Part shown: positions 1 to 64,000 of the stretch, piece after piece | How positions within the stretch are numbered: the first letter of the stretch is position 1 | How the letters are laid out: each line of letters begins with the position of its first letter | Assembly: GCA_027061995.1 (NCBI GenBank) | Contig: JAMOUT010000087.1 | Location: 1-64,000, forward strand | Length of the DNA stretch: 64,000 bases | Direction: 5' to 3' | Origin: Candidatus Aminicenantota bacterium | GTDB taxonomy: Bacteria; Acidobacteriota; Aminicenantia; JAMOAD01 | The notes under the pieces: generated by a model | What the model saw: only the letters and a program-made list of their open reading frames with translations | What the model was told of the DNA's origin: nothing | The model's database searches: none | Translations under genes and position numbers: made by a program

Positions 1-2
1 TT

Positions 3-326
3 TTGAAAAAATATCACAAGAGAGGAGATAGCGAAAATATCATAAAAGAGTATAAATGGGATATAGGGTTGAGGAAGTTTTCATCGGGAGATGGACACAG
101 GAATGGAATAGTGTTTTTATTCGGAGCAATAGCTCAGAGTTTAATAAGATATTTTACTATTTTATATCTTCCCGATAGTTGGGAAAGTTTAACTGTTTCA
201 AGTATAAGATACCGTTTGAAAGAGGCTGCGCTTGTGGTTTTAAGCGGCAGGTATCTGATACTGAGATTTAATCCCGAGTATATATATTACAATTTATGGA
301 AAAGGTTTGAGAAGCAATTGAATTGA
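3..326 (+). CDS. IS1380-family transposase, C-terminal part (runs off left edge)
   Basis: The 107 visible residues look like the C-terminal end of an IS1380 (DDE group 1) transposase. They carry the signature YHKRGDSENIIKEYK followed by GLRKFSSGD, a hydrophobic helix (FGAIAQSLIRYF) and an SIRYRL segment before the end. In the family this region holds the last catalytic Glu (here within ENIIKE). The frame is open to the window edge, so the apparent TTG start at base 3 is not a real start. Whether the element is intact cannot be seen. It borders a defence island, a common place for insertion sequences. No convincing terminal inverted repeat was found downstream of the stop. Confidence 0.8.
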   Translation: MKKYHKRGDSENIIKEYKWDIGLRKFSSGDGHRNGIVFLFGAIAQSLIRYFTILYLPDSWESLTVSSIRYRLKEAALVVLSGRYLILRFNPEYIYYNLWKRFEKQLN

Positions 327-681
327 ATCTTATGAAAAAACAAAGCAAGATAAAAGTTTAATGGAGCAGTCCGCTTAAAGTATGTAAATTTTAAAAATTT
401 CCCCGTTTTTTCTCTGTTTTTTATCATTCTTATAACATAAAATTAATTATTTCTCCTTATTACTCTGTTTTTTCCCAAAATCCCGGACTCTCCTCAAATT
501 TATTCTCTTATTCGAAGTTTTGGGTTCCTTTTTGTAGGATAAAATAAAAAGCTATAATCTCTTAAATTCATTTTCAGTAAGTATAGTCATAATTTATTTA
601 TCATATTCAGTAAGTATATGAAGTCTTTTTAATAAACGAGCATAGCTTTCTTATAACCATTTGTATATAATTAATAAAGTT
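327..681. other. Intergenic stretch between transposase end and TIR-like gene
   Basis: About 355 bases of AT-rich sequence. It should include the right end of the IS1380 element, but I could not identify a terminal inverted repeat or target duplication with only one end in view. No plausible small gene, tRNA or strong hairpin was seen. Confidence 0.4.
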
Positions 682-1647
682 TTAAACACCAAATTTCTTT
701 CTCGCTTTTCTTATTAATTCTTGATGCGTTTCAACAATAAGTTTTGCAGTCTTGTGTAGCTCATTTACTACTTTTGAAAACCTTTTTGGATATTCTGTCT
801 CCCATTCAGGTGGGACCGTTTGATACTCCAGATCATTGGCTGGAAATGTATTTGTTGCAATTTGCTCAAGATAATCTCCAATAAGCTCATACAGGCATCG
901 CCTAAGTGATTCTAACTCGCTATCTAAAAATTCATATTCTGCATTATTCCACTTATAATAAAAATCTTTTAAGTCATCTAATTTCTTTTTGGGCCAAGAA
1001 AAACCCGCCATGTTTTGCTCATTAATAAAGCCAATACTTCCATTTGATGGCAACACTTCCTTAAACTCAGCAAACAAGCGTGAATCCGCTTTTTTATAAT
1101 CTGGTGCTACATTTATTTTTTCAATTAAATCAGATCTGATCCCTTCATTTTTAAAAATTAATTCAAGTGCTTCTACGAGTTTTTTCTTTAATTTCTCTCT
1201 AGTTGGTGCTTTTTCTGTAACATTATCCTTTATTGAATAAGTTAGCACTCTTTTTGATCTTAAGTCGAAAGGTAAAACAGATGGCTCTCCATATTCAGTA
1301 TTCATAATCATAATAATTCTATTCCATCCAAGCACCCTTATTGCATATCCTAACTCTATAAGAACATTTGGATTCGGAGATGTTTTTTTCCCTTTGTTGA
1401 TAATTGATACATCACAAACAAATATTGAGGATGCTTCAATTTTTGAAAATATTGTTTCAGTTATATCAGGTGATCCGGGTACACCAGCAGTATCTCTATC
1501 TATAACAGGTTCAACTTTAATAGAGTCATCCTTTCTAATTTCTTTAATTGCATCTTTCAAAGCTTTCTCTATAAAACTACGATTAGTATTATTTGGGCAA
1601 TCTGATTGCCATGAATAAAACACTCGATCCCTTTGTTTACTTTTCAT
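682..1647 (-). CDS. TIR-like (CAP12/Pycsar-TIR type) predicted nucleotide-binding protein
   Basis: 321 residues. The N-terminal 140 residues resemble the TIR-like domains of bacterial defence proteins: a first strand ending in FYSWQSD (residues 10-16), NRSFI, DRDTAGVPGSPD (about 50-61), then PNPNVLIELGYA (91-102) with Glu98 in the position of the putative catalytic Glu of TIR NADases. Residues 170-321 are mostly helical, match nothing I recognise, and may be a sensor or oligomerisation part. No signal peptide or membrane segment, so it is cytoplasmic. It lies 41 bases downstream of the Mrr-like gene on the same strand, suggesting a two-gene unit. There is no strong ribosome site at its ATG. 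Known relatives deplete NAD or bind nucleotides during phage response; the activity here is inferred. Confidence 0.65.
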   Translation of the reverse strand: MKSKQRDRVFYSWQSDCPNNTNRSFIEKALKDAIKEIRKDDSIKVEPVIDRDTAGVPGSPDITETIFSKIEASSIFVCDVSIINKGKKTSPNPNVLIELGYAIRVLGWNRIIMIMNTEYGEPSVLPFDLRSKRVLTYSIKDNVTEKAPTREKLKKKLVEALELIFKNEGIRSDLIEKINVAPDYKKADSRLFAEFKEVLPSNGSIGFINEQNMAGFSWPKKKLDDLKDFYYKWNNAEYEFLDSELESLRRCLYELIGDYLEQIATNTFPANDLEYQTVPPEWETEYPKRFSKVVNELHKTAKLIVETHQELIRKARKKFGV

Positions 1648-1688
1648 CTTTTAATTTTTAATTTGATATAGCATTCGTTATAGGTAAG

Positions 1689-2975
1689 CTATAATTCATC
1701 ATACTTTGATTTCAGAAACTTTTTATATTCATCTTTGTTAATTACCTTTGAAAATTTTCTAAAAATAGAGTTTAAAGTGGTTCCCTTTACCATTTCAATA
1801 TTATCATAATGATCTTTCCAGAAATACTCATTTCTCTTTTCATCTTTTAATTTTTCAATAATAACTTCCTTAACAATATAAAAAGGGGCCTTTTTTTCAC
1901 TTTTTAATTTATTAAAAATCTTATTTGCAATCTGTTTTTGAATATACTTATCCTTTCTAAACTCATCACAATATATTTCCAAATATACTTTGGCTAAATT
2001 TTCTAAATCCTTGATTTCTAAATATTTAAATAAAAAATTTATTAATTCTGATGCGTTATTCTCTTCATCATAGTTACCTAAATTATTTTCTAAATGATTT
2101 ATTGCAGTATTTAAAATTATATTTTTATCATCACTATCAATATTAGCAATATGTTCTTTAAATACATTTAAAAAATTATATTTTACATAGTCTTTCCACT
2201 TGCTACTTTTAAGTTTTTCTATTAAATAATTTATAGTTTCAGATTTTTCCTCTTGTAAACATTTACCTATTAATATTAAATATTTATCTTTATTTTTAGG
2301 ATATACAACAGCAAAAATATTTAATGTCTTTTTATATAAATCGCTATTTTTTTTATATAAACTCTCCAAGTTTGTAGTAAATACTTCTGAAGGTGTTGAA
2401 TCTAAAAGAAGTTCCGATATTTTATCCCACTCTGATTCTTGAGTTACTTTTCTGTCTGATAACTTCATTTTTCTTATTGAAGGTAAAGAAATATATTCAG
2501 ATGTATCAATGGAAATTCTATTTTTTGTAGAAACTTGCTGAAAAGCATACCAAAGAAATCCCTTAATATCTACTTTACCCTCAATTATATCAATAACATT
2601 ATTTTCTCCATGTATAACTATGCAATTTTGTCTTAATCCATCTCGGGCAGCAGATAGAATATTATCTGATAATTCATTGAAAGAAATAAATATACCGAAA
2701 GTTCCTTCAATCTTTGAGTTAATCTTTCCCATAAAACTATATAATTTAGAAGCTGCTAATGTTGAGGAATTCTCCCATTTTGATTCTATTAAAAAAATTC
2801 TTGAGTTAATTTCTATTGCTCCATCTATTTGCTGTTTCATATCTGATGTCTTATATGAATTAGATAAAAGAATGCCAGCATCATCAAAAATTCTATTTAT
2901 TAATTTCTCAAATTCAAAACCTCTTTTTTTAGGTTCTAAATCTTTAATTTCATTAAAGTATTCTTTATAACTCAT
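1689..2975 (-). CDS. Mrr-like PD-(D/E)XK restriction endonuclease with helical C-terminal region
   Basis: 428 residues. The first 130 residues fit the Mrr-type restriction endonuclease fold: RGFEFEKLINRIF (18-30), then Asp51 in QQIDGAIEI and Glu64-x-Lys66 in FLIESKWE, which together form the expected D...ExK active site. The rest (about 180-428) is helix-rich, resembling a HEAT-like solenoid, and contains no recognised DNA-binding domain. Type IV Mrr enzymes cut modified foreign DNA, but the same fold also serves as effector in other defence systems. It is placed just upstream of the TIR-like gene on the same strand, and both lie next to a restriction-modification pair. No paired methyltransferase is fused or adjacent on its own, which favours a modification-dependent or effector role. 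Confidence 0.65.
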   Translation of the reverse strand: MSYKEYFNEIKDLEPKKRGFEFEKLINRIFDDAGILLSNSYKTSDMKQQIDGAIEINSRIFLIESKWENSSTLAASKLYSFMGKINSKIEGTFGIFISFNELSDNILSAARDGLRQNCIVIHGENNVIDIIEGKVDIKGFLWYAFQQVSTKNRISIDTSEYISLPSIRKMKLSDRKVTQESEWDKISELLLDSTPSEVFTTNLESLYKKNSDLYKKTLNIFAVVYPKNKDKYLILIGKCLQEEKSETINYLIEKLKSSKWKDYVKYNFLNVFKEHIANIDSDDKNIILNTAINHLENNLGNYDEENNASELINFLFKYLEIKDLENLAKVYLEIYCDEFRKDKYIQKQIANKIFNKLKSEKKAPFYIVKEVIIEKLKDEKRNEYFWKDHYDNIEMVKGTTLNSIFRKFSKVINKDEYKKFLKSKYDEL

Positions 2976-3053
2976 ATTTTCTAACTTTCCAATTCCACTA
3001 ATCCATCTATCCCTCGCACGATTTTAAAAGAGTTACTCGGCTTATAAACTTTT

Positions 3054-3854
3054 TCAGCTTGATTTTTCATCTATTATCAAATTCAAAATTTGCAGCGTAT
3101 CATATTGATGCGAGGGACTTAACATGCCAAAAATTTTAACCATCTCTAATATTATAAAAGCATTATCTTTATTAATTTTAAAATATGCAAATTCTTTAGA
3201 CTCCGCACATCTTCCGATTAATGGTTTTTCCGACTTTATTTCTGTTATCGGGAAACAAAAAAATAGCATGGGTTGCACCCCTACCGCTCTTTGTTTCTCT
3301 CTTATTGTAATTTCAGCGATTATTTCATATCTACCGAATCTATGTATAAGTTGAGGATATTCAATCTTTAATATTTCAAAATCAATCTTGTTAATAGTCT
3401 TCTTGTTCGGATGAGTCCTTTTTATTGAACAATGAGGATGATTACTAATTAATTTATCTTTATTTAATCCTTTAATATCAGTTTTTAAGTTTTGTATTTG
3501 AGCTATGGAAATAACACCAAAATCGACCAAATAATAAAGATATTCACTTAATTCATAAAGCGCTTTGGTTTTCTTATTATATGCTTTAAAACAAACATCT
3601 TTTAATGTTGTATTTTCATAACTTTTAAAATTCGCTTTTTTATAATTATTTAAATTATTAGGTTTTTCAGCATCATATCCTATTTGCCATTCTATGTAAT
3701 TTCTTTGATTAAATGGTTTACTCCTACTTGCAAAAGGCAATCCGTAACCATAAATATTATCTCTTTCCTTAACTCTGATTTTCCCCGATGATGTTGTAAG
3801 AGGAATTGCAACCATTATCTCTTTTTTATCTTTATCAATTTTTTTAATATACAT
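3054..3854 (-). CDS. Probable type II restriction endonuclease partner of the adjacent methyltransferase
   Basis: 266 residues with no family I can name. The assignment rests on context: its ATG lies inside the last codons of the methyltransferase gene (11-base overlap, 3844-3854), and a GGAG sits 6 bases before that ATG, so the two are translationally coupled. The protein is soluble and basic. No unambiguous PD-(D/E)XK motif is visible; YEIIAEITIREK (around residue 177) is a candidate strand with acidic and Lys residues, but this is a guess. Restriction enzymes diverge so fast that lack of recognisable motifs is normal. An alternative is an accessory or specificity protein. Confidence 0.5.
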   Translation of the reverse strand: MYIKKIDKDKKEIMVAIPLTTSSGKIRVKERDNIYGYGLPFASRSKPFNQRNYIEWQIGYDAEKPNNLNNYKKANFKSYENTTLKDVCFKAYNKKTKALYELSEYLYYLVDFGVISIAQIQNLKTDIKGLNKDKLISNHPHCSIKRTHPNKKTINKIDFEILKIEYPQLIHRFGRYEIIAEITIREKQRAVGVQPMLFFCFPITEIKSEKPLIGRCAESKEFAYFKINKDNAFIILEMVKIFGMLSPSHQYDTLQILNLIIDEKSS

Positions 3855-4998
3855 AATGATCTCCGATTAAAATACTGAAATATTTAAGTATATTTTCTTC
3901 AGCTTCTTTAACAGATATATTTTTATCATAAGTAATATGTTTTTTTAGGAAAAAATGTCTGTTTACTATTTCACGCAAAAAATATTTTTTATATTCTTGG
4001 AATAGATTATTATTTATAAACACATCCAAATTACCAAAATAGTATGGGATTAAATAACTAAACCGCTTAAATACATCTACATAAATGTAATAATCTAATT
4101 TGGTTTTATCTATAATAATAGTATTATATCCGAATCTATGAACAAATGTTCTATTTCTTTTTAAAGCATTAATATCTCTCATCGTCCAAAACAAAATATC
4201 ATTTTCTTCCGGTGTTATGTTTTTTAAAGGATATTTGTTAATATAATTCGGGATGAAATCAAAATCTTTTAGAGCAAAATCATGCCCGTTGATTGGTCTG
4301 AATCTATAGTTTTGAATAAAATCATAATCCATTCCCGAATCATCTTTTTTATACAGAGCTATTATTATAGGAAATGAAATTCCTTTTGAGGTTTCTTTGA
4401 AAGTGCCACTATCTATAATAACATTATCAATTAATTTATAATTATTAGTAAACCTTCTTAACAAATTAAAATTTGTTCTTTTTATTAAATAAGATAAAGG
4501 GTGTAAAACACATACTATATTTGCATTTAATTTTGCATATGATAATAAAAACGATATTCCGTAATCTCTTGTTTTTATATCATAATCAACCTGCATATTA
4601 TCCTTTTTGATTCCGTTCCTGATTATGGAGGTTGTATCATTGTAAGGTGGGTTACCTATGATTATCAGCTCATCATCAGCAGAAAGATTAAATATATCTC
4701 TGCTAACATTTGATAGTGCGTTTTTATTAAATACCTCAATGTCGGGGAAAAACTTTTTCATATAATTTACAGCCACAGGGTCAATATCATTCGCTTTTTT
4801 TTGACATATTGTTTCATAATTAAAAAAATTACCATAACCGCAAGAGCTATCCAAAACAACACTCTTATTATTCAAAAATGGTTTTATTTTATCCCATACT
4901 ATGTTTACATATTTTTGCGGGGTGTAAAATGCACCCAAATTTATTTTATCTTGATATTTCAAATGCCTTTGATTATATAGAACTCTATTCGGAATCAC
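3844..4998 (-). CDS. N6-adenine DNA methyltransferase (gamma class, type II)
   Basis: 384 residues. Motif order is X - I - IV - target recognition: GAFYTP (residues 22-27, motif X), DSSCGYGNF (50-58, motif I, AdoMet binding) and NPPY (116-119, motif IV, catalytic for N6-adenine transfer). The region after residue 200 is the likely target-recognition domain. This order defines gamma-class adenine methyltransferases such as M.TaqI. The start is GTG at 4998 with GGGGG about 9 bases upstream. It precedes and overlaps the putative endonuclease gene; making the methyltransferase first fits protection before restriction. The recognition site cannot be predicted. Confidence 0.85.
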   Translation of the reverse strand: MIPNRVLYNQRHLKYQDKINLGAFYTPQKYVNIVWDKIKPFLNNKSVVLDSSCGYGNFFNYETICQKKANDIDPVAVNYMKKFFPDIEVFNKNALSNVSRDIFNLSADDELIIIGNPPYNDTTSIIRNGIKKDNMQVDYDIKTRDYGISFLLSYAKLNANIVCVLHPLSYLIKRTNFNLLRRFTNNYKLIDNVIIDSGTFKETSKGISFPIIIALYKKDDSGMDYDFIQNYRFRPINGHDFALKDFDFIPNYINKYPLKNITPEENDILFWTMRDINALKRNRTFVHRFGYNTIIIDKTKLDYYIYVDVFKRFSYLIPYYFGNLDVFINNNLFQEYKKYFLREIVNRHFFLKKHITYDKNISVKEAEENILKYFSILIGDHYVY

Positions 4999-5255
4999 TC
5001 TTTTATGCCCCCTTTCTTATGAAAATAAAACATTGTCGTTAGTTCGCTTAATGTATCCATAATATTTTTTATCACCATTTTTTTTCTTTGAATAATATAA
5101 TATCATTTTTTTTAGAGATTTGTGAACTACTTTTGTCCGACTTTTCCATGACGATACACAAGTTTTTATAACCTCTTCCGCCACGGCGGATCTTCGCTAA
5201 CGCTTCGACATTCATAATTCATCACTCATAATTCGCCATGCATAATTCACTCCAC

Positions 5256-5342
5256 CCCGCACCAATTTTTTCGCCTCTTTTCGATTTGATCTTATAAATT
5301 TTTCTCTCATTGTCTCTTTCCTGATTTATAAATTGGTGCGGG
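5256..5342. repeat. 13-bp perfect inverted repeat with 61-base spacer
   Basis: Left arm CCCGCACCAATTT at 5256-5268, right arm AAATTGGTGCGGG at 5330-5342. The arms are much more GC-rich than the surroundings. The spacer is pyrimidine-rich with two copies of TTATAAATT-like sequence. It could be the pair of ends of a small non-autonomous element or an RNA stem. There are no poly-T tracts to support a terminator. Confidence 0.7.
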
Positions 5343-5466
5343 ATCTCCGCTCACTTCGTTCGCTTCGACATGCTACCGCCCTTGGGTTTTTTCAGAAGAT
5401 CAACAAAACATTATTATATCTCATAATATTAATCATGAAAGGGGTTTTATAACCAATCCTTTTGAT

Positions 5467-5528
5467 TATCCCTTTTCCCTTCCAATATTATTTTTTATCA
5501 CTACGGATAGACTTTGTCAAGTGATTTT
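5467..5528. repeat. Direct repeat copy B (partner at 7381-7440)
   Basis: About 62 bases matching 7381-7440 with a few differences; the shared core is TATCACTACGGA-AGACTTTGTCAAG. The two copies have the same orientation and bracket the HdeD-like gene and the truncated hydrolase. Confidence 0.75.
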
Positions 5529-5789
5529 TAAATTTAAAACTTTTATCTCCCTTTTTTCACTCTGATTTTACCCTATAATTTGAATATGGTGCGTGCAACT
5601 TTTAAATTGTTTGGTCTCAATTTACTCCCGATTATTAGTTATGTCCGCATCTCTGATTGTTTGTTTAATCGCCTTTTGAATAACCGTATCATACAAATGA
5701 TATATTCGCTGGCTGAGATTGAATCGGTTGATATTTTTGTAGCTTTCTATCTCACATAATCACATCAATAAACTCTTCTGTGTGTTGTT

Positions 5790-6398
5790 TTATTTTTTTC
5801 CTGTGACCATCTTTTCTAATTTTCGTGTAGCAAGGGCGGTCAAAGTTAATATCCAACCGTTCATGATAAGTTCAATACTGACAATCAAACCGATAACCAA
5901 CAGACCCGATACCGGCCAATTAAGCACTATGACCAGAGCCAAAATACAATCAATAATACCCGCTATCACGGGAAGAAGCCATTTCCAACCATTCTTACGA
6001 CAACGAATACCATAAACAATCCTCAATACACCTATAAACAGAAACAGTCCGCCAAGCACAAGAGTCAATGCAGCTGAAGCAGCCACCGGATTGATGAAAA
6101 TCACAATACTCAGTCCGATATAGAGCAGTGCAACCAATATGTTGGTCATTCGACCATGCCATTTTTTCTCTTTCACCTGAAACGAATGAACGAGGGAAAG
6201 AACACCACCTGCCATCAACATTCCTCCATAAAAAAGAACAGTAACAAGAGTTACTACGACTGCAACATACAAACCCATGACTCCGGCTATCACCATCAGT
6301 ATCCCGAGAGCCATCATCAATTTCCACTTGCGAGGCAATTCCTCCAATTCAACAATCACAACTTCAGCGGATGTTTGTTGCTCATTTTTTTCAATCAT
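5790..6398 (-). CDS. HdeD/DUF308-family membrane protein
   Basis: About 202 residues from the ATG at 6398, chosen because GGAGG sits 6 bases upstream; a longer open frame to 6479 has no ribosome site. The protein has an acidic N-terminus followed by six hydrophobic segments arranged as three hairpins, with glycine-rich turns (GGMLMAGGVLSLVHSF, LVLGGLFLFIGVLRI), typical of the HdeD/DUF308 family. E. coli HdeD is linked to acid resistance; the molecular role in the family is unclear. Base composition is visibly more GC-rich than the neighbours and the gene is flanked by repeats, so recent acquisition is likely. Confidence 0.8.
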   Translation of the reverse strand: MIEKNEQQTSAEVVIVELEELPRKWKLMMALGILMVIAGVMGLYVAVVVTLVTVLFYGGMLMAGGVLSLVHSFQVKEKKWHGRMTNILVALLYIGLSIVIFINPVAASAALTLVLGGLFLFIGVLRIVYGIRCRKNGWKWLLPVIAGIIDCILALVIVLNWPVSGLLVIGLIVSIELIMNGWILTLTALATRKLEKMVTGKK

Positions 6399-6561
6399 TG
6401 TTTTCCTCCGTAAATTTACTAATGAGGCCGTATTTATACAGACATAAAAGACCCGCTTGCCTACAATTATCAATGTCAAACAGTAACTGATGTCTAAACA
6501 CTTTTAACCTCATTGGCATATATTTTTAAGTTTTTTATTATACCATGCTCAATTGCTTTTA

Positions 6562-7164
6562 TTAAACAACCGGTTGACCAACCACACAATAACCGGTTGT
6601 TTCATAAAATAAGTCTCGCCCTTTTTCTGTTTTACATGTTATTTCAGCAACCTTATTTCTAAATGATTTCATTGAAAAAAGCGCTCTAAACACCAAACTA
6701 AAATTTGAAGATCTTCGGGCTTTTTCCACTTCTTTGTTTTTTTTGTTTATATCGTATCCACCTAATACTGTCAGAGATTTTATCTTTTCATGATAGTTAA
6801 GAGCAAAATATTGAGCGCTTAAAGAACCTATTGAAACCCCGACAATATGGAGACTGTCAAATCCTTCGATTTCAAGAATTTTATTTATATGTTTAAAAGA
6901 TACATCTATCTTATCCTTAGTTTTCTTTGTTTTTGATAAGCCGTGTCCGATTAAGTCGATAGTAATAACCCTATATTTTTTTGAAAAAAAGTCAATTTGT
7001 CGGTCGAATGCCCTATGTTCAGAAAACGCCGGATGTAAAAACAAAACCAGACTATTATTTTTTTCCCCGGATACGAAATAATGAATTTCATAATCATTTA
7101 TCTTTAAGGTTTTATGTTTAATCAAACTTTCTATTCGATTATTCAGTTCTTTACTTTTCTTCAT
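6562..7164 (-). pseudogene. Alpha/beta hydrolase, C-terminally truncated
   Basis: 200 residues of an alpha/beta-hydrolase fold: LFLHPAFSEH (41-50, oxyanion region), DLIGHGLS (70-77) and the nucleophile elbow GVSIGS with Ser111. Family members usually run to 250-280 residues and carry the catalytic Asp and His after the position where this frame stops, so both are missing. The end of the frame (GYCVVGQPVV) lies in a short palindrome with CAACCGGTT on one side and AACCGGTTG on the other, which looks like foreign sequence at a breakpoint. Probably a dead or altered gene. It starts with ATG at 7164 preceded by GAAGG. Confidence 0.65.
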
Positions 7165-7230
7165 TTTTTCCTTCTTTTATTCTTAAAATTACACCTTTTT
7201 GCTCGTTTTCACACTCTTTAATTAAGATAC

Positions 7231-7348
7231 AAGCCTCTAAGAAAGCTTTGGGGGTTAGAAGCCAATAAAGCCCAAAACTTATGCAAAAAAGGCAAGAGCC
7301 GAAACATGCCGGTTTAATTAGCCGTAAGTCTAACAGGCTTGGAGGCTT
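7231..7348. repeat. Imperfect 118-nt palindrome, possible structured RNA or mobile repeat
   Basis: Nested arms: AAGCCTCTAAG (7231-7241) with CTTGGAGGCTT (7338-7348), one mismatch; inside, GTTAGA (7254-7259) with TCTAAC (7329-7334); inside again GGCA (7291-7294) with TGCC (7307-7310). On the minus strand it would be the leader of the truncated hydrolase gene. A 16-nt segment at 7291-7306 recurs at 31098-31113 on the opposite strand (14 of 16 identical). Confidence 0.6.
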
Positions 7349-7380
7349 TCAACTCAGCATTCATCACTCATAATTCATTT

Positions 7381-7440
7381 TATCCTTTTCCCTTCAATAT
7401 TATTTTCTATCACTACGGAAAGACTTTGTCAAGAGATTTT
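7381..7440. repeat. Direct repeat copy B' (partner at 5467-5528)
   Basis: Second copy of the roughly 60-base direct repeat, same orientation. Together the copies flank a 1.85-kb segment, as duplications around an inserted module would. Confidence 0.75.
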
Positions 7441-7613
7441 CAATTTTAGCTGTTTTTATTCAAACTCCTTACACTATTAACTTCAACAAGAATTTCCTCC
7501 GTTGAATTACAATCCGGTTGATTTTTTCAGCCGCTCGCTTTGCGGCATTCCATCATTTACAAAGACCGCATTTGGGTTTTCCAATTTTTCAACAAAATCA
7601 TTGTGGAATGGAT

Positions 7614-8495
7614 TTAATAATCATTGATAAAACTTATGGCATAATCATAATCTTTTTTAATAGCTTCCTTTAATGATTCGGGGTTATCAAATGATTCAAT
7701 ATCTCTGACCCTGTCTGTAAAAAAGATTTTTATCTCCTCTCCGTAAATCTTCTCGTTAAAATCAAATATTAGTGTTTCTATCTTTTTCTCACTATGATTA
7801 AAAGTGGGAACAGTGCCAACATGGGTGAGCGAATTAAAATATCTATCCTTATATAATGTTTTTGTTATATAAACACCCTCTTTTAAAAGAAAATTTTCAT
7901 CATATTTAAGATTCGCCGTGGGAAAGCCCAATTTCCTTCCTACGCCTCTCCCTTTAATAACAATAGATTTATATGTATAGAACCCCCCGAGCATTAATCT
8001 CGCCCTTTGAAGCTCCCCGTTTAAAAGATATTCTCTGATTCTGCTTGAGCTGACTTTTTCTCCGAAAATCCTAAATACTTTTACCCCTTTAACAGAGATA
8101 CCCTTCTGTCTCCCTATCTTTCTTAAATAAGATAAATCTCCCCCTCTGTTTTTCCCGAATCTGAATTCATCTCCTACAACAATAGCTTTTATATTATGCT
8201 TATCTATAAGATAATCTATAAATTCCTCGGGTGAAAGATGAACAACTTCGCTGAAATCCAGAATGGAAACCTCGTCAATTCCCATATCTTTTATCATTTT
8301 CACTTTATCTTCAACAGGTTGAATAAGTTTTATTTTTTTTCCGAAATAGGCTTGGGGGTGAGGGTTAAAGCTTACCGCAAGAGTCTTATAATTTAATTCC
8401 TTTCCTCTCTTCAAAGCATACCAAAGTATTCTTCTGTGACCTATATGAATGCCGTCAAAATTTCCTATTATGGCTATTTTATTTTTTATTATCAC
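7614..8495 (-). CDS. ribF: Bifunctional riboflavin kinase / FAD synthetase
   Basis: 293 residues, the usual length for RibF. The N-terminal nucleotidyltransferase domain shows GNFDGIHIGH (11-20) and FNPHPQ, with SSSRIREYL as the conserved ISSTRIR-type motif. The C-terminal riboflavin kinase domain has GRGVGRKLGFPTANL near residue 180. It converts riboflavin to FMN and then FAD in the cytoplasm. The start is GTG at 8495, inside the end of the PATAN gene (17-base overlap), so translation is probably coupled. No FMN riboswitch was seen upstream. The gene is last in a five-gene minus-strand run. Confidence 0.95.
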   Translation of the reverse strand: MIIKNKIAIIGNFDGIHIGHRRILWYALKRGKELNYKTLAVSFNPHPQAYFGKKIKLIQPVEDKVKMIKDMGIDEVSILDFSEVVHLSPEEFIDYLIDKHNIKAIVVGDEFRFGKNRGGDLSYLRKIGRQKGISVKGVKVFRIFGEKVSSSRIREYLLNGELQRARLMLGGFYTYKSIVIKGRGVGRKLGFPTANLKYDENFLLKEGVYITKTLYKDRYFNSLTHVGTVPTFNHSEKKIETLIFDFNEKIYGEEIKIFFTDRVRDIESFDNPESLKEAIKKDYDYAISFINDY

Positions 8496-9492
8496 TTGGA
8501 TTGTATTTTTCTTTCAAATATTTTATGTAATTTTTTTCCACTTTTTTTTGATAATCCAAAGTTTTATGTGGAATTTTATATGTTAAAGGGTGATAAATAT
8601 TCTTTTTAATAAAACTTGTATAAACCAATGATGCTAACCCAAGCAGAATTATGATAAAGACAATCATTTGTCTAATTAATTTAAAGAAATCCTTTTTTTC
8701 CTTTACCGATAATGCATTTAAATCATCCTTATAACTCAACTCTTTCCTTTCGCTTATCAAATTTTTCCTAATCAGATTATACAATGCCCTATATGTTTCA
8801 TATTCGGTTAAGCTGGATTTATCAAGAATTCTATTGACTGTCCTTGTTCCATCAACAAGTTTCAGAATTTTATAATCTTTCTCGGTAATGTAAATTACCT
8901 CATCATCCACTTTATCATCTTCATCATCTTTAACTATTTCTATCTTTTTATCAATTTTCTTTATTATAAAGACCATATCATTATTAGGAATCTCTTTTTT
9001 AATCAGAGGCATCTCATCCATCATCTGCATTGTTTCCATTAATAACAGATCAATGGAAATCGGCTCAAACCACTCCTTATCCCAATCTACAACATCCCTT
9101 TTAGTAAATTTATATTTTCCGTCAGACCAATTCATTATACTCATTATTATTTCGGTTGCTTGGATTCTCAGGGCTTTTTTAAGGTCTTCTTTTCCCAATA
9201 TCCCGAGACCTAATAAAATCTCTCCAAGTTTTTTACCTGTTTTATCCTGAATTGATAAAGCTTTATCAAGGGTATCTTTTGAGATAAGGCCGTTTTTTAC
9301 AAGTGTTTCTCCTATTTTATTCTCAATCTTTTTAGGAAATGATTCAACATTCACTATCATCCCTTTATCAAAGTAGATTGTTATATATGTATCCTTGAGA
9401 TTTATAACAAGAGTGCCGGTTTGTTTATGTTGTCCCAATGTTTGAAACAGATTTGTTATTGGAAAATCCTTAATTGTTCCTTCTAAAGCCAT
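8479..9492 (-). CDS. PATAN (DUF4388) protein with tandem MshEN-like c-di-GMP motifs and one membrane helix
   Basis: 337 residues. Residues 1-55 match the start of PATAN/DUF4388 domains (LEGTIKDFPITNLFQTLG, FDKGMIVNVE). Residues 59-82 and 88-111 are two 24-residue motifs of the MshEN type (each opens K-hydrophobic-G, has an internal Gly, and ends L-x-x-Q), separated by exactly five residues, the spacing of known c-di-GMP-binding MshEN domains; the canonical first Arg is Lys in both. Later come a charged linker, a winged-helix-like segment (about 205-260) and one transmembrane helix at about 275-295. PATAN proteins are common in gliding and regulatory systems. It overlaps both neighbours in the operon (10 and 17 bases). 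Confidence 0.7.
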   Translation of the reverse strand: MALEGTIKDFPITNLFQTLGQHKQTGTLVINLKDTYITIYFDKGMIVNVESFPKKIENKIGETLVKNGLISKDTLDKALSIQDKTGKKLGEILLGLGILGKEDLKKALRIQATEIIMSIMNWSDGKYKFTKRDVVDWDKEWFEPISIDLLLMETMQMMDEMPLIKKEIPNNDMVFIIKKIDKKIEIVKDDEDDKVDDEVIYITEKDYKILKLVDGTRTVNRILDKSSLTEYETYRALYNLIRKNLISERKELSYKDDLNALSVKEKKDFFKLIRQMIVFIIILLGLASLVYTSFIKKNIYHPLTYKIPHKTLDYQKKVEKNYIKYLKEKYNPSDNKK

Positions 9493-11222
9493 TCTCTCTT
9501 CTCAACAAAAGATATAATTAAATTCATAATAAAATACAGCAAAAAAGCGATAATAATAAAAATAAAATATATTCCACTTATATTGGAAAATTTGATTAAT
9601 CTTATACTATTGTAAGAAAACAATCCGACAAAAAGAAATGTATAAAATAATGTTGACAATACAAGATAAGAATATGTATATTTTTTCTCAATCAAATCCA
9701 ATCCGGGGATAATCAAAGAAAGCAATAAAAATTTAAAACTCCTTCTTTTATTTTTATCATCAATCTCCTTATATTTAATTTTTCTTGTTTCTATCAACAA
9801 CGGGTCTTTAATAACAAACAGATTAAAACATTCTTCACAATAATCTCTTTTAGATACTCTTGAATTCCTTATTGTGGGTTTTCCGCAGAATTCACATTTG
9901 ATACTTTTACCTATTTTTCTAAAAAGCAACTTGGTGATAAGCATTAAGAAAAGTGAAACAATTATACCAAGCAATAAAGGGTTGTATAACATTTTTAGAT
10001 TTAACCTAACATCAGAATATTTAAAATAATTAAAACTCGGAGGCTTAATATTAACTATTATCTCATTACCTCTTTTAACCCCCTTTGCCCTTGCCATTTT
10101 CAGAAGTTTTTGTCCGCTCTCTATCTGATTAATCTTTATCAATAAAATTCCCAAATTATGATTGATTACAGGACTATTCGGGTTTAGTGAGAGAGCTTTA
10201 TTATACATATCCTTGGCAAGTGCGAAAAATCCGACTCTATAATATATATTCCCCAATAACAAATACTTTTTTTCATCAAGGTTTGAGTTCGCATTCATTT
10301 TTTCAAGGATTGTTCTTGCATTAAAAAGCTTGTTATCATTATAGTAAGATAACGCAATAACCATTCCAAGCTGCTGATCCTTGTTTTTATAATAAAGTTC
10401 TTCGGCTTTTTTCAATTCACCATCCTTATATAAACCGGAGTTCAATTTATCAATCATCCGATAAGACGGGTTCCGAGAAATACTATCAAAAAACATTAAT
10501 GCTTCATAAGAGCCAAATACAAGGAAAAAGAGAATATAAAATATTAATAATAGGTTTTTCTCTTTTTTAAAAAAATAAAAAACCATTATTCCGGCTAAAC
10601 CGAATGGGATATAAAAGATACCGAGAAAAAAACAGGGTGTGATTAATAAAAACATCATAAAAAGAGTGATGGAGAACTCTTTCTTACCCAAATCATTCAA
10701 TATAAGCTTAAAATTATCAATATATTTAAATAAAACAAAAATAGTAAAACTTATCATAAGAGATAAAAACAGAGCTTTTATAAACGAATGCAATATTAAA
10801 AAGAGATTCTTTTTAATTATTATTTTTAACTCCTGAAGATTATTTAATACCGCTCCTGCAAAATTAAAATGTTTTAGTTTTATGGCTGAAAGATCATCAA
10901 GAAGTTTCCAATTATTCCCATAATTCTTATTCAATCGTTCAAGGTAAATCATCCCGTCGCTATAGTCTCCTCTTTTAATTTTATCAAGCGAGTAATTCCA
11001 AATAAGATAGAGAATCTCCATTTTATGATTTTTTTGTATTTTTGAATTAGAGAGTTCATCAATGATTCTCACGGCATCATCTGTTTTCCCCTGTTGAGCG
11101 GTATAATAAAATTTAAACCAAAATTCGCTGTATTCATCACTTTCGGACGATAAAAGATTAATATTCACAATAGATATAAAAAAAATCAATAGAGATAAAA
11201 TAATAGCTCTTTTTCTTATCAT
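9483..11222 (-). CDS. Membrane protein with TPR repeats and a zinc ribbon
   Basis: 579 residues, no family I can name as a whole. A signal-like helix (about 7-25) is followed by a helical region, a cluster of membrane helices (about 140-260), TPR-like repeats (about 265-385, with a clear A-x-x-x-Y-x-x-A-L-x-x-x-P-x-x-P pattern), another membrane helix, then a zinc ribbon CEFCGKP...DYCEECF (about 440-465) and three C-terminal helices. The start ATG overlaps the DUF1844 stop (ATGA at 11219-11222). The neighbour downstream is a PATAN protein; a role in envelope assembly or regulation is possible, but nothing in the sequence proves it. Confidence 0.6.
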   Translation of the reverse strand: MIRKRAIILSLLIFFISIVNINLLSSESDEYSEFWFKFYYTAQQGKTDDAVRIIDELSNSKIQKNHKMEILYLIWNYSLDKIKRGDYSDGMIYLERLNKNYGNNWKLLDDLSAIKLKHFNFAGAVLNNLQELKIIIKKNLFLILHSFIKALFLSLMISFTIFVLFKYIDNFKLILNDLGKKEFSITLFMMFLLITPCFFLGIFYIPFGLAGIMVFYFFKKEKNLLLIFYILFFLVFGSYEALMFFDSISRNPSYRMIDKLNSGLYKDGELKKAEELYYKNKDQQLGMVIALSYYNDNKLFNARTILEKMNANSNLDEKKYLLLGNIYYRVGFFALAKDMYNKALSLNPNSPVINHNLGILLIKINQIESGQKLLKMARAKGVKRGNEIIVNIKPPSFNYFKYSDVRLNLKMLYNPLLLGIIVSLFLMLITKLLFRKIGKSIKCEFCGKPTIRNSRVSKRDYCEECFNLFVIKDPLLIETRKIKYKEIDDKNKRRSFKFLLLSLIIPGLDLIEKKYTYSYLVLSTLFYTFLFVGLFSYNSIRLIKFSNISGIYFIFIIIAFLLYFIMNLIISFVEKREWL

Positions 11223-11488
11223 TTTATTATCTGTTTTTGTTTTAAATATTCTGTCTTCAATTGAGTGAGAATCGAATCTAACAATTGCTCTTCATCATCG
11301 GTCAAATTTCCCTCTGTTTTAGTTTTTAAAAAATCAATTATATCAATAATGTTTTTTGCCTCATCAAGAGAAATTTTTTTTTCTCCTGTTAAAGGATCAT
11401 TTCTTAATCCCATTTTTATCAAAGCCTGAGTATAAAACGGAATTATTATTGTGGAAAGTTCAACAGGGAGCACCCCGTTTTTTTCCAT
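11219..11488 (-). CDS. DUF1844 protein
   Basis: 89 residues, matching DUF1844 in length and pattern: an N-terminal helix with a conserved LSTIIIPFYTQALIKMG-like stretch, then DEAKNIIDIIDFL and a helix ending in LTDDEEQLL. The family is widespread among Acidobacteriota and deltaproteobacterial groups and has no assigned function. GGGAGG lies just upstream of the ATG. It begins the tightly packed run that ends with RibF; the FKBP gene is 73 bases upstream on the same strand. Confidence 0.85.
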   Translation of the reverse strand: MEKNGVLPVELSTIIIPFYTQALIKMGLRNDPLTGEKKISLDEAKNIIDIIDFLKTKTEGNLTDDEEQLLDSILTQLKTEYLKQKQIIK

Positions 11489-11561
11489 ATGGACCTCCCG
11501 TATAAAATATAAAAATATAACATTTTTTTACAAAATATTCAAGAAGATTTATTATATAATA

Positions 11562-12275
11562 TTATTGTTTGTTTTTAACTTCCGCAGGTTTTTTTATCCC
11601 GAGTAATTCAATATCAAATATTAACAGTTGCCCGGGACCAATTATATTTCCGGCTCCTCTGTCTCCGTAAGCTAAGTTTGACGGGATGTAAAATCTGTAT
11701 TTCGCACCAACTTTCATAAGTTGAAGGCCCTCAACCCATCCGGGAATTACTTTGTTTAATTGGAATTCGGCGGGTTTTCCCCTTTTATAAGAACTGTCAA
11801 ATTCCTGTCCGTTTAATAATGTCCCTCTGTAATTTACCACCACAATATCTGTAGGGAGAGGTTTTTTCCCTGTTCCCTCTTTTATAATTTCATATTGCAA
11901 ACCGCTTTCAGTGGTAATAACTCCTTTCTTTTTCGCATTCTTTTTAAGAAATTCTTCCGATATTTTTTTATTTTTATCAATAATATTTTTTATCATTTCC
12001 TGCTGAAACTCTATCAAAGTTTGTCTAATCTCTTCCTCTTTTAATAAAGCTTTTCCCCCGTTTAAACTATCATCGATCCCTTTTAATAAAGCTTTTATAT
12101 CAAGTTTATTTTTAAGATCATTTAAATTCTTCCCATAATTGTAACCCATCGCATAACTTCTCTTTACTTTTTTGGAACTCAAATCAAGTTTAGAACTAAC
12201 CTCCGTTGTTTTCTTACATCCGAACGAGATAAAAAGAAAACTCAAAATAACTACCAATGTTGCAAATCTTTTCAT
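11562..12275 (-). CDS. FKBP-type peptidyl-prolyl isomerase, lipoprotein (FkpA/Mip-like)
   Basis: About 237 residues from the ATG at 12275, chosen because GGAG lies 7-8 bases before it and the product then starts with a clean lipoprotein signal (hydrophobic stretch ending LFISFGC, lipobox Cys). An N-terminal helical dimerisation region (about 25-125) resembles FkpA/Mip. The C-terminal FKBP domain shows VNYRGTLLNGQEFDSS, VIPGWVEGLQLM, AYGDRGAG and LLIFDIELLGI, covering the usual active-site residues. It should assist folding of exported proteins at the outer side of the inner membrane or in the periplasm. Confidence 0.9.
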   Translation of the reverse strand: MKRFATLVVILSFLFISFGCKKTTEVSSKLDLSSKKVKRSYAMGYNYGKNLNDLKNKLDIKALLKGIDDSLNGGKALLKEEEIRQTLIEFQQEMIKNIIDKNKKISEEFLKKNAKKKGVITTESGLQYEIIKEGTGKKPLPTDIVVVNYRGTLLNGQEFDSSYKRGKPAEFQLNKVIPGWVEGLQLMKVGAKYRFYIPSNLAYGDRGAGNIIGPGQLLIFDIELLGIKKPAEVKNKQ

Positions 12276-12445
12276 TTCTTCACTCCTTAACTTAGAATTC
12301 TTCATTATATAATAAAATTCTTTTTATGTTAAGCCGGCTATATTTAAAATGTATTATTTTTTTATTTATATGAACAAAAATAAATATAAACCATCCTTTA
12401 ACCCCACACTTCACTTTCAAGCTTAATTCTGATAAACTTAATAAT

Positions 12446-13978
12446 ATGATAAATTTCTGGAAATTTGAAAAAGAAAATAGGATAAAAAGCCTTATTATCC
12501 TTTTCATACTATTGTTTTTTTTTGTTCTTGCATGGTGGATAGCATTTAAAATAACACTGTTTTTCATGGGGATTAAACTTTATCTCCCTTTTTATATCTA
12601 TATAATAGCGGCATTAATAACATCGTTTTTTTATTTTAAAAGGGCGGACGGTTCAATAAGAGAATTTCTTTTTGCTATCAATGCTCTTCCGATAGATAAA
12701 GAGGATTTCAGACACAGAAGGGTGGAAAATATTATAAATGAGATATCGGTTGCCGCGGGGATACAGCCTCCTACTCTTTATATTTTCCCGTCATATATAA
12801 AAAATGCTTTTACCGTAAAAACCGAAAAAGAGCACATCGTCGTTATTTCCGAAGGGGTCGCCGGCAATATGAGAAGAGATGAGATTCAGGCAATAGTTGC
12901 TCATGAGATAGGTCATATTGTTGACAAAGATACCGAGATAAAAACATTCATCGTATCACTTACGGCTGGACTTGTTTCCGCAAAATCGCTTCTCGGATTC
13001 ACAACACCTACAACAACAAAGCATGGAACAGGGGTTAGAATGAGGGGGAAATTCGGAACATATATAATTGTTATGTATATTTTCCTTACAATCACACAAA
13101 TAATAACAAGAATCCTATCCACAATGGTTTCACGACAGCGGGAATATCTTGCGGATATGAAATCAACGGAGTTTACAAGAAATCCCGAAGCTTTGGCAAG
13201 AGCTTTATATATAATAGATCATGACAGAATAAACCAATTGATAAATCTTACTCATCCCTCATACTCAATGTTGTTTCTTATAAATCCTTTGAAGAACAGT
13301 TTGGGCGAAAAAAACGGTTTATTTGCAAACCTTTTTTCAACACACCCGCCCACTTTTTTAAGAATAAAAAGAATGCTTGAATTAGCACATTTGGATCCGG
13401 GAGAATTTTTTGCAGATAAAATGAAGAAAAGATTGGGAATCGATGAAGAGGAAAAACAATACTTTGTCAAACAAAAGGATAAATGGCTCGGGCCTTTTAC
13501 GATGAAAGAGATTAGAGAAAAATTTAAAGACCTTAATATGGTTAAGATATTTTCCGAGCTTCACGGGCAGGAAAGTTTCATGCTTAAAGGGGAAAAAGCG
13601 GATTACTCCTGTCCGAGATGCGGAGGAGGTTTGTATGATACTTTTTACGAAGATATTCCGGTAACTCTTTGCCAAACTTGCGGAGGAGTCCTCATTAAAG
13701 GGGTAAGATTAAAAAGATCATTAATAAGAGAAGATCCTCACTTTAATATGAAAAAAGAAAAAGAATTAATAAAAACCCGATTTTTACAATTAAAAAAAGA
13801 AAAAGGAAAAATAGGGATTAAGGATTTTGATTCCTCCCCTTTATTAAATTGTCCTGTTTGCGGGGGCAAAATGGCAAGATTTTTTTACAGTTATAATCTG
13901 CCCGTTGTTATGGATTTTTGTTATAAATGCGATCTATATTTTTTGGATAGGGGAGAACTTGACCTGCTTCAATCGTAA
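12446..13978 (+). CDS. M48-family (HtpX-like) membrane metalloprotease with GYF_2-like domain and two zinc ribbons
   Basis: 510 residues. Two N-terminal membrane helices (about 15-62) precede an M48 peptidase core: HEIGH (153-157) with zinc ligands His153 and His157, catalytic Glu154, and third ligand Glu233 in EYLAD. A further helix spans 203-222. After the core come a GYF_2/DUF4339-like segment (WLGPFTMKEIREKF, 347-360) and two TFIIB-type zinc ribbons with Cys389/392/409/412 and Cys469/472/492/495. HtpX removes damaged membrane proteins; the C-terminal additions are unusual and may recruit substrates. There is no ribosome site before the ATG; a weak promoter (12410-12438) would give an almost leaderless mRNA. 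Confidence 0.85.
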   Translation: MINFWKFEKENRIKSLIILFILLFFFVLAWWIAFKITLFFMGIKLYLPFYIYIIAALITSFFYFKRADGSIREFLFAINALPIDKEDFRHRRVENIINEISVAAGIQPPTLYIFPSYIKNAFTVKTEKEHIVVISEGVAGNMRRDEIQAIVAHEIGHIVDKDTEIKTFIVSLTAGLVSAKSLLGFTTPTTTKHGTGVRMRGKFGTYIIVMYIFLTITQIITRILSTMVSRQREYLADMKSTEFTRNPEALARALYIIDHDRINQLINLTHPSYSMLFLINPLKNSLGEKNGLFANLFSTHPPTFLRIKRMLELAHLDPGEFFADKMKKRLGIDEEEKQYFVKQKDKWLGPFTMKEIREKFKDLNMVKIFSELHGQESFMLKGEKADYSCPRCGGGLYDTFYEDIPVTLCQTCGGVLIKGVRLKRSLIREDPHFNMKKEKELIKTRFLQLKKEKGKIGIKDFDSSPLLNCPVCGGKMARFFYSYNLPVVMDFCYKCDLYFLDRGELDLLQS

Positions 13979-14063
13979 TATTAATATTTGTTGAATAATT
14001 AATCAAAACAATCCGTATATAATATATATAATATATATCAAGATAATAGTAAAAGGAGGATTT

Positions 14064-14975
14064 ATGGAAAAAATAATTATCAAAGATGTAAACAAATCAT
14101 ACGGAGACATTAAAGCGGTAAACAATCTCTCTTTTAAAATCGAAGAGGGCAAAATTTACGGAATTTTAGGCCCTAATGGCGCAGGTAAAACAACAACCAT
14201 AAGAATGCTGCTGAATATCATCCCCCCAGATTCCGGAGAGATTCTGATTGATAACAAACCTTTTGAAGAAAAGATGAAAGAGAGAATAGGATATCTTCCC
14301 GAAGAGAGAGGTTTATACAGAAAATTAAAAGTAAAAGATACCCTCTGCTTTTTCGGCGAACTAAAAGGGATGAAACCGAATGAAGCTTTAAAATCAGCCG
14401 AAGAATGGGTGGATAAAATAGGACTGTCTGAATGGTTCGATAAAAAAATTGAGGAACTCTCAAAAGGGATGCAACAAAAGATTCAATTCATAACCTCTAT
14501 AATTCACAATCCCGATATAATAATCTTTGACGAACCATTCTCGGGACTTGATCCTTTAAATACGGAGATACTTCTGGATATTATGCTTGAGATGAAGAAA
14601 AAAGGTTCAACAATCCTGTTTTCAACCCATATACTCGAGCATGCGGAAAAACTTGTTGACGGTGTAACCCTTATTAAAAACGGGAAGAATGTTTTAACCG
14701 GCTCTCTTGAAGAGATAAGAAACAGGTATTCCGCTAATCTGTATAAAATAGAGATTGAGGAGGAGAATGATGATGAAAAGATAAAAAAATTCCCTTATAT
14801 CAAAGAGATTAATAGCTTCGGAAAAGAATTTGAGATAGAGATAAAAAAAGAGATTGAACCTACAAAATTTTTAAAAGATATTGTTGAAGAGGGAATTAAA
14901 ATTAATAAATTCGAGAGAATTCAACCATCATTAAAAAATATATATCTGAAACTTATGAAAGAGGAGGAAAAATGA
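14064..14975 (+). CDS. ABC transporter ATP-binding protein (NatA-like)
   Basis: 303 residues. Walker A GPNGAGKTT (about 36-44), signature LSKGMQQK, Walker B IIFDEPFSGLDP and the switch His in STHILEH are all present. The C-terminal 80 residues follow the DUF4162-like tail common in ABC-2 export ATPases. AAAGGAGG precedes the ATG. The stop overlaps the permease start by 4 bases (ATGA at 14972-14975), so the two form one transporter. NatAB pairs export sodium or small molecules; the substrate here is unknown. Confidence 0.93.
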   Translation: MEKIIIKDVNKSYGDIKAVNNLSFKIEEGKIYGILGPNGAGKTTTIRMLLNIIPPDSGEILIDNKPFEEKMKERIGYLPEERGLYRKLKVKDTLCFFGELKGMKPNEALKSAEEWVDKIGLSEWFDKKIEELSKGMQQKIQFITSIIHNPDIIIFDEPFSGLDPLNTEILLDIMLEMKKKGSTILFSTHILEHAEKLVDGVTLIKNGKNVLTGSLEEIRNRYSANLYKIEIEEENDDEKIKKFPYIKEINSFGKEFEIEIKKEIEPTKFLKDIVEEGIKINKFERIQPSLKNIYLKLMKEEEK

Positions 14976-16303
14976 AAGTTTTAACCATAATAAAGAAAGA
15001 GGTGAAAGAGATTGTTGTAAAAAAAGCATTTATAATCGGAACACTGCTTACCCCCGTATTAATGGTCGGCATGGTATTTCTTCCCTCTCTTATAATGGGA
15101 AAAGTCGCAAAAACAAATGCAAAAATCATGGTTATTGATTTTACTGATTCTGTTTTCAATCAATTAAAAACAGAGCTCGAAGGTAAAGGAAAGGATAATA
15201 AAAAAATCAAACAAAACATGGAAAAGGATATTCTTGAAAAAGCAAAAAAACAAACGGATGGGATAGAGGGTATTATCACTTTTAAATTGGAGAATATATC
15301 AACTACAAAAGATAAACTTCCCGAAATTGAAAAAAAATTAAAACAGGAGATTGGCAGTAAAAAAATATACGGTTATCTTATAATCCCGAAAAATTTTCTC
15401 AAAGACCGAAAAGTGATATTAAAAGCAAAAAATGTTGCAAACATAGCTGTTATTAAATCAATAAACAGTGCATTAAGGAAAATAGCCACAAGAAAACTTT
15501 TGGAAAAAGAGAATTTCCCCGAAGACAAAATAGAGGAACTTACCAAAAGTGTCCGAATCTCAACCATTAAAATAGAAAAAGGGAAAGAGAAAAAGAGTAG
15601 TTTTATCGGGGAATATCTTCTCGCGGTTATTCTCGTAGTTTTAATCTTCATGGTGATTCTCGTGTATGGGCAAACCGTTATGAGAAGTATAGTTGAAGAG
15701 AAGAATATGAGAGTTACCGAGGTTTTATTATCCTCTGTTGATTCTTTTACTCTGTTTCTCGGAAAAATAACGGGGATAGGAGCGGCGGGACTGATTCAAG
15801 TTGTTATATGGGCTATTATGTTTTTCGGAGGTTATATATATTTTATATCCTTTTTACCAATGAGGTTTAAGGGTGCTTCAGTTTCTCCCATGGCATATAT
15901 AGCATTTGCAATATTTTTTATTCTCGGATATTTTCTCTATTCAACCCTTTTTGCAATAGCGGGAGCAGTATCAAACACTGATCAGGAAGCACAACAATTT
16001 CTTCAACCTATTATGATTTTGCTTATTTTACCCTATCTTATATCTTTTTCAAGCATTCAAAACCCTGATAATGCCATAGTGGTTGCACTCTCGTTTTTCC
16101 CGTTTTTCACCCCGATGCTTATGTTTGTCAGAGTCGCATTTGCAAGCGTTCCTGTTTACCAATTTATTCTATCGACAGTATTAATGATACTAACAATAAT
16201 AGGAATGATTTTTATCGCGGCTAAAATTTTCAGAATAGGGATTCTATCTTATGGTAAAAAACCCAATTTAAAACAGATATTTCTCTGGTTAAAAGAAAGA
16301 TAA
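14972..16303 (+). CDS. ABC-2 type transporter permease (NatB-like)
   Basis: 443 residues. A first membrane helix (about 20-40) is followed by a long extracytoplasmic domain (to about 205), then five or more C-terminal helices, the layout of NatB/ABC-2 permeases. The motif RSIVEEKNMRVTEVLLSS near residue 235 is typical of the family. The gene overlaps the ATPase gene by 4 bases. No clear terminator follows; the next 130 bases are AT-rich and featureless. Confidence 0.9.
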   Translation: MKVLTIIKKEVKEIVVKKAFIIGTLLTPVLMVGMVFLPSLIMGKVAKTNAKIMVIDFTDSVFNQLKTELEGKGKDNKKIKQNMEKDILEKAKKQTDGIEGIITFKLENISTTKDKLPEIEKKLKQEIGSKKIYGYLIIPKNFLKDRKVILKAKNVANIAVIKSINSALRKIATRKLLEKENFPEDKIEELTKSVRISTIKIEKGKEKKSSFIGEYLLAVILVVLIFMVILVYGQTVMRSIVEEKNMRVTEVLLSSVDSFTLFLGKITGIGAAGLIQVVIWAIMFFGGYIYFISFLPMRFKGASVSPMAYIAFAIFFILGYFLYSTLFAIAGAVSNTDQEAQQFLQPIMILLILPYLISFSSIQNPDNAIVVALSFFPFFTPMLMFVRVAFASVPVYQFILSTVLMILTIIGMIFIAAKIFRIGILSYGKKPNLKQIFLWLKER

Positions 16304-16445
16304 AATTTTATAAATTATAAGTAATAAATTAAGATTGCAGAGGCACCGGATTCGGACATCTTACAATTAAACAAGAAATTATTTTACTAATAATTCTATC
16401 TTTTAATAATTAATAAAAAAATTAAATTTTATTTATTCGACATTT

Positions 16446-16741
16446 TCAATCAAAAACAATAATTAGTGAATGAAAAAGTTCTTTTAGAATACTGATTTTT
16501 ATCGTAAAAAATTTATATAATTTTTTTATTATCAAATAATATTCATCATCAATTTGAGCATTCACCAGTATATCAACATTTATTGTTCTTTTATTATTTT
16601 TTTGAATAATTTTAAATTTCATGTTTTTAATTTTATCTAAAATAACTCTACCTAAGATAGGATTCTCCCCGCTAATGATATTAATGCTTTTTTCAGATTA
16701 ATAATCCGGTTTTTTGTTTTAATCAAACTATTTTCAAACAT
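16446..16741 (-). pseudogene. Small unknown gene with a -1 frame change
   Basis: An ATG at 16741 with GAGGGG about 8 bases upstream opens a frame that stops after 29 codons (MFENSLIKTKNRI...). At the AAAAAA run around 16688-16693 the -1 frame takes over and stays open for about 81 more codons to TGA at 16446-16448 (GENPILGRVILDKI... to IIVFD). Read through, it gives about 98 residues, basic, helix/strand mixed, no family recognised. Either a one-base deletion has killed a small gene, or the A-run allows slippage. The ribosome site argues against a chance frame. Confidence 0.4.
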
Positions 16742-16936
16742 TTTATTTAACCCCTCGATAAAATTATTGAACAAAACAATAAATCATAAATTAAAAACCC
16801 GTTTTTTTCAATATCTCCAATTTCATATATGATTGTATCATATGTTTTGTTTTCCATTTTCAATCCGTCTTTCCGACTTTCTTTATAAATAAGAAGAATA
16901 TTGATATAATAGATTATTTAATTCAAGGAGTAAAAT

Positions 16937-18112
16937 ATGAAAAAAAGAGTAATTGTTTTAATTCTGATTGTTTTTTTTACGGGAATTTTCTCCCTCTATT
17001 GTTCAAAACCACCCGAGAATGTTTTAACAAAAAAATTTGAGAATCTATCAAAGGAGATGACTCAAAAACTAAAAACAATAAAAACAAGAGAACAATATAA
17101 TAATCTGTTAAAAGACAGGGAAAACAGTTTATTACAACTTTCCAAAGAGTTTGAGAACAAAAAATTATCAAACAATGATAAATTAACGCTCGGAAAAATA
17201 TTTGTTGAGATAAAAAAATATGATGCTGCCGCAAAAATCTTTGAAACTCTCATGAAAGAACCTACTCTAAAGAAGAAAGCGATAGTGGGGATAATTGAAG
17301 TTTATCTCAACAAAAGGGATATAAAAAACACAAGCAAATATCTTGATATTGCAAAAAAAGAATTTAAAGATAATCTTAAAGAGTTCGCCCCGTATTTTTT
17401 AATCGGCGGGTTAAACCAAATGAGTAAAGAAAAAAGTATTGAGTATCTTGAAATTGCGTTCAAATACAGATTGGCACCCCCTTTTTCAAGATATGTGGGA
17501 TATGGTATTGATGCTTATGCAAAAGCAAAAGGATTAAAGAAAGAGGAAAAATTGCAGTTGATTGAAAAGATGAAAACCCTTTATGCGGGAGATCCTACCA
17601 TTATAAAAAATTTGGAAAAAAAAGAAGCTATCTTAAAGTTAATAGGAAGCCCTGCTGCTGAAATTAATGTTGAAGCTGATTGGATAAATAGCGCCGTCCC
17701 TCTCACACTCGCAAAATTAAAAGGTAAATATGTGGTTTTGGAATTTTTCGCCCCGTGGTGTCCCCACTGCAGACACAGTCTGCCTCATATGATAGAACTT
17801 TATAAAAAACTTAAATCAAAAGGGTTAATGGTAATAGGGATAACATCTTACTATGGCTCATATTCTGACGGAGAAAAAAATGTCGGTAGAGTCCCAAAAG
17901 AGAAAGAATTAGAACTTATAAAAGAATTTGTAAAAAAGAACAATGTGAATTTTCCTGTAATGGTTACAAAAAGCAGAACGCTCGGAGATAAATACGGAGT
18001 GGAAGGAATCCCCTGTTTTATTCTCATATCCAAAGACGGAAAAGTTTTAAAAAGATATGAAGGAGCGATTCCTACGCTATACGGAGAGATTGAACGGATA
18101 GTAACAAATTAA
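16937..18112 (+). CDS. Exported thioredoxin-like (TlpA/AhpC-type) protein
   Basis: 391 residues. The N-terminus is a signal sequence ending near YCSK; Cys22 could be a lipid anchor, though the residue before it is not typical. Residues 30-230 are helical, TPR-like. Residues 240-391 are a TlpA/AhpC-TSA thioredoxin fold with the redox pair C275-P-H-C278 in FFAPWCPHC and a cis-Pro in GVEGIPCF. It likely reduces or exchanges disulfides of periplasmic proteins. AAGGAG precedes the ATG; a TATAAT lies at about 16908. TsaD begins 3 bases after the stop. Confidence 0.85.
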   Translation: MKKRVIVLILIVFFTGIFSLYCSKPPENVLTKKFENLSKEMTQKLKTIKTREQYNNLLKDRENSLLQLSKEFENKKLSNNDKLTLGKIFVEIKKYDAAAKIFETLMKEPTLKKKAIVGIIEVYLNKRDIKNTSKYLDIAKKEFKDNLKEFAPYFLIGGLNQMSKEKSIEYLEIAFKYRLAPPFSRYVGYGIDAYAKAKGLKKEEKLQLIEKMKTLYAGDPTIIKNLEKKEAILKLIGSPAAEINVEADWINSAVPLTLAKLKGKYVVLEFFAPWCPHCRHSLPHMIELYKKLKSKGLMVIGITSYYGSYSDGEKNVGRVPKEKELELIKEFVKKNNVNFPVMVTKSRTLGDKYGVEGIPCFILISKDGKVLKRYEGAIPTLYGEIERIVTN

Positions 18113-18115
18113 TTT

Positions 18116-19141
18116 ATGTTAATATTGGGAATTGAAACCTCTTGTGATGAAACTTCCTCTTCCGTAGTTGAAGACGGGAAAACAATTTTATCAAACATAA
18201 TATTTTCACAAGAGAAAATTCATCACAAATACGGAGGCGTTGTTCCCGAAATAGCATCAAGAGAGCATGTAAATCGGATAGATAAGATTGTTTATGAAGC
18301 ATTAATCAAAACTGATAAAAAGATTCAAGATATTGATGCAATCGCAGTAACAAACGGACCCGGGCTTATAGGTTCTCTTCTCGTAGGAACCTCATTTGCA
18401 AAAGCTCTCTCCACCGCCTCAAATAAACCCCTTATAGGGGTTAACCATCTCTATGCTCATCTTTATGCCCCCGAACTCGAAGGTGATATAAAATACCCCG
18501 CTCTCGGATTGATTGTTTCAGGAGGTCATACTTCAATATATTATATAAAAGGGTTGTTTGAATATGAAAGAGTTGCGCGAACAAGAGATGATGCCGCAGG
18601 TGAAATTTTTGATAAAATATCAAAATATCTTGATCTCGGTTATCCGGGAGGCCCCATTATAGACAGATTGGCAAAAGAGGGTAATAGTGAGAGATACCGT
18701 TTTTCCATTCCCCGGATGAGCGACGGAAGTATGGATTTTAGTTTTAGCGGAATAAAAAGTGCCGCTCTTAGAATAATAAAACATGAAAAGGATAATCTTA
18801 ATATCAAGGATTTTGCGGCATCTTTTCAGAATATAATAATAGATTATCTTCTATCAAGTCTTAAAAGTTTTCTTACAATCCACAAAGATGTTAAATCAAT
18901 CATACTTGCTGGAGGAGTATCAAGAAACTCCGGTTTAAGAGAAAAAATCAAAACTGTAAAAGAGTTCAAAAATCTTAATATTTATCTTCCTTCCCCTGCA
19001 TTATGCACGGATAATGCGGCAATGATAGCCGGGCTCGGGTATCATTATTATATCAGAAAAGAGTTTTTTGATTTAAAAACTCCCCCTTATTCAAGATTTG
19101 AGCCTAAAGGATTCGGTAGAAGAGCTACTAATTTAATATAA
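18116..19141 (+). CDS. tsaD: tRNA N6-adenosine threonylcarbamoyltransferase
   Basis: 341 residues, normal for TsaD. The family signature starts at once (GIETSCDETS). Metal-binding His residues are in GVNHLYAHLYAP, nucleotide-binding glycines in SGGHTS and GGVSRNSGLR, and the C-terminal metal Asp in CTDNAAMIAG. It catalyses t6A37 formation on ANN-decoding tRNAs with TsaB/E and TsaC, which are not in this window. It follows the thioredoxin-like gene by 3 bases without its own ribosome site, so translation is probably coupled. A tRNA-Leu gene follows. Confidence 0.97.
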   Translation: MLILGIETSCDETSSSVVEDGKTILSNIIFSQEKIHHKYGGVVPEIASREHVNRIDKIVYEALIKTDKKIQDIDAIAVTNGPGLIGSLLVGTSFAKALSTASNKPLIGVNHLYAHLYAPELEGDIKYPALGLIVSGGHTSIYYIKGLFEYERVARTRDDAAGEIFDKISKYLDLGYPGGPIIDRLAKEGNSERYRFSIPRMSDGSMDFSFSGIKSAALRIIKHEKDNLNIKDFAASFQNIIIDYLLSSLKSFLTIHKDVKSIILAGGVSRNSGLREKIKTVKEFKNLNIYLPSPALCTDNAAMIAGLGYHYYIRKEFFDLKTPPYSRFEPKGFGRRATNLI

Positions 19142-19147
19142 ATACAC

Positions 19148-19176
19148 TTGACTAAAATAAAAATTTTTTTTATATT
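19148..19176 (+). promoter_or_regulatory. Promoter of tRNA-Leu (TTGACT - 17 - TATATT)
   Basis: TTGACT at 19148-19153 and TATATT at 19171-19176 with a 17-base spacer, 11 bases ahead of the tRNA. A near-ideal sigma-70 type promoter and a useful model for this genome. Confidence 0.75.
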
Positions 19177-19187
19177 TAGATTTTCAT

Positions 19188-19271
19188 GCCGAAGTGGCGG
19201 AAATGGCAGACGCGTTAGATTCAGGATCTAATAGGTGCAAGCCTGTGGGGGTTCAAATCCCCCCTTCGGCA
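19188..19271 (+). tRNA. tRNA-Leu (anticodon CAG)
   Basis: 84 nt. Acceptor GCCGAAG pairs with CTTCGGC (19264-19270) and A19271 is the discriminator. The anticodon stem TTAGA/TCTAA encloses loop TTCAGGA, giving anticodon CAG. A long variable arm is present, as in class II tRNAs, and the T arm has GGTTCAAATCC. CCA is not encoded. A protein gene begins only 14 bases downstream. Confidence 0.95.
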
Positions 19272-19284
19272 TTTTTAAATTATT

Positions 19285-19788
19285 ATGGAATTAAAAAAAA
19301 TAATCAAACTTCTTAATCTTAAAAAACATCCGGAAGGGGGATACTATAGTGAGACTTACAGAGCGAAAGGGATTATAAATAAAGAATGCCTCCCCGAAAA
19401 CTATTTAAAAGACAGAGTTTTTTCAACAACAATATATTATCTTCTTGATAAAGATGATTTTTCGGAAATTCACAGATTAAAGAGTGATGAGATTTTTCAT
19501 TTTTATTATGGGGATCCTGTTAAATTTTTGCTTCTGTATCCTAATGGAAACGGGAAAACAATTATTTTGGGAAATGAGCTTGAATCTGGGATATTTCCTC
19601 AATTAATAATTCCCGCCGGCATTTGGCAGGGGATAAAAATCATAAATAAAAAACTCGGATTTTCGTTAATGGGAACAACCGTTTCACCGGGATTTGAATT
19701 TCATGATTATGAAAAAGGGGATAGATTAAAATTATCGGAAAAATATCCCGATTATAAAAATCAAATAGAAAAACTTACAAGAAAATAA
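19285..19788 (+). CDS. DUF985 cupin-family protein
   Basis: 167 residues, typical DUF985 (cupin_5). Conserved pieces are HPEGGYYSETYR near the start, STTIYYLL, HRLKSDEIFHFYYGD (cupin strand with likely ligands) and GTTVSPGFEFHDYEKGDR near the end. Members bind small ligands, possibly nucleotide-sugar-like, but the role is not settled. The ATG lies 14 bases after the tRNA-Leu 3' end with no ribosome site, so the mRNA is probably made by tRNA processing. A bidirectional terminator follows. Confidence 0.85.
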   Translation: MELKKIIKLLNLKKHPEGGYYSETYRAKGIINKECLPENYLKDRVFSTTIYYLLDKDDFSEIHRLKSDEIFHFYYGDPVKFLLLYPNGNGKTIILGNELESGIFPQLIIPAGIWQGIKIINKKLGFSLMGTTVSPGFEFHDYEKGDRLKLSEKYPDYKNQIEKLTRK

Positions 19789-19817
19789 ATAATTTTAAAA
19801 CCCTTACCTTGTAAAAT

Positions 19818-19855
19818 AAAAAAAGGGGAGAGCCGCGCTCTCCCCTTTATTTAAT
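19818..19855. terminator. Bidirectional rho-independent terminator
   Basis: Stem AAAGGGGAGAG with CTCTCCCCTTT around a short CCGCG loop (about 19822-19848), flanked by A-rich and T-rich sequence. Placed between the converging DUF985 and beta-barrel genes. Confidence 0.85.
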
Positions 19856-19865
19856 AATATTTTTC

Positions 19866-20357
19866 TTATAATCTTAAAGTTACTCCGGCAACTCCGCCTA
19901 CTCCGCCGAGACTTCCGGTGGAAAAATAAAGTTTCAATGATACAGCTGTATTCTTTGAGAAATAGTATCTTGAACCTACGAAAGGAGAAATGGATAATCC
20001 GCTTGAAAAACTGCCGAGATCACCTGTAAAAATCAGATAACCGAGAGATAATCCTGCAAAAACATCCAATTTATCAACATCAATTGATGTAAAATGATAA
20101 AAACCTTCCAAGGCAGGGGCTATAACACTATAATTAAAAGTTCCTTCTCCCCAAGAGATATATAACACTGATCCAGCTACTTCAATATTATCACTTACAC
20201 CATATCCGAAACTAACACCGACAGGGATTGCATAAGTATTAATCCCAATCTGAGGGGTTAAATATTTTCCCCCTTTTTCAAATTCTGCGGCATTTGCAAA
20301 GATAGCAATGCTGAATAAAACTACGGCAAAAATCAAAATGATTTTTTTTGTTCTCAT
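19866..20357 (-). CDS. Small outer-membrane beta-barrel protein
   Basis: 163 residues. A clear signal peptide (1-23, ending IFANA) precedes a mature part of about 140 residues made of short amphipathic strands with glycine turns and aromatic girdle residues, ending in VTLRL, a typical outer-membrane C-terminus. Eight strands would fit. No specific family recognised. AGGAGG lies before the ATG. It is downstream of the two tRNA genes on the same strand. Confidence 0.75.
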   Translation of the reverse strand: MRTKKIILIFAVVLFSIAIFANAAEFEKGGKYLTPQIGINTYAIPVGVSFGYGVSDNIEVAGSVLYISWGEGTFNYSVIAPALEGFYHFTSIDVDKLDVFAGLSLGYLIFTGDLGSFSSGLSISPFVGSRYYFSKNTAVSLKLYFSTGSLGGVGGVAGVTLRL

Positions 20358-20446
20358 TAAATCCTCCTTTTTTTTGTATTTTATACATAGTTTTTTAAAA
20401 TTTCATACATTCCAAGCATTAATTAAATTGTAAAAGATTAGGTAAG

Positions 20447-20520
20447 CACGCCCGGAGGGACTCGAACCCCCAACATTTGGATTAGAAATCCAATGCTCTA
20501 TCCTGTTGAGCTACGGGCGC
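20447..20520 (-). tRNA. tRNA-Arg (anticodon TCT)
   Basis: 74 nt on the minus strand. Acceptor GCGCCCG pairs with CGGGCGT with a G-U at the end. Anticodon stem TTGGA/TCCAA, loop TTTCTAA, anticodon TCT (reads AGA/AGG). T arm GGGGGTTCGAGTCCC is intact. CCA is not encoded. Follows tRNA-Pro by 13 bases. Confidence 0.95.
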
Positions 20521-20533
20521 ACATCATTTTTTT

Positions 20534-20608
20534 TCGGGGCGAGTGGATTTGAACCACCGACCCCCTGCTCCCAAGGCAGGTGCGCTATCCAGGCTGCGCC
20601 ACGCCCCG
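20534..20608 (-). tRNA. tRNA-Pro (anticodon TGG)
   Basis: 75 nt on the minus strand. Acceptor CGGGGCG pairs with CGCCCCG; discriminator A. Anticodon stem CCTGC/GCAGG around loop CTTGGGA gives anticodon TGG. The C1-G72 pair is the usual tRNA-Pro identity pair. CCA is not encoded. Confidence 0.95.
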
Positions 20609-20622
20609 CGCAAAAGTTAGTT

Positions 20623-20651
20623 AGTATAGCATATTTTTACCCTTCGTTCAA
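20623..20651 (-). promoter_or_regulatory. Promoter of the tRNA-Pro/tRNA-Arg unit (TTGAAC - 17 - TATACT)
   Basis: On the minus strand TTGAAC (20651-20646) and TATACT (20628-20623) are 17 bases apart and 14 bases ahead of tRNA-Pro. Confidence 0.7.
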
Positions 20652-20834
20652 TAGTGTTAGTTAACCTTTCTTGAAAATTACACCGATTCATTGTAAACGA
20701 AAAATGTTCGGCACTTACAACCATTATATGCTGAAGTTCTGCGTCTCCACATCACTTCTGACGAATTAAAACAGCTGATCAACTTCACGATTTTGATATT
20801 AATAATTTTCCCAAGATTATTTTTATTTTTTCCA

Positions 20835-20863
20835 TTGAATAAAGAATGGTTGTATAGTAGAAT
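20835..20863 (+). promoter_or_regulatory. Promoter of the HD-GYP gene, predicting a leaderless mRNA
   Basis: TTGAAT (20835-20840), 17-base spacer, TAGAAT (20858-20863); the ATG starts at 20869, only 5 bases after the -10 box. No ribosome site precedes the ATG. Confidence 0.55.
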
Positions 20864-20868
20864 ATTAA

Positions 20869-21825
20869 ATGAGTGAAGATAGATATGAACTTTACTATAT
20901 CCCTGTTTCATTATCAAAGTTCAGACCATATTCGTTCGTGGATTTTGACCTGTTCATGAAAGTTAGAAATAAATTGGTATTATATCGTAATAAAAATCTA
21001 ACAATAACCGCAGAGGATATTGAAAAATTAAAGGTAAATAAAGTTGAAACTCTGTATATAAAAAAAACCGATAGGAAAAAATACAGAGAATATGTTGAAA
21101 AAAATCTTGAAACAATAATAAAGGATCCTAATATAGATACTAACATCAAGGCAAACTATCTTTACGAATCTGCGGTTAATGTGGTTGAGGATATTTTTAA
21201 TCATCCGAGAAGCGGTGAAACTATCAAAAGATCGAAAAAGATAGTCAATCATACTGTTGATTTTATTTTGAGCGGACCGGATGCTTTTGTAAACCTTTTA
21301 CAGATTAGAGCCCATGATTATTATACATTTACACATTCGGTGAATGTTTGCACTTTTGCGGTGGCACTTGCAAACAAGCTCGGTAATTTTGATGAAAAAA
21401 CCCTAAGAGAACTTGGAGTGGGAGGGCTGCTTCATGACCTCGGAAAAGCTGTTATTGATCCCAAAATAATCAATAAACCCGCTAAACTCGACCCTGCTGA
21501 ATGGAAAGAGATGAAAAAACATCCAGAATATGGAGTTCAAATAGCAAAGGAGAGTAAACTCGTATCAGAGCAGAGTCTTCTTATTATAGCCCAACATCAT
21601 GAAAAGTTTGACGGAACAGGTTATCCTGAAGGTTTATCAGGAAACGGAATATCACTTTTCGGAAGGATAGGAACAATAGTTGATATATTTGATGCTATAA
21701 CAACAAACAGATCCTATTCAAAAGCAAGACCCCCCATAGAGGCAGCTAAATTTTTATTGGAGCATAAAGAGTGGTTTGATGAAAAACTGTTAAAGGATTT
21801 TATAAAACTTATTACCGTAAAATAA
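20869..21825 (+). CDS. HD-GYP domain cyclic di-GMP phosphodiesterase
   Basis: 318 residues. Residues 1-75 form an N-terminal domain of DUF3391-like character. The HD-GYP domain (about 125-318) has every marker: HSVNV (156-160), HDLGK with HD at 189-190, HPEYG (218-222), QHHEKFDGTGYPEGL with GTGYP at 249-253, and DIFDAITTNRSY. It should hydrolyse c-di-GMP in the cytoplasm. No membrane segment or receiver domain, so the N-terminal domain is the likely input. The gene converges with ggt: the stops are one base apart, with no terminator between. Confidence 0.93.
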   Translation: MSEDRYELYYIPVSLSKFRPYSFVDFDLFMKVRNKLVLYRNKNLTITAEDIEKLKVNKVETLYIKKTDRKKYREYVEKNLETIIKDPNIDTNIKANYLYESAVNVVEDIFNHPRSGETIKRSKKIVNHTVDFILSGPDAFVNLLQIRAHDYYTFTHSVNVCTFAVALANKLGNFDEKTLRELGVGGLLHDLGKAVIDPKIINKPAKLDPAEWKEMKKHPEYGVQIAKESKLVSEQSLLIIAQHHEKFDGTGYPEGLSGNGISLFGRIGTIVDIFDAITTNRSYSKARPPIEAAKFLLEHKEWFDEKLLKDFIKLITVK

Positions 21826-21826
21826 T

Positions 21827-23494
21827 TCAGAAAACAACCCCTATCCCGAAATGACCCGAATCCGATTGAGCATAAGTTTTATCCGCCATTACTAAAACTG
21901 AATTAGCTACTGCAATATACCTGACTTTTATAATTTTATACCCGAGGTTTTCAAGTTTTCTTATGACTTCTTCTTTCATTTGTTTACTGACAAGAAGTAT
22001 ATTCGGAAAACACTGATGATGAATCCGCGGAGCTTGAACAGCTTCTTTAAGACTCTTCCCTCTAAGAATTATATTCAAAATAATTTGAATTGTGCTCGTG
22101 ATTATCTTAGGTCCACCAGCGGCTCCCGATATAATAAAAGGTTTACCGTCTTTAAGAACTATAGTCGGACTCATTGAACTTAACATCCTTTTACCGGCTC
22201 TTGCAAGATTAAAATCCGAAGTTATTAGTCCGAATTGATTAGCATTTTTCTCCCCGAACCCGAAATCATCTATCTCATTATTCATTATTATTCCGGACCC
22301 TTTAACAATAACCCCCGAGCCGAAAATTGAGTTAAGGGTATATGTATTTGACACCGCATTGCCGAATCTGTCTATGATACTAAAATGGGTTGTATCTTTT
22401 CCCTCGTATTTAAAAGGGTCGGGAATCTCTTTTTTATCTATTTTATATATTTTGCCGAGTTTTATAAGTTTTGCTTTTTCTCGTGCATAATCTTCGGATA
22501 AAAATGCTTTTATCGGGATTTTATTAAAATCGGAATCCCCCATATAAAAAGATCTGTCATAAAAAGAAAGTTTAAAAATCTCCGCGAGAAGATTATAGTA
22601 TCCGAAATCATCTTCGGGTATTTTAAACTCTTTTAACATATTTAATATCTCAGCTATAACAGGTCCACCGGAAGAGGGAAGTGTCGGCATTATAAATTTA
22701 TAACCTTTAAAATTAACGATGATGGGTTTACGGATAATCGCCTTATATTCGATAAGATCTTTTTTTGTTATCCAGCCTCCGTGCTCTCTGAAATCTTTTT
22801 CAATTTTATCAGCTGTCTCCCCTTTGTAAAATCCGTCGGGTCCTTTCTCGGCAATCAATCTCAAGGTTTGAGCAAGTTCAGGTTGAATCAATCTGTCTCC
22901 CGCAAGATAATATTTACCGAAATTAAGAAAAATTCTTTTTGTATCTGAAAATCTCTCCAAAACCTTATAATGTCTTTTAAAGGATCTTGCAAGATAGGGT
23001 CTTATTATAAACCCCTCCTCAGCAAGTTTTATAGCGGGCTCAATCAGCTTTTTCCACGGTAGCGAACCACCGAGTTTCCATGCTTTGTAAAATCCTTTAA
23101 CTGTTCCGGGAACACCGCTTGCAAGATATCCTATCGTGGATTTTTTCCTATCGAATTTTCCGTTATTAAAAAATGCACTAAGCTTAAAATTCTTAGGGGC
23201 TGTTTCTCTATAATCAATAAAAATCGGTTTTTTATCCTTTAACTTAACAATCATAAAACCGCCGCCACCTATATTTCCCGCTTGTGGAAAAGTAACCGCC
23301 ATTGCAAATCCGATAGCTACCGCAGCATCAATGGCATTTCCTCCGCTTTTTAAAATTTTTTCGCCAACCTTAACGGCAAGGGGTGCATCGGCGGATATAG
23401 CCGCGGTCTCCGAAAAAACAATGGAATTTAGAAAAATCAAAATAATAAAAAATATTATATAATTACCCTTCTTTTTTAAGAAAAAGTTTTTCAA
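21827..23494 (-). CDS. ggt: Gamma-glutamyltransferase (exported)
   Basis: About 555 residues from a TTG start at 23494, chosen because GGAGG lies 6 bases before it; a further upstream ATG (23530) has no ribosome site and would overlap tatD more. The product then opens with a short basic stretch and a signal peptide ending IVFS. Family marks: GGNAIDAAVA, GGGGFMIVK, the processing and catalytic Thr in KDTTHFSI, YTLNSIFGSG, MLSSMSPTIV and GAAGGPKI. It cleaves itself at the Thr and transfers or hydrolyses gamma-glutamyl groups, for example from glutathione, in the periplasm. The 5' end overlaps tatD by about 32 bases. Confidence 0.92.
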   Translation of the reverse strand: MKNFFLKKKGNYIIFFIILIFLNSIVFSETAAISADAPLAVKVGEKILKSGGNAIDAAVAIGFAMAVTFPQAGNIGGGGFMIVKLKDKKPIFIDYRETAPKNFKLSAFFNNGKFDRKKSTIGYLASGVPGTVKGFYKAWKLGGSLPWKKLIEPAIKLAEEGFIIRPYLARSFKRHYKVLERFSDTKRIFLNFGKYYLAGDRLIQPELAQTLRLIAEKGPDGFYKGETADKIEKDFREHGGWITKKDLIEYKAIIRKPIIVNFKGYKFIMPTLPSSGGPVIAEILNMLKEFKIPEDDFGYYNLLAEIFKLSFYDRSFYMGDSDFNKIPIKAFLSEDYAREKAKLIKLGKIYKIDKKEIPDPFKYEGKDTTHFSIIDRFGNAVSNTYTLNSIFGSGVIVKGSGIIMNNEIDDFGFGEKNANQFGLITSDFNLARAGKRMLSSMSPTIVLKDGKPFIISGAAGGPKIITSTIQIILNIILRGKSLKEAVQAPRIHHQCFPNILLVSKQMKEEVIRKLENLGYKIIKVRYIAVANSVLVMADKTYAQSDSGHFGIGVVF

Positions 23495-24245
23495 AGTTTG
23501 CCTCCACACTTTTTTTAATAATATCCTCATCCAAAGCTTTTAATTCACTCCCTTTTTTATATATATATTTGACAAAAGATGGCTCATTTCGTTTTCCCCT
23601 TAATGGAACAGGAGCAAGATAAGGGGAATCAGTCTCAAACAATAGTCTGTCTAAAGGTGTATTTAAAAAAGATTCTTTTATCTTTTCAGCCTTTTTAAAA
23701 GTAAGTATCCCCGAAAAGGAGATGAAAAAACCATGCTTAATCCCTTCAAGAGCAAATTCCTTATCCCCCGTCCAACTGTGTAAAACTCCTCTGACCGAGC
23801 TGTCAAACAATATTTTGGCGGCATCATCAAAAGCATCTCTTATATGAACTATTACAGGAAGATTATATTCTTCGGCAATTTCCAACTGTCTTTTAAAAAC
23901 CGATTTTTGCGTTTCCCTGTCCGATAAATCATAATAATAATCAAGACCAATCTCTCCGACCGCCACGGTTTTATCCGTTTTTAATAATTCGATTAACTCT
24001 TTTTCCATTTTATCCGAATAGTGTTTTGCAGTATGAGGATGAATGCCAAACCCAAGAAAACAGTTATCATATTTTTTGAAAACAGAGATAACTTGCTCTT
24101 TTTCATTCTCTTTATCCGAAATATCAATAGGGGTTAAAAGATACCATAAACCTTCATCTATCGCTCTTTTAATCACATCTTCCCTATCTTCCGTAAATCT
24201 TTTATCTTCAAGGTGAAAATGGGAATCAAGGTATCTTCCGTTCAT
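23463..24245 (-). CDS. tatD: TatD-family metal-dependent DNase
   Basis: 260 residues, standard for TatD. Metal-binding residues are seen in DSHFHL near the N-terminus, GEIGLDYYYD (about 97-106), PVIVHIRDA, GVLHSWTGD and FETDSPYLAP. Enzymes of the family have 3'-5' exonuclease or D-aminoacyl-tRNA deacylase-like activity. The ATG overlaps the stop of the upstream gene by one base. It lies in the long minus-strand run that starts with the methyltransferase at 30.9 kb. Confidence 0.93.
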   Translation of the reverse strand: MNGRYLDSHFHLEDKRFTEDREDVIKRAIDEGLWYLLTPIDISDKENEKEQVISVFKKYDNCFLGFGIHPHTAKHYSDKMEKELIELLKTDKTVAVGEIGLDYYYDLSDRETQKSVFKRQLEIAEEYNLPVIVHIRDAFDDAAKILFDSSVRGVLHSWTGDKEFALEGIKHGFFISFSGILTFKKAEKIKESFLNTPLDRLLFETDSPYLAPVPLRGKRNEPSFVKYIYKKGSELKALDEDIIKKSVEANFEKLFLKKEG

Positions 24246-25069
24246 TAATTATCCGAGTTATTTTTTTTAGTAAAATAAAAATCACAACCAACTTTTCCCC
24301 AATCGAATTTGAGCCATAGTGCATTTTCCAAAAATTCAATATTAAAATTTTTAACACCCTTTTCTTTTGAAAGATAATTAACCAAATTCAGGATTTTATT
24401 CTCTATCTCAACCTTCTTATATTTTTCCGGTAAATTGAATTTTAATATTCTATCAGGGTAAAATTCTTTAAGTATGTTTTCAACCGATTTTTCAGAAGCA
24501 AGATGAAAATTAATTTGATAGTCGGGTAGAATTTCCGATAGAAAATTTAATAAAAGATTTTTATCAGAGGGATCTGTTATCGCAAGATTAATAAATTTGT
24601 CTTCATGATTAACCAACAGAGGAAATGCCCTGAATTCTATAAGAATCTCCTCGGGAATTGTTCCGTCCGGAACATTAAACTCTTTCAGAGTGGAGATATC
24701 TATAAAAGACAAACCGAACTGTTTTGAAAGGGATGATAATAGCTCTATCTCATTAATATACCCTTTTTCAAGAAGTATTTCACCGAGTTTTTTATCCGTT
24801 TTTTTCTGAGTATCAAGAACAACCCTTAACTGTTCGGAACTTATCAACCCTTTTTCCATAAGAATCATCCCAAGCCTTATTCTACTTTTTGAAAGACATT
24901 CGTGAGCATTATGCATCTCTATTATCTTTTTCATAAGAGATTCTTGATAACACTTTTTTGAACAAAACCATTTACCGTTTTTATAAATTCCCGATTTTCT
25001 CGGATTAACACTTGTAATAAACCATGAAGGTTTTTTATTCTGACAAATAGAATTAGCACATTTAATCAT
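24245..25069 (-). CDS. Zinc-finger protein with tandem MshEN (GspE N-terminal) motifs
   Basis: 274 residues. Residues 4-40 contain a treble-clef-like Cys pattern: C4, C9, and CSKKC (C36, C40). Residues 65-88 match the 24-residue MshEN motif exactly, starting RLG with a central Gly and ending LxxxLxxQ. A five-residue spacer and a second motif at 94-117 (starting KLG) follow, the known c-di-GMP-binding arrangement. The rest (about 120-220) continues as a T2SSE_N-like domain, but there is no ATPase. It may be a stand-alone c-di-GMP or nucleotide receptor. Sits between the 207-residue membrane protein and tatD. Confidence 0.7.
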   Translation of the reverse strand: MIKCANSICQNKKPSWFITSVNPRKSGIYKNGKWFCSKKCYQESLMKKIIEMHNAHECLSKSRIRLGMILMEKGLISSEQLRVVLDTQKKTDKKLGEILLEKGYINEIELLSSLSKQFGLSFIDISTLKEFNVPDGTIPEEILIEFRAFPLLVNHEDKFINLAITDPSDKNLLLNFLSEILPDYQINFHLASEKSVENILKEFYPDRILKFNLPEKYKKVEIENKILNLVNYLSKEKGVKNFNIEFLENALWLKFDWGKVGCDFYFTKKNNSDN

Positions 25070-25113
25070 ATGAAAAAATAAACTATTATGAAGAAAATGT
25101 CAAACAATGAAAA

Positions 25114-25737
25114 TCACTCTGTTCTATTAATTTTCAGCATTAAGATTTTTCTGATTTTTAATCTGTTTACATAAGTTATCAAGACAAAGTATATTAAACC
25201 TAAGGAAAAGTATGAAATCTGCATCCATTGAGGAGCATGTATGCAATCGATAAAAGGTAACCCCTTATAACCTTTTGTTGCAATATCCCTTAATTTCATA
25301 AGATGATATGCAATATACTCTATCATAATAAGAAGAGTCCAATAAATCATTATAAAAAGAATAAATCTCTGATACCATTTTTTCAATTTGAACCATTCCT
25401 GAAAATGTGTATATATTACATACAGACCAAATAATCCCAACCCCCAAGCGAAAAAAGGCATTATATTGATTCCACCTACTTTTATAAAATGAAAACCATA
25501 GCCATACTGTTTTTTTGCTATTATATTCCACACAAAAGAGATAACAAAAGCCATTAACAGATTTTTAATTAAAGGTAATCTTTCGGTTATTCGCAATACT
25601 ATAATCGCAAGTATAAAAAAACAAATAAGGACAAAATCCGCTTTTGTTTTATAAGCCCACAACATTGTTACCAATGCTCCCATATACAAAATATCCAAAA
25701 CCAAAATAAAATTATTCTTTGATAATAAATCAAGCAT
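25114..25737 (-). CDS. Integral membrane protein of unknown function
   Basis: 207 residues with about six predicted membrane helices (around 10-30, 35-50, 57-75, 90-110, 122-145 and 170-192). A conserved-looking loop GLPFIDCIHAPQWMQISYF precedes the last helix, with several polar residues that could be a binding site. I recognise no family. The ATG is 33 bases after the SecF stop, within the SecDF operon direction. Confidence 0.6.
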   Translation of the reverse strand: MLDLLSKNNFILVLDILYMGALVTMLWAYKTKADFVLICFFILAIIVLRITERLPLIKNLLMAFVISFVWNIIAKKQYGYGFHFIKVGGINIMPFFAWGLGLFGLYVIYTHFQEWFKLKKWYQRFILFIMIYWTLLIMIEYIAYHLMKLRDIATKGYKGLPFIDCIHAPQWMQISYFSLGLIYFVLITYVNRLKIRKILMLKINRTE

Positions 25738-25770
25738 CTTTTATTAATTAAATTTTATATTAAAAAAAGG

Positions 25771-27105
25771 CTATTTTTTCTTTCTCTTTTTTCTCGACTT
25801 TTTCTTTCCTCTTTTAGGAGCGGGAGCAGTTGTAGCTGATTGTTCCACTTTATTTGATTCTGTTGATATATTGGTGCTTTTATTTTGAGTTTTTGTTGAC
25901 CCTGTTTTCTTTCTTTCTATTCTCTGCAATGATTCTTTCTTTTTTAACTCTTTTTTAGCCTGTTTTCTCTTTTCCCATATTGAAATATATGCACATGACT
26001 GATAGATTGAAGAATAAGTTCCTGTTATGATTCCCACAAGCATCGTAAAAGCGAAGTCTCTTATAACCTCTCCGCCGAATATGTATAAGGCGAGGACAGT
26101 TAACAAAGTTGTTCCGGAAGTAATTATTGTTCTTGATAAAGTTTCATTAATACTTTTGTCAAGTAGATCCGAGATTCCCAATTTATTCGCATATTTTTTA
26201 AGATTTGTCCTGACTCTGTCATATATAACAATCGTATCATTGAGAGAGTATCCCACAATAGTCAAAATACCCGCAACAACAGTTAATGATATCTCTTTAT
26301 TAAAAAAAGAGATAAAACTTAAAGTTATAAGAACATCATGCGTAAGTGTCAATACAGCTGAAACACCGAATAAAAATTTAAATCTGAATGCGATATATAT
26401 AAGCATCCCCAACAGAGCCCACACTGTTGCTTGAGTGGCTTTTGTTCTTAAATCTTTCCCTACTTGAGGTCCGACAACTTCAACTCTCATTACCGATAAT
26501 CTTCCGAGGAATGTTTTTTCTTTAAGCTTATTTATAATATCATCCGGAATCAAACCTTTAAGTTCATCATAACTTTTTATAATTCCGAGATTCTCTTTCG
26601 ATTTTCTCTTATCCGCAATCTTATTAGCATATTCGGCAGCTTTATCAGCATCACCGATTATTCCCTGTAAAAAAGAGGCAATTTGAGATTTTTCCATGGT
26701 ATTAAGGTCAAATTTCCCCTGTTTTAACAACTCTTTTTCCTCGCTTGTTCTTAATGCCGAAACTATTTTATTAGCAACTTCATCGGGATTTTCCATTTTT
26801 TCTTTTGATATATCGGCACTACTGACTTTCTGAGCTTTAATAATATATTCATGTCCTTCACCGAGTTTTTGAATAATACTTTTTCCCATATCAATATTTT
26901 TTAGTCTGTCTCTAACCTCTTTAACAGGGACATCATTCATAAAATTAATCTGGACAAGTGTTCCACCGGCAAAATCAATGCTTGTATTAAACCCTTTGTT
27001 TTTATATACGGAAAAAGCACCCGCTATAATAATACTGAGGGATATTACAAAAGCTATATATTTGGATTTCATAAATTTGTAATTTGGGTTTTTGAATATC
27101 TCCAT
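25771..27105 (-). CDS. secF: Protein translocase subunit SecF
   Basis: 444 residues; typical SecF is about 300-350. The first helix and FNTSIDFAGGTLVQI (SecF D/GG motif) come first, then an enlarged first periplasmic domain (about 40-205) and five helices including GPQVGKDLR and VGYSLNDTIVIYDRVR. After the last helix there is a long cytoplasmic tail (about 385-444) rich in Lys, Arg, Ser and Thr, ending in a highly basic run. With SecD and YajC it helps protein release on the outer face of the membrane. The extra periplasmic insert and basic tail are unusual in size. Confidence 0.95.
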   Translation of the reverse strand: MEIFKNPNYKFMKSKYIAFVISLSIIIAGAFSVYKNKGFNTSIDFAGGTLVQINFMNDVPVKEVRDRLKNIDMGKSIIQKLGEGHEYIIKAQKVSSADISKEKMENPDEVANKIVSALRTSEEKELLKQGKFDLNTMEKSQIASFLQGIIGDADKAAEYANKIADKRKSKENLGIIKSYDELKGLIPDDIINKLKEKTFLGRLSVMRVEVVGPQVGKDLRTKATQATVWALLGMLIYIAFRFKFLFGVSAVLTLTHDVLITLSFISFFNKEISLTVVAGILTIVGYSLNDTIVIYDRVRTNLKKYANKLGISDLLDKSINETLSRTIITSGTTLLTVLALYIFGGEVIRDFAFTMLVGIITGTYSSIYQSCAYISIWEKRKQAKKELKKKESLQRIERKKTGSTKTQNKSTNISTESNKVEQSATTAPAPKRGKKKSRKKRKKK

Positions 27106-27116
27106 TTTTAACCTCT

Positions 27117-28667
27117 CTATATACTTAAAGTATCAACTCTTTTTTTCAGCACAAAATAAAGATCGAAAATAGCTCTTGATACATAGACAGCAGTGAACAT
27201 CGAAGCGAGAATACCGATTATAAGTGTTATCGCAAATCCTTTGATAGGACCTGTTCCGAATTGAAATAGGAATACCGCAGCTATAACAGTTGTTATATTC
27301 GCATCAAAAATAGTGATAAAAGCTGATCTGAATCCTTCATCAATAGCAGCTTTGGGAGTTTTGCCAAGCCGCAAATCCTCTCTTATTCTTTCAAAGATAA
27401 GAACATTAGCATCGACCGACATACCTATGGTCAGGATAATACCCGCCATACCGGGAAGAGTAAGTGTGGCTTTAAAATATGCCAGAGCACCCATTATCAA
27501 CACTATATTCAGAAACAGAGCTATAACAGCGTTAAGCCCTGATAATTTATAATAAAAGAGCATGAAAAACACCACGAAGAAAAAACCTATTAACATCGCC
27601 TTCAACCCTTTCCTGATTGAATCAGCTCCGAGAGAGGGGCCTATTGTCCTTTCCTCGAGATATATTATAGAGGCGGGCAGTGAACCCGATCTTAATTTAA
27701 GTGCCAAATCATTAGCTTCATCATAGGTAAAATGCCCTGTGATGATTCCACTGTCATAAATAACATCATTTATCGTGGGAGCGGATTGAACTATATTATC
27801 AAGAACAATGGCAAGTCTCTCCCCTTTATGCGCTCTTGTGAATCTCTCGAATTTTTTCGCTCCTTCCCTTTTTAATCGGAAACTAACCGCGGGAGCCCCG
27901 TATTTATCCTGTCCCACTTTCGCATCTTTAAGGTCCATCCCTGAAACAGCAGCCACTTTTTTCAAAAGATAATACTCTTTACCTCCGTCTTTCGTTATTC
28001 CGGGGACGAGTTCAGCATCTTCGGGAATTTTACCATTATATTTTTCAAGAAGTTTTTCTTTGGAAGCAAAAGGTCCGTTTAAAACAAGTTTAAGCTCCAA
28101 AACAGCTGTGCTTTTGATAAGATTCTTAACCCTGCCTGGATCCTCAACACCGGGAAGCTCAACAAGAATCCTTTCACTCTGTCCTGTTAAACCTTCCCTT
28201 TGGATAACAGGCTCCGCAACACCGAATTGGTCAATTCTATTCCTTATTGTCTCTTTTGCTTGCTCTACAGCTTGATCTTTTATTTTCGTTTTTACATTAA
28301 CCTTCATATTCACAGTAATTTTATTTACAGATAAACTATAATTCCAATCGGGAAAATCGGTTTTGAGCAAAGCGGTTATCTGTTGCTCTGCCGCTGAATC
28401 ATAACCTTCAATCGAAAAAGAATCAACTCCAACTCTTTTGATTTTGGTGTAGTTTATCTTTTTATCCTTAAGAAGATTTTCCATCTGCATAATAGCTTGG
28501 TTAGTAACAGCCTTTACCGCATCATCGGTCTGAACTTTTAAAACAAGATGGATTCCCCCTTTAAGGTCAAGTCCTAATTTGATTTTCTCCTTAGGAGGAA
28601 CGGCAAGTATAACAAAAAGAATTGTTACAAAAAGGATAATCCCTAATTTAGTATAAACATTTTTCAT
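27117..28667 (-). CDS. secD: Protein translocase subunit SecD
   Basis: 516 residues, usual for SecD. Starts with a membrane helix and LGLDLKGGIHLVL, has the P1 head region with RIDQFGVAEPVIQREG and RILVELPGVEDPGRV, and ends with five helices including GMSVDANVLIFERIRED. Acts with SecF using the proton-motive force. GGAGG lies just upstream of the ATG. The gap to secF is 11 bases. Confidence 0.97.
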   Translation of the reverse strand: MKNVYTKLGIILFVTILFVILAVPPKEKIKLGLDLKGGIHLVLKVQTDDAVKAVTNQAIMQMENLLKDKKINYTKIKRVGVDSFSIEGYDSAAEQQITALLKTDFPDWNYSLSVNKITVNMKVNVKTKIKDQAVEQAKETIRNRIDQFGVAEPVIQREGLTGQSERILVELPGVEDPGRVKNLIKSTAVLELKLVLNGPFASKEKLLEKYNGKIPEDAELVPGITKDGGKEYYLLKKVAAVSGMDLKDAKVGQDKYGAPAVSFRLKREGAKKFERFTRAHKGERLAIVLDNIVQSAPTINDVIYDSGIITGHFTYDEANDLALKLRSGSLPASIIYLEERTIGPSLGADSIRKGLKAMLIGFFFVVFFMLFYYKLSGLNAVIALFLNIVLIMGALAYFKATLTLPGMAGIILTIGMSVDANVLIFERIREDLRLGKTPKAAIDEGFRSAFITIFDANITTVIAAVFLFQFGTGPIKGFAITLIIGILASMFTAVYVSRAIFDLYFVLKKRVDTLSI

Positions 28668-28682
28668 TCTATCCTCCGAATA

Positions 28683-29006
28683 TTACTTATTCTCTTCTAT
28701 ATTTTGTTTGTCATTCAAAACAGCTGCTATTGCTGTTTTTGAAATCTCAATCTTAACATTTGCCGCAACTTTTAACTCAAATGTCCTCTCTTTTACCCCC
28801 ATAATTGTTCCGTATATACCACCGCTTGTTATCACTTTTGCTCCGGGTTTCAAACTTTCTATCATCTCCTGATGTTTTTTTTGTTTCTTTTTTGCGGGCA
28901 ACACGAGAAGAAGGTAGAAAATCACAAAGATAACAATAAACGGTAATAATGATACGAGCATATTAGGTTGCTGAGGTTGGTTTACAAAGTTTAACATAGA
29001 TATCAT
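28683..29006 (-). CDS. yajC: Preprotein translocase accessory protein YajC
   Basis: 107 residues: one membrane helix (about 17-37), then a basic segment PAKKKQKKHQEMIESL, and the conserved GAKVITSGGIYGTI followed by VKIEISKTAI. Binds SecDF. Situated between tgt and secD, the classic order. Confidence 0.95.
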   Translation of the reverse strand: MISMLNFVNQPQQPNMLVSLLPFIVIFVIFYLLLVLPAKKKQKKHQEMIESLKPGAKVITSGGIYGTIMGVKERTFELKVAANVKIEISKTAIAAVLNDKQNIEENK

Positions 29007-29007
29007 T

Positions 29008-30925
<1,918 letters not shown>

Positions 30926-31287
30926 AGTGAATTTTAATTTGTTTCAAAGAAAAAATCAAGGGAACTATATTCTATTTTGGGATATTTGCTCCGAATATCA
31001 AATAAGAGATGGGAAAGCAGCGGCAAGCCGTCATTTTAAATTCATTAAACCAATGAGCTGACAAATCTTTCAAGCGAAAGCTTCTTGAGCATTTAACTGT
31101 TCCGGCTTTTGCCAATTCATAAATATCAAGCTACTATAGGACGAGAGACTCTCTTTCCAAAGCACAAAAACTCTTCTATAATAACCATAATCCATCCCCT
31201 CGCTTATTCCTCTTTAATTCCCTCTATAATATCCCCCCTTTTTTAGGATAGCTTTACAATCTACGAGATATCTAAATAATTTTCGTT
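30926..31287. other. Intergenic leader region upstream of the methyltransferase-tgt-sec run
   Basis: About 360 bases. It contains the structured element at 31022-31113. The rest shows no gene. Promoter boxes for the minus-strand run must lie here or further upstream, but no strong match stands out. The stretch 31180-31260 (minus strand GGAGG-like and AAGAGG purine runs) has no following start codon of note. Confidence 0.45.
31022..31113. ncRNA. Possible structured RNA / palindromic element (three-stem fold)
   Basis: Outer stem GGCAAGCCG (31022-31030) with CGGCTTTTGCC (31103-31113), two-base bulge. Inside are hairpin TCATT-AAACC-AATGA (31042-31056) and a second hairpin TCAAG...CTTGA (31070-31088) containing AAGC-GAAA-GCTT on the plus strand. 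It sits in the leader of the minus-strand run but folds about equally on either strand. The 3' arm (31098-31113) shares 14 of 16 bases with the element at 7291-7306, on the opposite strand. Confidence 0.4.
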
Positions 31288-33534
31288 TCAGAGATTTTTT
31301 AATAAAAAATCGGTTATCGTTTCATACACATGTCTTGTTGTATTTTTTCCTTCATAAATCCCATGACTTCTGTTAGGATAAATCATTAATGAAAACAGTT
31401 TATTGTTTTTAACCAATTCATTTATAAGGGCATATGTTCCCTGAATATGGACATTATCATCCCCTGTTCCGTGAACAATAAGAAGTTTTCCTTTAAGATT
31501 TTTGGCAAACGAAATAGGTGAGCAATTTTTATAAGCCTCAGGATCTTTTTGGGGAAGTCCCACATATCTCTCCTGATATATGGAATCATAGTATCTGATA
31601 TCGGGAACAGGTGCGACAGCCATTCCAACTTTATAAAGATTAGGGTATCTGAACATCATATTCAATGTCATGGAGCCTCCGCCACTCCATCCCCAAATCC
31701 CTATCCTATCGGAATCCATATACGGTCTCTCTTTTAAGAGTTTTTTCAGAGCCTCGGCTTGATCATGCGAAGATATTATCCCTATCTTTTTATAAATGGA
31801 TTTTCTCCATTCTCTCCCTCTCGGAGCGGGTGTTCCTCTGTTATCTATACTCATAATTATATAACCTTTTTGGGCAAGCATAAGATTCCAAAGATATCCT
31901 CTTCCTCTCCATGCGTCAAGAACAGTTTGTCCGGCAGGTTCCCCGTAAACATAAAAAAGAACCGGATATTTTTTTGAAGGGTCAAAATTAGGGGGTTTTA
32001 AGCAGAAACCATCCAACATCACATTATTACCTATATTAACTCTGAAAAATTCAACCGGAGATTTTTTAAGTTTTGCTATTTTCTCTTTAAGTTTTTTATT
32101 GGTTATAACTATTTTTATCCTTTTATGGGAAGGGAGTTTAACTATCTCGGTCATGGAAGGGGTTTCAAAATCGGAATAAGTATGAAAAGCATATCTTCCG
32201 TTTTTCGAGATATTATAATAATTAAATCCTTTAAAATTAACGGGAGTTACCCTTTCAAGTTTCCCCTGTCCGTTAAGTTTTATTTTATACAAATATCTTT
32301 GAGTAGGATTAAAAGGGGAAGCGGTAAAATAGATTAAGCCTCTTCTCTCATCCATCCTTTGAAGAGAGATTACATCATAATCCCCTTTCGTAATCTTTCT
32401 CATTTTTCCGTCAAGAGAAACTCTGTAAAGATGCCTATAACCATCCTTTTCACTCGTCCAAACAAACTCTTTTCCCTTGTTAATCCATCTGATATTACTA
32501 ACAACTTCAACCCATGCTTTATCGGTTTCAACAAGTATGGTTTTAAGTGTTTTTGTTTTAATATCGAAGAGTTTTAATTCATCTCTGTTTTGTAATCTGT
32601 TCATATATTGAAAGATAATTTTATTTTGCCCTTTTATCCAATCCATCTGCGGGATATAATTGTTTGCGGGATCACCTTTAAGTTTTATCCATTCTATTTT
32701 TTTTGTTCCTATATTCACATAACCTATTTTGCATTTGGAGTTTGTTTGTCCTGCTTTGGGATACGGAATGGGTTTTAGAATAGGATACAACTTGCTTGTA
32801 TAATCGATAAGATAATAAATCGGAACTTTGCTTTGATCAAGCTGCCAAAAAGCTATGTATTTTCCGTCGGGACTCCATCTGAATCCATCCCTTAAACTAA
32901 ATTCCTCTTCATAAACCCAATCAAATGTTCCGTTTATTATATTTTTAGAGCCGTCAAATGTAAGCTGTTTAATCTTACCTGTTTTCAAATCTTCCGTGAA
33001 TATATTATGCTCTCTTACATAAGCAACCTTTTCTCCGTCAGGGGAAAATTTTGCAAACATTAAAGTCGAACGATTTGCATCTTTTCCGAGTTTATACAGT
33101 CTTTTTGTTTTTAATTCATAAACCCAATAATCCCCCCTCGTATTTCTTCTCCACACCCTTTTTGAATTAGTGTATATCAACAGCTTTTTTCTGTCTTCAG
33201 ACCAATAATAATTGTTAATTCTCAGAGGAGTTTTTTTACCTTCGGGAATCAGATTTTTTGAATTGACAAGAATTTTTTCCTTACCGTTTATATATCTGAG
33301 AACAATGCTCCGCCCTTTATCCTTTTTAGAATATTTAACTATCGCATACCCTTTATCTCCGTAAAACCACTTGAAAGGAATACCCCTTTTCGAATAAAAT
33401 TCTCCCGATTTGAATATCCTGTCTATGGTTAAAATTGATTCATCTTTTTTCTGTTTAATATCTTTAATCGCAGCGAAAGTCAGAGAAGTTAAAATAAAAA
33501 TAATTATTATTATATTAATTATTCTTTTTTTCAT
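31288..33534 (-). CDS. Dipeptidyl-peptidase IV-like serine peptidase (S9B), exported
   Basis: 748 residues. A signal peptide (about 1-22) is followed by a DPP-IV-type beta-propeller (to about 490; includes FDWVYEEEF, the double-Glu motif that binds substrate N-termini) and an alpha/beta hydrolase domain with catalytic Ser in GWSGGG, Asp in HGTGDDNVH and His in NRSHGI. It should remove X-Pro or similar dipeptides outside the inner membrane. Downstream of the Xaa-Pro aminopeptidase gene by 17 bases, so the two probably form a proline-peptide module. Confidence 0.94.
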   Translation of the reverse strand: MKKRIINIIIIIFILTSLTFAAIKDIKQKKDESILTIDRIFKSGEFYSKRGIPFKWFYGDKGYAIVKYSKKDKGRSIVLRYINGKEKILVNSKNLIPEGKKTPLRINNYYWSEDRKKLLIYTNSKRVWRRNTRGDYWVYELKTKRLYKLGKDANRSTLMFAKFSPDGEKVAYVREHNIFTEDLKTGKIKQLTFDGSKNIINGTFDWVYEEEFSLRDGFRWSPDGKYIAFWQLDQSKVPIYYLIDYTSKLYPILKPIPYPKAGQTNSKCKIGYVNIGTKKIEWIKLKGDPANNYIPQMDWIKGQNKIIFQYMNRLQNRDELKLFDIKTKTLKTILVETDKAWVEVVSNIRWINKGKEFVWTSEKDGYRHLYRVSLDGKMRKITKGDYDVISLQRMDERRGLIYFTASPFNPTQRYLYKIKLNGQGKLERVTPVNFKGFNYYNISKNGRYAFHTYSDFETPSMTEIVKLPSHKRIKIVITNKKLKEKIAKLKKSPVEFFRVNIGNNVMLDGFCLKPPNFDPSKKYPVLFYVYGEPAGQTVLDAWRGRGYLWNLMLAQKGYIIMSIDNRGTPAPRGREWRKSIYKKIGIISSHDQAEALKKLLKERPYMDSDRIGIWGWSGGGSMTLNMMFRYPNLYKVGMAVAPVPDIRYYDSIYQERYVGLPQKDPEAYKNCSPISFAKNLKGKLLIVHGTGDDNVHIQGTYALINELVKNNKLFSLMIYPNRSHGIYEGKNTTRHVYETITDFLLKNL

Positions 33535-33551
33535 AATATACCCTTTTACTG

Positions 33552-34940
33552 TTAATACGCTGATGATCTTATATCCTCGATCTCTTCAACTGTTTTAGGA
33601 ATAGGCTCTCCGAGAAGTCTTGCACCTGTCTCTGTTACAAGATAATCATCCTCAATTCTAACTCCACCGAAATCTTTATATTCTTCAAGTTTTTCATAAT
33701 TAATGAAATCAATAAATTTGTTTTCCCCTTTCCATAGATCAATAAGTTTGGGAATAAAATATAGCCCGGGTTCTACCGTAAAAACGAATCCTGGTTCAAG
33801 CTCTTTGGCAAGCCTTAAATATGCAAGCCCGAATTGTGAACTCCTTTTTAGTCCCTCTTTATAACCTACAAAATCCTCCCCGAGATTTTCCATATCATGA
33901 ACATCAAGCCCCATCATATGTCCTAAACCATGCGGGAAAAACAGAGCGTGAGCCCCTTCCGAGACAGCATCTTCGGGATTTCCTTTCATTAATCCCAAAT
34001 CTTTTAAACCTTCCGCAAATGTTCTGCTTGCAATCAGATGAACCTCTTTATAACTTACCCCCGGTTTAAGACTGTTTATCGCAGCCTTTTGCGCATTATA
34101 AACCAATGTATATATATCTTTTTGTCTATGGGTAAATTTTTTCCCCACAGGAAAAGTTCTTGTAATATCACCCGCATAATGAAGCAATGATTCTGCTCCC
34201 GAATCATTAATTATCAATCTACCCTCTTCAAGTTTATTTCCGTGATAATGATTATGAAGAGTTTCACCGTGAACAGTAAGAATTACAGGAAATGAGATAT
34301 TCGCCCCTTTGGAAAGCGCTATACCTTCAATGGCTCCCGCAATATCTCTTTCATAAATCCCCGGTTTTGCCATTTTCATTGCCGTAATATGCATCTCTCT
34401 TGTGATATTCACCGCTCTTTCAATCTCCTCAATCTCTTCCACGCTTTTTTTCTCCCTCAAACTGACAACCGCCTTTATCAAATCAATTGAGGCATTTTCT
34501 TTAACTCTTTCGGGTGACATCTCAAGAAGTTCGGAAATCATCAGAATAATGTCCGCTCTATAAGGGGGTAGATAATGAATCTTTCTTTTACCGTTTTTCT
34601 TTATATAATGGTTAAGTTCTTTTGAAGTTGCGGTATCTTTAATTCCGGCTGATTCAGCTCTCTCCCGAACAGTAGGTTGATCCCCCATCCAGATAATATC
34701 ATCTATCTCAAAATCATCTCCGAAAAGGATTGTCTTATCTTCATCTATATCAATTATAACATTAAATCCCGGCTCATCGATTCCGAAGAAATATAAAAAA
34801 CTGCTGTCTTGCCTGAAATGGTATTGATTGGCGGGATAATTCATGGGAACATCATTATTCCCGGGAAAAAGTAAAATCCCCGAACCGACAAACTCCTTTA
34901 ATCTTTTTCTTCTTTCAATATAAATTTTTGCATCAAACAT
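33552..34940 (-). CDS. Xaa-Pro aminopeptidase (M24B)
   Basis: 462 residues. The N-terminal domain (to about 180) precedes a pita-bread catalytic domain with the five metal ligands: Asp in INDSGAES, Asp in YAGDITRTF, His in HGLGHMMGLDVHD, Glu in VEPGLYF and Glu in GVRIEDDYLV. It releases N-terminal residues linked to proline. No signal peptide, so cytoplasmic. AGGAGG precedes the ATG. Pairs with the exported DPP-IV-like enzyme next to it. Confidence 0.94.
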   Translation of the reverse strand: MFDAKIYIERRKRLKEFVGSGILLFPGNNDVPMNYPANQYHFRQDSSFLYFFGIDEPGFNVIIDIDEDKTILFGDDFEIDDIIWMGDQPTVRERAESAGIKDTATSKELNHYIKKNGKRKIHYLPPYRADIILMISELLEMSPERVKENASIDLIKAVVSLREKKSVEEIEEIERAVNITREMHITAMKMAKPGIYERDIAGAIEGIALSKGANISFPVILTVHGETLHNHYHGNKLEEGRLIINDSGAESLLHYAGDITRTFPVGKKFTHRQKDIYTLVYNAQKAAINSLKPGVSYKEVHLIASRTFAEGLKDLGLMKGNPEDAVSEGAHALFFPHGLGHMMGLDVHDMENLGEDFVGYKEGLKRSSQFGLAYLRLAKELEPGFVFTVEPGLYFIPKLIDLWKGENKFIDFINYEKLEEYKDFGGVRIEDDYLVTETGARLLGEPIPKTVEEIEDIRSSAY

Positions 34941-35002
34941 ATTATACCTCCTGTTATATATTGTTATTATACGATAATTGTGAAATTAAGTTTTGATTTT
35001 TT

Positions 35003-35197
35003 TTATCCAATTTCACACCCTTCCCTCTTTTCTACTCTTCGGGCTATGAATTCAGGGGTGTTTTTCAATTTTTTTTTAAATGATTTAATTATCTTTACTG
35101 TAATAATTTTATCCGAACTATTCTCACTACGAACAAATGTTTGTTGTAAAGACAGGATTAATAAAAACAGTAAAATAATATAAAAATATTTTCTCAT
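35003..35197 (-). CDS. Small exported protein, unknown
   Basis: 64 residues. A good signal-like N-terminus (MRKYFYIILLFLLILSL) and a basic remainder; GAGGG lies 5 bases before the ATG. Upstream of the Xaa-Pro aminopeptidase gene by 62 bases. No family recognised. It may be real, or a remnant of a longer gene: the mature part is only about 40 residues. Confidence 0.35.
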   Translation of the reverse strand: MRKYFYIILLFLLILSLQQTFVRSENSSDKIITVKIIKSFKKKLKNTPEFIARRVEKREGCEIG

Positions 35198-35465
35198 AAT
35201 TACCCTCAGAAAGTTAAATAAATTTAATTATAAACTAAAAATATAAAAACTAAAACAGAGTCGATTTTCATAGATAAAATAGATAAATATGAAAATCAAT
35301 ATTTTAATTTATCCGCTTTCAAAATATAAACAGAACTTTTCCCCCTTAAAACATTTTTTCAAAATTAAAAAAGTTCATAGCAATTAATAGTTTTAAATAC
35401 AATTTTCATAATTTAAAAATTATAATAATTATGGTAATATTAATATTTATTTACGGAGGATTATT

Positions 35466-36323
35466 ATGAAAAAATCTATCATCATCATCGTTTTGGCTAT
35501 CGGATTGATTTTCGCCTCTTTCTCTAATTTAAACATTTTAACAAACACGGGTAAAAAAGCTGATTTTAACAAAATGATTAATACCCTATCTGAAAATTCT
35601 GAAATAGTTTTCATAGGGGAAAAGCACAATGATCCCAAAGCGCATCTTGTAGAGCTTGAAGTTTTAAAAGCACTATTTAAACAAACAAAAGGAGATATCA
35701 TTTTTTCTCTTGAGATGTTTGAAAGAGATGTTCAAGGTATTCTTGACAAATATTTAAAAGGGGAGATTGATGAAAAATCATTTCTCGAAAAATCAAGACC
35801 TTGGCCTAACTATAAAACCGATTACAGACCATTAATAGAATTTGCAAAGAAGAAAGGGATAAAAGTTATAGCTGCAAATGTCCCCCGAAGATATGCGGCG
35901 ATGGTATCTCACGGTGATTTAAAAGTTCTTGACAAATTAAAACCGGAAGAGAGAAAATTTATTGCGGAAAAAATATATATTGAATATCCCGAATATAGAA
36001 AAAATTTTTACAACGCAATGGAGATGATGACGGGAAAAATGAAAAAACACGGAATTGCAAAGATGAAAGAACTCTTTTACAGAGCACAATGTGTAAAAGA
36101 CTCGAGTATGGCGGAATCCATTTTAAGAGTTCATAAAAAATACCCAAAAAAACTTATATTACATATAAACGGAGAATTTCACTCCGACTATAAACTCGGA
36201 ACAGCTGCCGTCTTAAAAACACTGTGTCCCGAAATAAAAATCATGAATATCAGGGTTTTTCCCGAGAATAATTATAAATATGATAAAAGAGATGAAAAAA
36301 TAGCTGATTTTATCATATACTAA
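35466..36323 (+). CDS. ChaN-family (haem-binding uptake, Tiki-like) exported protein
   Basis: 285 residues. Signal peptide at 1-19 or so. The ChaN domain shows VFIGEKHNDPKAH (the family Glu-x-His-x-x-x-x-His pattern), FSLEMFERD and IAANVPRRYA, then ILHINGEFHSD near the C-terminus. Campylobacter ChaN binds haem at the outer membrane; related Tiki proteins are metal peptidases. GGAGG precedes the ATG. The FadL gene starts 17 bases downstream, so the three genes to 38.9 kb form one operon. Confidence 0.88.
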   Translation: MKKSIIIIVLAIGLIFASFSNLNILTNTGKKADFNKMINTLSENSEIVFIGEKHNDPKAHLVELEVLKALFKQTKGDIIFSLEMFERDVQGILDKYLKGEIDEKSFLEKSRPWPNYKTDYRPLIEFAKKKGIKVIAANVPRRYAAMVSHGDLKVLDKLKPEERKFIAEKIYIEYPEYRKNFYNAMEMMTGKMKKHGIAKMKELFYRAQCVKDSSMAESILRVHKKYPKKLILHINGEFHSDYKLGTAAVLKTLCPEIKIMNIRVFPENNYKYDKRDEKIADFIIY

Positions 36324-36340
36324 TAGATAAGGAGGTTTTT

Positions 36341-37606
36341 GTGAAAAAAAGAATTTTCATTTTTATTTTAATGATTGTAAGTGTGTCTTTTCTATTCTCA
36401 GGAGGATTTTCCCTTTTTGAAGCAGGTTCAAGAGCAGTGGGAATGGGAGAGTCTTTTGTGGCTGTAGCAGATGATCTTTCCGCCATGTTTTATAATCCGG
36501 CGGGATTGTCCTATCTTGAGGGAACAAATGTTTCGATTGGCGGAACTTTGATTTTTCCTTCAACAGAATTTAAAGGTGCCGCACCTTATCCCGGAGAAGG
36601 GGTTAACGAGAAAGCGATATCTCAAACATTTGTCATCCCGAACTTTTATATAGGAAAAAAGATTGGAAAAAGAATCTATATAGGAACGGGAATCACTGTT
36701 CCGTTCGGACTCGGCGTTAATTGGGATGATAATTGGTCAGGCAGATACATAACAACAAATACTGAAATTAAAGCTGTGGATTTTACCCCTACACTGGCAT
36801 TGCAGTTATCCGAAAGTTTTTCATTGGCAATCTCTTATATATACAGGAATGCGAAACTCTTCAATGATCAGAAAATCCCCTTTGTAAACCCGTGGACTTT
36901 CGCAGTTCAGGATGTAGCAGCCCTTCACCTTGAGACAGCATACAGTCATGGTTCGGGATTCAGAGCCGGAACACTTATAAAACTTGGTAAAATAAACTTC
37001 GGTTTATCCTATATGTCGGAAATCATAATGGATTTTACGGGAGATGCGAAATTCACAATGATTTCAACAGGAAACCAAACTCTTGATTATATCCTCGCTT
37101 CCCAATTTCCCGCAACAGCAAAAGGAAAAACAACACTTGTATTTCCCTCAAATCTTTCCGTAGGATTTTCAACCACAGCTTTTGAAGGTTTATTATTTTC
37201 TTTTCAACTTGATTATATGAAATGGAGTGATTATAAGGAGTTGAAGATAGAGTTTGAGGATTATCCCAAATTTTCAACAACCATTGAAAAACATTATAAA
37301 AATACATACTCATTCAGATTCGGAGCTGAAAAAATCTTATCAAAAAAACTTGCCGCAAGAGTCGGTTATTTTTATGATCAAGGAGCACCGGAACCCGTAA
37401 GTCTGGGACCCGATCTTCCCGATTCCGACAAACACGGAATCACTTTTGGTCTAAGTTTTACCATGGGGAAAATCAAGGTTGATTTCGGGAACATCGTCCT
37501 ATTTTTCAGAGACAGATCAACGGAAAATCTTAATGAGGATAATTTTAACGGAACTTACGGCTCTTTTGCTTTTATTTCAGGTATAAATTTAAATTTTAAC
37601 TTTTAA
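36341..37606 (+). CDS. FadL/OmpP1-family outer-membrane transporter
   Basis: 421 residues, usual for FadL. Signal peptide at 1-20, then the N-terminal hatch SLFEAGSRAVGMGESFVAVADD-like segment with NPAGLSYL, the family hallmark, and a 14-strand barrel with alternating aromatic strands ending in NLNFNF. It should pass long-chain fatty acids or other hydrophobic molecules through the outer membrane. The start is GTG with GGAGG 5-6 bases ahead. An SGNH esterase gene follows after 10 bases. Confidence 0.93.
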   Translation: MKKRIFIFILMIVSVSFLFSGGFSLFEAGSRAVGMGESFVAVADDLSAMFYNPAGLSYLEGTNVSIGGTLIFPSTEFKGAAPYPGEGVNEKAISQTFVIPNFYIGKKIGKRIYIGTGITVPFGLGVNWDDNWSGRYITTNTEIKAVDFTPTLALQLSESFSLAISYIYRNAKLFNDQKIPFVNPWTFAVQDVAALHLETAYSHGSGFRAGTLIKLGKINFGLSYMSEIIMDFTGDAKFTMISTGNQTLDYILASQFPATAKGKTTLVFPSNLSVGFSTTAFEGLLFSFQLDYMKWSDYKELKIEFEDYPKFSTTIEKHYKNTYSFRFGAEKILSKKLAARVGYFYDQGAPEPVSLGPDLPDSDKHGITFGLSFTMGKIKVDFGNIVLFFRDRSTENLNEDNFNGTYGSFAFISGINLNFNF

Positions 37607-37616
37607 GAGGTAAATT

Positions 37617-38858
37617 ATGAAGAAAAAATTATTTATAATATTATTAATTTTAAGTGTATCAATATCATTCGTCTATTCGGGAGATTATAAAACAGAGCTT
37701 ACCAAATATGTTGCAATAGGTGATTCTCTAACCGCAGGTTATCAAAGCGGAGGATTGGTATCAGAATTTCAAAAATATTCTTATCCCAATATTCTATCAA
37801 CACAACTCGGGATAACGGATTTTCAACAACCGCTTATATCATCACCCGGAATACCCGCCGTCATGCAGCTTCAGAGCTTATCGCCCGTCTCTTTTTATAC
37901 CCCTTCCGGAACAGGAATTCCTCTGAATCTCAATCTTCAAAGACCTTATGATAATCTTGCTATTCCCGGAGCAACTCTTTACTCATCTCTGTATCCTCCA
38001 AAAACTTCATCAAACCCTTTTTATCAAATAATTTTAAGAGGACTTGGTAATGTAATCACACAAGCAAGCCTATTAAAGCCTAAATTAATCACTTTCTGGC
38101 TTGGTAATAATGAGATTCTCGGGGGAGTATTAAGCGGAAAAGTTATAGAGGGAGTTACGGTTTTTCCTGTCGGAACATATTCAATACTGCTTGACCAAGC
38201 AATGGCAGCACTTTCGGCAACCAAAGCAAAGATAGTAATAATGAATATCCCTAAAACAACAGATATCCCTTTTGTTAATACTTTATCTATCTATATAACA
38301 AATCCGACAACAGGAGAACTTATTAAAGATACAAATGGTAATCCCATAACATATATAGGTCCCAACGGTCCCATGACAAACGGCTGGTATATAACTTTAA
38401 AAGCAATTCCCTATATAACGGCAGGCTATGGAATTCCCGCAGCTCTCGGAGGAAACGGGCAACCTTTACCTGATACAGTAACATTAAGCCCTTCGGAAAT
38501 AGAAAAATTAGATAAAATGGTGGAGGATTATAATAAAGTTATAAAAAATACCGCAAAAAAATACAATGCTATTCTTATGGATGTCAACTCCCTTTTCTCA
38601 ATAATAACCAAAGATGGTTATAAAATCGGAGGTGTTACTTTTACAACAAATTTTATCACGGGGGGGCTGTTCTCTTATGACGGTGTTCACCTCAACTCTC
38701 TCGGTTATGCGATAATAGCTAATAAAATAATAGAAAAGATTAATGAAACTTTGGAGTATAATATTCCACTATACTCTTATAAAGATCTTTTTGAAAAGGG
38801 GAATCCTACTATCGCACCAATTAAAACGACTAATTTTAGAGTTTTAAAGAATAATTAA
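37617..38858 (+). CDS. Exported SGNH/GDSL-family esterase or lipase
   Basis: 413 residues. Signal peptide at 1-21. Block I GDSLTAG with Ser37, block III GNNEILGG with Asn, and block V DGVHLNSLGY with Asp and His give the full SGNH active site. An insertion of about 60 residues rich in Thr/Asn/Pro follows block III. With the FadL porin in front, it likely frees acyl chains that are then imported. A terminator hairpin follows at 38875. Confidence 0.9.
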   Translation: MKKKLFIILLILSVSISFVYSGDYKTELTKYVAIGDSLTAGYQSGGLVSEFQKYSYPNILSTQLGITDFQQPLISSPGIPAVMQLQSLSPVSFYTPSGTGIPLNLNLQRPYDNLAIPGATLYSSLYPPKTSSNPFYQIILRGLGNVITQASLLKPKLITFWLGNNEILGGVLSGKVIEGVTVFPVGTYSILLDQAMAALSATKAKIVIMNIPKTTDIPFVNTLSIYITNPTTGELIKDTNGNPITYIGPNGPMTNGWYITLKAIPYITAGYGIPAALGGNGQPLPDTVTLSPSEIEKLDKMVEDYNKVIKNTAKKYNAILMDVNSLFSIITKDGYKIGGVTFTTNFITGGLFSYDGVHLNSLGYAIIANKIIEKINETLEYNIPLYSYKDLFEKGNPTIAPIKTTNFRVLKNN

Positions 38859-38874
38859 TGAAAAGACAAAATAG

Positions 38875-38907
38875 AAGAGGGAAGAGAAGCTTTCTTCCCT
38901 CTTTTAG
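38875..38907 (+). terminator. Rho-independent terminator of the ChaN-FadL-SGNH operon
   Basis: Stem AAGAGGGAAGA (38875-38885) with TCTTCCCTCTT (38893-38903), loop of 7, followed by T-rich sequence. Confidence 0.8.
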
Positions 38908-38961
38908 ATTTTATTAATAGAAGATTATTATTTAATAAATTTTATATTCGGAGGTTTTTTA

Positions 38962-40485
38962 ATGGCAATAATATTAGATGGTTATCATTTAACTGTTGAG
39001 GATTTAGTGAAAGTTGCGAGATTTAATGAAAAAGTGGAGCTTCATCCAGATGCTCTCAAAAGAATTGAAAAATGCAGAGCAATGCTTGAGAAAAAAATCG
39101 AAGCTCATGAAATTATGTATGGAGTTAACACCGGAATAGGTGAATTTTCAGAGGTTGTTCTTGATGATGAGCAAGTGGAACAATTTCAAAAATATCTGGT
39201 TTATAATCATGCGGCTGGTATAGGTGATCCGGCTCCCATAGAATATGTTAGGGGAGCAATGGTCGGAAGAATCAATGTTCATGCGCACGGAAATTCAGGA
39301 ATCAGACCGATAATAACTCAAACTCTTGTTGAGATGTTGAATAAAGGGGTAACCCCTTTCGTTTGTCAAAAAGGTTCGGTTGGAGCTTCGGGTGATCTTG
39401 CCCCTATGTCTCAAATAGCTCTTCTTTTAATGGGAGAGGGAAAAGCTTATTATAAAGGGGAACTTCTTGACGGAAAAGAGGCAATGGACAGAGCGGGAAT
39501 TCCCATTCCCGGACTTAAAGCGAGAGACGGGCTCGGAACAATAAACGGCTCTAATGTTTTAACAGCTATGAGTGCAATCTTTTTATATGATGCAAACAGA
39601 TGGTTAAAACAATCTGAAATAGCGGCAGCTATGTCTCTCGAAGCACTTATGGCAAATATGAAACCATATACCCCCCTTCTTCATGAAGCAAGAGGATTCA
39701 AAGGTGCGATTAGAACAGCAAAAGCAATTAAAAAAGTTATTCAGGGCGGAGATCTTGAAGAGGGAAAATTAAAAGTAAAAGTTCAGGATGCTTATTCAAT
39801 GCGTTCAACTCCTCAGGTTATAGGAGCGGCACATGATGCTTTGGCATATGCAAAATCTCAGGTTGAGATAGAGTTAAACGGAGTGGGAGATAATCCCATC
39901 TTTTTCCCTGACAAAAATCTTCAACTTTCGGGAGCAAATTTTCAGGGAACACCGGTCGCTCTTCCAATGGATATGATGGGAGCGGCTATTACCATGGTAA
40001 GTGTTATGTCAGAGAGAAGAATGAACAGACTCAATAATCCCGCATTAAGCGGAGGTCTTCCCCCGTTTTTAACCAAAGGTGCGGGAATGATGTCGGGTTT
40101 AATGCTTAGCCAATACACCGCTGATATGCAGATTGTCGAGCAAAGAATTTTATCTATGCCGGCTTCCATTCAATCCATCCCCGCAGCAGCGGATCAAGAG
40201 GATTTTGTATCCATGGGAATGAATACAGCCATTAAAAATTTTCAAATACTTGATAATGCTTATGGTGTGCTCGGGATAGAGTTTATGGCGGCCGCTCAAG
40301 CATTGGATTTAAGAGATTTTAATTTTGGAAAAGGAACAACAAAAGCAAAAGAGGTTATCAGAAAATATGTTGATTTTCTTGATATAGACAGACCCCTTTA
40401 TCCTGACCATACTAAGATGAAAGAACTTGTTAAATCGGGAGAGATTCTCGAAGAGGTGGAAAAAGTAGTAGGTAGTTTGGAATAA
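38962..40485 (+). CDS. hutH: Histidine ammonia-lyase
   Basis: 507 residues, usual length. The Ala142-Ser143-Gly144 triad in GSVGASGDLAPM forms the MIO cofactor. Other conserved parts: YGVNTGIGEF, the YSMRSTPQV region and the QAAADQEDF-like segment (here AAADQEDFVSMGMN). It turns histidine into urocanate and ammonia in the cytoplasm. It is flanked by terminators on both sides and so is its own unit; hutU lies 18 kb away on the same strand. GGAGG precedes the ATG. Confidence 0.96.
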   Translation: MAIILDGYHLTVEDLVKVARFNEKVELHPDALKRIEKCRAMLEKKIEAHEIMYGVNTGIGEFSEVVLDDEQVEQFQKYLVYNHAAGIGDPAPIEYVRGAMVGRINVHAHGNSGIRPIITQTLVEMLNKGVTPFVCQKGSVGASGDLAPMSQIALLLMGEGKAYYKGELLDGKEAMDRAGIPIPGLKARDGLGTINGSNVLTAMSAIFLYDANRWLKQSEIAAAMSLEALMANMKPYTPLLHEARGFKGAIRTAKAIKKVIQGGDLEEGKLKVKVQDAYSMRSTPQVIGAAHDALAYAKSQVEIELNGVGDNPIFFPDKNLQLSGANFQGTPVALPMDMMGAAITMVSVMSERRMNRLNNPALSGGLPPFLTKGAGMMSGLMLSQYTADMQIVEQRILSMPASIQSIPAAADQEDFVSMGMNTAIKNFQILDNAYGVLGIEFMAAAQALDLRDFNFGKGTTKAKEVIRKYVDFLDIDRPLYPDHTKMKELVKSGEILEEVEKVVGSLE

Positions 40486-40516
40486 ATATATATTAACACT
40501 ATTTTTATATTCCAAT

Positions 40517-40552
40517 CTTTTACGGGGAAAAAATTATTTTTCCCCGTAAAAG
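40517..40552 (+). terminator. Terminator after hutH
   Basis: Nearly perfect stem TTTTACGGGGAAAAA / TTTTTCCCCGTAAAA around a TTA-type loop. Symmetric, so it could work in both directions, but only hutH needs it. Confidence 0.75.
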
Positions 40553-40643
40553 ATAGTATAAAATGATATACATATGTAAACGATTTCTTACTTATCTTTT
40601 ATAAACCATTTTACAAAACCCTCATCTTCATTGATTCTTTTTC

Positions 40644-40658
40644 TGGCATGAATTTTGC
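40644..40658 (+). promoter_or_regulatory. Candidate sigma-54 (-24/-12) promoter of the FecR-DUF6600 gene
   Basis: TGGCATGAATTTTGC fits the TGGCAC-R-N4-TTGC pattern with the required GG-N10-GC spacing and one mismatch. A TATAAT (40661-40666) follows directly, so a sigma-70 promoter is an alternative. The start codon is at 40695. No activator site was identified. Confidence 0.4.
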
Positions 40659-40694
40659 GGTATAATTTTATCTTGAGCATAAAGGAGGTATGCT

Positions 40695-43058
40695 ATGAAA
40701 AAATTAATTATATTTATAAGCTTATTTGTTCTGATATTCGGTTATCAGAGTTTCGGATATGAACAACAATCACCTATAAGAATCTCTTATATTCAAGGTT
40801 CTGCAATGGTTCAAAGAGGTTTTGACATGGGGTTTGAAGATGCAACAATCAATCTTCCTCTTGTTGACGGAGATAGAATTATAACTCAGAATGGGAGAGT
40901 TGAAATTGATCTCGGTGATGGCAATTATATAAGGTTGGATAATGATACCAGAGCTGAAATTGACAGAAAAGATGAAAATGTAAAAGTTAAAATATGGTCG
41001 GGCTCCATCTATGTTGATATCAATAATTTCATGGGAGAGGGAACAATAGTTCTCGGTTTTCCGCAGGGAGAAGTTGTCCCGTTAAAAAAAGGAACTTATA
41101 GAATCGATTATTTTAATAATGTCGGTAAAGTAATTGTCAGAAACGGTGTTGCCGAAGTTTTCACTGATGAAGGTTCAAGATATGTCAGAAGATCTCAAAA
41201 TATCACTCTTGAAGGGGGAAGATTCACTTCAAGAGCAAGTTATCTTTATAATGATTATGATGATGAATTTGATAAATGGAATTATTACAGGGCAAAAACA
41301 GTCAATCAGTGGTATTCCGATGATTACGGATATGAAGATTCCTATCTTCCCCAAAATCTGAGAAGATATTCGCAGAACTTTCGTTCCAACGGAAGATGGA
41401 TATATGTAAATGATTACGGATATTGCTGGAGACCTGTTTCAGTAATCAATACATGGAGGCCTTACTATAACGGAAGATGGACATGGGTTTATCCTTACGG
41501 ATGGACATGGGTTTCCTATGACCCTTGGTGGCCTACCTATCATTACGGAAGATGGGTATGGGATTCATACAATGGTTGGATATGGGCTCCCGGAAGCACA
41601 TGGGGTCCCGCATGGGTTGACTGGTTTTATTATGGAGACTACTATGGTTGGGCACCCATAGATTATTACGGAAATCCTGTAATTGTTGTCAATAATGTCT
41701 GGGTCAGACACTACAACAGAATACCGGTGAATGCAAGATCAGTTGTTGTTTTGAGGAAAAGTTCGCTTATGGCGAGAAATGTATCAAGAGTCGCTTTAAC
41801 CGGAAGAGTTCTCAGATCAAGCTCATTATCAAGAATAACTCTCAGGAGAATCTCATCTCAACCCCTTGCAGTCCAAAGGATAAACAGGGTTAAAGTCGGA
41901 AACAGAGTTATATTAAAGAGAAATTATACACCGGTTGTAAATGTGAATTCAACAAAGATAAGAGGAAAAGTTTTCAAACCCTCCACAACTTACAGAAAAA
42001 TCAGCGCAATAAAATCAAGAAGCTTTAAAAATAAAGCCGGAGGAATAACAACAGTATCAAAATCAAAATCCTATGGCACAAGAATTATTAAAAGGGATGG
42101 TCATTCATCCTATACCACAAAAGATAAAACATACAGAAAAACATACACAAACAAAAGCTCTTACAGAACAATCGGGAAAAGGGGAGTTATCTCAAAGAAA
42201 AAAGTAACAAGATCTTCCGTATCCTCAACAAGTTCGCAATCAGGCACAAGGAAAAAAATTAAAAAGAAAAATAATGGCGAACATTATCCGTTTAATACGC
42301 ATTATAATTCTCCCTCAAATTCTGAAAATTCTTCCTACAGGAGTTCATCAAGTTTTTACAGATACTATACCCCTAAAAAATTAAAGAAAGATTATTACGG
42401 AGGAACTCCGAGAGGTTATTATACGGCAAAAAAGAGCGGCTCCTATCATTCAAATAAATCTTATAATAATTCATCTTCCTCATACAAAAGAGGTTCTTAC
42501 AACAAATCATCGGGGTTTTACAGATACTATAAACCCAAGACAACGGTAAAAAGATATTCCTACGGAAACCGTTCGGGAAATTATTATAAAAACAAAACAT
42601 ATACAAACAATAATTACAATAATTACTATAACAAATCTTATTCAAATAATAGTTATAAAAGATATTACAGCGGCAACTATAATAAAAGATACAATAAATC
42701 TTATTCATACGGTAATAACTCTTACAACTCCGATTCTTCAAAAAGCGGCGGTTCATTCTGGCAAAAATTCATAAGAAAAAGCTCCCCGTCCCGCTCTTCA
42801 TACAATCATAAATCCTATGGCAATTATAATAAATCTTATTCCTCAACCCCGAGAAACAGATATTATAAAAAATATAGTTATTCAGGTTCATCAAGAACAT
42901 ATAGTCCGAAATCAAGTTCATCAAGCCATTGGTCACACAGTTCATCCTCTTCAAACCACTCCTCTTTTTCAACTTCATCATCTTCAAGCCACTCCTCTTA
43001 TTCAGCCTCATCATCCTCATCTTCAAGCGGTAGCCGTTCAATAAAGAAAAGAAAATAA
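40695..43058 (+). CDS. FecR-domain + DUF6600 exported protein with long Ser/Tyr/Asn/Lys-rich tail
   Basis: 787 residues. Signal peptide at 1-21. Residues 28-170 are a FecR-like domain (SYIQGSAMVQRG, LVDGDRIITQNGRVEIDLGDG). Residues about 215-345 hold DUF6600-type repeats dense in Trp, Tyr and Gly (WIYVNDYGYCWRPV, GRWTWVYPYGWTWVS, YGWAPIDYYG). From about 350 a basic linker leads into a 250-residue low-complexity tail of Ser, Tyr, Asn and Lys that ends with Ser runs. FecR-DUF6600 proteins are typical of Acidobacteriota-like bacteria; function unknown. The tail suggests a surface, adhesive or assembly role. Ribosome site AAAGGAGG. Confidence 0.85.
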   Translation: MKKLIIFISLFVLIFGYQSFGYEQQSPIRISYIQGSAMVQRGFDMGFEDATINLPLVDGDRIITQNGRVEIDLGDGNYIRLDNDTRAEIDRKDENVKVKIWSGSIYVDINNFMGEGTIVLGFPQGEVVPLKKGTYRIDYFNNVGKVIVRNGVAEVFTDEGSRYVRRSQNITLEGGRFTSRASYLYNDYDDEFDKWNYYRAKTVNQWYSDDYGYEDSYLPQNLRRYSQNFRSNGRWIYVNDYGYCWRPVSVINTWRPYYNGRWTWVYPYGWTWVSYDPWWPTYHYGRWVWDSYNGWIWAPGSTWGPAWVDWFYYGDYYGWAPIDYYGNPVIVVNNVWVRHYNRIPVNARSVVVLRKSSLMARNVSRVALTGRVLRSSSLSRITLRRISSQPLAVQRINRVKVGNRVILKRNYTPVVNVNSTKIRGKVFKPSTTYRKISAIKSRSFKNKAGGITTVSKSKSYGTRIIKRDGHSSYTTKDKTYRKTYTNKSSYRTIGKRGVISKKKVTRSSVSSTSSQSGTRKKIKKKNNGEHYPFNTHYNSPSNSENSSYRSSSSFYRYYTPKKLKKDYYGGTPRGYYTAKKSGSYHSNKSYNNSSSSYKRGSYNKSSGFYRYYKPKTTVKRYSYGNRSGNYYKNKTYTNNNYNNYYNKSYSNNSYKRYYSGNYNKRYNKSYSYGNNSYNSDSSKSGGSFWQKFIRKSSPSRSSYNHKSYGNYNKSYSSTPRNRYYKKYSYSGSSRTYSPKSSSSSHWSHSSSSSNHSSFSTSSSSSHSSYSASSSSSSSGSRSIKKRK

Positions 43059-43083
43059 CTGTTATCTTTATATAGATCCTTCG

Positions 43084-43119
43084 AAAAAGGGGATATCCTT
43101 CTGGATATCCCCTTTTTTT
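43084..43119. terminator. Bidirectional terminator
   Basis: Stem AAAAAGGGGATATCC with GGATATCCCCTTTTT, loop TTCT. Lies between converging genes (FecR-DUF6600 and propeller protein); the stop of the latter is within the T-rich flank. Confidence 0.88.
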
Positions 43120-44155
43120 ATTTTAAGTTTATTTTAACCGAGTTTAAACCCCACAAGTCATCATTTTCCGAATATTTGAGAAAAAGATAGATATTATCTC
43201 TAACCGCCCAATAATCTGTTTCCGGAAGTAAAAGTTTTTTACTCTTTCCTGTTTTAAGATTAACAATGATATACTGCCGATTATTACCCAAAACTTTATA
43301 TGTTCTTATATATAAATTGCCATCCGCCACTTTTATATTCTGCACAGGGGGAAAATATTCCGGACAATAAATATTATTTTGCTTTAATAATTCTTTCCAT
43401 TTTCTATTATTGAATCCCATTTTAATTCTTGTTTTTTCCACAAGTTTTATTTTATCTTTTTTCATTATTTTTATGTTTGGATATTTTATCTCTAAGGTAT
43501 TTATATGCTTAACTCTATTATCATAAATTTTTATTTTATAATTATCCGCCGGATCACAAATAATAAATTGATTATCTCCTGTATCCCATAATATTCTCTC
43601 TTTAAAAATAGGGATTGTCCCTTTTTTCTTCATTCCCACATACATAATATATCTCTTACCCCGATTTCTCCTTTTGATTATTGTTTTTATCCTTTTTAAA
43701 TTAGAATTCCAAAGCTCGAATACATTAAACATTGCTTTCTTTACGAATGAATAATGAAAAAAGATATAATTGTTCCCAAACGGTTTTAGAATCCCCCTCG
43801 GATGAAATCTTTTCTCGTGAAGAAATTGCCCTTGTTTATTATAATAAGCTATTTTAACCGTTGTAAACAACATAATATTTTTTTTATTTGTTAATATCGC
43901 CGGAGCCCAAGGAAAATCCCCCGGTCCTTGACCTTTTTTATATCTTATCTCAAAATTTTTTTTGAGTGTATATATCGAATAACCCAAAACTCTTTTAATA
44001 CTATGATCTATAATATACACTCTTCTTTTATCACAATTCATATAATAGGGGTTAATCAATCTCCTTATATTAACACTATTCAATAATCTTTCGGAAGATA
44101 ATAAAGAGATAATACTTAAGAATAAGATAATAAAAATAATTATTTTATTTTTCAT
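43118..44155 (-). CDS. Exported 6-bladed beta-propeller-like protein
   Basis: 345 residues. Signal peptide at about 1-21. The repeats resemble DUF5128/6-bladed propellers: each blade starts with strands such as RRVYIIDHSIKRVLGYS, and the KKGQGPGDFPWAP motif is a family hallmark. Very basic. No catalytic motif. AGGAGG lies before the ATG. Transcribed after the two glycosyltransferase genes, so it may act with a surface polymer, but the link is only positional. Confidence 0.65.
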   Translation of the reverse strand: MKNKIIIFIILFLSIISLLSSERLLNSVNIRRLINPYYMNCDKRRVYIIDHSIKRVLGYSIYTLKKNFEIRYKKGQGPGDFPWAPAILTNKKNIMLFTTVKIAYYNKQGQFLHEKRFHPRGILKPFGNNYIFFHYSFVKKAMFNVFELWNSNLKRIKTIIKRRNRGKRYIMYVGMKKKGTIPIFKERILWDTGDNQFIICDPADNYKIKIYDNRVKHINTLEIKYPNIKIMKKDKIKLVEKTRIKMGFNNRKWKELLKQNNIYCPEYFPPVQNIKVADGNLYIRTYKVLGNNRQYIIVNLKTGKSKKLLLPETDYWAVRDNIYLFLKYSENDDLWGLNSVKINLK

Positions 44156-44173
44156 TTTTTACCTCCTAAAATT

Positions 44174-45244
44174 TTATAAACCTTTTAATATATCAATATA
44201 TTGTCGGACGAATTTATCCCAGTGAAAATTTTCACTGTATTTCAAACCTTTTGATTCATACTCTTTTCTCAAACTCTCATCGATTATCATATTTTCCATA
44301 ACAGTGGTAAGTTCTTCCTCGGATTGAGGATTAAAAAGAACAGCATTATCTTTTAAAATCTCTTTAAGACTTCCTCCCGAGCTGCTTACCACAGCTTTGC
44401 CTCTTGCCATTACTTCAATAGGAGGTAACCCGAACCCTTCATAAAGTGAAGGAAACACAAAAAACAAACAATTATCAATAAATTTGATAACCTCCTTTTG
44501 TTCGATATATCCTTTTATTATCACTCTGTTTTCAATCCCCAAACCTTCTACTTGTTTTTTTAATTGTTTCGGATTTTTTATCCCGATAAGAATAAGTTTA
44601 AGCTCCTTATATTTTCCTTTTATATTTGAGAAAGCTTTTAAGAGAATTCCGAGATTTTTATGAGGTTTAAGATTTCCCATATAAAGGATATAAGGAAAAT
44701 CGATTGAGGTTTTCTGTTCTTCAGCCGAAAAAAATATCTCCGCAATCCCATTGTATATAACTTTTATCCTATCTTCATTAAAACCGAACATATTAATAAT
44801 ATCTTTTTTTGAAGTCTCGGATACCGTAAAAATCAGCTCCCCTCTCTGTTGTAAACTTTTAAGGAAAATCTTACCAATCTCTCTTTTATAAAAGGGGAAA
44901 AATTCGGGAAACTTAAAATGGATAAGGTCGTGAATTGTTGCTATAACCCTGTTTTTGATAAAGATGGGAAAAACATAATGGGGAGAAAAATAGATATAAT
45001 CTTTTAACCCTCTTATCTTCAAAGGGATTTCCAAATGTTCAAACAGGCTATAATTTTTACTGCCAACATTAATAATATTCTCTTTTAAAAATTCGGGAGA
45101 TGAGGAATCTTTAAGATGAAGAAATTTATAAGCAAATTCCCCCGAACTTATTAATCCTCCGAAAATATTTTTCAGATATGTTCCTATCCCGTAATCATCT
45201 GTTTTTCTCCCGTCAAAAATAAGTTTAACATCTGTATTCATCAA
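44174..45244 (-). CDS. Family 4 glycosyltransferase
   Basis: 356 residues, GT-B fold. C-terminal donor-binding part: LYMGNLKPHKNLGILLKAF (about 187-205) and PSLYEGFGLPPIEVMARGKAVVSS with the EGFGLP...E motif. The N-terminal part has GIGTYLKN, typical of mannosyl- or related transferases. Overlaps the GT2 gene by 20 bases. Probably builds a surface polysaccharide or O-antigen-like chain. Confidence 0.93.
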   Translation of the reverse strand: MMNTDVKLIFDGRKTDDYGIGTYLKNIFGGLISSGEFAYKFLHLKDSSSPEFLKENIINVGSKNYSLFEHLEIPLKIRGLKDYIYFSPHYVFPIFIKNRVIATIHDLIHFKFPEFFPFYKREIGKIFLKSLQQRGELIFTVSETSKKDIINMFGFNEDRIKVIYNGIAEIFFSAEEQKTSIDFPYILYMGNLKPHKNLGILLKAFSNIKGKYKELKLILIGIKNPKQLKKQVEGLGIENRVIIKGYIEQKEVIKFIDNCLFFVFPSLYEGFGLPPIEVMARGKAVVSSSGGSLKEILKDNAVLFNPQSEEELTTVMENMIIDESLRKEYESKGLKYSENFHWDKFVRQYIDILKGL

Positions 45245-46115
45245 TAATCTCCAAGATCTTCCCTATTATTTTCCTGTTTTTTTTATCCGAAAGATATTTA
45301 ATTTTAAACTTTAATTTCAGATATAATTTTAATAAAACAAAAGAGAGTTTACTATTATGCTTGCAATAATAATACAATTGGCTCTTTTTTGATTCAACAA
45401 GAGATATCGAAAGATTTTTTGAACTTGATTTCCCTTTATAATGAATAATCTTAGCTTTACCGTAAACAAGCAGCTTGAACCCTTTTTCCCTGACTCTTCT
45501 TCCGAAATCAGCATCTTCCATATATAAAAAAAATCGTTCGTCAAATCCTGAAACACTCTCATAAACCTTTTTTTCTATCAAAAAACACGCACCACTTATC
45601 CAATCAGGTTGTTTCATAAAATTATCTTTTCTGATTTTATATATGATTTTATAATATTTTTCCGCAAAATATTTTAATATGATTTCCGAAAAAAGATTTA
45701 TATCATATCCGAAAGAGAGTTGAAAACTGTTATCCCCGTAAAAAATCACGGGAGCGATTATACCTATCTCGGGTTCTCTCTTTTTATGCTCCAGAAGTTT
45801 TGCAATCGAATCATCAAATATAATAGTATCATTATTAAGAATAAGAAGATATCTCCCCTTTGCATGAGATACAGCTATATTATTAGCTTTTGCAAACCCA
45901 TGATTTTTTTTCTCTCTTATAAGATTAACTTTATCATATTGTTCAATCCCTTTAATAGAATCATCGGTTGAATTATTATCAACAATAATAATCTCATATT
46001 CGATATTTTTGATATTTTGCTTAATTGATTTTAAACACTTCGCAAGATATTTCCCCGAATTATAATTCACTATTATAATGGAAAGTTCGGGATTGGCAGA
46101 TTTATCAATCATCAA
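45225..46115 (-). CDS. Family 2 glycosyltransferase (rhamnosyltransferase-like)
   Basis: 296 residues, GT-A fold. SIIIVNYNSGKYLAKCL at the start, IIVDNNSTDDS, LILNNDTII (metal-binding region), GACFLIEKKVYESVSGFDERFF and EDADFGRRVREKG. These fit the WcaA/rhamnosyltransferase subgroup (cd04186). Starts the minus-strand group GT2-GT4-propeller. Confidence 0.93.
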   Translation of the reverse strand: MMIDKSANPELSIIIVNYNSGKYLAKCLKSIKQNIKNIEYEIIIVDNNSTDDSIKGIEQYDKVNLIREKKNHGFAKANNIAVSHAKGRYLLILNNDTIIFDDSIAKLLEHKKREPEIGIIAPVIFYGDNSFQLSFGYDINLFSEIILKYFAEKYYKIIYKIRKDNFMKQPDWISGACFLIEKKVYESVSGFDERFFLYMEDADFGRRVREKGFKLLVYGKAKIIHYKGKSSSKNLSISLVESKKSQLYYYCKHNSKLSFVLLKLYLKLKFKIKYLSDKKNRKIIGKILEIIDEYRC

Positions 46116-46271
46116 TAAAATATACTCTATTTAACATGATTATTCAAGGATAGGGGTTTTATAAATATTATTATTATCTTTAAAATCATAAAATTAAGAA
46201 AGCTGTCAATAATTTTTCGCAAATCCACTACTTTGATTACTAACTCTTATATTTTTTTATTGTCGATTCTA

Positions 46272-47714
46272 TTATATCAACAACATCCAACTTAACGGAA
46301 TAAAAATTATCCTGTTTGAATCTTCAAATTTCACCTGCTTTATTTTTGAATTAATTATTATTCCATATCTATATTTCCCATAAGTTTTAATCTGTGTCAC
46401 TGAAGTTTTGTTTATTCCTATTTCCATAATAACAGAATCATCCACAGTTTCAATAATGAAATCAGGATTTTTCTTTTTTCCATACCCGAAAGAAATAAAT
46501 CCTCCGGACAGATTTTTTTTCAGATACATTGCTATAATATCTTCATAAAGTTTTGCTCTTAGTTCATCTTTTAATTTATCTCCATATATTTTGGTATATA
46601 AAGCTCGCCTTAATGACGGTGACATAAAAAAGACTTTTTGATTACCACCTGTTCTTGAACGAATACCTCCATGAGGAATAAAAACATTTAAAATTTCAGC
46701 ATTATTTAAGTTTACGATAATCTTTTCAATTTCTGTTTCCTTTATTCTAAATTCCTTTGACAAAGATTGAAAATTTATCTCATCACTCAAAGCAATTCTG
46801 AATAAAATTCTATTATAAATATAAAAATAATCCTGATTAATTTGCGGAATATCTTTTAGTAAAATTCTCTCAAACAAAGCAAGAACTCTCTCGATAACAA
46901 GTGTTTTATTAACCAAAGGTAGAAAACGAGCTATATTATGATAACTTACATATTCGTCTATAAGTAAATTAATCGATTTGTCTATCACTCTTTCCGAATT
47001 CTGTAAATAATTTTTAATATTTTCTTGTAGATTATTAATACCATTTTTAGCTTTCTCATAATTCTCGGAAAAAAGAATAGTATTTTTTAATCTATTTGAC
47101 AGTCCTTTCACAGGAAATATTATTTTTTTCGGATTTTTTATCCATGATTTGGCAATAATAAACTCACAAAATTTAAAAGGGAATATCTTCATTAATGTCC
47201 AACGGGCAGCTAAATCAGAACTACTATGAAGCAATAATGCGGAACTTCCTGTTGTTAAAACAAATAGTTTTTTCCCTTTTTCGTAAAGAATTTTAATATC
47301 TTTTTGCCATTCTTTTGCTTCATGAACTTCATCAATCATTATCATCACTCTATCATTCAATTCATTTAGCGAGCAATGAAAGATCTCTTTCTCCAAAACA
47401 TTTATTACATCATATAAAGTAGCACTTAATCTATTTAAATCATCCACACTTATAAAAAATATTTTAGTGGTATGGTTTTTATAAACATAGTTTGCCGTTT
47501 GCCACATCAAAGTCGTTTTACCAACACCTCTTAAACCTGATAATGCAATCATTCTCGGTTGTGTCCCCTTTAAAAAGAAATCTTTTGCATATTTTTTTAA
47601 TACGACATAAGCGTTTCTTTGAGGAAGTTTTTGATTTCTCTCGTCTCTTACTTCTCCTTCCAACCTTTTGTTGGTTATTACATTATTCTTTATATAGTTT
47701 ATAAGTTCTTTCAT
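46272..47714 (-). CDS. AAA-family ATPase (AAA_14/DUF4143-like)
   Basis: 480 residues. Walker A GLRGVGKTT (about 60-68), Walker B MIMIDEVHEAKEW and the sensor TTGSSALLL fit the AAA_14 family. A winged-helix-like region (about 300-370) precedes a C-terminal nuclease-like or DUF4143 part (FISFGYGKKKNPDFIIE, then VIMEIGINK, possible D...ExN/K remnants). Such genes are scattered mobile ORFs of unclear role, sometimes linked to toxin-antitoxin or defence activity. No clear ribosome site. It interrupts the glycan region and lies beside a dead gene. Confidence 0.8.
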   Translation of the reverse strand: MKELINYIKNNVITNKRLEGEVRDERNQKLPQRNAYVVLKKYAKDFFLKGTQPRMIALSGLRGVGKTTLMWQTANYVYKNHTTKIFFISVDDLNRLSATLYDVINVLEKEIFHCSLNELNDRVMIMIDEVHEAKEWQKDIKILYEKGKKLFVLTTGSSALLLHSSSDLAARWTLMKIFPFKFCEFIIAKSWIKNPKKIIFPVKGLSNRLKNTILFSENYEKAKNGINNLQENIKNYLQNSERVIDKSINLLIDEYVSYHNIARFLPLVNKTLVIERVLALFERILLKDIPQINQDYFYIYNRILFRIALSDEINFQSLSKEFRIKETEIEKIIVNLNNAEILNVFIPHGGIRSRTGGNQKVFFMSPSLRRALYTKIYGDKLKDELRAKLYEDIIAMYLKKNLSGGFISFGYGKKKNPDFIIETVDDSVIMEIGINKTSVTQIKTYGKYRYGIIINSKIKQVKFEDSNRIIFIPLSWMLLI

Positions 47715-47716
47715 TA

Positions 47717-47872
47717 TTAAAATATATTTTTTAAAAAAGCTTTTTTAGCTTTTGCTTGCATTCCATTAATGAATTGTAAACATAGGTTCTTTTTCACATA
47801 ACCTACTAAAACATATAAATACAGATATAGAATCCCTAAATTATCAAACTTTTTATATCCTATTTCTTTCAT
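47717..47872 (-). CDS. Possible 51-residue small protein
   Basis: ATG at 47872 and stop at 47717-47719, three bases before the ATPase start. The product begins MKEIGYKKFDN and has a short hydrophobic stretch (LGILYLYLYVLVGYV). No ribosome site upstream, no family. Could be a leader peptide of the ATPase or chance. Confidence 0.2.
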   Translation of the reverse strand: MKEIGYKKFDNLGILYLYLYVLVGYVKKNLCLQFINGMQAKAKKAFLKNIF

Positions 47873-47909
47873 AATATTATTTTACACTTTTTCTTCAAAA
47901 AAGTCATCC

Positions 47910-48637
47910 TTACCTTGTTGCAATAAAAGCATACAATAATTGCCAATATTGCCCATCTCCGACATCATGCCTTAATCCCAAATAATTAAACAGATTCAAT
48001 TTGGTCTTATGAGCAATTACAATATTAAGTTTAGGAATAACCGTTATAAATTGCCCTCCGTAACCTGTAGCAGAGTATGCTCCCTTAAAATCAGAATGAT
48101 AATAAATACTCTCGATTATCCACCACATATAACCGTAGGAAAACTGAAAATGGCTTGATTTCGTTCGTCCATACCTTTTGTTATCACTTCCACCGAAGTA
48201 AAAATGAAGTTATTTTTTTTATCCAATCTTTTGAGATTATCTGATTTCCATCCCATTTTCCTTCATTTAACATCAATTGCCCGATTTTTGCCATATCCCT
48301 TGTTGAAATATATATATGATAAGCGGGATATCTTGATTTTTTCCTGTTATATTTTTTCTTTTGATTCTTTATGTTCCAATCCTGAAATCCGAGAGGTATG
48401 GCAAGTTGTTCCTCTATCTCTTTATAAACATTTTTCCCTGTTTTCTTCTCAAATATATAACTCCAACATTAAAATCCCAATTATTGCGAACAAAATACTC
48501 CCCTGGTTTTACAGAGCCTCTTTTTAATATATGCTTTTTATCGTATCCTTATTTGCATGTTCATAAAACACACCTGAACGAGAGGTGATCATATCCTCGA
48601 CTGTTGCGGTTTTAAAATTTAATTTTAGTTTTTTCAT
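47910..48637 (-). pseudogene. Serine hydrolase (class C beta-lactamase family) remnant, truncated and frameshifted
   Basis: Reading the minus strand through frame changes gives ordered beta-lactamase-family pieces: ATVEDMITSRSGV (first frame from ATG 48637), GSVKPGEYFVRNNWDFNV, then EEQLAIPLGFQDW and SRYPAYHIYISTRDMAKIGQ, and finally GAYSATGYGGQFITVIP (in a 72-codon open piece 47910-48128). The segment with the Ser-x-x-Lys active site is missing at the 5' end. At least three frame changes are needed, so the gene is dead. It begins just after the stop of the propeller gene at 48679. Confidence 0.8.
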
Positions 48638-48678
48638 TTTCTCTCTTTAAATATTGTCCTATATCCTTTATTAAAAAA

Positions 48679-49326
48679 TCAATCTCTTGATACTATCAAT
48701 TCTTTTGTATCGGGATTAATACAAAAATCTATTATCCCTTCATATTCTGTTTCATAAACATTATCATCCTTTAAATCAATCTTATAAATAATATCTCCGA
48801 AAAGGATTAGGGCTGTATTTTCATCATAAAAAACCATCTTTTTACCGACAATTTTAAATATTCGTTTCTCATCCCCTTTTAATATTACCGTTCTTCTGTT
48901 TCCCGTGTCAATTACACCTACCCTTCCATCCGAAACATCAAAATCAACGGGGAAATGGAAAAAGAGTTCATCCTGCTTTTCAAATTTATCATAACCAAAC
49001 TCTCCTATGGTTTTTATCAGCTTAAAATCATTATCAAAAACAAAAATTGCGGATTTTTCCTGATCCAAAACATAGATACTGTTTTCATGGAATTTTATCT
49101 TAATAGGATACTCTAATTCGGTTTTCATATTTCCCCTTTTATCATAAATCTTTCTATCCTTCGTATAAAACAAATCACCATTGATAAAACAAAAATCATG
49201 TGACCAATCTATTTTATCCTCTATTATTTTGCTGTTTTCCCCATCCATAAGGATAATTCTTTTTTTCTCATCAGAACCATAAATCGAATCTCCGCATGCT
49301 TTTAAAAAGAGAATTCTATCATTCAT
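48679..49326 (-). CDS. NHL/propeller-like protein without signal peptide
   Basis: 215 residues of short repeated strands: DGENSKIIEDKI, NGDLFYTKDRKIYD, ENSIYVLDQEKSAIFVFD, and FHFPVDFDVSDGRVGVIDTGNRR, an NHL-like blade. Too short for a full six-blade ring, so an incomplete propeller or partner of another protein. Its ATG overlaps the stop of the nucleotidyltransferase gene by 4 bases, so it is part of the sugar-nucleotide operon. Its 3' neighbour is a pseudogene, and shortening at the 3' end is possible. Confidence 0.55.
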   Translation of the reverse strand: MNDRILFLKACGDSIYGSDEKKRIILMDGENSKIIEDKIDWSHDFCFINGDLFYTKDRKIYDKRGNMKTELEYPIKIKFHENSIYVLDQEKSAIFVFDNDFKLIKTIGEFGYDKFEKQDELFFHFPVDFDVSDGRVGVIDTGNRRTVILKGDEKRIFKIVGKKMVFYDENTALILFGDIIYKIDLKDDNVYETEYEGIIDFCINPDTKELIVSRD

Positions 49327-50402
49327 CCTCTTAGTTTCTCCTTCAATATTTCATAAGAATCCCTGTATTTCTCCCATTCTCCAACATCCACCCAAGAATG
49401 TTCGGAGACAGGGAAAATACCTATCTTCTCTTTTTTCTTTAAAAGCATTTTTATTAAATCGGTCATATCAAAAAATTTGTTTTTAGGAATATAATCCAAT
49501 ATTTCGGGGGATAATATATACACACCCGTATTAACTATATTATCGAATCTCGGTTTTTCCTGAAAATGTAAAAGTTCACCCGCTTCATTTATCTTGCAAA
49601 CTCCGTATGGGATAATAAAGTTTTTCATCGCCCCGATTATAGTCAGTTTGTTTTTATTATTATTGTGAAATTCCAAAACAGCACTATAATCGGTATTAAC
49701 CAATATATCACAGTTTGAGACTATAAATTCCCTGTCTATTTTTCCTTTAAGATACTTTAAAGCGCCTGCTGTCCCGAGAGGCTTGTCCTCCTCTATAAAG
49801 GAGATATTCAAATCCTTGTATGTATCTTCCATATAAATCTTAATCAATGAACCCTTAAAATTTATGGAGATAAAATAATTCTCTATCCCGTTTTTTTTAA
49901 AATGTTCTATTATATAATCAAGCATTGGTTTATTTTCAACCGGAATCAGTGCTTTGGGAAGTATCTTTGTAAAAGGGTCGAGCCTTTTTCCCTCTCCTCC
50001 CGCCATAATTACAATAGGAACATCGTTTAATCTTTTTTTATCTCCTCTTTTTTTTACAGCGGCAAAAATCTCCTCTTTCAAAAGTAAATCTACAAAATAT
50101 CCTTCATCAAGGACAGGAAGATGTTTAATAGGCTCTTTTAAAAAGAGCCTCTTTATCTCTTTCTCAGAATAATCTCTTTCAACATAGATGAAGTTTTTAG
50201 TAGCTATATCAATAGCTTTGCTATTAAGATTTACCCCTTTTAATATTGCTCTCCTGAAATCTCCATCAGTTAATATACCGAGCATTTTTCCGAGTTCATC
50301 TATGATTATTACAACCCCTTTTCCATTTGTATCCATAACTTTGACAGCTTCTCTTATTGAGTTGTCTTCAAGCACAAGATATTTTTTCAAATCTTTTCTC
50401 AT
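49323..50402 (-). CDS. CBS-pair + sugar nucleotidyltransferase (PtmE-like)
   Basis: 359 residues. Two CBS motifs (about 5-60 and 66-120) are fused to a nucleotidyltransferase (about 125-359) with IVIMAGGEGKRLDPFTKILPKA-type signature (GGEGKRL), KPMLDYII, and NCDILVNTDY. The same architecture is known in Campylobacter PtmE, a GDP-glucosamine pyrophosphorylase of legionaminic acid synthesis. The CBS part probably senses adenosine nucleotides. It overlaps the NeuB-family gene by 4 bases, which supports a nonulosonic acid pathway. The nucleotide (GTP, CTP or UTP) is not decidable here. Confidence 0.85.
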   Translation of the reverse strand: MRKDLKKYLVLEDNSIREAVKVMDTNGKGVVIIIDELGKMLGILTDGDFRRAILKGVNLNSKAIDIATKNFIYVERDYSEKEIKRLFLKEPIKHLPVLDEGYFVDLLLKEEIFAAVKKRGDKKRLNDVPIVIMAGGEGKRLDPFTKILPKALIPVENKPMLDYIIEHFKKNGIENYFISINFKGSLIKIYMEDTYKDLNISFIEEDKPLGTAGALKYLKGKIDREFIVSNCDILVNTDYSAVLEFHNNNKNKLTIIGAMKNFIIPYGVCKINEAGELLHFQEKPRFDNIVNTGVYILSPEILDYIPKNKFFDMTDLIKMLLKKKEKIGIFPVSEHSWVDVGEWEKYRDSYEILKEKLRG

Positions 50403-51436
50403 ACCAAATCCTTATATTTTATACCTTCCCCGTCTTTTTTACCGTTTTTAAGTTTTTTCCCGACGATAAATTTAAAATCTTCGGGTTTAATATAATCGGC
50501 GGCAGGTCTTTTAAAGATAGTATTATCCGATGATATTGAATCTCCTGCTTTTACCGTTTTTTTCGCATAAAGCCCTCTTCTTGCAAGATCGACACTCTTT
50601 TTCTCATCTCCAACAGGACCTTTTTTATAACCGTTTCCCAAAGCTTTTTCAATATCTCTAATCTGTTTTACCATATCCTTAAACTCTTTCGGAGATATTG
50701 ACAATTTATGATCAGGTCCTTTCATATTTTTATCAAGGGTAAAATGTTTTTCTATAATCTTCGCTCCCATGGCTATGGCAGCAAGAGATATATGATAACC
50801 TTCGGTATGATCCGATAAACCGGCAGGATAACCGAAAGCTTTTGCAATTGTTTTTATTGTTTTAAGATTCATCAGATTGTAGGGAGCCGGATAAAGAGAG
50901 ATACATTGAAGTATTGAGATTTTTTTATTTCCGGTTTTTTCAATCTCCGAAACAGCGGTTGAAATATCTTTTATATTCGACATCCCTGTTGAAAGGATTA
51001 CAGGTTTTCCTGTTTTTCCGATTTTTTCGAGAAAAGGAAGAAAATTTATATCTCCGGAAGCTATCTTATATGCTGGGATATCTATTTTCTCCGCAATATC
51101 AAAACTTTTATCATCAAATACACTTGCAAAAAAGATAATATTTTTTTTATCAGCGAATTCCTTTAATTCAAACCATCCTTTTTCGGAAAATTCCAAAGAT
51201 TTAAGAAGTTTTATTATCTCTTTTCCGGTTTGAGCAAAACCTTTATGAGAAGCGGAATAAAAAAGTTCGGTATTAAAAATCTGAAATTTAATCGCATCCG
51301 CATTTGATTCCACCGCTGCGGATATTAACTCTTTCGCAATATTAATATCTCCGTTATGATTGATTCCCCCTTCGGCAATTATAAAAGAGTTCCCTTTGTC
51401 TCCTATTTTTCTATTATCTATTTTAATGGTTTTCAT
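50399..51436 (-). CDS. NeuB-family nonulosonic (sialic/legionaminic) acid synthase
   Basis: 345 residues: a TIM-barrel NeuB domain (IIAEGGINHNGD, ADAIKFQIF, YKIASGDI, ILSTGMS, LSDHTEGYHISLAAIAMGA, EKHFTLDKN...GPDH) followed by a C-terminal SAF (antifreeze-like) domain from about 285 (LARRGLYAKKTVKAGD). Condenses phosphoenolpyruvate with a six-carbon amino sugar to a nine-carbon acid. The product type (sialic, legionaminic or pseudaminic) cannot be fixed. The CMP-transferase and epimerase genes of the pathway are not in the window. Confidence 0.92.
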   Translation of the reverse strand: MKTIKIDNRKIGDKGNSFIIAEGGINHNGDINIAKELISAAVESNADAIKFQIFNTELFYSASHKGFAQTGKEIIKLLKSLEFSEKGWFELKEFADKKNIIFFASVFDDKSFDIAEKIDIPAYKIASGDINFLPFLEKIGKTGKPVILSTGMSNIKDISTAVSEIEKTGNKKISILQCISLYPAPYNLMNLKTIKTIAKAFGYPAGLSDHTEGYHISLAAIAMGAKIIEKHFTLDKNMKGPDHKLSISPKEFKDMVKQIRDIEKALGNGYKKGPVGDEKKSVDLARRGLYAKKTVKAGDSISSDNTIFKRPAADYIKPEDFKFIVGKKLKNGKKDGEGIKYKDLV

Positions 51437-51438
51437 TT

Positions 51439-51993
51439 TCAGAATGTAATGGTAAAACCTACATCCGTTGAAATTCCTCCGAGTTTTATTGTGGAGCTTG
51501 TTCCATCATTAAATTTTATCGTATAATCGGATTTTGTATATGCAAGCTCAAATTGAAGATTGATGGGTCCTATAATTTTTAATCTCCCCCCTCCTCCTAT
51601 ATAATAACCGGATGTAGAATCTTTAAAATCTACCATTGGAGCGGGATTTTTCTCCTGAAATCTCATGTTCATCATACCAATCTTGACAAATAATCGACTT
51701 CCGAATTTAATACCATAGATAATCGGATTCATCTCAACGAATGTTTCCTCTTTCGTATAAGTTGTCTTACCGTATTGGGATTGATGAGAAAATTTCAGAA
51801 AGAATCCGAGACTCTTAAATCCGTCAATATTAATCTCCACTCCATACCTTAAAAAATTAATTCCGTATATATCTTGTATATCTTTATCCGATACCCATTG
51901 ATTTCCACCGAAGAGAAATATACTCCCTCTCTCACTATATCCTGCCGATACAATAAATAAAAAAGCCAAAATAAAAACTATTTTTTTCTTCAT
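51439..51993 (-). CDS. Small outer-membrane beta-barrel protein
   Basis: 184 residues. Signal peptide at about 1-20. Mature part has about eight amphipathic strands (for example RYGVEINIDGF, GFFLKFSHQS, FGSRLFVKIGMM) and ends with GFTITF, an outer-membrane-type terminus. It lies between metG and the sugar-acid synthase gene, 2 bases from the latter, so is probably co-transcribed with it. No named family. Confidence 0.75.
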   Translation of the reverse strand: MKKKIVFILAFLFIVSAGYSERGSIFLFGGNQWVSDKDIQDIYGINFLRYGVEINIDGFKSLGFFLKFSHQSQYGKTTYTKEETFVEMNPIIYGIKFGSRLFVKIGMMNMRFQEKNPAPMVDFKDSTSGYYIGGGGRLKIIGPINLQFELAYTKSDYTIKFNDGTSSTIKLGGISTDVGFTITF

Positions 51994-52003
51994 AAATCCT
52001 CCC

Positions 52004-53911
52004 CTATGTCATTAATGAGCCCGGAGGGACATCATCGGGAAGAAAAGGGATAACCGGTTTGCCGTCAACATTTGCAGCTATGAGCATTCCGTTTGATATA
52101 AATCCCCTCATTTTCTTAGGCTCTAAATTCTTTACAACTATTATCTTTTTATTTAAAAGTTCCTCTTTTGTATAATACTCTTTTACCCCGGCAAGAATCT
52201 CTCTCTTTTCGGTTCCAATATCAATTTTTAATCTATATAATTTATCGGCTCCCTCTATATCATTAACCTCGAGAATTTGAGCCACAACCATTACCACTTT
52301 TTTAAAATCGGGAAATTTAATAAGGTTAGTTTCAGTCTCCACCTTTTTCTCTTCCATCTTCTTCTCCTCCTTTTTATTATCGGCGAAAAACTCATCTTTA
52401 TCAACCCTCGGGAAAAGCTGATCCAATTTTTTTATTTTTCCACCGGAAATCAAATCATTAAAATCAAATGTAAATTCTTTTTCAGGTATTGTAGAGCCAT
52501 CGATCGATTTAAGAACTTTTTTGGAAATCTCAGGCATTATCGGAAAAAGTAGATAAAAAACACCTCTTAATGCCTGAATTAATGAAAACATAACAGCATT
52601 CAACTCCTGTTCATTACCCTCTTTTTTTAATACCCAAGGCTCTTTTTCAACAATAAATCTGTTAAGCTCATTAATAAAAGCCCAAACTTTTTCAAGAGCT
52701 CTGTTAATGTTAAAATTCTTAAAATCATTAATATATGAATCTCTTAATGAAAGATATCTATCCTTTAAATAAAGTTTTTTCGGGGTATCGGGTATTTTAT
52801 AATCAAAATATTTACCCATCATCCCCCATACACGATTTACCAAATTACCAAGATCATTCGATAAATCGGAATTTATTCTGTGAATAAACCCTTCATGAGA
52901 AAAATTTCCGTCTGTTCCTATGGGAATCTCCCTTAAAAGAAAATATCTGACGGCATCAGCTCCGAAATTATCAATCAAAAGATAAGGATCAAGGACATTT
53001 CCTATTGATTTTGACATCTTTCTTTTATCTTTAAGCCACCATCCGTGAGCAATAATCTTTTTTGGTAATTCTATCCCCGCCGCCATAAGAAAAGCAGGCC
53101 AAAAAACAGCATGAAATCTTAATATATCCTTACCTATCAGATGAACATCCGCAGGCCACCATTTACAAAACTTATCTTCATCCGTTCCGTATCCCACACC
53201 GGTTAAATAATTATGCAGAGCATCAAACCACACATATATTGTTTGCGATTCATCAAAAGGGACTTTTATCCCCCATTTAACGGTTGATCTTGTGATACTG
53301 AGATCTCTTAATCCCCCTTTAACAAAAGAGATAACTTCATTCATTCTCCCCTGAGGATGAACAAATTCGGGATTATTATCATAAAATTTCAGAAGTTTTT
53401 TTTCATAAGCTGAGAGGCGAAAAAAATAAACCTCTTCGGAAACTTTTTCAGAAGGTCTTCCGCAGTCGGGGCAAATCTTTCTCCCTTCGGAATCCTCATC
53501 TTCATCCTCTGAAAGATAGTTTTCACAACTAACACAATACCACCCCGTATATGTTCCTTTATAAATATCTCCGTTTTTGAACAATTTGTCAAATATCTTT
53601 TGAACCCCTTTTTCATGAAAATCCATGGTGGTTCTGATAAAAAAATCATAGTTGATATACAGTTTTTCCCATAAAGTTCTGAATCTTTCAACAACTCTGT
53701 CCGCAAGTTCTATCGGAGTTATCCCTTTTATCTTTGCCGATTTTTCTATCTTTTGTCCGTGCTCATCAGTTCCCGTAAGATAGTATGTCTCATCTCCCAT
53801 AATTCTATGAAACCTGCTTAAAGCATCCCCTATTATTGTTGTATAAGAGTGTCCGATATGCGGTATATCATTAACATAATATATTGGTGTTGTTATATAA
53901 AATTTACTCAC
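52004..53911 (-). CDS. metG: Methionyl-tRNA synthetase
   Basis: 635 residues. HIGH at 18-21, KMSKS in the catalytic domain, zinc-binding CVSCENY...CPDCGRP. After the anticodon-binding domain (to about 470) there is a Lys/Glu-rich linker and a C-terminal tRNA-binding (OB-fold, EMAP/Arc1p-like) domain from about 540 (VAQILEVNDIEGADKLYRL, VKNLEPKKMRG). Attaches methionine to tRNA. The start touches the folE stop, with an overlap of one base. Confidence 0.97.
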   Translation of the reverse strand: MSKFYITTPIYYVNDIPHIGHSYTTIIGDALSRFHRIMGDETYYLTGTDEHGQKIEKSAKIKGITPIELADRVVERFRTLWEKLYINYDFFIRTTMDFHEKGVQKIFDKLFKNGDIYKGTYTGWYCVSCENYLSEDEDEDSEGRKICPDCGRPSEKVSEEVYFFRLSAYEKKLLKFYDNNPEFVHPQGRMNEVISFVKGGLRDLSITRSTVKWGIKVPFDESQTIYVWFDALHNYLTGVGYGTDEDKFCKWWPADVHLIGKDILRFHAVFWPAFLMAAGIELPKKIIAHGWWLKDKRKMSKSIGNVLDPYLLIDNFGADAVRYFLLREIPIGTDGNFSHEGFIHRINSDLSNDLGNLVNRVWGMMGKYFDYKIPDTPKKLYLKDRYLSLRDSYINDFKNFNINRALEKVWAFINELNRFIVEKEPWVLKKEGNEQELNAVMFSLIQALRGVFYLLFPIMPEISKKVLKSIDGSTIPEKEFTFDFNDLISGGKIKKLDQLFPRVDKDEFFADNKKEEKKMEEKKVETETNLIKFPDFKKVVMVVAQILEVNDIEGADKLYRLKIDIGTEKREILAGVKEYYTKEELLNKKIIVVKNLEPKKMRGFISNGMLIAANVDGKPVIPFLPDDVPPGSLMT

Positions 53912-54495
53912 TATCCTCTCCTTAGTGTGCTTTTTATTAATGAAAGAGCTTCTTCTCTCGCTTTTATATCATTTCTGAAAATCCCCCTTAATGCGGATGT
54001 AACCGTTAATGATTTTGGTTTTTTAATTCCCCTCATTGTCATACACATATGCTCGGCTTCTATAACAACCATCACTCCGTAAGGGTGGAGATTCTCATAA
54101 AGAGTATCCGCTATCTGGGTTGTTAATCTTTCCTGCAGTTGAAGTCTTTTTGAGAATGTATCCACAACTCTTGCTATCTTACTTAATCCTACGATTTTCC
54201 CTTTCTTAGGGATATAAGCAACATGAGCATAACCTGCAAAAGGGAGCATATGATGTTCGCACATGGAATATAAGGGAATATCCTTAACCATTACCATCTC
54301 TTCATGCCCGGGCTCCGTAAAGGTTTTCAGATAAGCTGAAGGATCCTGATAAAGTCCTCCGAAAATCTCTTTAAACATCTCGGAAACCCTATAAGGAGTA
54401 TCTTGAAGCCCCTCTCTATTAATATTTTCGCCAAGACCCTCAAGAATCATCCGAACACCTTTTTGAATCATTTTTTCATTAAATTTTTTACTCAT
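53911..54495 (-). CDS. folE: GTP cyclohydrolase I
   Basis: 194 residues, usual length. Zinc and substrate residues in [12 protein letters not shown] and [20 protein letters not shown] and [11 protein letters not shown] are also conserved. Converts GTP to dihydroneopterin triphosphate for folate or, with other enzymes, queuosine synthesis (tgt is at 29-30 kb). Preceded by AAGGAG. First gene of the folE-metG unit. Confidence 0.97.
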
Positions 54496-54605
54496 TCTTA
54501 CTCCTTAATCAATTATTTTAACCTATATAAAACAAATATGCAATCACCCGTTACCTTTAAAAGTTTGCCAAATTCATCTATAATTATTAATTAAAGGAGG
54601 TGAAA

Positions 54606-54983
54606 ATGAGAAAAGAGATAATATCCGAGAATGCTCCTCAAGCGATAGGCCCCTATTCCCAAGGGATAGAAACCGATAATTTCGTTTTTTTATCCGGACA
54701 AATCGGAATAACCGAGAAAGGGAAACTTGCAACAGGGGGAACAACCGGACAATTCAAACAAATTATGAAAAATATCAAATATATACTGAAAGAACTGAAT
54801 TTGGATTTATCAGCAATAGTTAAAACAACCATTTTTTTAAAAGATATGAATGATTTCCAAGCGATTAATTCAGTTTACGAAGACTATTGGACAAAACCCT
54901 ATCCCGCCCGCTCAACGGTCGAAGTAGCAAAATTACCAAAAGATGTTAATATAGAGATTGAGGTTATTGCAGTAAAAAATTAG
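54606..54983 (+). CDS. ridA: RidA (YjgF/UK114) family enamine/imine deaminase
   Basis: 125 residues from the ATG at 54606, picked because AAAGGAGG lies 5 bases before it; a GTG at 54600 overlaps the ribosome site. Family residues: APQAIGPYSQG near the start, FLSGQIGI, YPARSTVEVAKLP with the active-site Arg, and a final VEIEVIA strand. Hydrolyses reactive enamines from amino acid metabolism. Divergent from folE. Confidence 0.94.
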   Translation: MRKEIISENAPQAIGPYSQGIETDNFVFLSGQIGITEKGKLATGGTTGQFKQIMKNIKYILKELNLDLSAIVKTTIFLKDMNDFQAINSVYEDYWTKPYPARSTVEVAKLPKDVNIEIEVIAVKN

Positions 54984-55002
54984 CAGTGGAAATAATAAAC
55001 GG

Positions 55003-55029
55003 AATAATATAAATTCAATATTATTTTTT
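55003..55029 (+). terminator. Weak AU-only terminator candidate after ridA
   Basis: Perfect 8-bp stem AATAATAT (55003-55010) with ATATTATT (55018-55025), loop of 7, then four more T. The stem has no G-C pair, so it may be weak. Confidence 0.35.
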
Positions 55030-55211
55030 CGTGAATCTAAAAATATCTTTTTTAATATTTCTAATTTTAAAATCTAAAACAACTTTTGAAAGCAACAAAT
55101 ACTTAAAACCCGAAAACCTGCCAAATATATTCATATATTAATACTTAACAAACTCATATTACTATCCGATACAAATACGCTAAATGTTTGTAGTCGCAAT
55201 GATTACCCTAA

Positions 55212-55240
55212 TTGACTTTTTAACTTAATAATCTTATATT
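55212..55240 (+). promoter_or_regulatory. Promoter of the histidine kinase gene, predicting a leaderless mRNA
   Basis: TTGACT (55212-55217), 17-base spacer, TATATT (55235-55240), identical boxes to the tRNA-Leu promoter. The ATG is at 55246, 5 bases after the -10 box, and has no ribosome site. Confidence 0.6.
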
Positions 55241-55245
55241 ATATT

Positions 55246-56571
55246 ATGAAAAGGGCTTTATCACTTAAAAGCTATATAGTGATCGTTTCCACTGTGATGG
55301 TATTTTTTTTGATAATGAATTCCATAATAATAGGGGCAATTTCTTATAAAACCCTTTATAAAAATGTAAATGATTTGATTGATGTAATTACTACACAATT
55401 CTTGGAAAGGCATAAGGATTTACTTCTTGTCGGAGACATATTCACTCTCTCAAACAAAACAAAGGAATTTCTTAAAAAGAGAGATATGATTGTCGGAATT
55501 GAAATATCCGATAAAAAACACAATTTGATAATTGATGAAAAGGAGAAAGGGATAGATAAGAAATTAAACTACAAACAAATTAAAAAAAATATCTTACATG
55601 AAAACAGATACATAGGAGAAGCTGTATTTTACATAGACTTTAACAGATATAAAAATCTATCAGGTAAAATAATATTAACAATATCTTTCATTATTCTTTT
55701 TTTTGTTCTGATTATTTCCTTCATATCCATTACTATGAGTAAAATCGTATCGGATGAAATAAAAAAATTGGAAACATATATGAAAGAAAAAGAATCCAAA
55801 AACTTTATAATGAAAACCTCCGAATTTAGAATCAAAGAGATAAAAAATTACATAATGAGAATTAAAGAAGATATATCAACGATAAATTTTTTAGAGAGTG
55901 AAATAGAAAGAAAGAATAACCTTGCAATGATAGGAAATTTCACCGCCTCCATAGTTCACGATATAAGAAATCCTTTAACCGTTGTTCTTTCTTATTCCGA
56001 AATAATGGAGAAGAAGACTGATAATAACGATATTAAGAATAAATCGGAAAAAATAAAAAATTCAGCAACAAAAATAAAAAGAATGTTAGATGATATTCTC
56101 TCTTTTGTAAAAGAGAAGGATATTGAGATTGAAATAGAACCGAGAATACCTGAAAAGATAATAAAAGGCGCATTGGATGATCTTGAACCTTTAATAAACA
56201 GAAAGATGATTAATATTGAAATAAAAAAAGAGACAAATGGTAAATGTTTGGCAGACGGATACAGACTTTCAAGAGCAATCGAAAATATTATAAAAAATGC
56301 AATAGAGGCATCCGAAAAAAAACAGAAAATTGAAATAAGGATTTCCGAGAAGGATACAAATATATTATTTAAAATAAGAGATTATGCAGGAGGTATTCCC
56401 GAAGAGATTAAAGAAACCATTTTCGAGGCTTTTACCACAAAATCCAAGAAAACAGGCACCGGTTTAGGGCTTTTTATAACTAAGAATATTATTGATAAAC
56501 ACAAAGGAAAAATCTATTTTGTAAATAAAACAAACGGAACAGAGTTTGTTATTGAAGTTCCGAAAGCATGA
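55246..56571 (+). CDS. Membrane sensor histidine kinase
   Basis: 441 residues. First membrane helix at about 10-32, extracytoplasmic part 33-138 (short, no named domain), second helix 141-164. Then a coiled linker to 225, the H box ASIVHDIRNPLT with His238, N box ENIIKNAIEAS, G1 DYAGGIPEEI and G2 GTGLGLFI. The linker (165-225) is HAMP-like in place but not in clear sequence. It overlaps a solute-binding protein gene by 4 bases. No response regulator is in the neighbourhood. Ligand sensing via the binding protein is a reasonable but unproven idea. Confidence 0.92.
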   Translation: MKRALSLKSYIVIVSTVMVFFLIMNSIIIGAISYKTLYKNVNDLIDVITTQFLERHKDLLLVGDIFTLSNKTKEFLKKRDMIVGIEISDKKHNLIIDEKEKGIDKKLNYKQIKKNILHENRYIGEAVFYIDFNRYKNLSGKIILTISFIILFFVLIISFISITMSKIVSDEIKKLETYMKEKESKNFIMKTSEFRIKEIKNYIMRIKEDISTINFLESEIERKNNLAMIGNFTASIVHDIRNPLTVVLSYSEIMEKKTDNNDIKNKSEKIKNSATKIKRMLDDILSFVKEKDIEIEIEPRIPEKIIKGALDDLEPLINRKMINIEIKKETNGKCLADGYRLSRAIENIIKNAIEASEKKQKIEIRISEKDTNILFKIRDYAGGIPEEIKETIFEAFTTKSKKTGTGLGLFITKNIIDKHKGKIYFVNKTNGTEFVIEVPKA

Positions 56572-57992
56572 TTAAAAAAAGATTATTATACGGATTATTA
56601 ATTTTATCCATAATCGGACAAATTCATCTATTATCCGGTGAACTAAAACTCTTTATAGAAGGGAAATGGTTTAACTTACCTTATTATAAAAACACATTCA
56701 TGATGAATCAATTTATCTTTTCACAAGTTTATGAACCCATCGCAAATTATACTCCCGAATACTCAATTACCTATGGAATAGCAAAGAATTGGTATGTATC
56801 TCCGAATTGGAAATACATTGAATTTAAAATAAATACAAACAGATATTTTCCCGATGGTTCTTCCGTAAATATTGAGGATATTAAAAATAATTTTAAGAAT
56901 TTTTTCAATGCTCCGCCATTAAACTCTTTTAGGATTATTAAAAAATATATATTAGCGGAAGATTTCTTTAAAAAAGTTAATGATTCTACATTCAGGATAT
57001 ATTTTAAAAAACCTTTCCCAAAAATTTTTAATTTTTTCCCTATACCAATGATGCGTATATCAAAAAAATCAAAAGATTCACCTTTTTTATTAGGAACAGG
57101 ACCATATAAATTGGAAAAAGTGAAAAATAACATTATTTTTCTTAAAAAGAATAAATATTATAAAGAAAAACCTATGTTTTCCGATAGAATATTGGTTGTG
57201 TTTAATAGTAATGTCAGAGATATAGGAAAGTTAGCAAAAAAATATGATCTTCTGATTCTTATGCATAGAAAAGAAATATTTATTAATGGATTTAAGAAGA
57301 ATGAGATTAAACTACCCATACTTATGTTTTTTGCACTAAAAACCGGTAATGGTTTATTTAAAACTTATGAAAACAGAAGGAACTTTTATTGCAGTTTAAA
57401 AGAAAACAGATTATTATCCCAAATTGACAAACTCGGTTATAAATTTTTAAGATATAAAAGGATTATTCTCCCCGGGCTTGCAGGTTACGGATTAAAAACA
57501 TCATTCCCTTTAAAAGATGAAATCTGCAAAAATTATAAAAAGAAGCCCCTCAAAGTTAAATTAAATATTCCCTCCCCCATATTTGAAAAAATTAATTTTA
57601 ACTCTGTTTTCAACGAAAATATTAAAATAACAAAAAATAAAACAAAAGATTTTGATGTTAAATTTATAGTGGGGGGAATAGCAACCTCCATACCTTTTCC
57701 CATTTATCTTTATGATATATTTGAAGAAAATACGGAAAAGTATTACGGAAATTGGTTCGTAAAAGAATTAGTTAATATTTATACTGAGACTAACAATCTT
57801 CAATTGTCAAAAAAACTTATAAAATTTGAAAAGACTATCAATAATAAATTAGCTGTCATACCGGTAGGAGCATCAAAATACAGTTTTGTTGACATCTTTA
57901 TTAAAAACAACATAGAGGGATTTAATAAAAATGCGGGAGCTCTATTTATTTACGAAAAACTTTCTAAATTAAAAAGAAAGTCATCTGATTAA
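56568..57992 (+). CDS. Family 5 extracellular solute-binding protein (divergent)
   Basis: 474 residues. Signal peptide at about 1-23. SBP_bac_5 features: VYEPIANYTPEY, IAKNWYVSPNWKYIEFKI, FPDGSSVNIEDIKNNF and TGPYKLEKV. Shorter than typical members (500-550) and rich in Lys. Family members deliver peptides or nickel to ABC permeases, but no permease or ATPase genes are next to it. ATGA overlap with the kinase gene points to a sensing role. Confidence 0.82.
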   Translation: MIKKRLLYGLLILSIIGQIHLLSGELKLFIEGKWFNLPYYKNTFMMNQFIFSQVYEPIANYTPEYSITYGIAKNWYVSPNWKYIEFKINTNRYFPDGSSVNIEDIKNNFKNFFNAPPLNSFRIIKKYILAEDFFKKVNDSTFRIYFKKPFPKIFNFFPIPMMRISKKSKDSPFLLGTGPYKLEKVKNNIIFLKKNKYYKEKPMFSDRILVVFNSNVRDIGKLAKKYDLLILMHRKEIFINGFKKNEIKLPILMFFALKTGNGLFKTYENRRNFYCSLKENRLLSQIDKLGYKFLRYKRIILPGLAGYGLKTSFPLKDEICKNYKKKPLKVKLNIPSPIFEKINFNSVFNENIKITKNKTKDFDVKFIVGGIATSIPFPIYLYDIFEENTEKYYGNWFVKELVNIYTETNNLQLSKKLIKFEKTINNKLAVIPVGASKYSFVDIFIKNNIEGFNKNAGALFIYEKLSKLKRKSSD

Positions 57993-58099
57993 TTCCATTC
58001 TATTTTTTAACACCTGTAACTCCAATTGTTTTTATGCTGGAAAAATCAATTGTAAAATGTTATATTAACTATTAATAATTAATATTTTGGAGGTTTCTT

Positions 58100-60115
58100 A
58101 TGATAAATAATATTGATATTTCAAAGGCTATGCAAATCAGATTGGATGATGAATTGCCGGAAATGCCGGAGTTTAAAGAGGGAATAAGAAGGGCTCCCAA
58201 AAGAGATTTTAATTTATCTGAAAAGGAAACAGAGATTGCTCTGAAAAATGCTCTGAGATATATCCCCCCGCAACATCATGAAAAAATGGCAGTTGAATTT
58301 ATGAATGAACTTAAAACAAGAGGTAGAATTTACGGATACAGATTCAGACCAAAGGGGAGAATATATGGTAAACCCATTGATGAATATAAAGGAAAATCAA
58401 TAGAAGGTAAAGCTTTTCAGGTTATGATAGATAATAATCTTGATTTTGAAGTTGCTCTTTACCCTTATGAACTTGTAACCTATGGTGAAACAGGTCAGGT
58501 TTGCCAAAATTGGATGCAATACAGATTAATAAAAAAATATCTTGAAAATCTTACAAGAGATCATACTCTCGTTTTACATTCGGGACATCCTCTCGGACTT
58601 TTCAAATCAAATGAAAATGCTCCGCGAGTAATAATAACCAATGCCCTTATGGTGGGGATGTTCGATAATCAGGAAAACTGGCATAAAGCCATGGCACTCG
58701 GTGTTGCAAACTACGGACAGATGACCGCAGGCGGTTGGATGTATATAGGACCTCAGGGGATTGTCCACGGAACATATACGACCATCTTGAATGCGGGAAG
58801 ACTAAGACTCGGTATTAAAGATGATTTACGGGGAAAACTGTTCGTAAGCTCGGGTCTCGGAGGGATGAGCGGAGCTCAGGCAAAATCGGTGGAGATTGCA
58901 AAAGGGGTGGGAATCATCGCTGAAGTTGATTATTCAAGGATAGAAACAAGGATAAATCAAGGATGGGTGGGAGAACTTGCAAAAACACCGGAAGAGGCTT
59001 TTGAAAGAGCGAAAAAATTCATAAAAGAGAAAACTCCTCGCTCAATTGCTTTTCACGGAAATATAGTTGATCTTCTCGAATATGCGGTTAAACATAATGA
59101 ACATATAGATCTTTTATCGGATCAAACATCCTGCCACGCACCTTATGACGGCGGATACTGCCCTCAGGGATTAACTTTCGAGCAAAGAACGGAAATGCTT
59201 GCCAAAGATAAAGATAAATTCAGAGAACTTGTTGATAAATCACTGAGAAAACATTATAACCTGATAAAAGAACTAACCGAAAGGGGAACATACTTTTTTG
59301 ATTATGGTAACTCTTTTATGAAAGCTGTTTATGATGCGGGTGTTAAAGAGATATCAAAAAACGGAATTGATGAAAAAGACGGTTTTATATTCCCATCTTA
59401 TGTTGAAGATATTATGGGGCCCATTATGTTTGATTATGGCTATGGTCCTTTCAGATGGGTTTGCCTCAGCGGTAAAGAGGAAGATTTGATAAAAACAGAC
59501 CAAGCGGCGGCAGATTGCATTAATCCCGAAAGAAGATATCAGGATAAAGATAATTATATATGGGTAAAAGATGCCATGAAAAACAAACTCGTCGTAGGGA
59601 CTCAGGCAAGAATACTTTATCAGGATGCCGAAGGGAGAAGGGATATAGCTCTTAAATTCAATAAAATGGTCAGAGGCGGAGAAGTTGGTCCAATTATGAT
59701 AGGAAGAGATCATCATGATACGGGTGGAACTGATTCACCTTTCAGAGAAACAGCTAATATTAAAGATGGCTCAAACATTATGGCTGATATGGCTTCCCAT
59801 TGTTTTGCGGGAAATGCCGCGCGAGGGATGAGTTTAATAGCTCTTCATAATGGAGGGGGAGTCGGTATAGGGAAAGCCATAAACAGTGGTTTTGGTCTTG
59901 TTCTTGATGGCTCGGAGAGAGTTGATAATATAATCAGATCCGCTATGATGTGGGATGTTATGGGTGGAGTTGCAAGAAGAGCATGGGCAAGAAACGAGAA
60001 TGCAATATCAACCTCAATAGAACATAATAAAAAATATTCTGATACTGATCATATAACAATCCCGTTTGTAGCGGAGGATGAACTTGTGAAAAAAGTGGTA
60101 AAAAACAATTTATAA
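58100..60115 (+). CDS. hutU: Urocanate hydratase (long form)
   Basis: 671 residues; the classical enzyme has about 550-560, and longer forms are known from Bacteroidetes and relatives. Conserved parts: YETGQVCQNWMQY-like segment (GETGQVCQNW), NAPRVIITNALM, GQMTAGGWMYIGPQGIVHGT, FVSSGLGGMSGAQAK (NAD-binding glycines), DQTSCHAPYDGGY and GRDHHDTGGTDSPFRET. Adds water to urocanate in histidine breakdown. GGAGG precedes the ATG. Terminator follows. Separate from hutH by about 18 kb; hutI and ftcD are not in the window. Confidence 0.96.
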   Translation: MINNIDISKAMQIRLDDELPEMPEFKEGIRRAPKRDFNLSEKETEIALKNALRYIPPQHHEKMAVEFMNELKTRGRIYGYRFRPKGRIYGKPIDEYKGKSIEGKAFQVMIDNNLDFEVALYPYELVTYGETGQVCQNWMQYRLIKKYLENLTRDHTLVLHSGHPLGLFKSNENAPRVIITNALMVGMFDNQENWHKAMALGVANYGQMTAGGWMYIGPQGIVHGTYTTILNAGRLRLGIKDDLRGKLFVSSGLGGMSGAQAKSVEIAKGVGIIAEVDYSRIETRINQGWVGELAKTPEEAFERAKKFIKEKTPRSIAFHGNIVDLLEYAVKHNEHIDLLSDQTSCHAPYDGGYCPQGLTFEQRTEMLAKDKDKFRELVDKSLRKHYNLIKELTERGTYFFDYGNSFMKAVYDAGVKEISKNGIDEKDGFIFPSYVEDIMGPIMFDYGYGPFRWVCLSGKEEDLIKTDQAAADCINPERRYQDKDNYIWVKDAMKNKLVVGTQARILYQDAEGRRDIALKFNKMVRGGEVGPIMIGRDHHDTGGTDSPFRETANIKDGSNIMADMASHCFAGNAARGMSLIALHNGGGVGIGKAINSGFGLVLDGSERVDNIIRSAMMWDVMGGVARRAWARNENAISTSIEHNKKYSDTDHITIPFVAEDELVKKVVKNNL

Positions 60116-60121
60116 TAAAAA

Positions 60122-60153
60122 AAGGGGCAAACTTTTATCAAAGTTTGCCCCTT
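60122..60153. terminator. Bidirectional terminator
   Basis: Stem AAGGGGCAAACTTT (60122-60135) with AAAGTTTGCCCCTT (60140-60153), loop TATC, A-run before and T-rich on the other strand. Separates hutU from the converging Hdr/Qmo operon. Confidence 0.88.
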
Positions 60154-60170
60154 AATCATAAAACTATCAA

Positions 60171-61262
60171 TTATTCTTTATTTTTCAATTCCGCAAGCCA
60201 AAGTGCCACAGGTCTATACATAAGATGTGAGAATTTTGTAAAAGGGAGAGTAATTATCAATTCGAACACTATTATGAGATGAAGTGCAAAACTAACATAA
60301 TACCCTTTAAAAAACAAACTCCATCTGCATATATCAAGCGCATAACCCGAAAGAATAGCCAAAAAGATTAGTATGATAAAAATCCAATCCGTGTGATGTG
60401 AGTATTTGGAATAATTATCTTTTTGTTTCCCCCTTTTATAGAGGAAATATACAGAACCGTATATAGCGGGTAATCCTGAAACAATTCCTATTATCTTCGG
60501 GATTATTTTAAGAGTGCTTTGAGTTGAGATAAACAGATCAATCATCATAACGGTTATCGTTGCTATAAACAAACCTATAAAACCCCAAACAAGCGATAGA
60601 TGGGCTATATATCTGCTTTTATCTTCACACTCCGAAAATTTCTTCTGAGCAAGAACCTCTTTGAACAATACATCAAAAAATCCTTTTACCGATTCGGAAA
60701 ATTTAAAACTCTTTTTCTTAAACCCGTTAACACTTTTCATCATTACATATATTTGAAAAAAAGCTAACAGTATAAGGAAAATAAAAGCGATTATCCCGCC
60801 GTCATGAAGAGTATCAAGGCTAATCATAGACAAAGGATTGATTTTCTCCATATCGGGATAATTACCGAAGATATAAATTCCCCCTATTGCAAGAAGTGTA
60901 AGAATTATCCATGCAAAAACGGAAGAGAACCCATTATAAAAAATATCGGCAACCTTCCCGAGTGAAAACTTTCTTATCTGATATCTTCTGAGAGCCATCA
61001 TTAAACCACCGGGGTCAGCATCTCTCGGACAAGTATCCGAACACTCTCCGCAATAATAGCAAAGCCACGGGTCCATAGAGGAATTAATCTTATCTTCCAA
61101 TCCGAGAATGGTCGCTCTTATCATCTTTCGGGGAAAAGAGTTATCTTCCGTAGAAAGGGGGCAAATTGCCGTGCAATTTCCGCAATTATAGCAAGCATTT
61201 ATATCAAAAGCACCGTATTGTTTTATCTTTTCCGAAAATTCCGAATTTATCTTGTGCATCAT
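60171..61262 (-). CDS. HdrC-HdrE fusion membrane iron-sulfur subunit (QmoC-like)
   Basis: 363 residues. Two 4Fe-4S motifs of HdrC type: Cys24/27/30/34 in CYNCGNCTAICP and Cys68/71/74/78 in CYYCGECSDTCP. The rest is a membrane cytochrome b/NarI-like part with about six helices (first near 108-128). His residues such as those in YIAHLSLVWG and YSHHTDWIFI may bind haem. This fusion is the layout of QmoC, which passes electrons between the quinone pool and the soluble subunits. ATG overlaps the winged-helix gene stop by 4 bases. Confidence 0.85.
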   Translation of the reverse strand: MMHKINSEFSEKIKQYGAFDINACYNCGNCTAICPLSTEDNSFPRKMIRATILGLEDKINSSMDPWLCYYCGECSDTCPRDADPGGLMMALRRYQIRKFSLGKVADIFYNGFSSVFAWIILTLLAIGGIYIFGNYPDMEKINPLSMISLDTLHDGGIIAFIFLILLAFFQIYVMMKSVNGFKKKSFKFSESVKGFFDVLFKEVLAQKKFSECEDKSRYIAHLSLVWGFIGLFIATITVMMIDLFISTQSTLKIIPKIIGIVSGLPAIYGSVYFLYKRGKQKDNYSKYSHHTDWIFIILIFLAILSGYALDICRWSLFFKGYYVSFALHLIIVFELIITLPFTKFSHLMYRPVALWLAELKNKE

Positions 61263-61543
61263 TTCCTCCCCTTTAATTCATAAAAATAATAATCATCATC
61301 GGAAACTTCTCCTGTTTCCTCTATATATCCGTATTTTCTACATGTCATAACATTATAGGTAACATCGGATAGAGGCAGATTCATAATCTCGGCTATCTGT
61401 GGGATTGTCTTAGGACCTGTTGACAATGCTTTTGCAATAGATTTTCTGATTTTCATAAATTTTCTTGTTTCCTCAACTTTTTTTTCGGAAACTTTCATCT
61501 TGTTTTTTATATATTTAAGGGTTTTTTCCTGATCCCAACTCAT
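61259..61543 (-). CDS. Small winged-helix protein inside the Hdr/Qmo operon
   Basis: 94 residues. A charged N-terminal helix (about 3-35) is followed by a winged-helix-like segment: KALSTGPKTIPQIAEIMNLPLSDVTYNVMTCRKYGYIEE reads as helix-turn-helix plus wing; the piece TIPQIAEIMNLP is the turn. No metal-binding Cys set. 4-base overlaps on both sides with HdrA- and HdrC-like genes make coupled translation with the enzyme subunits likely. It may be a local regulator, or a structural subunit using this fold. No named family. Confidence 0.6.
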   Translation of the reverse strand: MSWDQEKTLKYIKNKMKVSEKKVEETRKFMKIRKSIAKALSTGPKTIPQIAEIMNLPLSDVTYNVMTCRKYGYIEETGEVSDDDYYFYELKGRK

Positions 61544-63483
61544 CCGTTCACCTCCTCCATTATTCCGTCTATCATCCCCATTATCTCTTTATTGGTATAA
61601 CCTTTAAGTTCTATGGCTCGCTGTTCGCAAACAGGGATACATGAGCCGCATCCTTTACATAATGCCTCGTTTACATAGGCAATAGTCTTTCCTTCCGCCT
61701 CTTTTTTTTCTATTGCATCATATATGCAAACTTCATCACATTTTCCGCACCACTCGCAAGCATTTTTATTTACAATAGCAACAATAGGTTCAAGCTGCAG
61801 AGTTCCACCGGAAAGAAGTGAATATGTTTTTGCGGAAGATGATAAAGATGAGAGAATTGATTCGGTCAAATTCTTAGGCCCCTGACTTGTTCCGGCTATA
61901 AAAACTCCGTCAATAACAGTTTCAACAGGTCTTAATTTAGGATGAATCTCATTAAAGAATCTATCCCTTCCTATCGGGACTTTGAAAATCTTTTCAAGTC
62001 TTTCATTATTTCTCGGAACCATTCCCGTTACAAGAACAATAAGATCAGGATTAATCTCTATCTCCTCCCCTTCGGTTAACAAGTCTTTAATTCTGACAAT
62101 AGTGTTTTCACCCTCTGTTATAACTTCGGGAGGTTGATTTTCATCGAATTTCAGATATATATCCCCGTTTTTACATGAGTCTCTGTATAAAAGTTCCTGT
62201 TTCCCGTAAGTTCTTATATCTCTGAAAAGATGATATGTTTTTATATCCTTGTATTTTTCCTTAAGTAAAAGGGAGGTATGAATTGCAGCCGTGCAACAAA
62301 ATCTCGAACAATATTTATTATCTCCCCCTTTTTGTCTGCTACCGACACAATAGATAAAACCTATGTTTTTAATCTCTTTATTATTAAAAACAAGCTTCCC
62401 GTTACTCAATTCCATCAATCTTCTAAACTGCTGTAAACTAAGGACAGTATCACTGTTTTTATAACCGTATTCACCCTCCTTAGGTTCATAAGGGGAAAAA
62501 CCGGTGGTTAAAATCACAGCTCCTATCTTAAGATTGAGTTTTTCCACCTTTTGGTTAAAATCAAAAACCTCGGGACAAGTTTGTTCACATATACCGCATT
62601 TTGTGCAATTATCAATATCAATGGCAGGCTGTTCGGGAAAAGCTTTTTTATAATTTTTATAGATAGCTTTTCTTTTTGTTAAACCAAAGTTAAATTCATC
62701 GGGAACTTCAACAGGACACTGTTTGATAATCTCCTCAAATTTTTCACACCCCTTATCGGTTTTAATGAATCTGGGATGAATTTTGATTCCAAGATCAAAA
62801 TTTCCAACGCACCCTGAAAATGATTCAACTTCAGCTCCTGTCCATATTTTAATATTATTTCTTTTTATTATCTCTTTATAAAGTCTTTCAACAAGCTCTT
62901 CCCCTCTCTCTCCGCTTTCAAAAAGAGCTCCCCACTGAGAGATTCTACCTCCGAGAAAATGCTCTTTCTCTATAAGATAAACATTAAGTCCCGTATCAGC
63001 AAGTTCTATGGCGGCTCTCATTCCGGCAGCACCTCCGCCGATAACCGCAACTCCGTTTGTAACGGATATCTCATTAGGAGTCAGAGGTTTTGCCTGAGCG
63101 GCTCTTCTAATTCCCGATCTGACAAGCCTAATCGCTTTCTCAGTGGCTTCTTCCGGTTTATCCGAATGCGCCCATGAATCCTGCTCCCTAATATTAACCT
63201 GAATATATTCATAAGGGTTTATCCCCGCTCTTTCGGCAACACTTCTGAAAGTATGAAGATGAAGTTTGGGAGAGCATGAAGCAACAACCATTCCGTCAAG
63301 TTTGTTTTCAAGAATATCCTGAACCATCTCTTTTTGACTTGAATCAGAACAAGCAAAAACAGTTGTTTTTGCCAAAACAACACCTTCCTCATTTTCAACC
63401 GAGTGCATAACCTTTTTAACATCAACATAATCGGAGATATTGCCACCGCAATGACAAATATATACACCTATTCTTTTCTTCAT
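61540..63483 (-). CDS. HdrA-like flavin/iron-sulfur subunit (Qmo type)
   Basis: 647 residues. Begins RIGVYICHCGGNI, an HdrA N-terminal Cys motif, then VASCSPKLH, an FAD site VIGGGAAGMRAAIELADTG (about 151-169), a ferredoxin-like motif CTKCGICEQTCP, the HdrA-specific YCSRFCCTAAIHTSLL, GVFIAGTSQGPK near the second flavin part, and two 4Fe-4S motifs at the C-terminus (CEWCGKCDEVC, CKGCGSCIPVC). Likely passes electrons in a heterodisulfide reductase- or Qmo-like complex. No MvhD domain is fused. 4-base overlaps on both sides. Confidence 0.88.
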   Translation of the reverse strand: MKKRIGVYICHCGGNISDYVDVKKVMHSVENEEGVVLAKTTVFACSDSSQKEMVQDILENKLDGMVVASCSPKLHLHTFRSVAERAGINPYEYIQVNIREQDSWAHSDKPEEATEKAIRLVRSGIRRAAQAKPLTPNEISVTNGVAVIGGGAAGMRAAIELADTGLNVYLIEKEHFLGGRISQWGALFESGERGEELVERLYKEIIKRNNIKIWTGAEVESFSGCVGNFDLGIKIHPRFIKTDKGCEKFEEIIKQCPVEVPDEFNFGLTKRKAIYKNYKKAFPEQPAIDIDNCTKCGICEQTCPEVFDFNQKVEKLNLKIGAVILTTGFSPYEPKEGEYGYKNSDTVLSLQQFRRLMELSNGKLVFNNKEIKNIGFIYCVGSRQKGGDNKYCSRFCCTAAIHTSLLLKEKYKDIKTYHLFRDIRTYGKQELLYRDSCKNGDIYLKFDENQPPEVITEGENTIVRIKDLLTEGEEIEINPDLIVLVTGMVPRNNERLEKIFKVPIGRDRFFNEIHPKLRPVETVIDGVFIAGTSQGPKNLTESILSSLSSSAKTYSLLSGGTLQLEPIVAIVNKNACEWCGKCDEVCIYDAIEKKEAEGKTIAYVNEALCKGCGSCIPVCEQRAIELKGYTNKEIMGMIDGIMEEVNG

Positions 63484-64000
63484 TTCAGACTCCTTATATA
63501 TGCCGCAACTTCAGCGGATGCCGCTCCGGCTGATAATATTGAATCGGGGATATCCTTTGGTCCGGTTGCTGTTCCCGCGGCAAAAATCCCTTTTAAATTT
63601 GTTTTAGCCGGATTGATCAATGGATCCGTCTGTTTAACATAAAAATATTCATCAAGCTCAAGTTCTTCGGTTTTAAACGATGAAGTTATCTGTGGGTTCG
63701 ATAACATCCCCACGGATAAAACAACAAGATCATGCTCCATCTCCTTTACACCGCCGGAGCCCTCTATATCCTCATACCTGACTTTAAGATTCCCGCTCTC
63801 TTTGATCTCCTCAATCTTAGCAACTTTACCTTTGATAAATTGAACTCCCATATCCTTCGCCTGTTGATAAAATTCTTCAAAACCTTTTCCGAATGCTCTT
63901 ATATCAATATAATAAATTGTAATATCCGCAAGAGGTAAGGCTCCCATTAAAAGCTGAGCCTGCTTTATCGAATACATGCAACATATTTGAGAGCATATAG
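63480..64000 (-). CDS. Second HdrA/QmoA-like subunit, C-terminal part (runs off right edge)
   Basis: The minus-strand frame is open to the window edge. Just before the internal Met at 63977 it encodes CSQICCMYSIKQA, the HdrA Cys-Cys motif, so the gene starts outside. The visible 173 residues include LADITIYYIDIRAFGKGFEEFY, LVVLSVGMLSN and the flavin-site end GIFAAGTATGPKDIPDSILSAGAAS. Without C-terminal ferredoxin motifs it resembles QmoA more than the neighbouring subunit. Its stop overlaps the next ATG by 4 bases. Confidence 0.85.
   Translation of the reverse strand, partial: ICSQICCMYSIKQAQLLMGALPLADITIYYIDIRAFGKGFEEFYQQAKDMGVQFIKGKVAKIEEIKESGNLKVRYEDIEGSGGVKEMEHDLVVLSVGMLSNPQITSSFKTEELELDEYFYVKQTDPLINPAKTNLKGIFAAGTATGPKDIPDSILSAGAASAEVAAYIRSLK

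Follow-up and report, generated by a model that had tools for sequence, protein, structure and literature searches.

The right end of the window, meaning the whole 64,000-nucleotide stretch that was analysed, carries four genes on its minus strand. These encode the C-terminal part of an HdrA/QmoA-like subunit (63480-64000), which runs off the window edge; a 647-residue HdrA/QmoB-like subunit (61540-63483) with an FAD domain and 4Fe-4S sites, matching HdrA2 NF040770 at E=1e-179; a 94-residue winged-helix protein, hereafter wH94 (61259-61543), extended by two additional helices at its N-terminus; and a 363-residue QmoC-like protein (60171-61262), whose HdrC-type ferredoxin head, bearing the two 4Fe-4S motifs CYNCGNCTAICP and CYYCGECSDTCP, is followed by an HdrE/NarI-type cytochrome b membrane domain, with a Pfam match to Nitrate_red_gam. 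Consecutive genes share ATGA stop/start overlaps at 63480-63483, 61540-61543 and 61259-61262; the arrangement and all three junctions are as originally predicted. A minus-strand hairpin of 14 pairs with a T run, located 3' of qmoC (60122-60153; L002 154-123), resembles an intrinsic terminator by consensus match only. By crude gene calls, 4-bp overlaps join 7 of the 41 same-strand neighbour pairs in the window, with three of the seven in the qmo operon; the three overlaps alone are suggestive, not extraordinary.

Beyond the right edge, the whole qmoA-like gene spans contig positions 63480-64790 (436 residues) and is preceded by mvhD (64759-65205; PF02662, E=7e-28), one of the genes that the original prediction had proposed to look for there, as well as by tusA (65202-65459), dsrE (65516-65932) and arsR (65947-66285), whose ArsR-type product heads the operon. 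The full order is arsR-dsrE-tusA-mvhD-qmoA-qmoB-wH94-qmoC, and a tRNA-Ala gene (66547-66620) lies beyond arsR on the plus strand. A putative promoter, TTGACA-17-TATATT (L002 6320-6292), precedes arsR.

wH94 is a real gene. Among same-family genomes it is under strong purifying selection (dN 0.01-0.10, dS mostly saturated), and it evolves more slowly than qmoB (dN 0.03-0.16), qmoC (dN 0.05-0.26) and mvhD. Its AlphaFold2 model (mean pLDDT 89.6) supports assignment to the winged-helix class, with predicted HTH helices and a two-strand wing, and VIA-align matches the fold to ArsR-like and Z-alpha domains at a Z of about 11. Against Pfam HTH models the window protein remains below every gathering score (HTH_20, 15.2, cut-off 27; HTH_27, 14.3, cut-off 22.2; HTH_5, 13.8, cut-off 22), and one relative, at L047, slightly exceeds the HTH_20 and HTH_IclR cut-offs. 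The recognition helix has conserved aromatic and acidic residues and a net charge of -1 to +2, while no Cys is conserved across the family, which therefore has no conserved thiol sensor. No fusion of wH94 to another protein was found among the homologues; frames of 469 and 183 residues containing it (L114/L117) were rejected as fusions because they are upstream frame extensions.

A profile search of Acidobacteriota genomes recovered wH94 homologues in 44 genomes from 12 families. At all 43 loci with visible neighbours the gene belongs to a Qmo/Hdr operon, being located directly 5' of qmoC in 41 and behind hdrC-hdrB in two variants (L110/L111), where it follows hdrB and qmoC is replaced by hdrC-hdrB. 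In Aminicenantia it occurs in 26 of 142 genomes (76-119 bits; next-best match, 27 bits), which are exactly those with this type of QmoC locus. Two types of operon always contain it: a TusA-linked one (27 with tusA visible) and one with the MvhAG hydrogenase (6), ordered qmoB-mvhD-MvhG-MvhA-qmoA-wH94-qmoC. Because wH94 is kept in this differently ordered hydrogenase type, where it follows qmoA, it is tied to qmoC and not to its upstream neighbour. The original prediction that the small protein is part of the enzyme operon is thus borne out, with none of the 43 homologues away from hdr genes and no relative of either carrier type without the ORF; its placement between B and C describes this locus and is not a rule, the constant being the position directly 5' of qmoC. 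Similarly, the strict coupling that it invoked is seen in the overlaps here but is not a strong argument, since family f7 has gaps of 3-39 nt; in f1 and f4 the qmoB-wH94 junction retains an overlap of -4 or -1, L038 being the exception.

None of 40 other QmoC loci that were read has wH94, and none has tusA. These include canonical aprAB-linked qmoABC, from which wH94 is missing even in genomes carrying a separate wH94 operon, in agreement with the earlier statement that known QmoABC has no such subunit. Hydrogenase-linked operons ordered qmoA-qmoC-qmoB-mvhD-MvhG-MvhA also do without it; wH94 is therefore dispensable for some Qmo-MvhD-type complexes, a point against the subunit reading given below. 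On a QmoC tree in which L033, L045 and L048, missed by gene calling, were counted as carriers, the rows without wH94 form nested groups, with moderate support at some forks; judged from these sequences, wH94 looks old and later lost in some lineages.

Several weaker candidates were set aside. The best hit of a plasmid search, on a Microvirga plasmid (E=0.02), is a chance match with no qmo/hdr gene or wH94 match nearby, and a scan of viral contigs gave no relative. G020:C82 (E=0.009) lies inside a 371-residue frame, G427 is a weak match (27 bits) and G510 (25 bits) is an ArsR-type protein by sequence; none was counted as wH94.

The host genome, a 95% complete MAG that very probably belongs to Ca. 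Aminicenantes (Acidobacteriota), yielded no dsrA or aprA, extending the earlier observation that no sulfate-reduction genes are visible in the window, and no [NiFe]-hydrogenase (PF00374); menA is present, whereas the futalosine-pathway marker PF02621 is absent. Across the 26 wH94-bearing Aminicenantia genomes, aprA is found in none and dsrA in none above cut-off, with one weak partial match in G031. TusA keeps its CPGP motif in 27/27 loci where it is visible, the DsrE-type proteins of wH94 operons keep a Cys, and an ArsR-type regulator heads many of these operons besides that of the window. Among relatives, MvhAG is complete in f25 and f66, L114 has a hydrogenase maturation protease, and the QmoA of a sister family (903 residues) contains an inserted Fer4_20/GltD-like (NAD(P)H) module that the window QmoA lacks. 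An electron donor other than that of sulfate reducers, as originally proposed, agrees with this gene content: TusA/DsrE and MvhD here, and MvhAG or the GltD-like module in relatives.

Taken together, these features make us lean, by a modest degree, towards a quinone-coupled Qmo complex with TusA/DsrE, in which wH94 is a dedicated subunit that most likely binds protein, for control or docking, and does not regulate by binding DNA. The operon products would form an HdrA/Qmo-type electron-transfer complex of QmoA-, QmoB- and QmoC-like subunits and MvhD, with TusA and DsrE, both sulfur carriers, as its partners in place of APS reductase. Electrons would pass between menaquinone, sulfane sulfur carried on TusA/DsrE and a donor, which in relatives is probably H2 or NAD(P)H, the substrate and the direction of flow being ones that we infer from gene content only. 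Produced in step with the complex through putative translational coupling, wH94 may physically associate with the QmoC/HdrC arm as a gate or dock. At a more general level, its distribution suggests that wH94 is dedicated to the enzyme, whether as a component or as a control protein, and is not a stray gene regulator. A bolder extension, which we regard as tentative and rather doubtful, is that wH94 founds a non-DNA-binding winged-helix family gating a Qmo/HdrA-TusA/DsrE sulfane-sulfur module that functions without DsrAB/AprAB and has an H2-fed sister version; such a module would be cytoplasmic and serve sulfur respiration or sulfur oxidation.

The subunit reading has to be weighed against an autoregulatory, MarR/ArsR-like transcription factor that binds DNA within the operon it controls, which we judge unlikely but deserving of attention. 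For a regulator speak the top structural matches, which are ArsR/MarR/IclR-type DNA-binding regulators and Z-alpha domains, the weak Pfam matches, mostly to HTH families, and the basic character of the whole protein in f1 (pI 8.5-9.4); these structural matches and this basic character also count against a subunit, as do the generic fold and, in part of f5, a nearly neutral wing. However, an acidic wing (net charge -4 to -7 in f1, f4 and f7), together with the aromatic/acidic recognition helix, the missing family-wide Cys and the sub-threshold Pfam HTH scores of the window protein, argues the other way, as do the fixed location directly 5' of qmoC in two differently ordered operon types and the separate ArsR-type regulator already heading many operons. 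The same constant proximity to qmoC, or to the hdrC-hdrB pair that replaces it, would suit a factor that helps to assemble or mature QmoC (or HdrCB), a subunit carrying Fe-S and heme groups, but is absent from the finished complex, and so would translational coupling in several families; but related QmoC-like and canonical QmoC proteins are encoded without wH94 in the same phylum and even the same genomes, and we consider this improbable.

Least credible by a wide extent is an ordinary sulfate-reduction QmoABC with an incidental small ORF. Although subunits A, B and C are in canonical order and, of the NCBIfam families, NF038018 qmoC gives the QmoC-like protein its highest score, that score of 231 bits is under the 300-bit cut-off, and the loci of the phylum that pass it reach 306-431 bits; moreover, neither aprA nor above-cut-off dsrA accompanies wH94 in the 26 Aminicenantia genomes, canonical aprAB-linked loci lack wH94, and the ORF is under purifying selection.

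wH94 provides a clean marker gene that divides Acidobacteriota Qmo-like operons into types, and points to a QmoC-bearing complex tied to sulfur carriers in organisms without AprAB or DsrAB. If it is a subunit, a mostly DNA-binding fold would have been co-opted to control an electron-transfer complex; DsrD offers one of the few precedents. Annotation pipelines would label wH94 a transcription regulator and might take these operons for sulfate-reduction genes.

In terms of known systems, the window operon shares with QmoABC of sulfate reducers two HdrA-like flavoproteins and an HdrC-HdrE fusion in the order A-B-C, but adds mvhD, tusA, dsrE and wH94 in a genome without aprA/dsrA. As in MvhADG-Hdr and hydrogenase-linked HdrA/QmoC operons, MvhD (FlpD) adjoins HdrA, yet the genome has no MvhAG [NiFe]-hydrogenase. 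An ArsR-type regulator is found near the operon of the sHdr sulfur-oxidation system, as it is here. That Hdr-like system also comprises TusA, DsrE and a lipoate-binding protein (PMC6067878); HdrA-type proteins beside TusA and DsrE are common to both, whereas the window operon has a membrane QmoC and no lipoate-binding protein was seen in it. HdrB-type CCG domains (PF02754) are not among the Pfam matches listed for the window subunits (QmoB: best 25) and were found only in the L110/L111 variants. The yedE-tusA-dsrE (YTD) cluster of sulfur disproportionators, reported in Acidobacteriota too (PMC12998232, PMC8528874, PMC13293266), likewise groups tusA with dsrE-type genes, but those of the window are joined to qmo/hdr genes, and ORF reading recognised no yedE-like gene within the operon. 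HdrL-type HdrA has an extra NADH/FAD domain (PMC12142623), to which the 903-residue sister-family QmoA with its inserted module compares better than the 436-residue window QmoA.

DsrD has a winged-helix fold. It is a small allosteric activator of DsrAB (PMC10591310, PMC10504309) and, as a working analogy only, resembles wH94 in its small size and in its specificity for a dissimilatory sulfur enzyme alongside which it is encoded, although the partner enzyme differs. wH94 has no match to the Pfam DsrD family at E<=1, and the absence of DsrD among the 50 structure matches listed for it carries no weight either way. Small ORFs behind dsrB in relatives (L145, L150, L151), considered as DsrD stand-ins, have no Pfam match, and no relation of these to wH94 is claimed (hhalign probability 1.4%). 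A literature search found no account of QmoB or MvhD operons that encode a winged-helix protein. wH94 thus marks a specific and apparently undescribed form of Qmo, one connected with sulfur carriers or H2 and not with APS reductase.

Re-reading of the coordinates confirmed the four open reading frames and three ATGA junctions of the predicted Hdr/Qmo operon, which on the minus strand comprises a qmoC-like gene (60171-61262), the gene for a 94-residue winged-helix-like protein (wH94; 61259-61543), an HdrA/QmoB-like gene (61540-63483) and an HdrA/QmoA-like gene starting at 63480. The contig is 89,651 bases long, and the window takes in its initial 64,000 (assembly completeness 95%, contamination 1.7%). 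The operon continues upstream on the same strand, in outward order, through the QmoA-like protein (436 residues), MvhD/FlpD (PF02662, E=7e-28), TusA (PF01206, E=6e-24), which has a CPGP motif, a DsrE-type protein (PF13686, E=3e-10) and, at its head, an ArsR-type regulator, past which lies a tRNA-Ala. Four-base overlaps join tusA to mvhD, qmoA to qmoB, qmoB to wH94 and wH94 to qmoC; by consensus match only, the top promoter-like site of the region on the operon strand immediately precedes arsR, and a strong terminator-like hairpin lies 3' of qmoC. Among the genes that the first reading suggested looking for past the right edge, mvhD is present, accompanied by tusA and dsrE, while a search of the whole 95%-complete genome found neither aprA nor dsrA. 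The same genome contains menA, and searching it revealed no [NiFe]-hydrogenase large subunit and no futalosine marker PF02621.

wH94 was searched for in the relatives and class of the window genome, in its phylum and in the class of one sulfate-reducing relative; profile searches covered Acidobacteriota only, and one wider scan of genome contigs used the window wH94 sequence alone, which detects close relatives only. The protein is present in 44 genomes from 12 families and, setting aside a locus cut at a contig edge (L112), is encoded within a Qmo/Hdr operon in 43/43 loci rather than mostly away from hdr genes. It lies directly 5' of qmoC in 41 of these; in L110 and L111, hdrC-hdrB stands in place of qmoC with wH94 behind hdrB (PF02754 in L110). 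Separate HdrC and HdrB (CCG) proteins replace QmoC there within the same operon type (L110 2634-4046, L111 8473-9756), and wH94 is retained. Match scores in Aminicenantia are bimodal: 26 genomes reach 76-119 bits and the next best stays at 27, the 26 bearers being exactly the genomes with a window-type QmoC locus. Downstream of the wH94 operons of L109 (5320-6945), L111 (10114-11364) and L112 (2300-3241) lie DsrE-family proteins and a ~273-residue protein, cytidylate kinase-like by eye.

wH94 is specific to two of four operon types. It is always found in Type 1, (arsR, dsrE) tusA-mvhD-qmoA-qmoB-wH94-qmoC (-dsrE2), with 27 loci showing tusA and 10 ended by contig edges, and in Type 2, qmoB-mvhD-MvhG-MvhA-qmoA-wH94-qmoC, with six loci from families f25 and f66 (L119 being cut). 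It never occurs in Type 3, which groups qmoA-qmoC-qmoB-mvhD-MvhG-MvhA with some further gene orders, nor, in the loci read, in Type 4, canonical qmoABC behind aprBA with QmoC above the 300-bit cut-off, even where the genome has a Type 1 operon on a separate contig (G154, G162, G167, G207, G283, G366). tusA was seen in 0/40 wH94-less QmoC loci read (L124-L142, L170-L182, L184-L187, L144-L146, L149), several of them cut by contig ends. Loci of all types share descent, so none of these counts represents independent events. One G207 contig with aprA (L149) bears two QmoC genes with qmoA/qmoB-type neighbours (829-2061, 14569-15885). In sulfate-reducing Acidobacteriota, a conserved 79-82-residue ORF with no Pfam match lies directly 3' of dsrB (L145 13180-13428, L150 5254-5493, L151 10362-10601).

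wH94 has no above-cut-off match in Pfam or NCBIfam. Its AlphaFold2 model, built from a 21-sequence alignment (mean pLDDT 89.6), consists of two N-terminal helices (residues 3-15, 20-39), two HTH helices (47-54, 58-70) and a wing formed by two strands (74-80, 86-90), and matches generic winged helices (Z about 11). Across four genomes of the window's family, f1, its dN is 0.01-0.10 with dS mostly saturated, ranking below qmoB, qmoC and mvhD and close to qmoA. Among 27 sequences, T46 and Y88 are most conserved, followed by L40, P48, A51, Y71 and Y85, and no Cys is conserved. Such a fold could belong to a DNA-binding autoregulator, a role that we consider rather unlikely; the wing, acidic in f1, f4 and f7 and almost neutral in part of f5, and the recognition helix, with conserved aromatic and acidic residues and a net charge of -1 to +2, appear to differ from a typical DNA-reading helix. 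That wH94 is an assembly factor seems less probable still. We slightly favor a Qmo-MvhD complex linking menaquinone to sulfane sulfur, in which the QmoABC-like proteins and MvhD would exchange electrons between the quinone and sulfur carried on TusA/DsrE, and wH94 would be a control or docking subunit that sits on, or acts on, the QmoC/HdrC arm.

QmoA-like proteins of ~900 residues occur in f4, part of f5, f7, f12, f56, L111 of f35 and one f16 genome. In that of f4 (903 residues), Fer4_20 is inserted together with a GltD-like pyridine-nucleotide module; the domain test, applied to L040 only (8027-10738), identified an HdrL-like inserted Fer4_20/GltD-like NAD(P)H module. MvhAG occupies the place of the GltD-like module in f25/f66, and the window family has neither. 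The NAD(P)H module of the L040 protein, absent from the 436-residue QmoA of the window family, would represent a donor-module swap within one operon type. In L114, L117, L119 and L163-L165, MvhAG [NiFe]-hydrogenase genes lie between mvhD and qmoA of a wH94-containing Qmo-type operon, and in L114 the large and small subunits were verified along with a HycI protease; wH94 operons with MvhAG in Acidobacteriota are predicted to encode an H2:quinone oxidoreductase.

QmoABC, MvhD-HdrA, TusA/DsrE and the YTD cluster are already known (PMC10504309, PMC12998232, PMC8528874, PMC13293266), and QmoC, MvhD, TusA and DsrE appear together in just one of the open-licence papers searched, which treats them as separate loci (PMC12142623); no report naming a winged-helix protein alongside QmoB was found among those papers. 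The QmoA-like architecture with the Fer4_20/GltD-like insertion, as domain-tested in L040, resembles HdrL (PMC12142623). As a working analogy, made without sequence evidence of kinship, wH94 itself comes closest to DsrD, which activates DsrAB allosterically (PMC10591310, PMC10504309).
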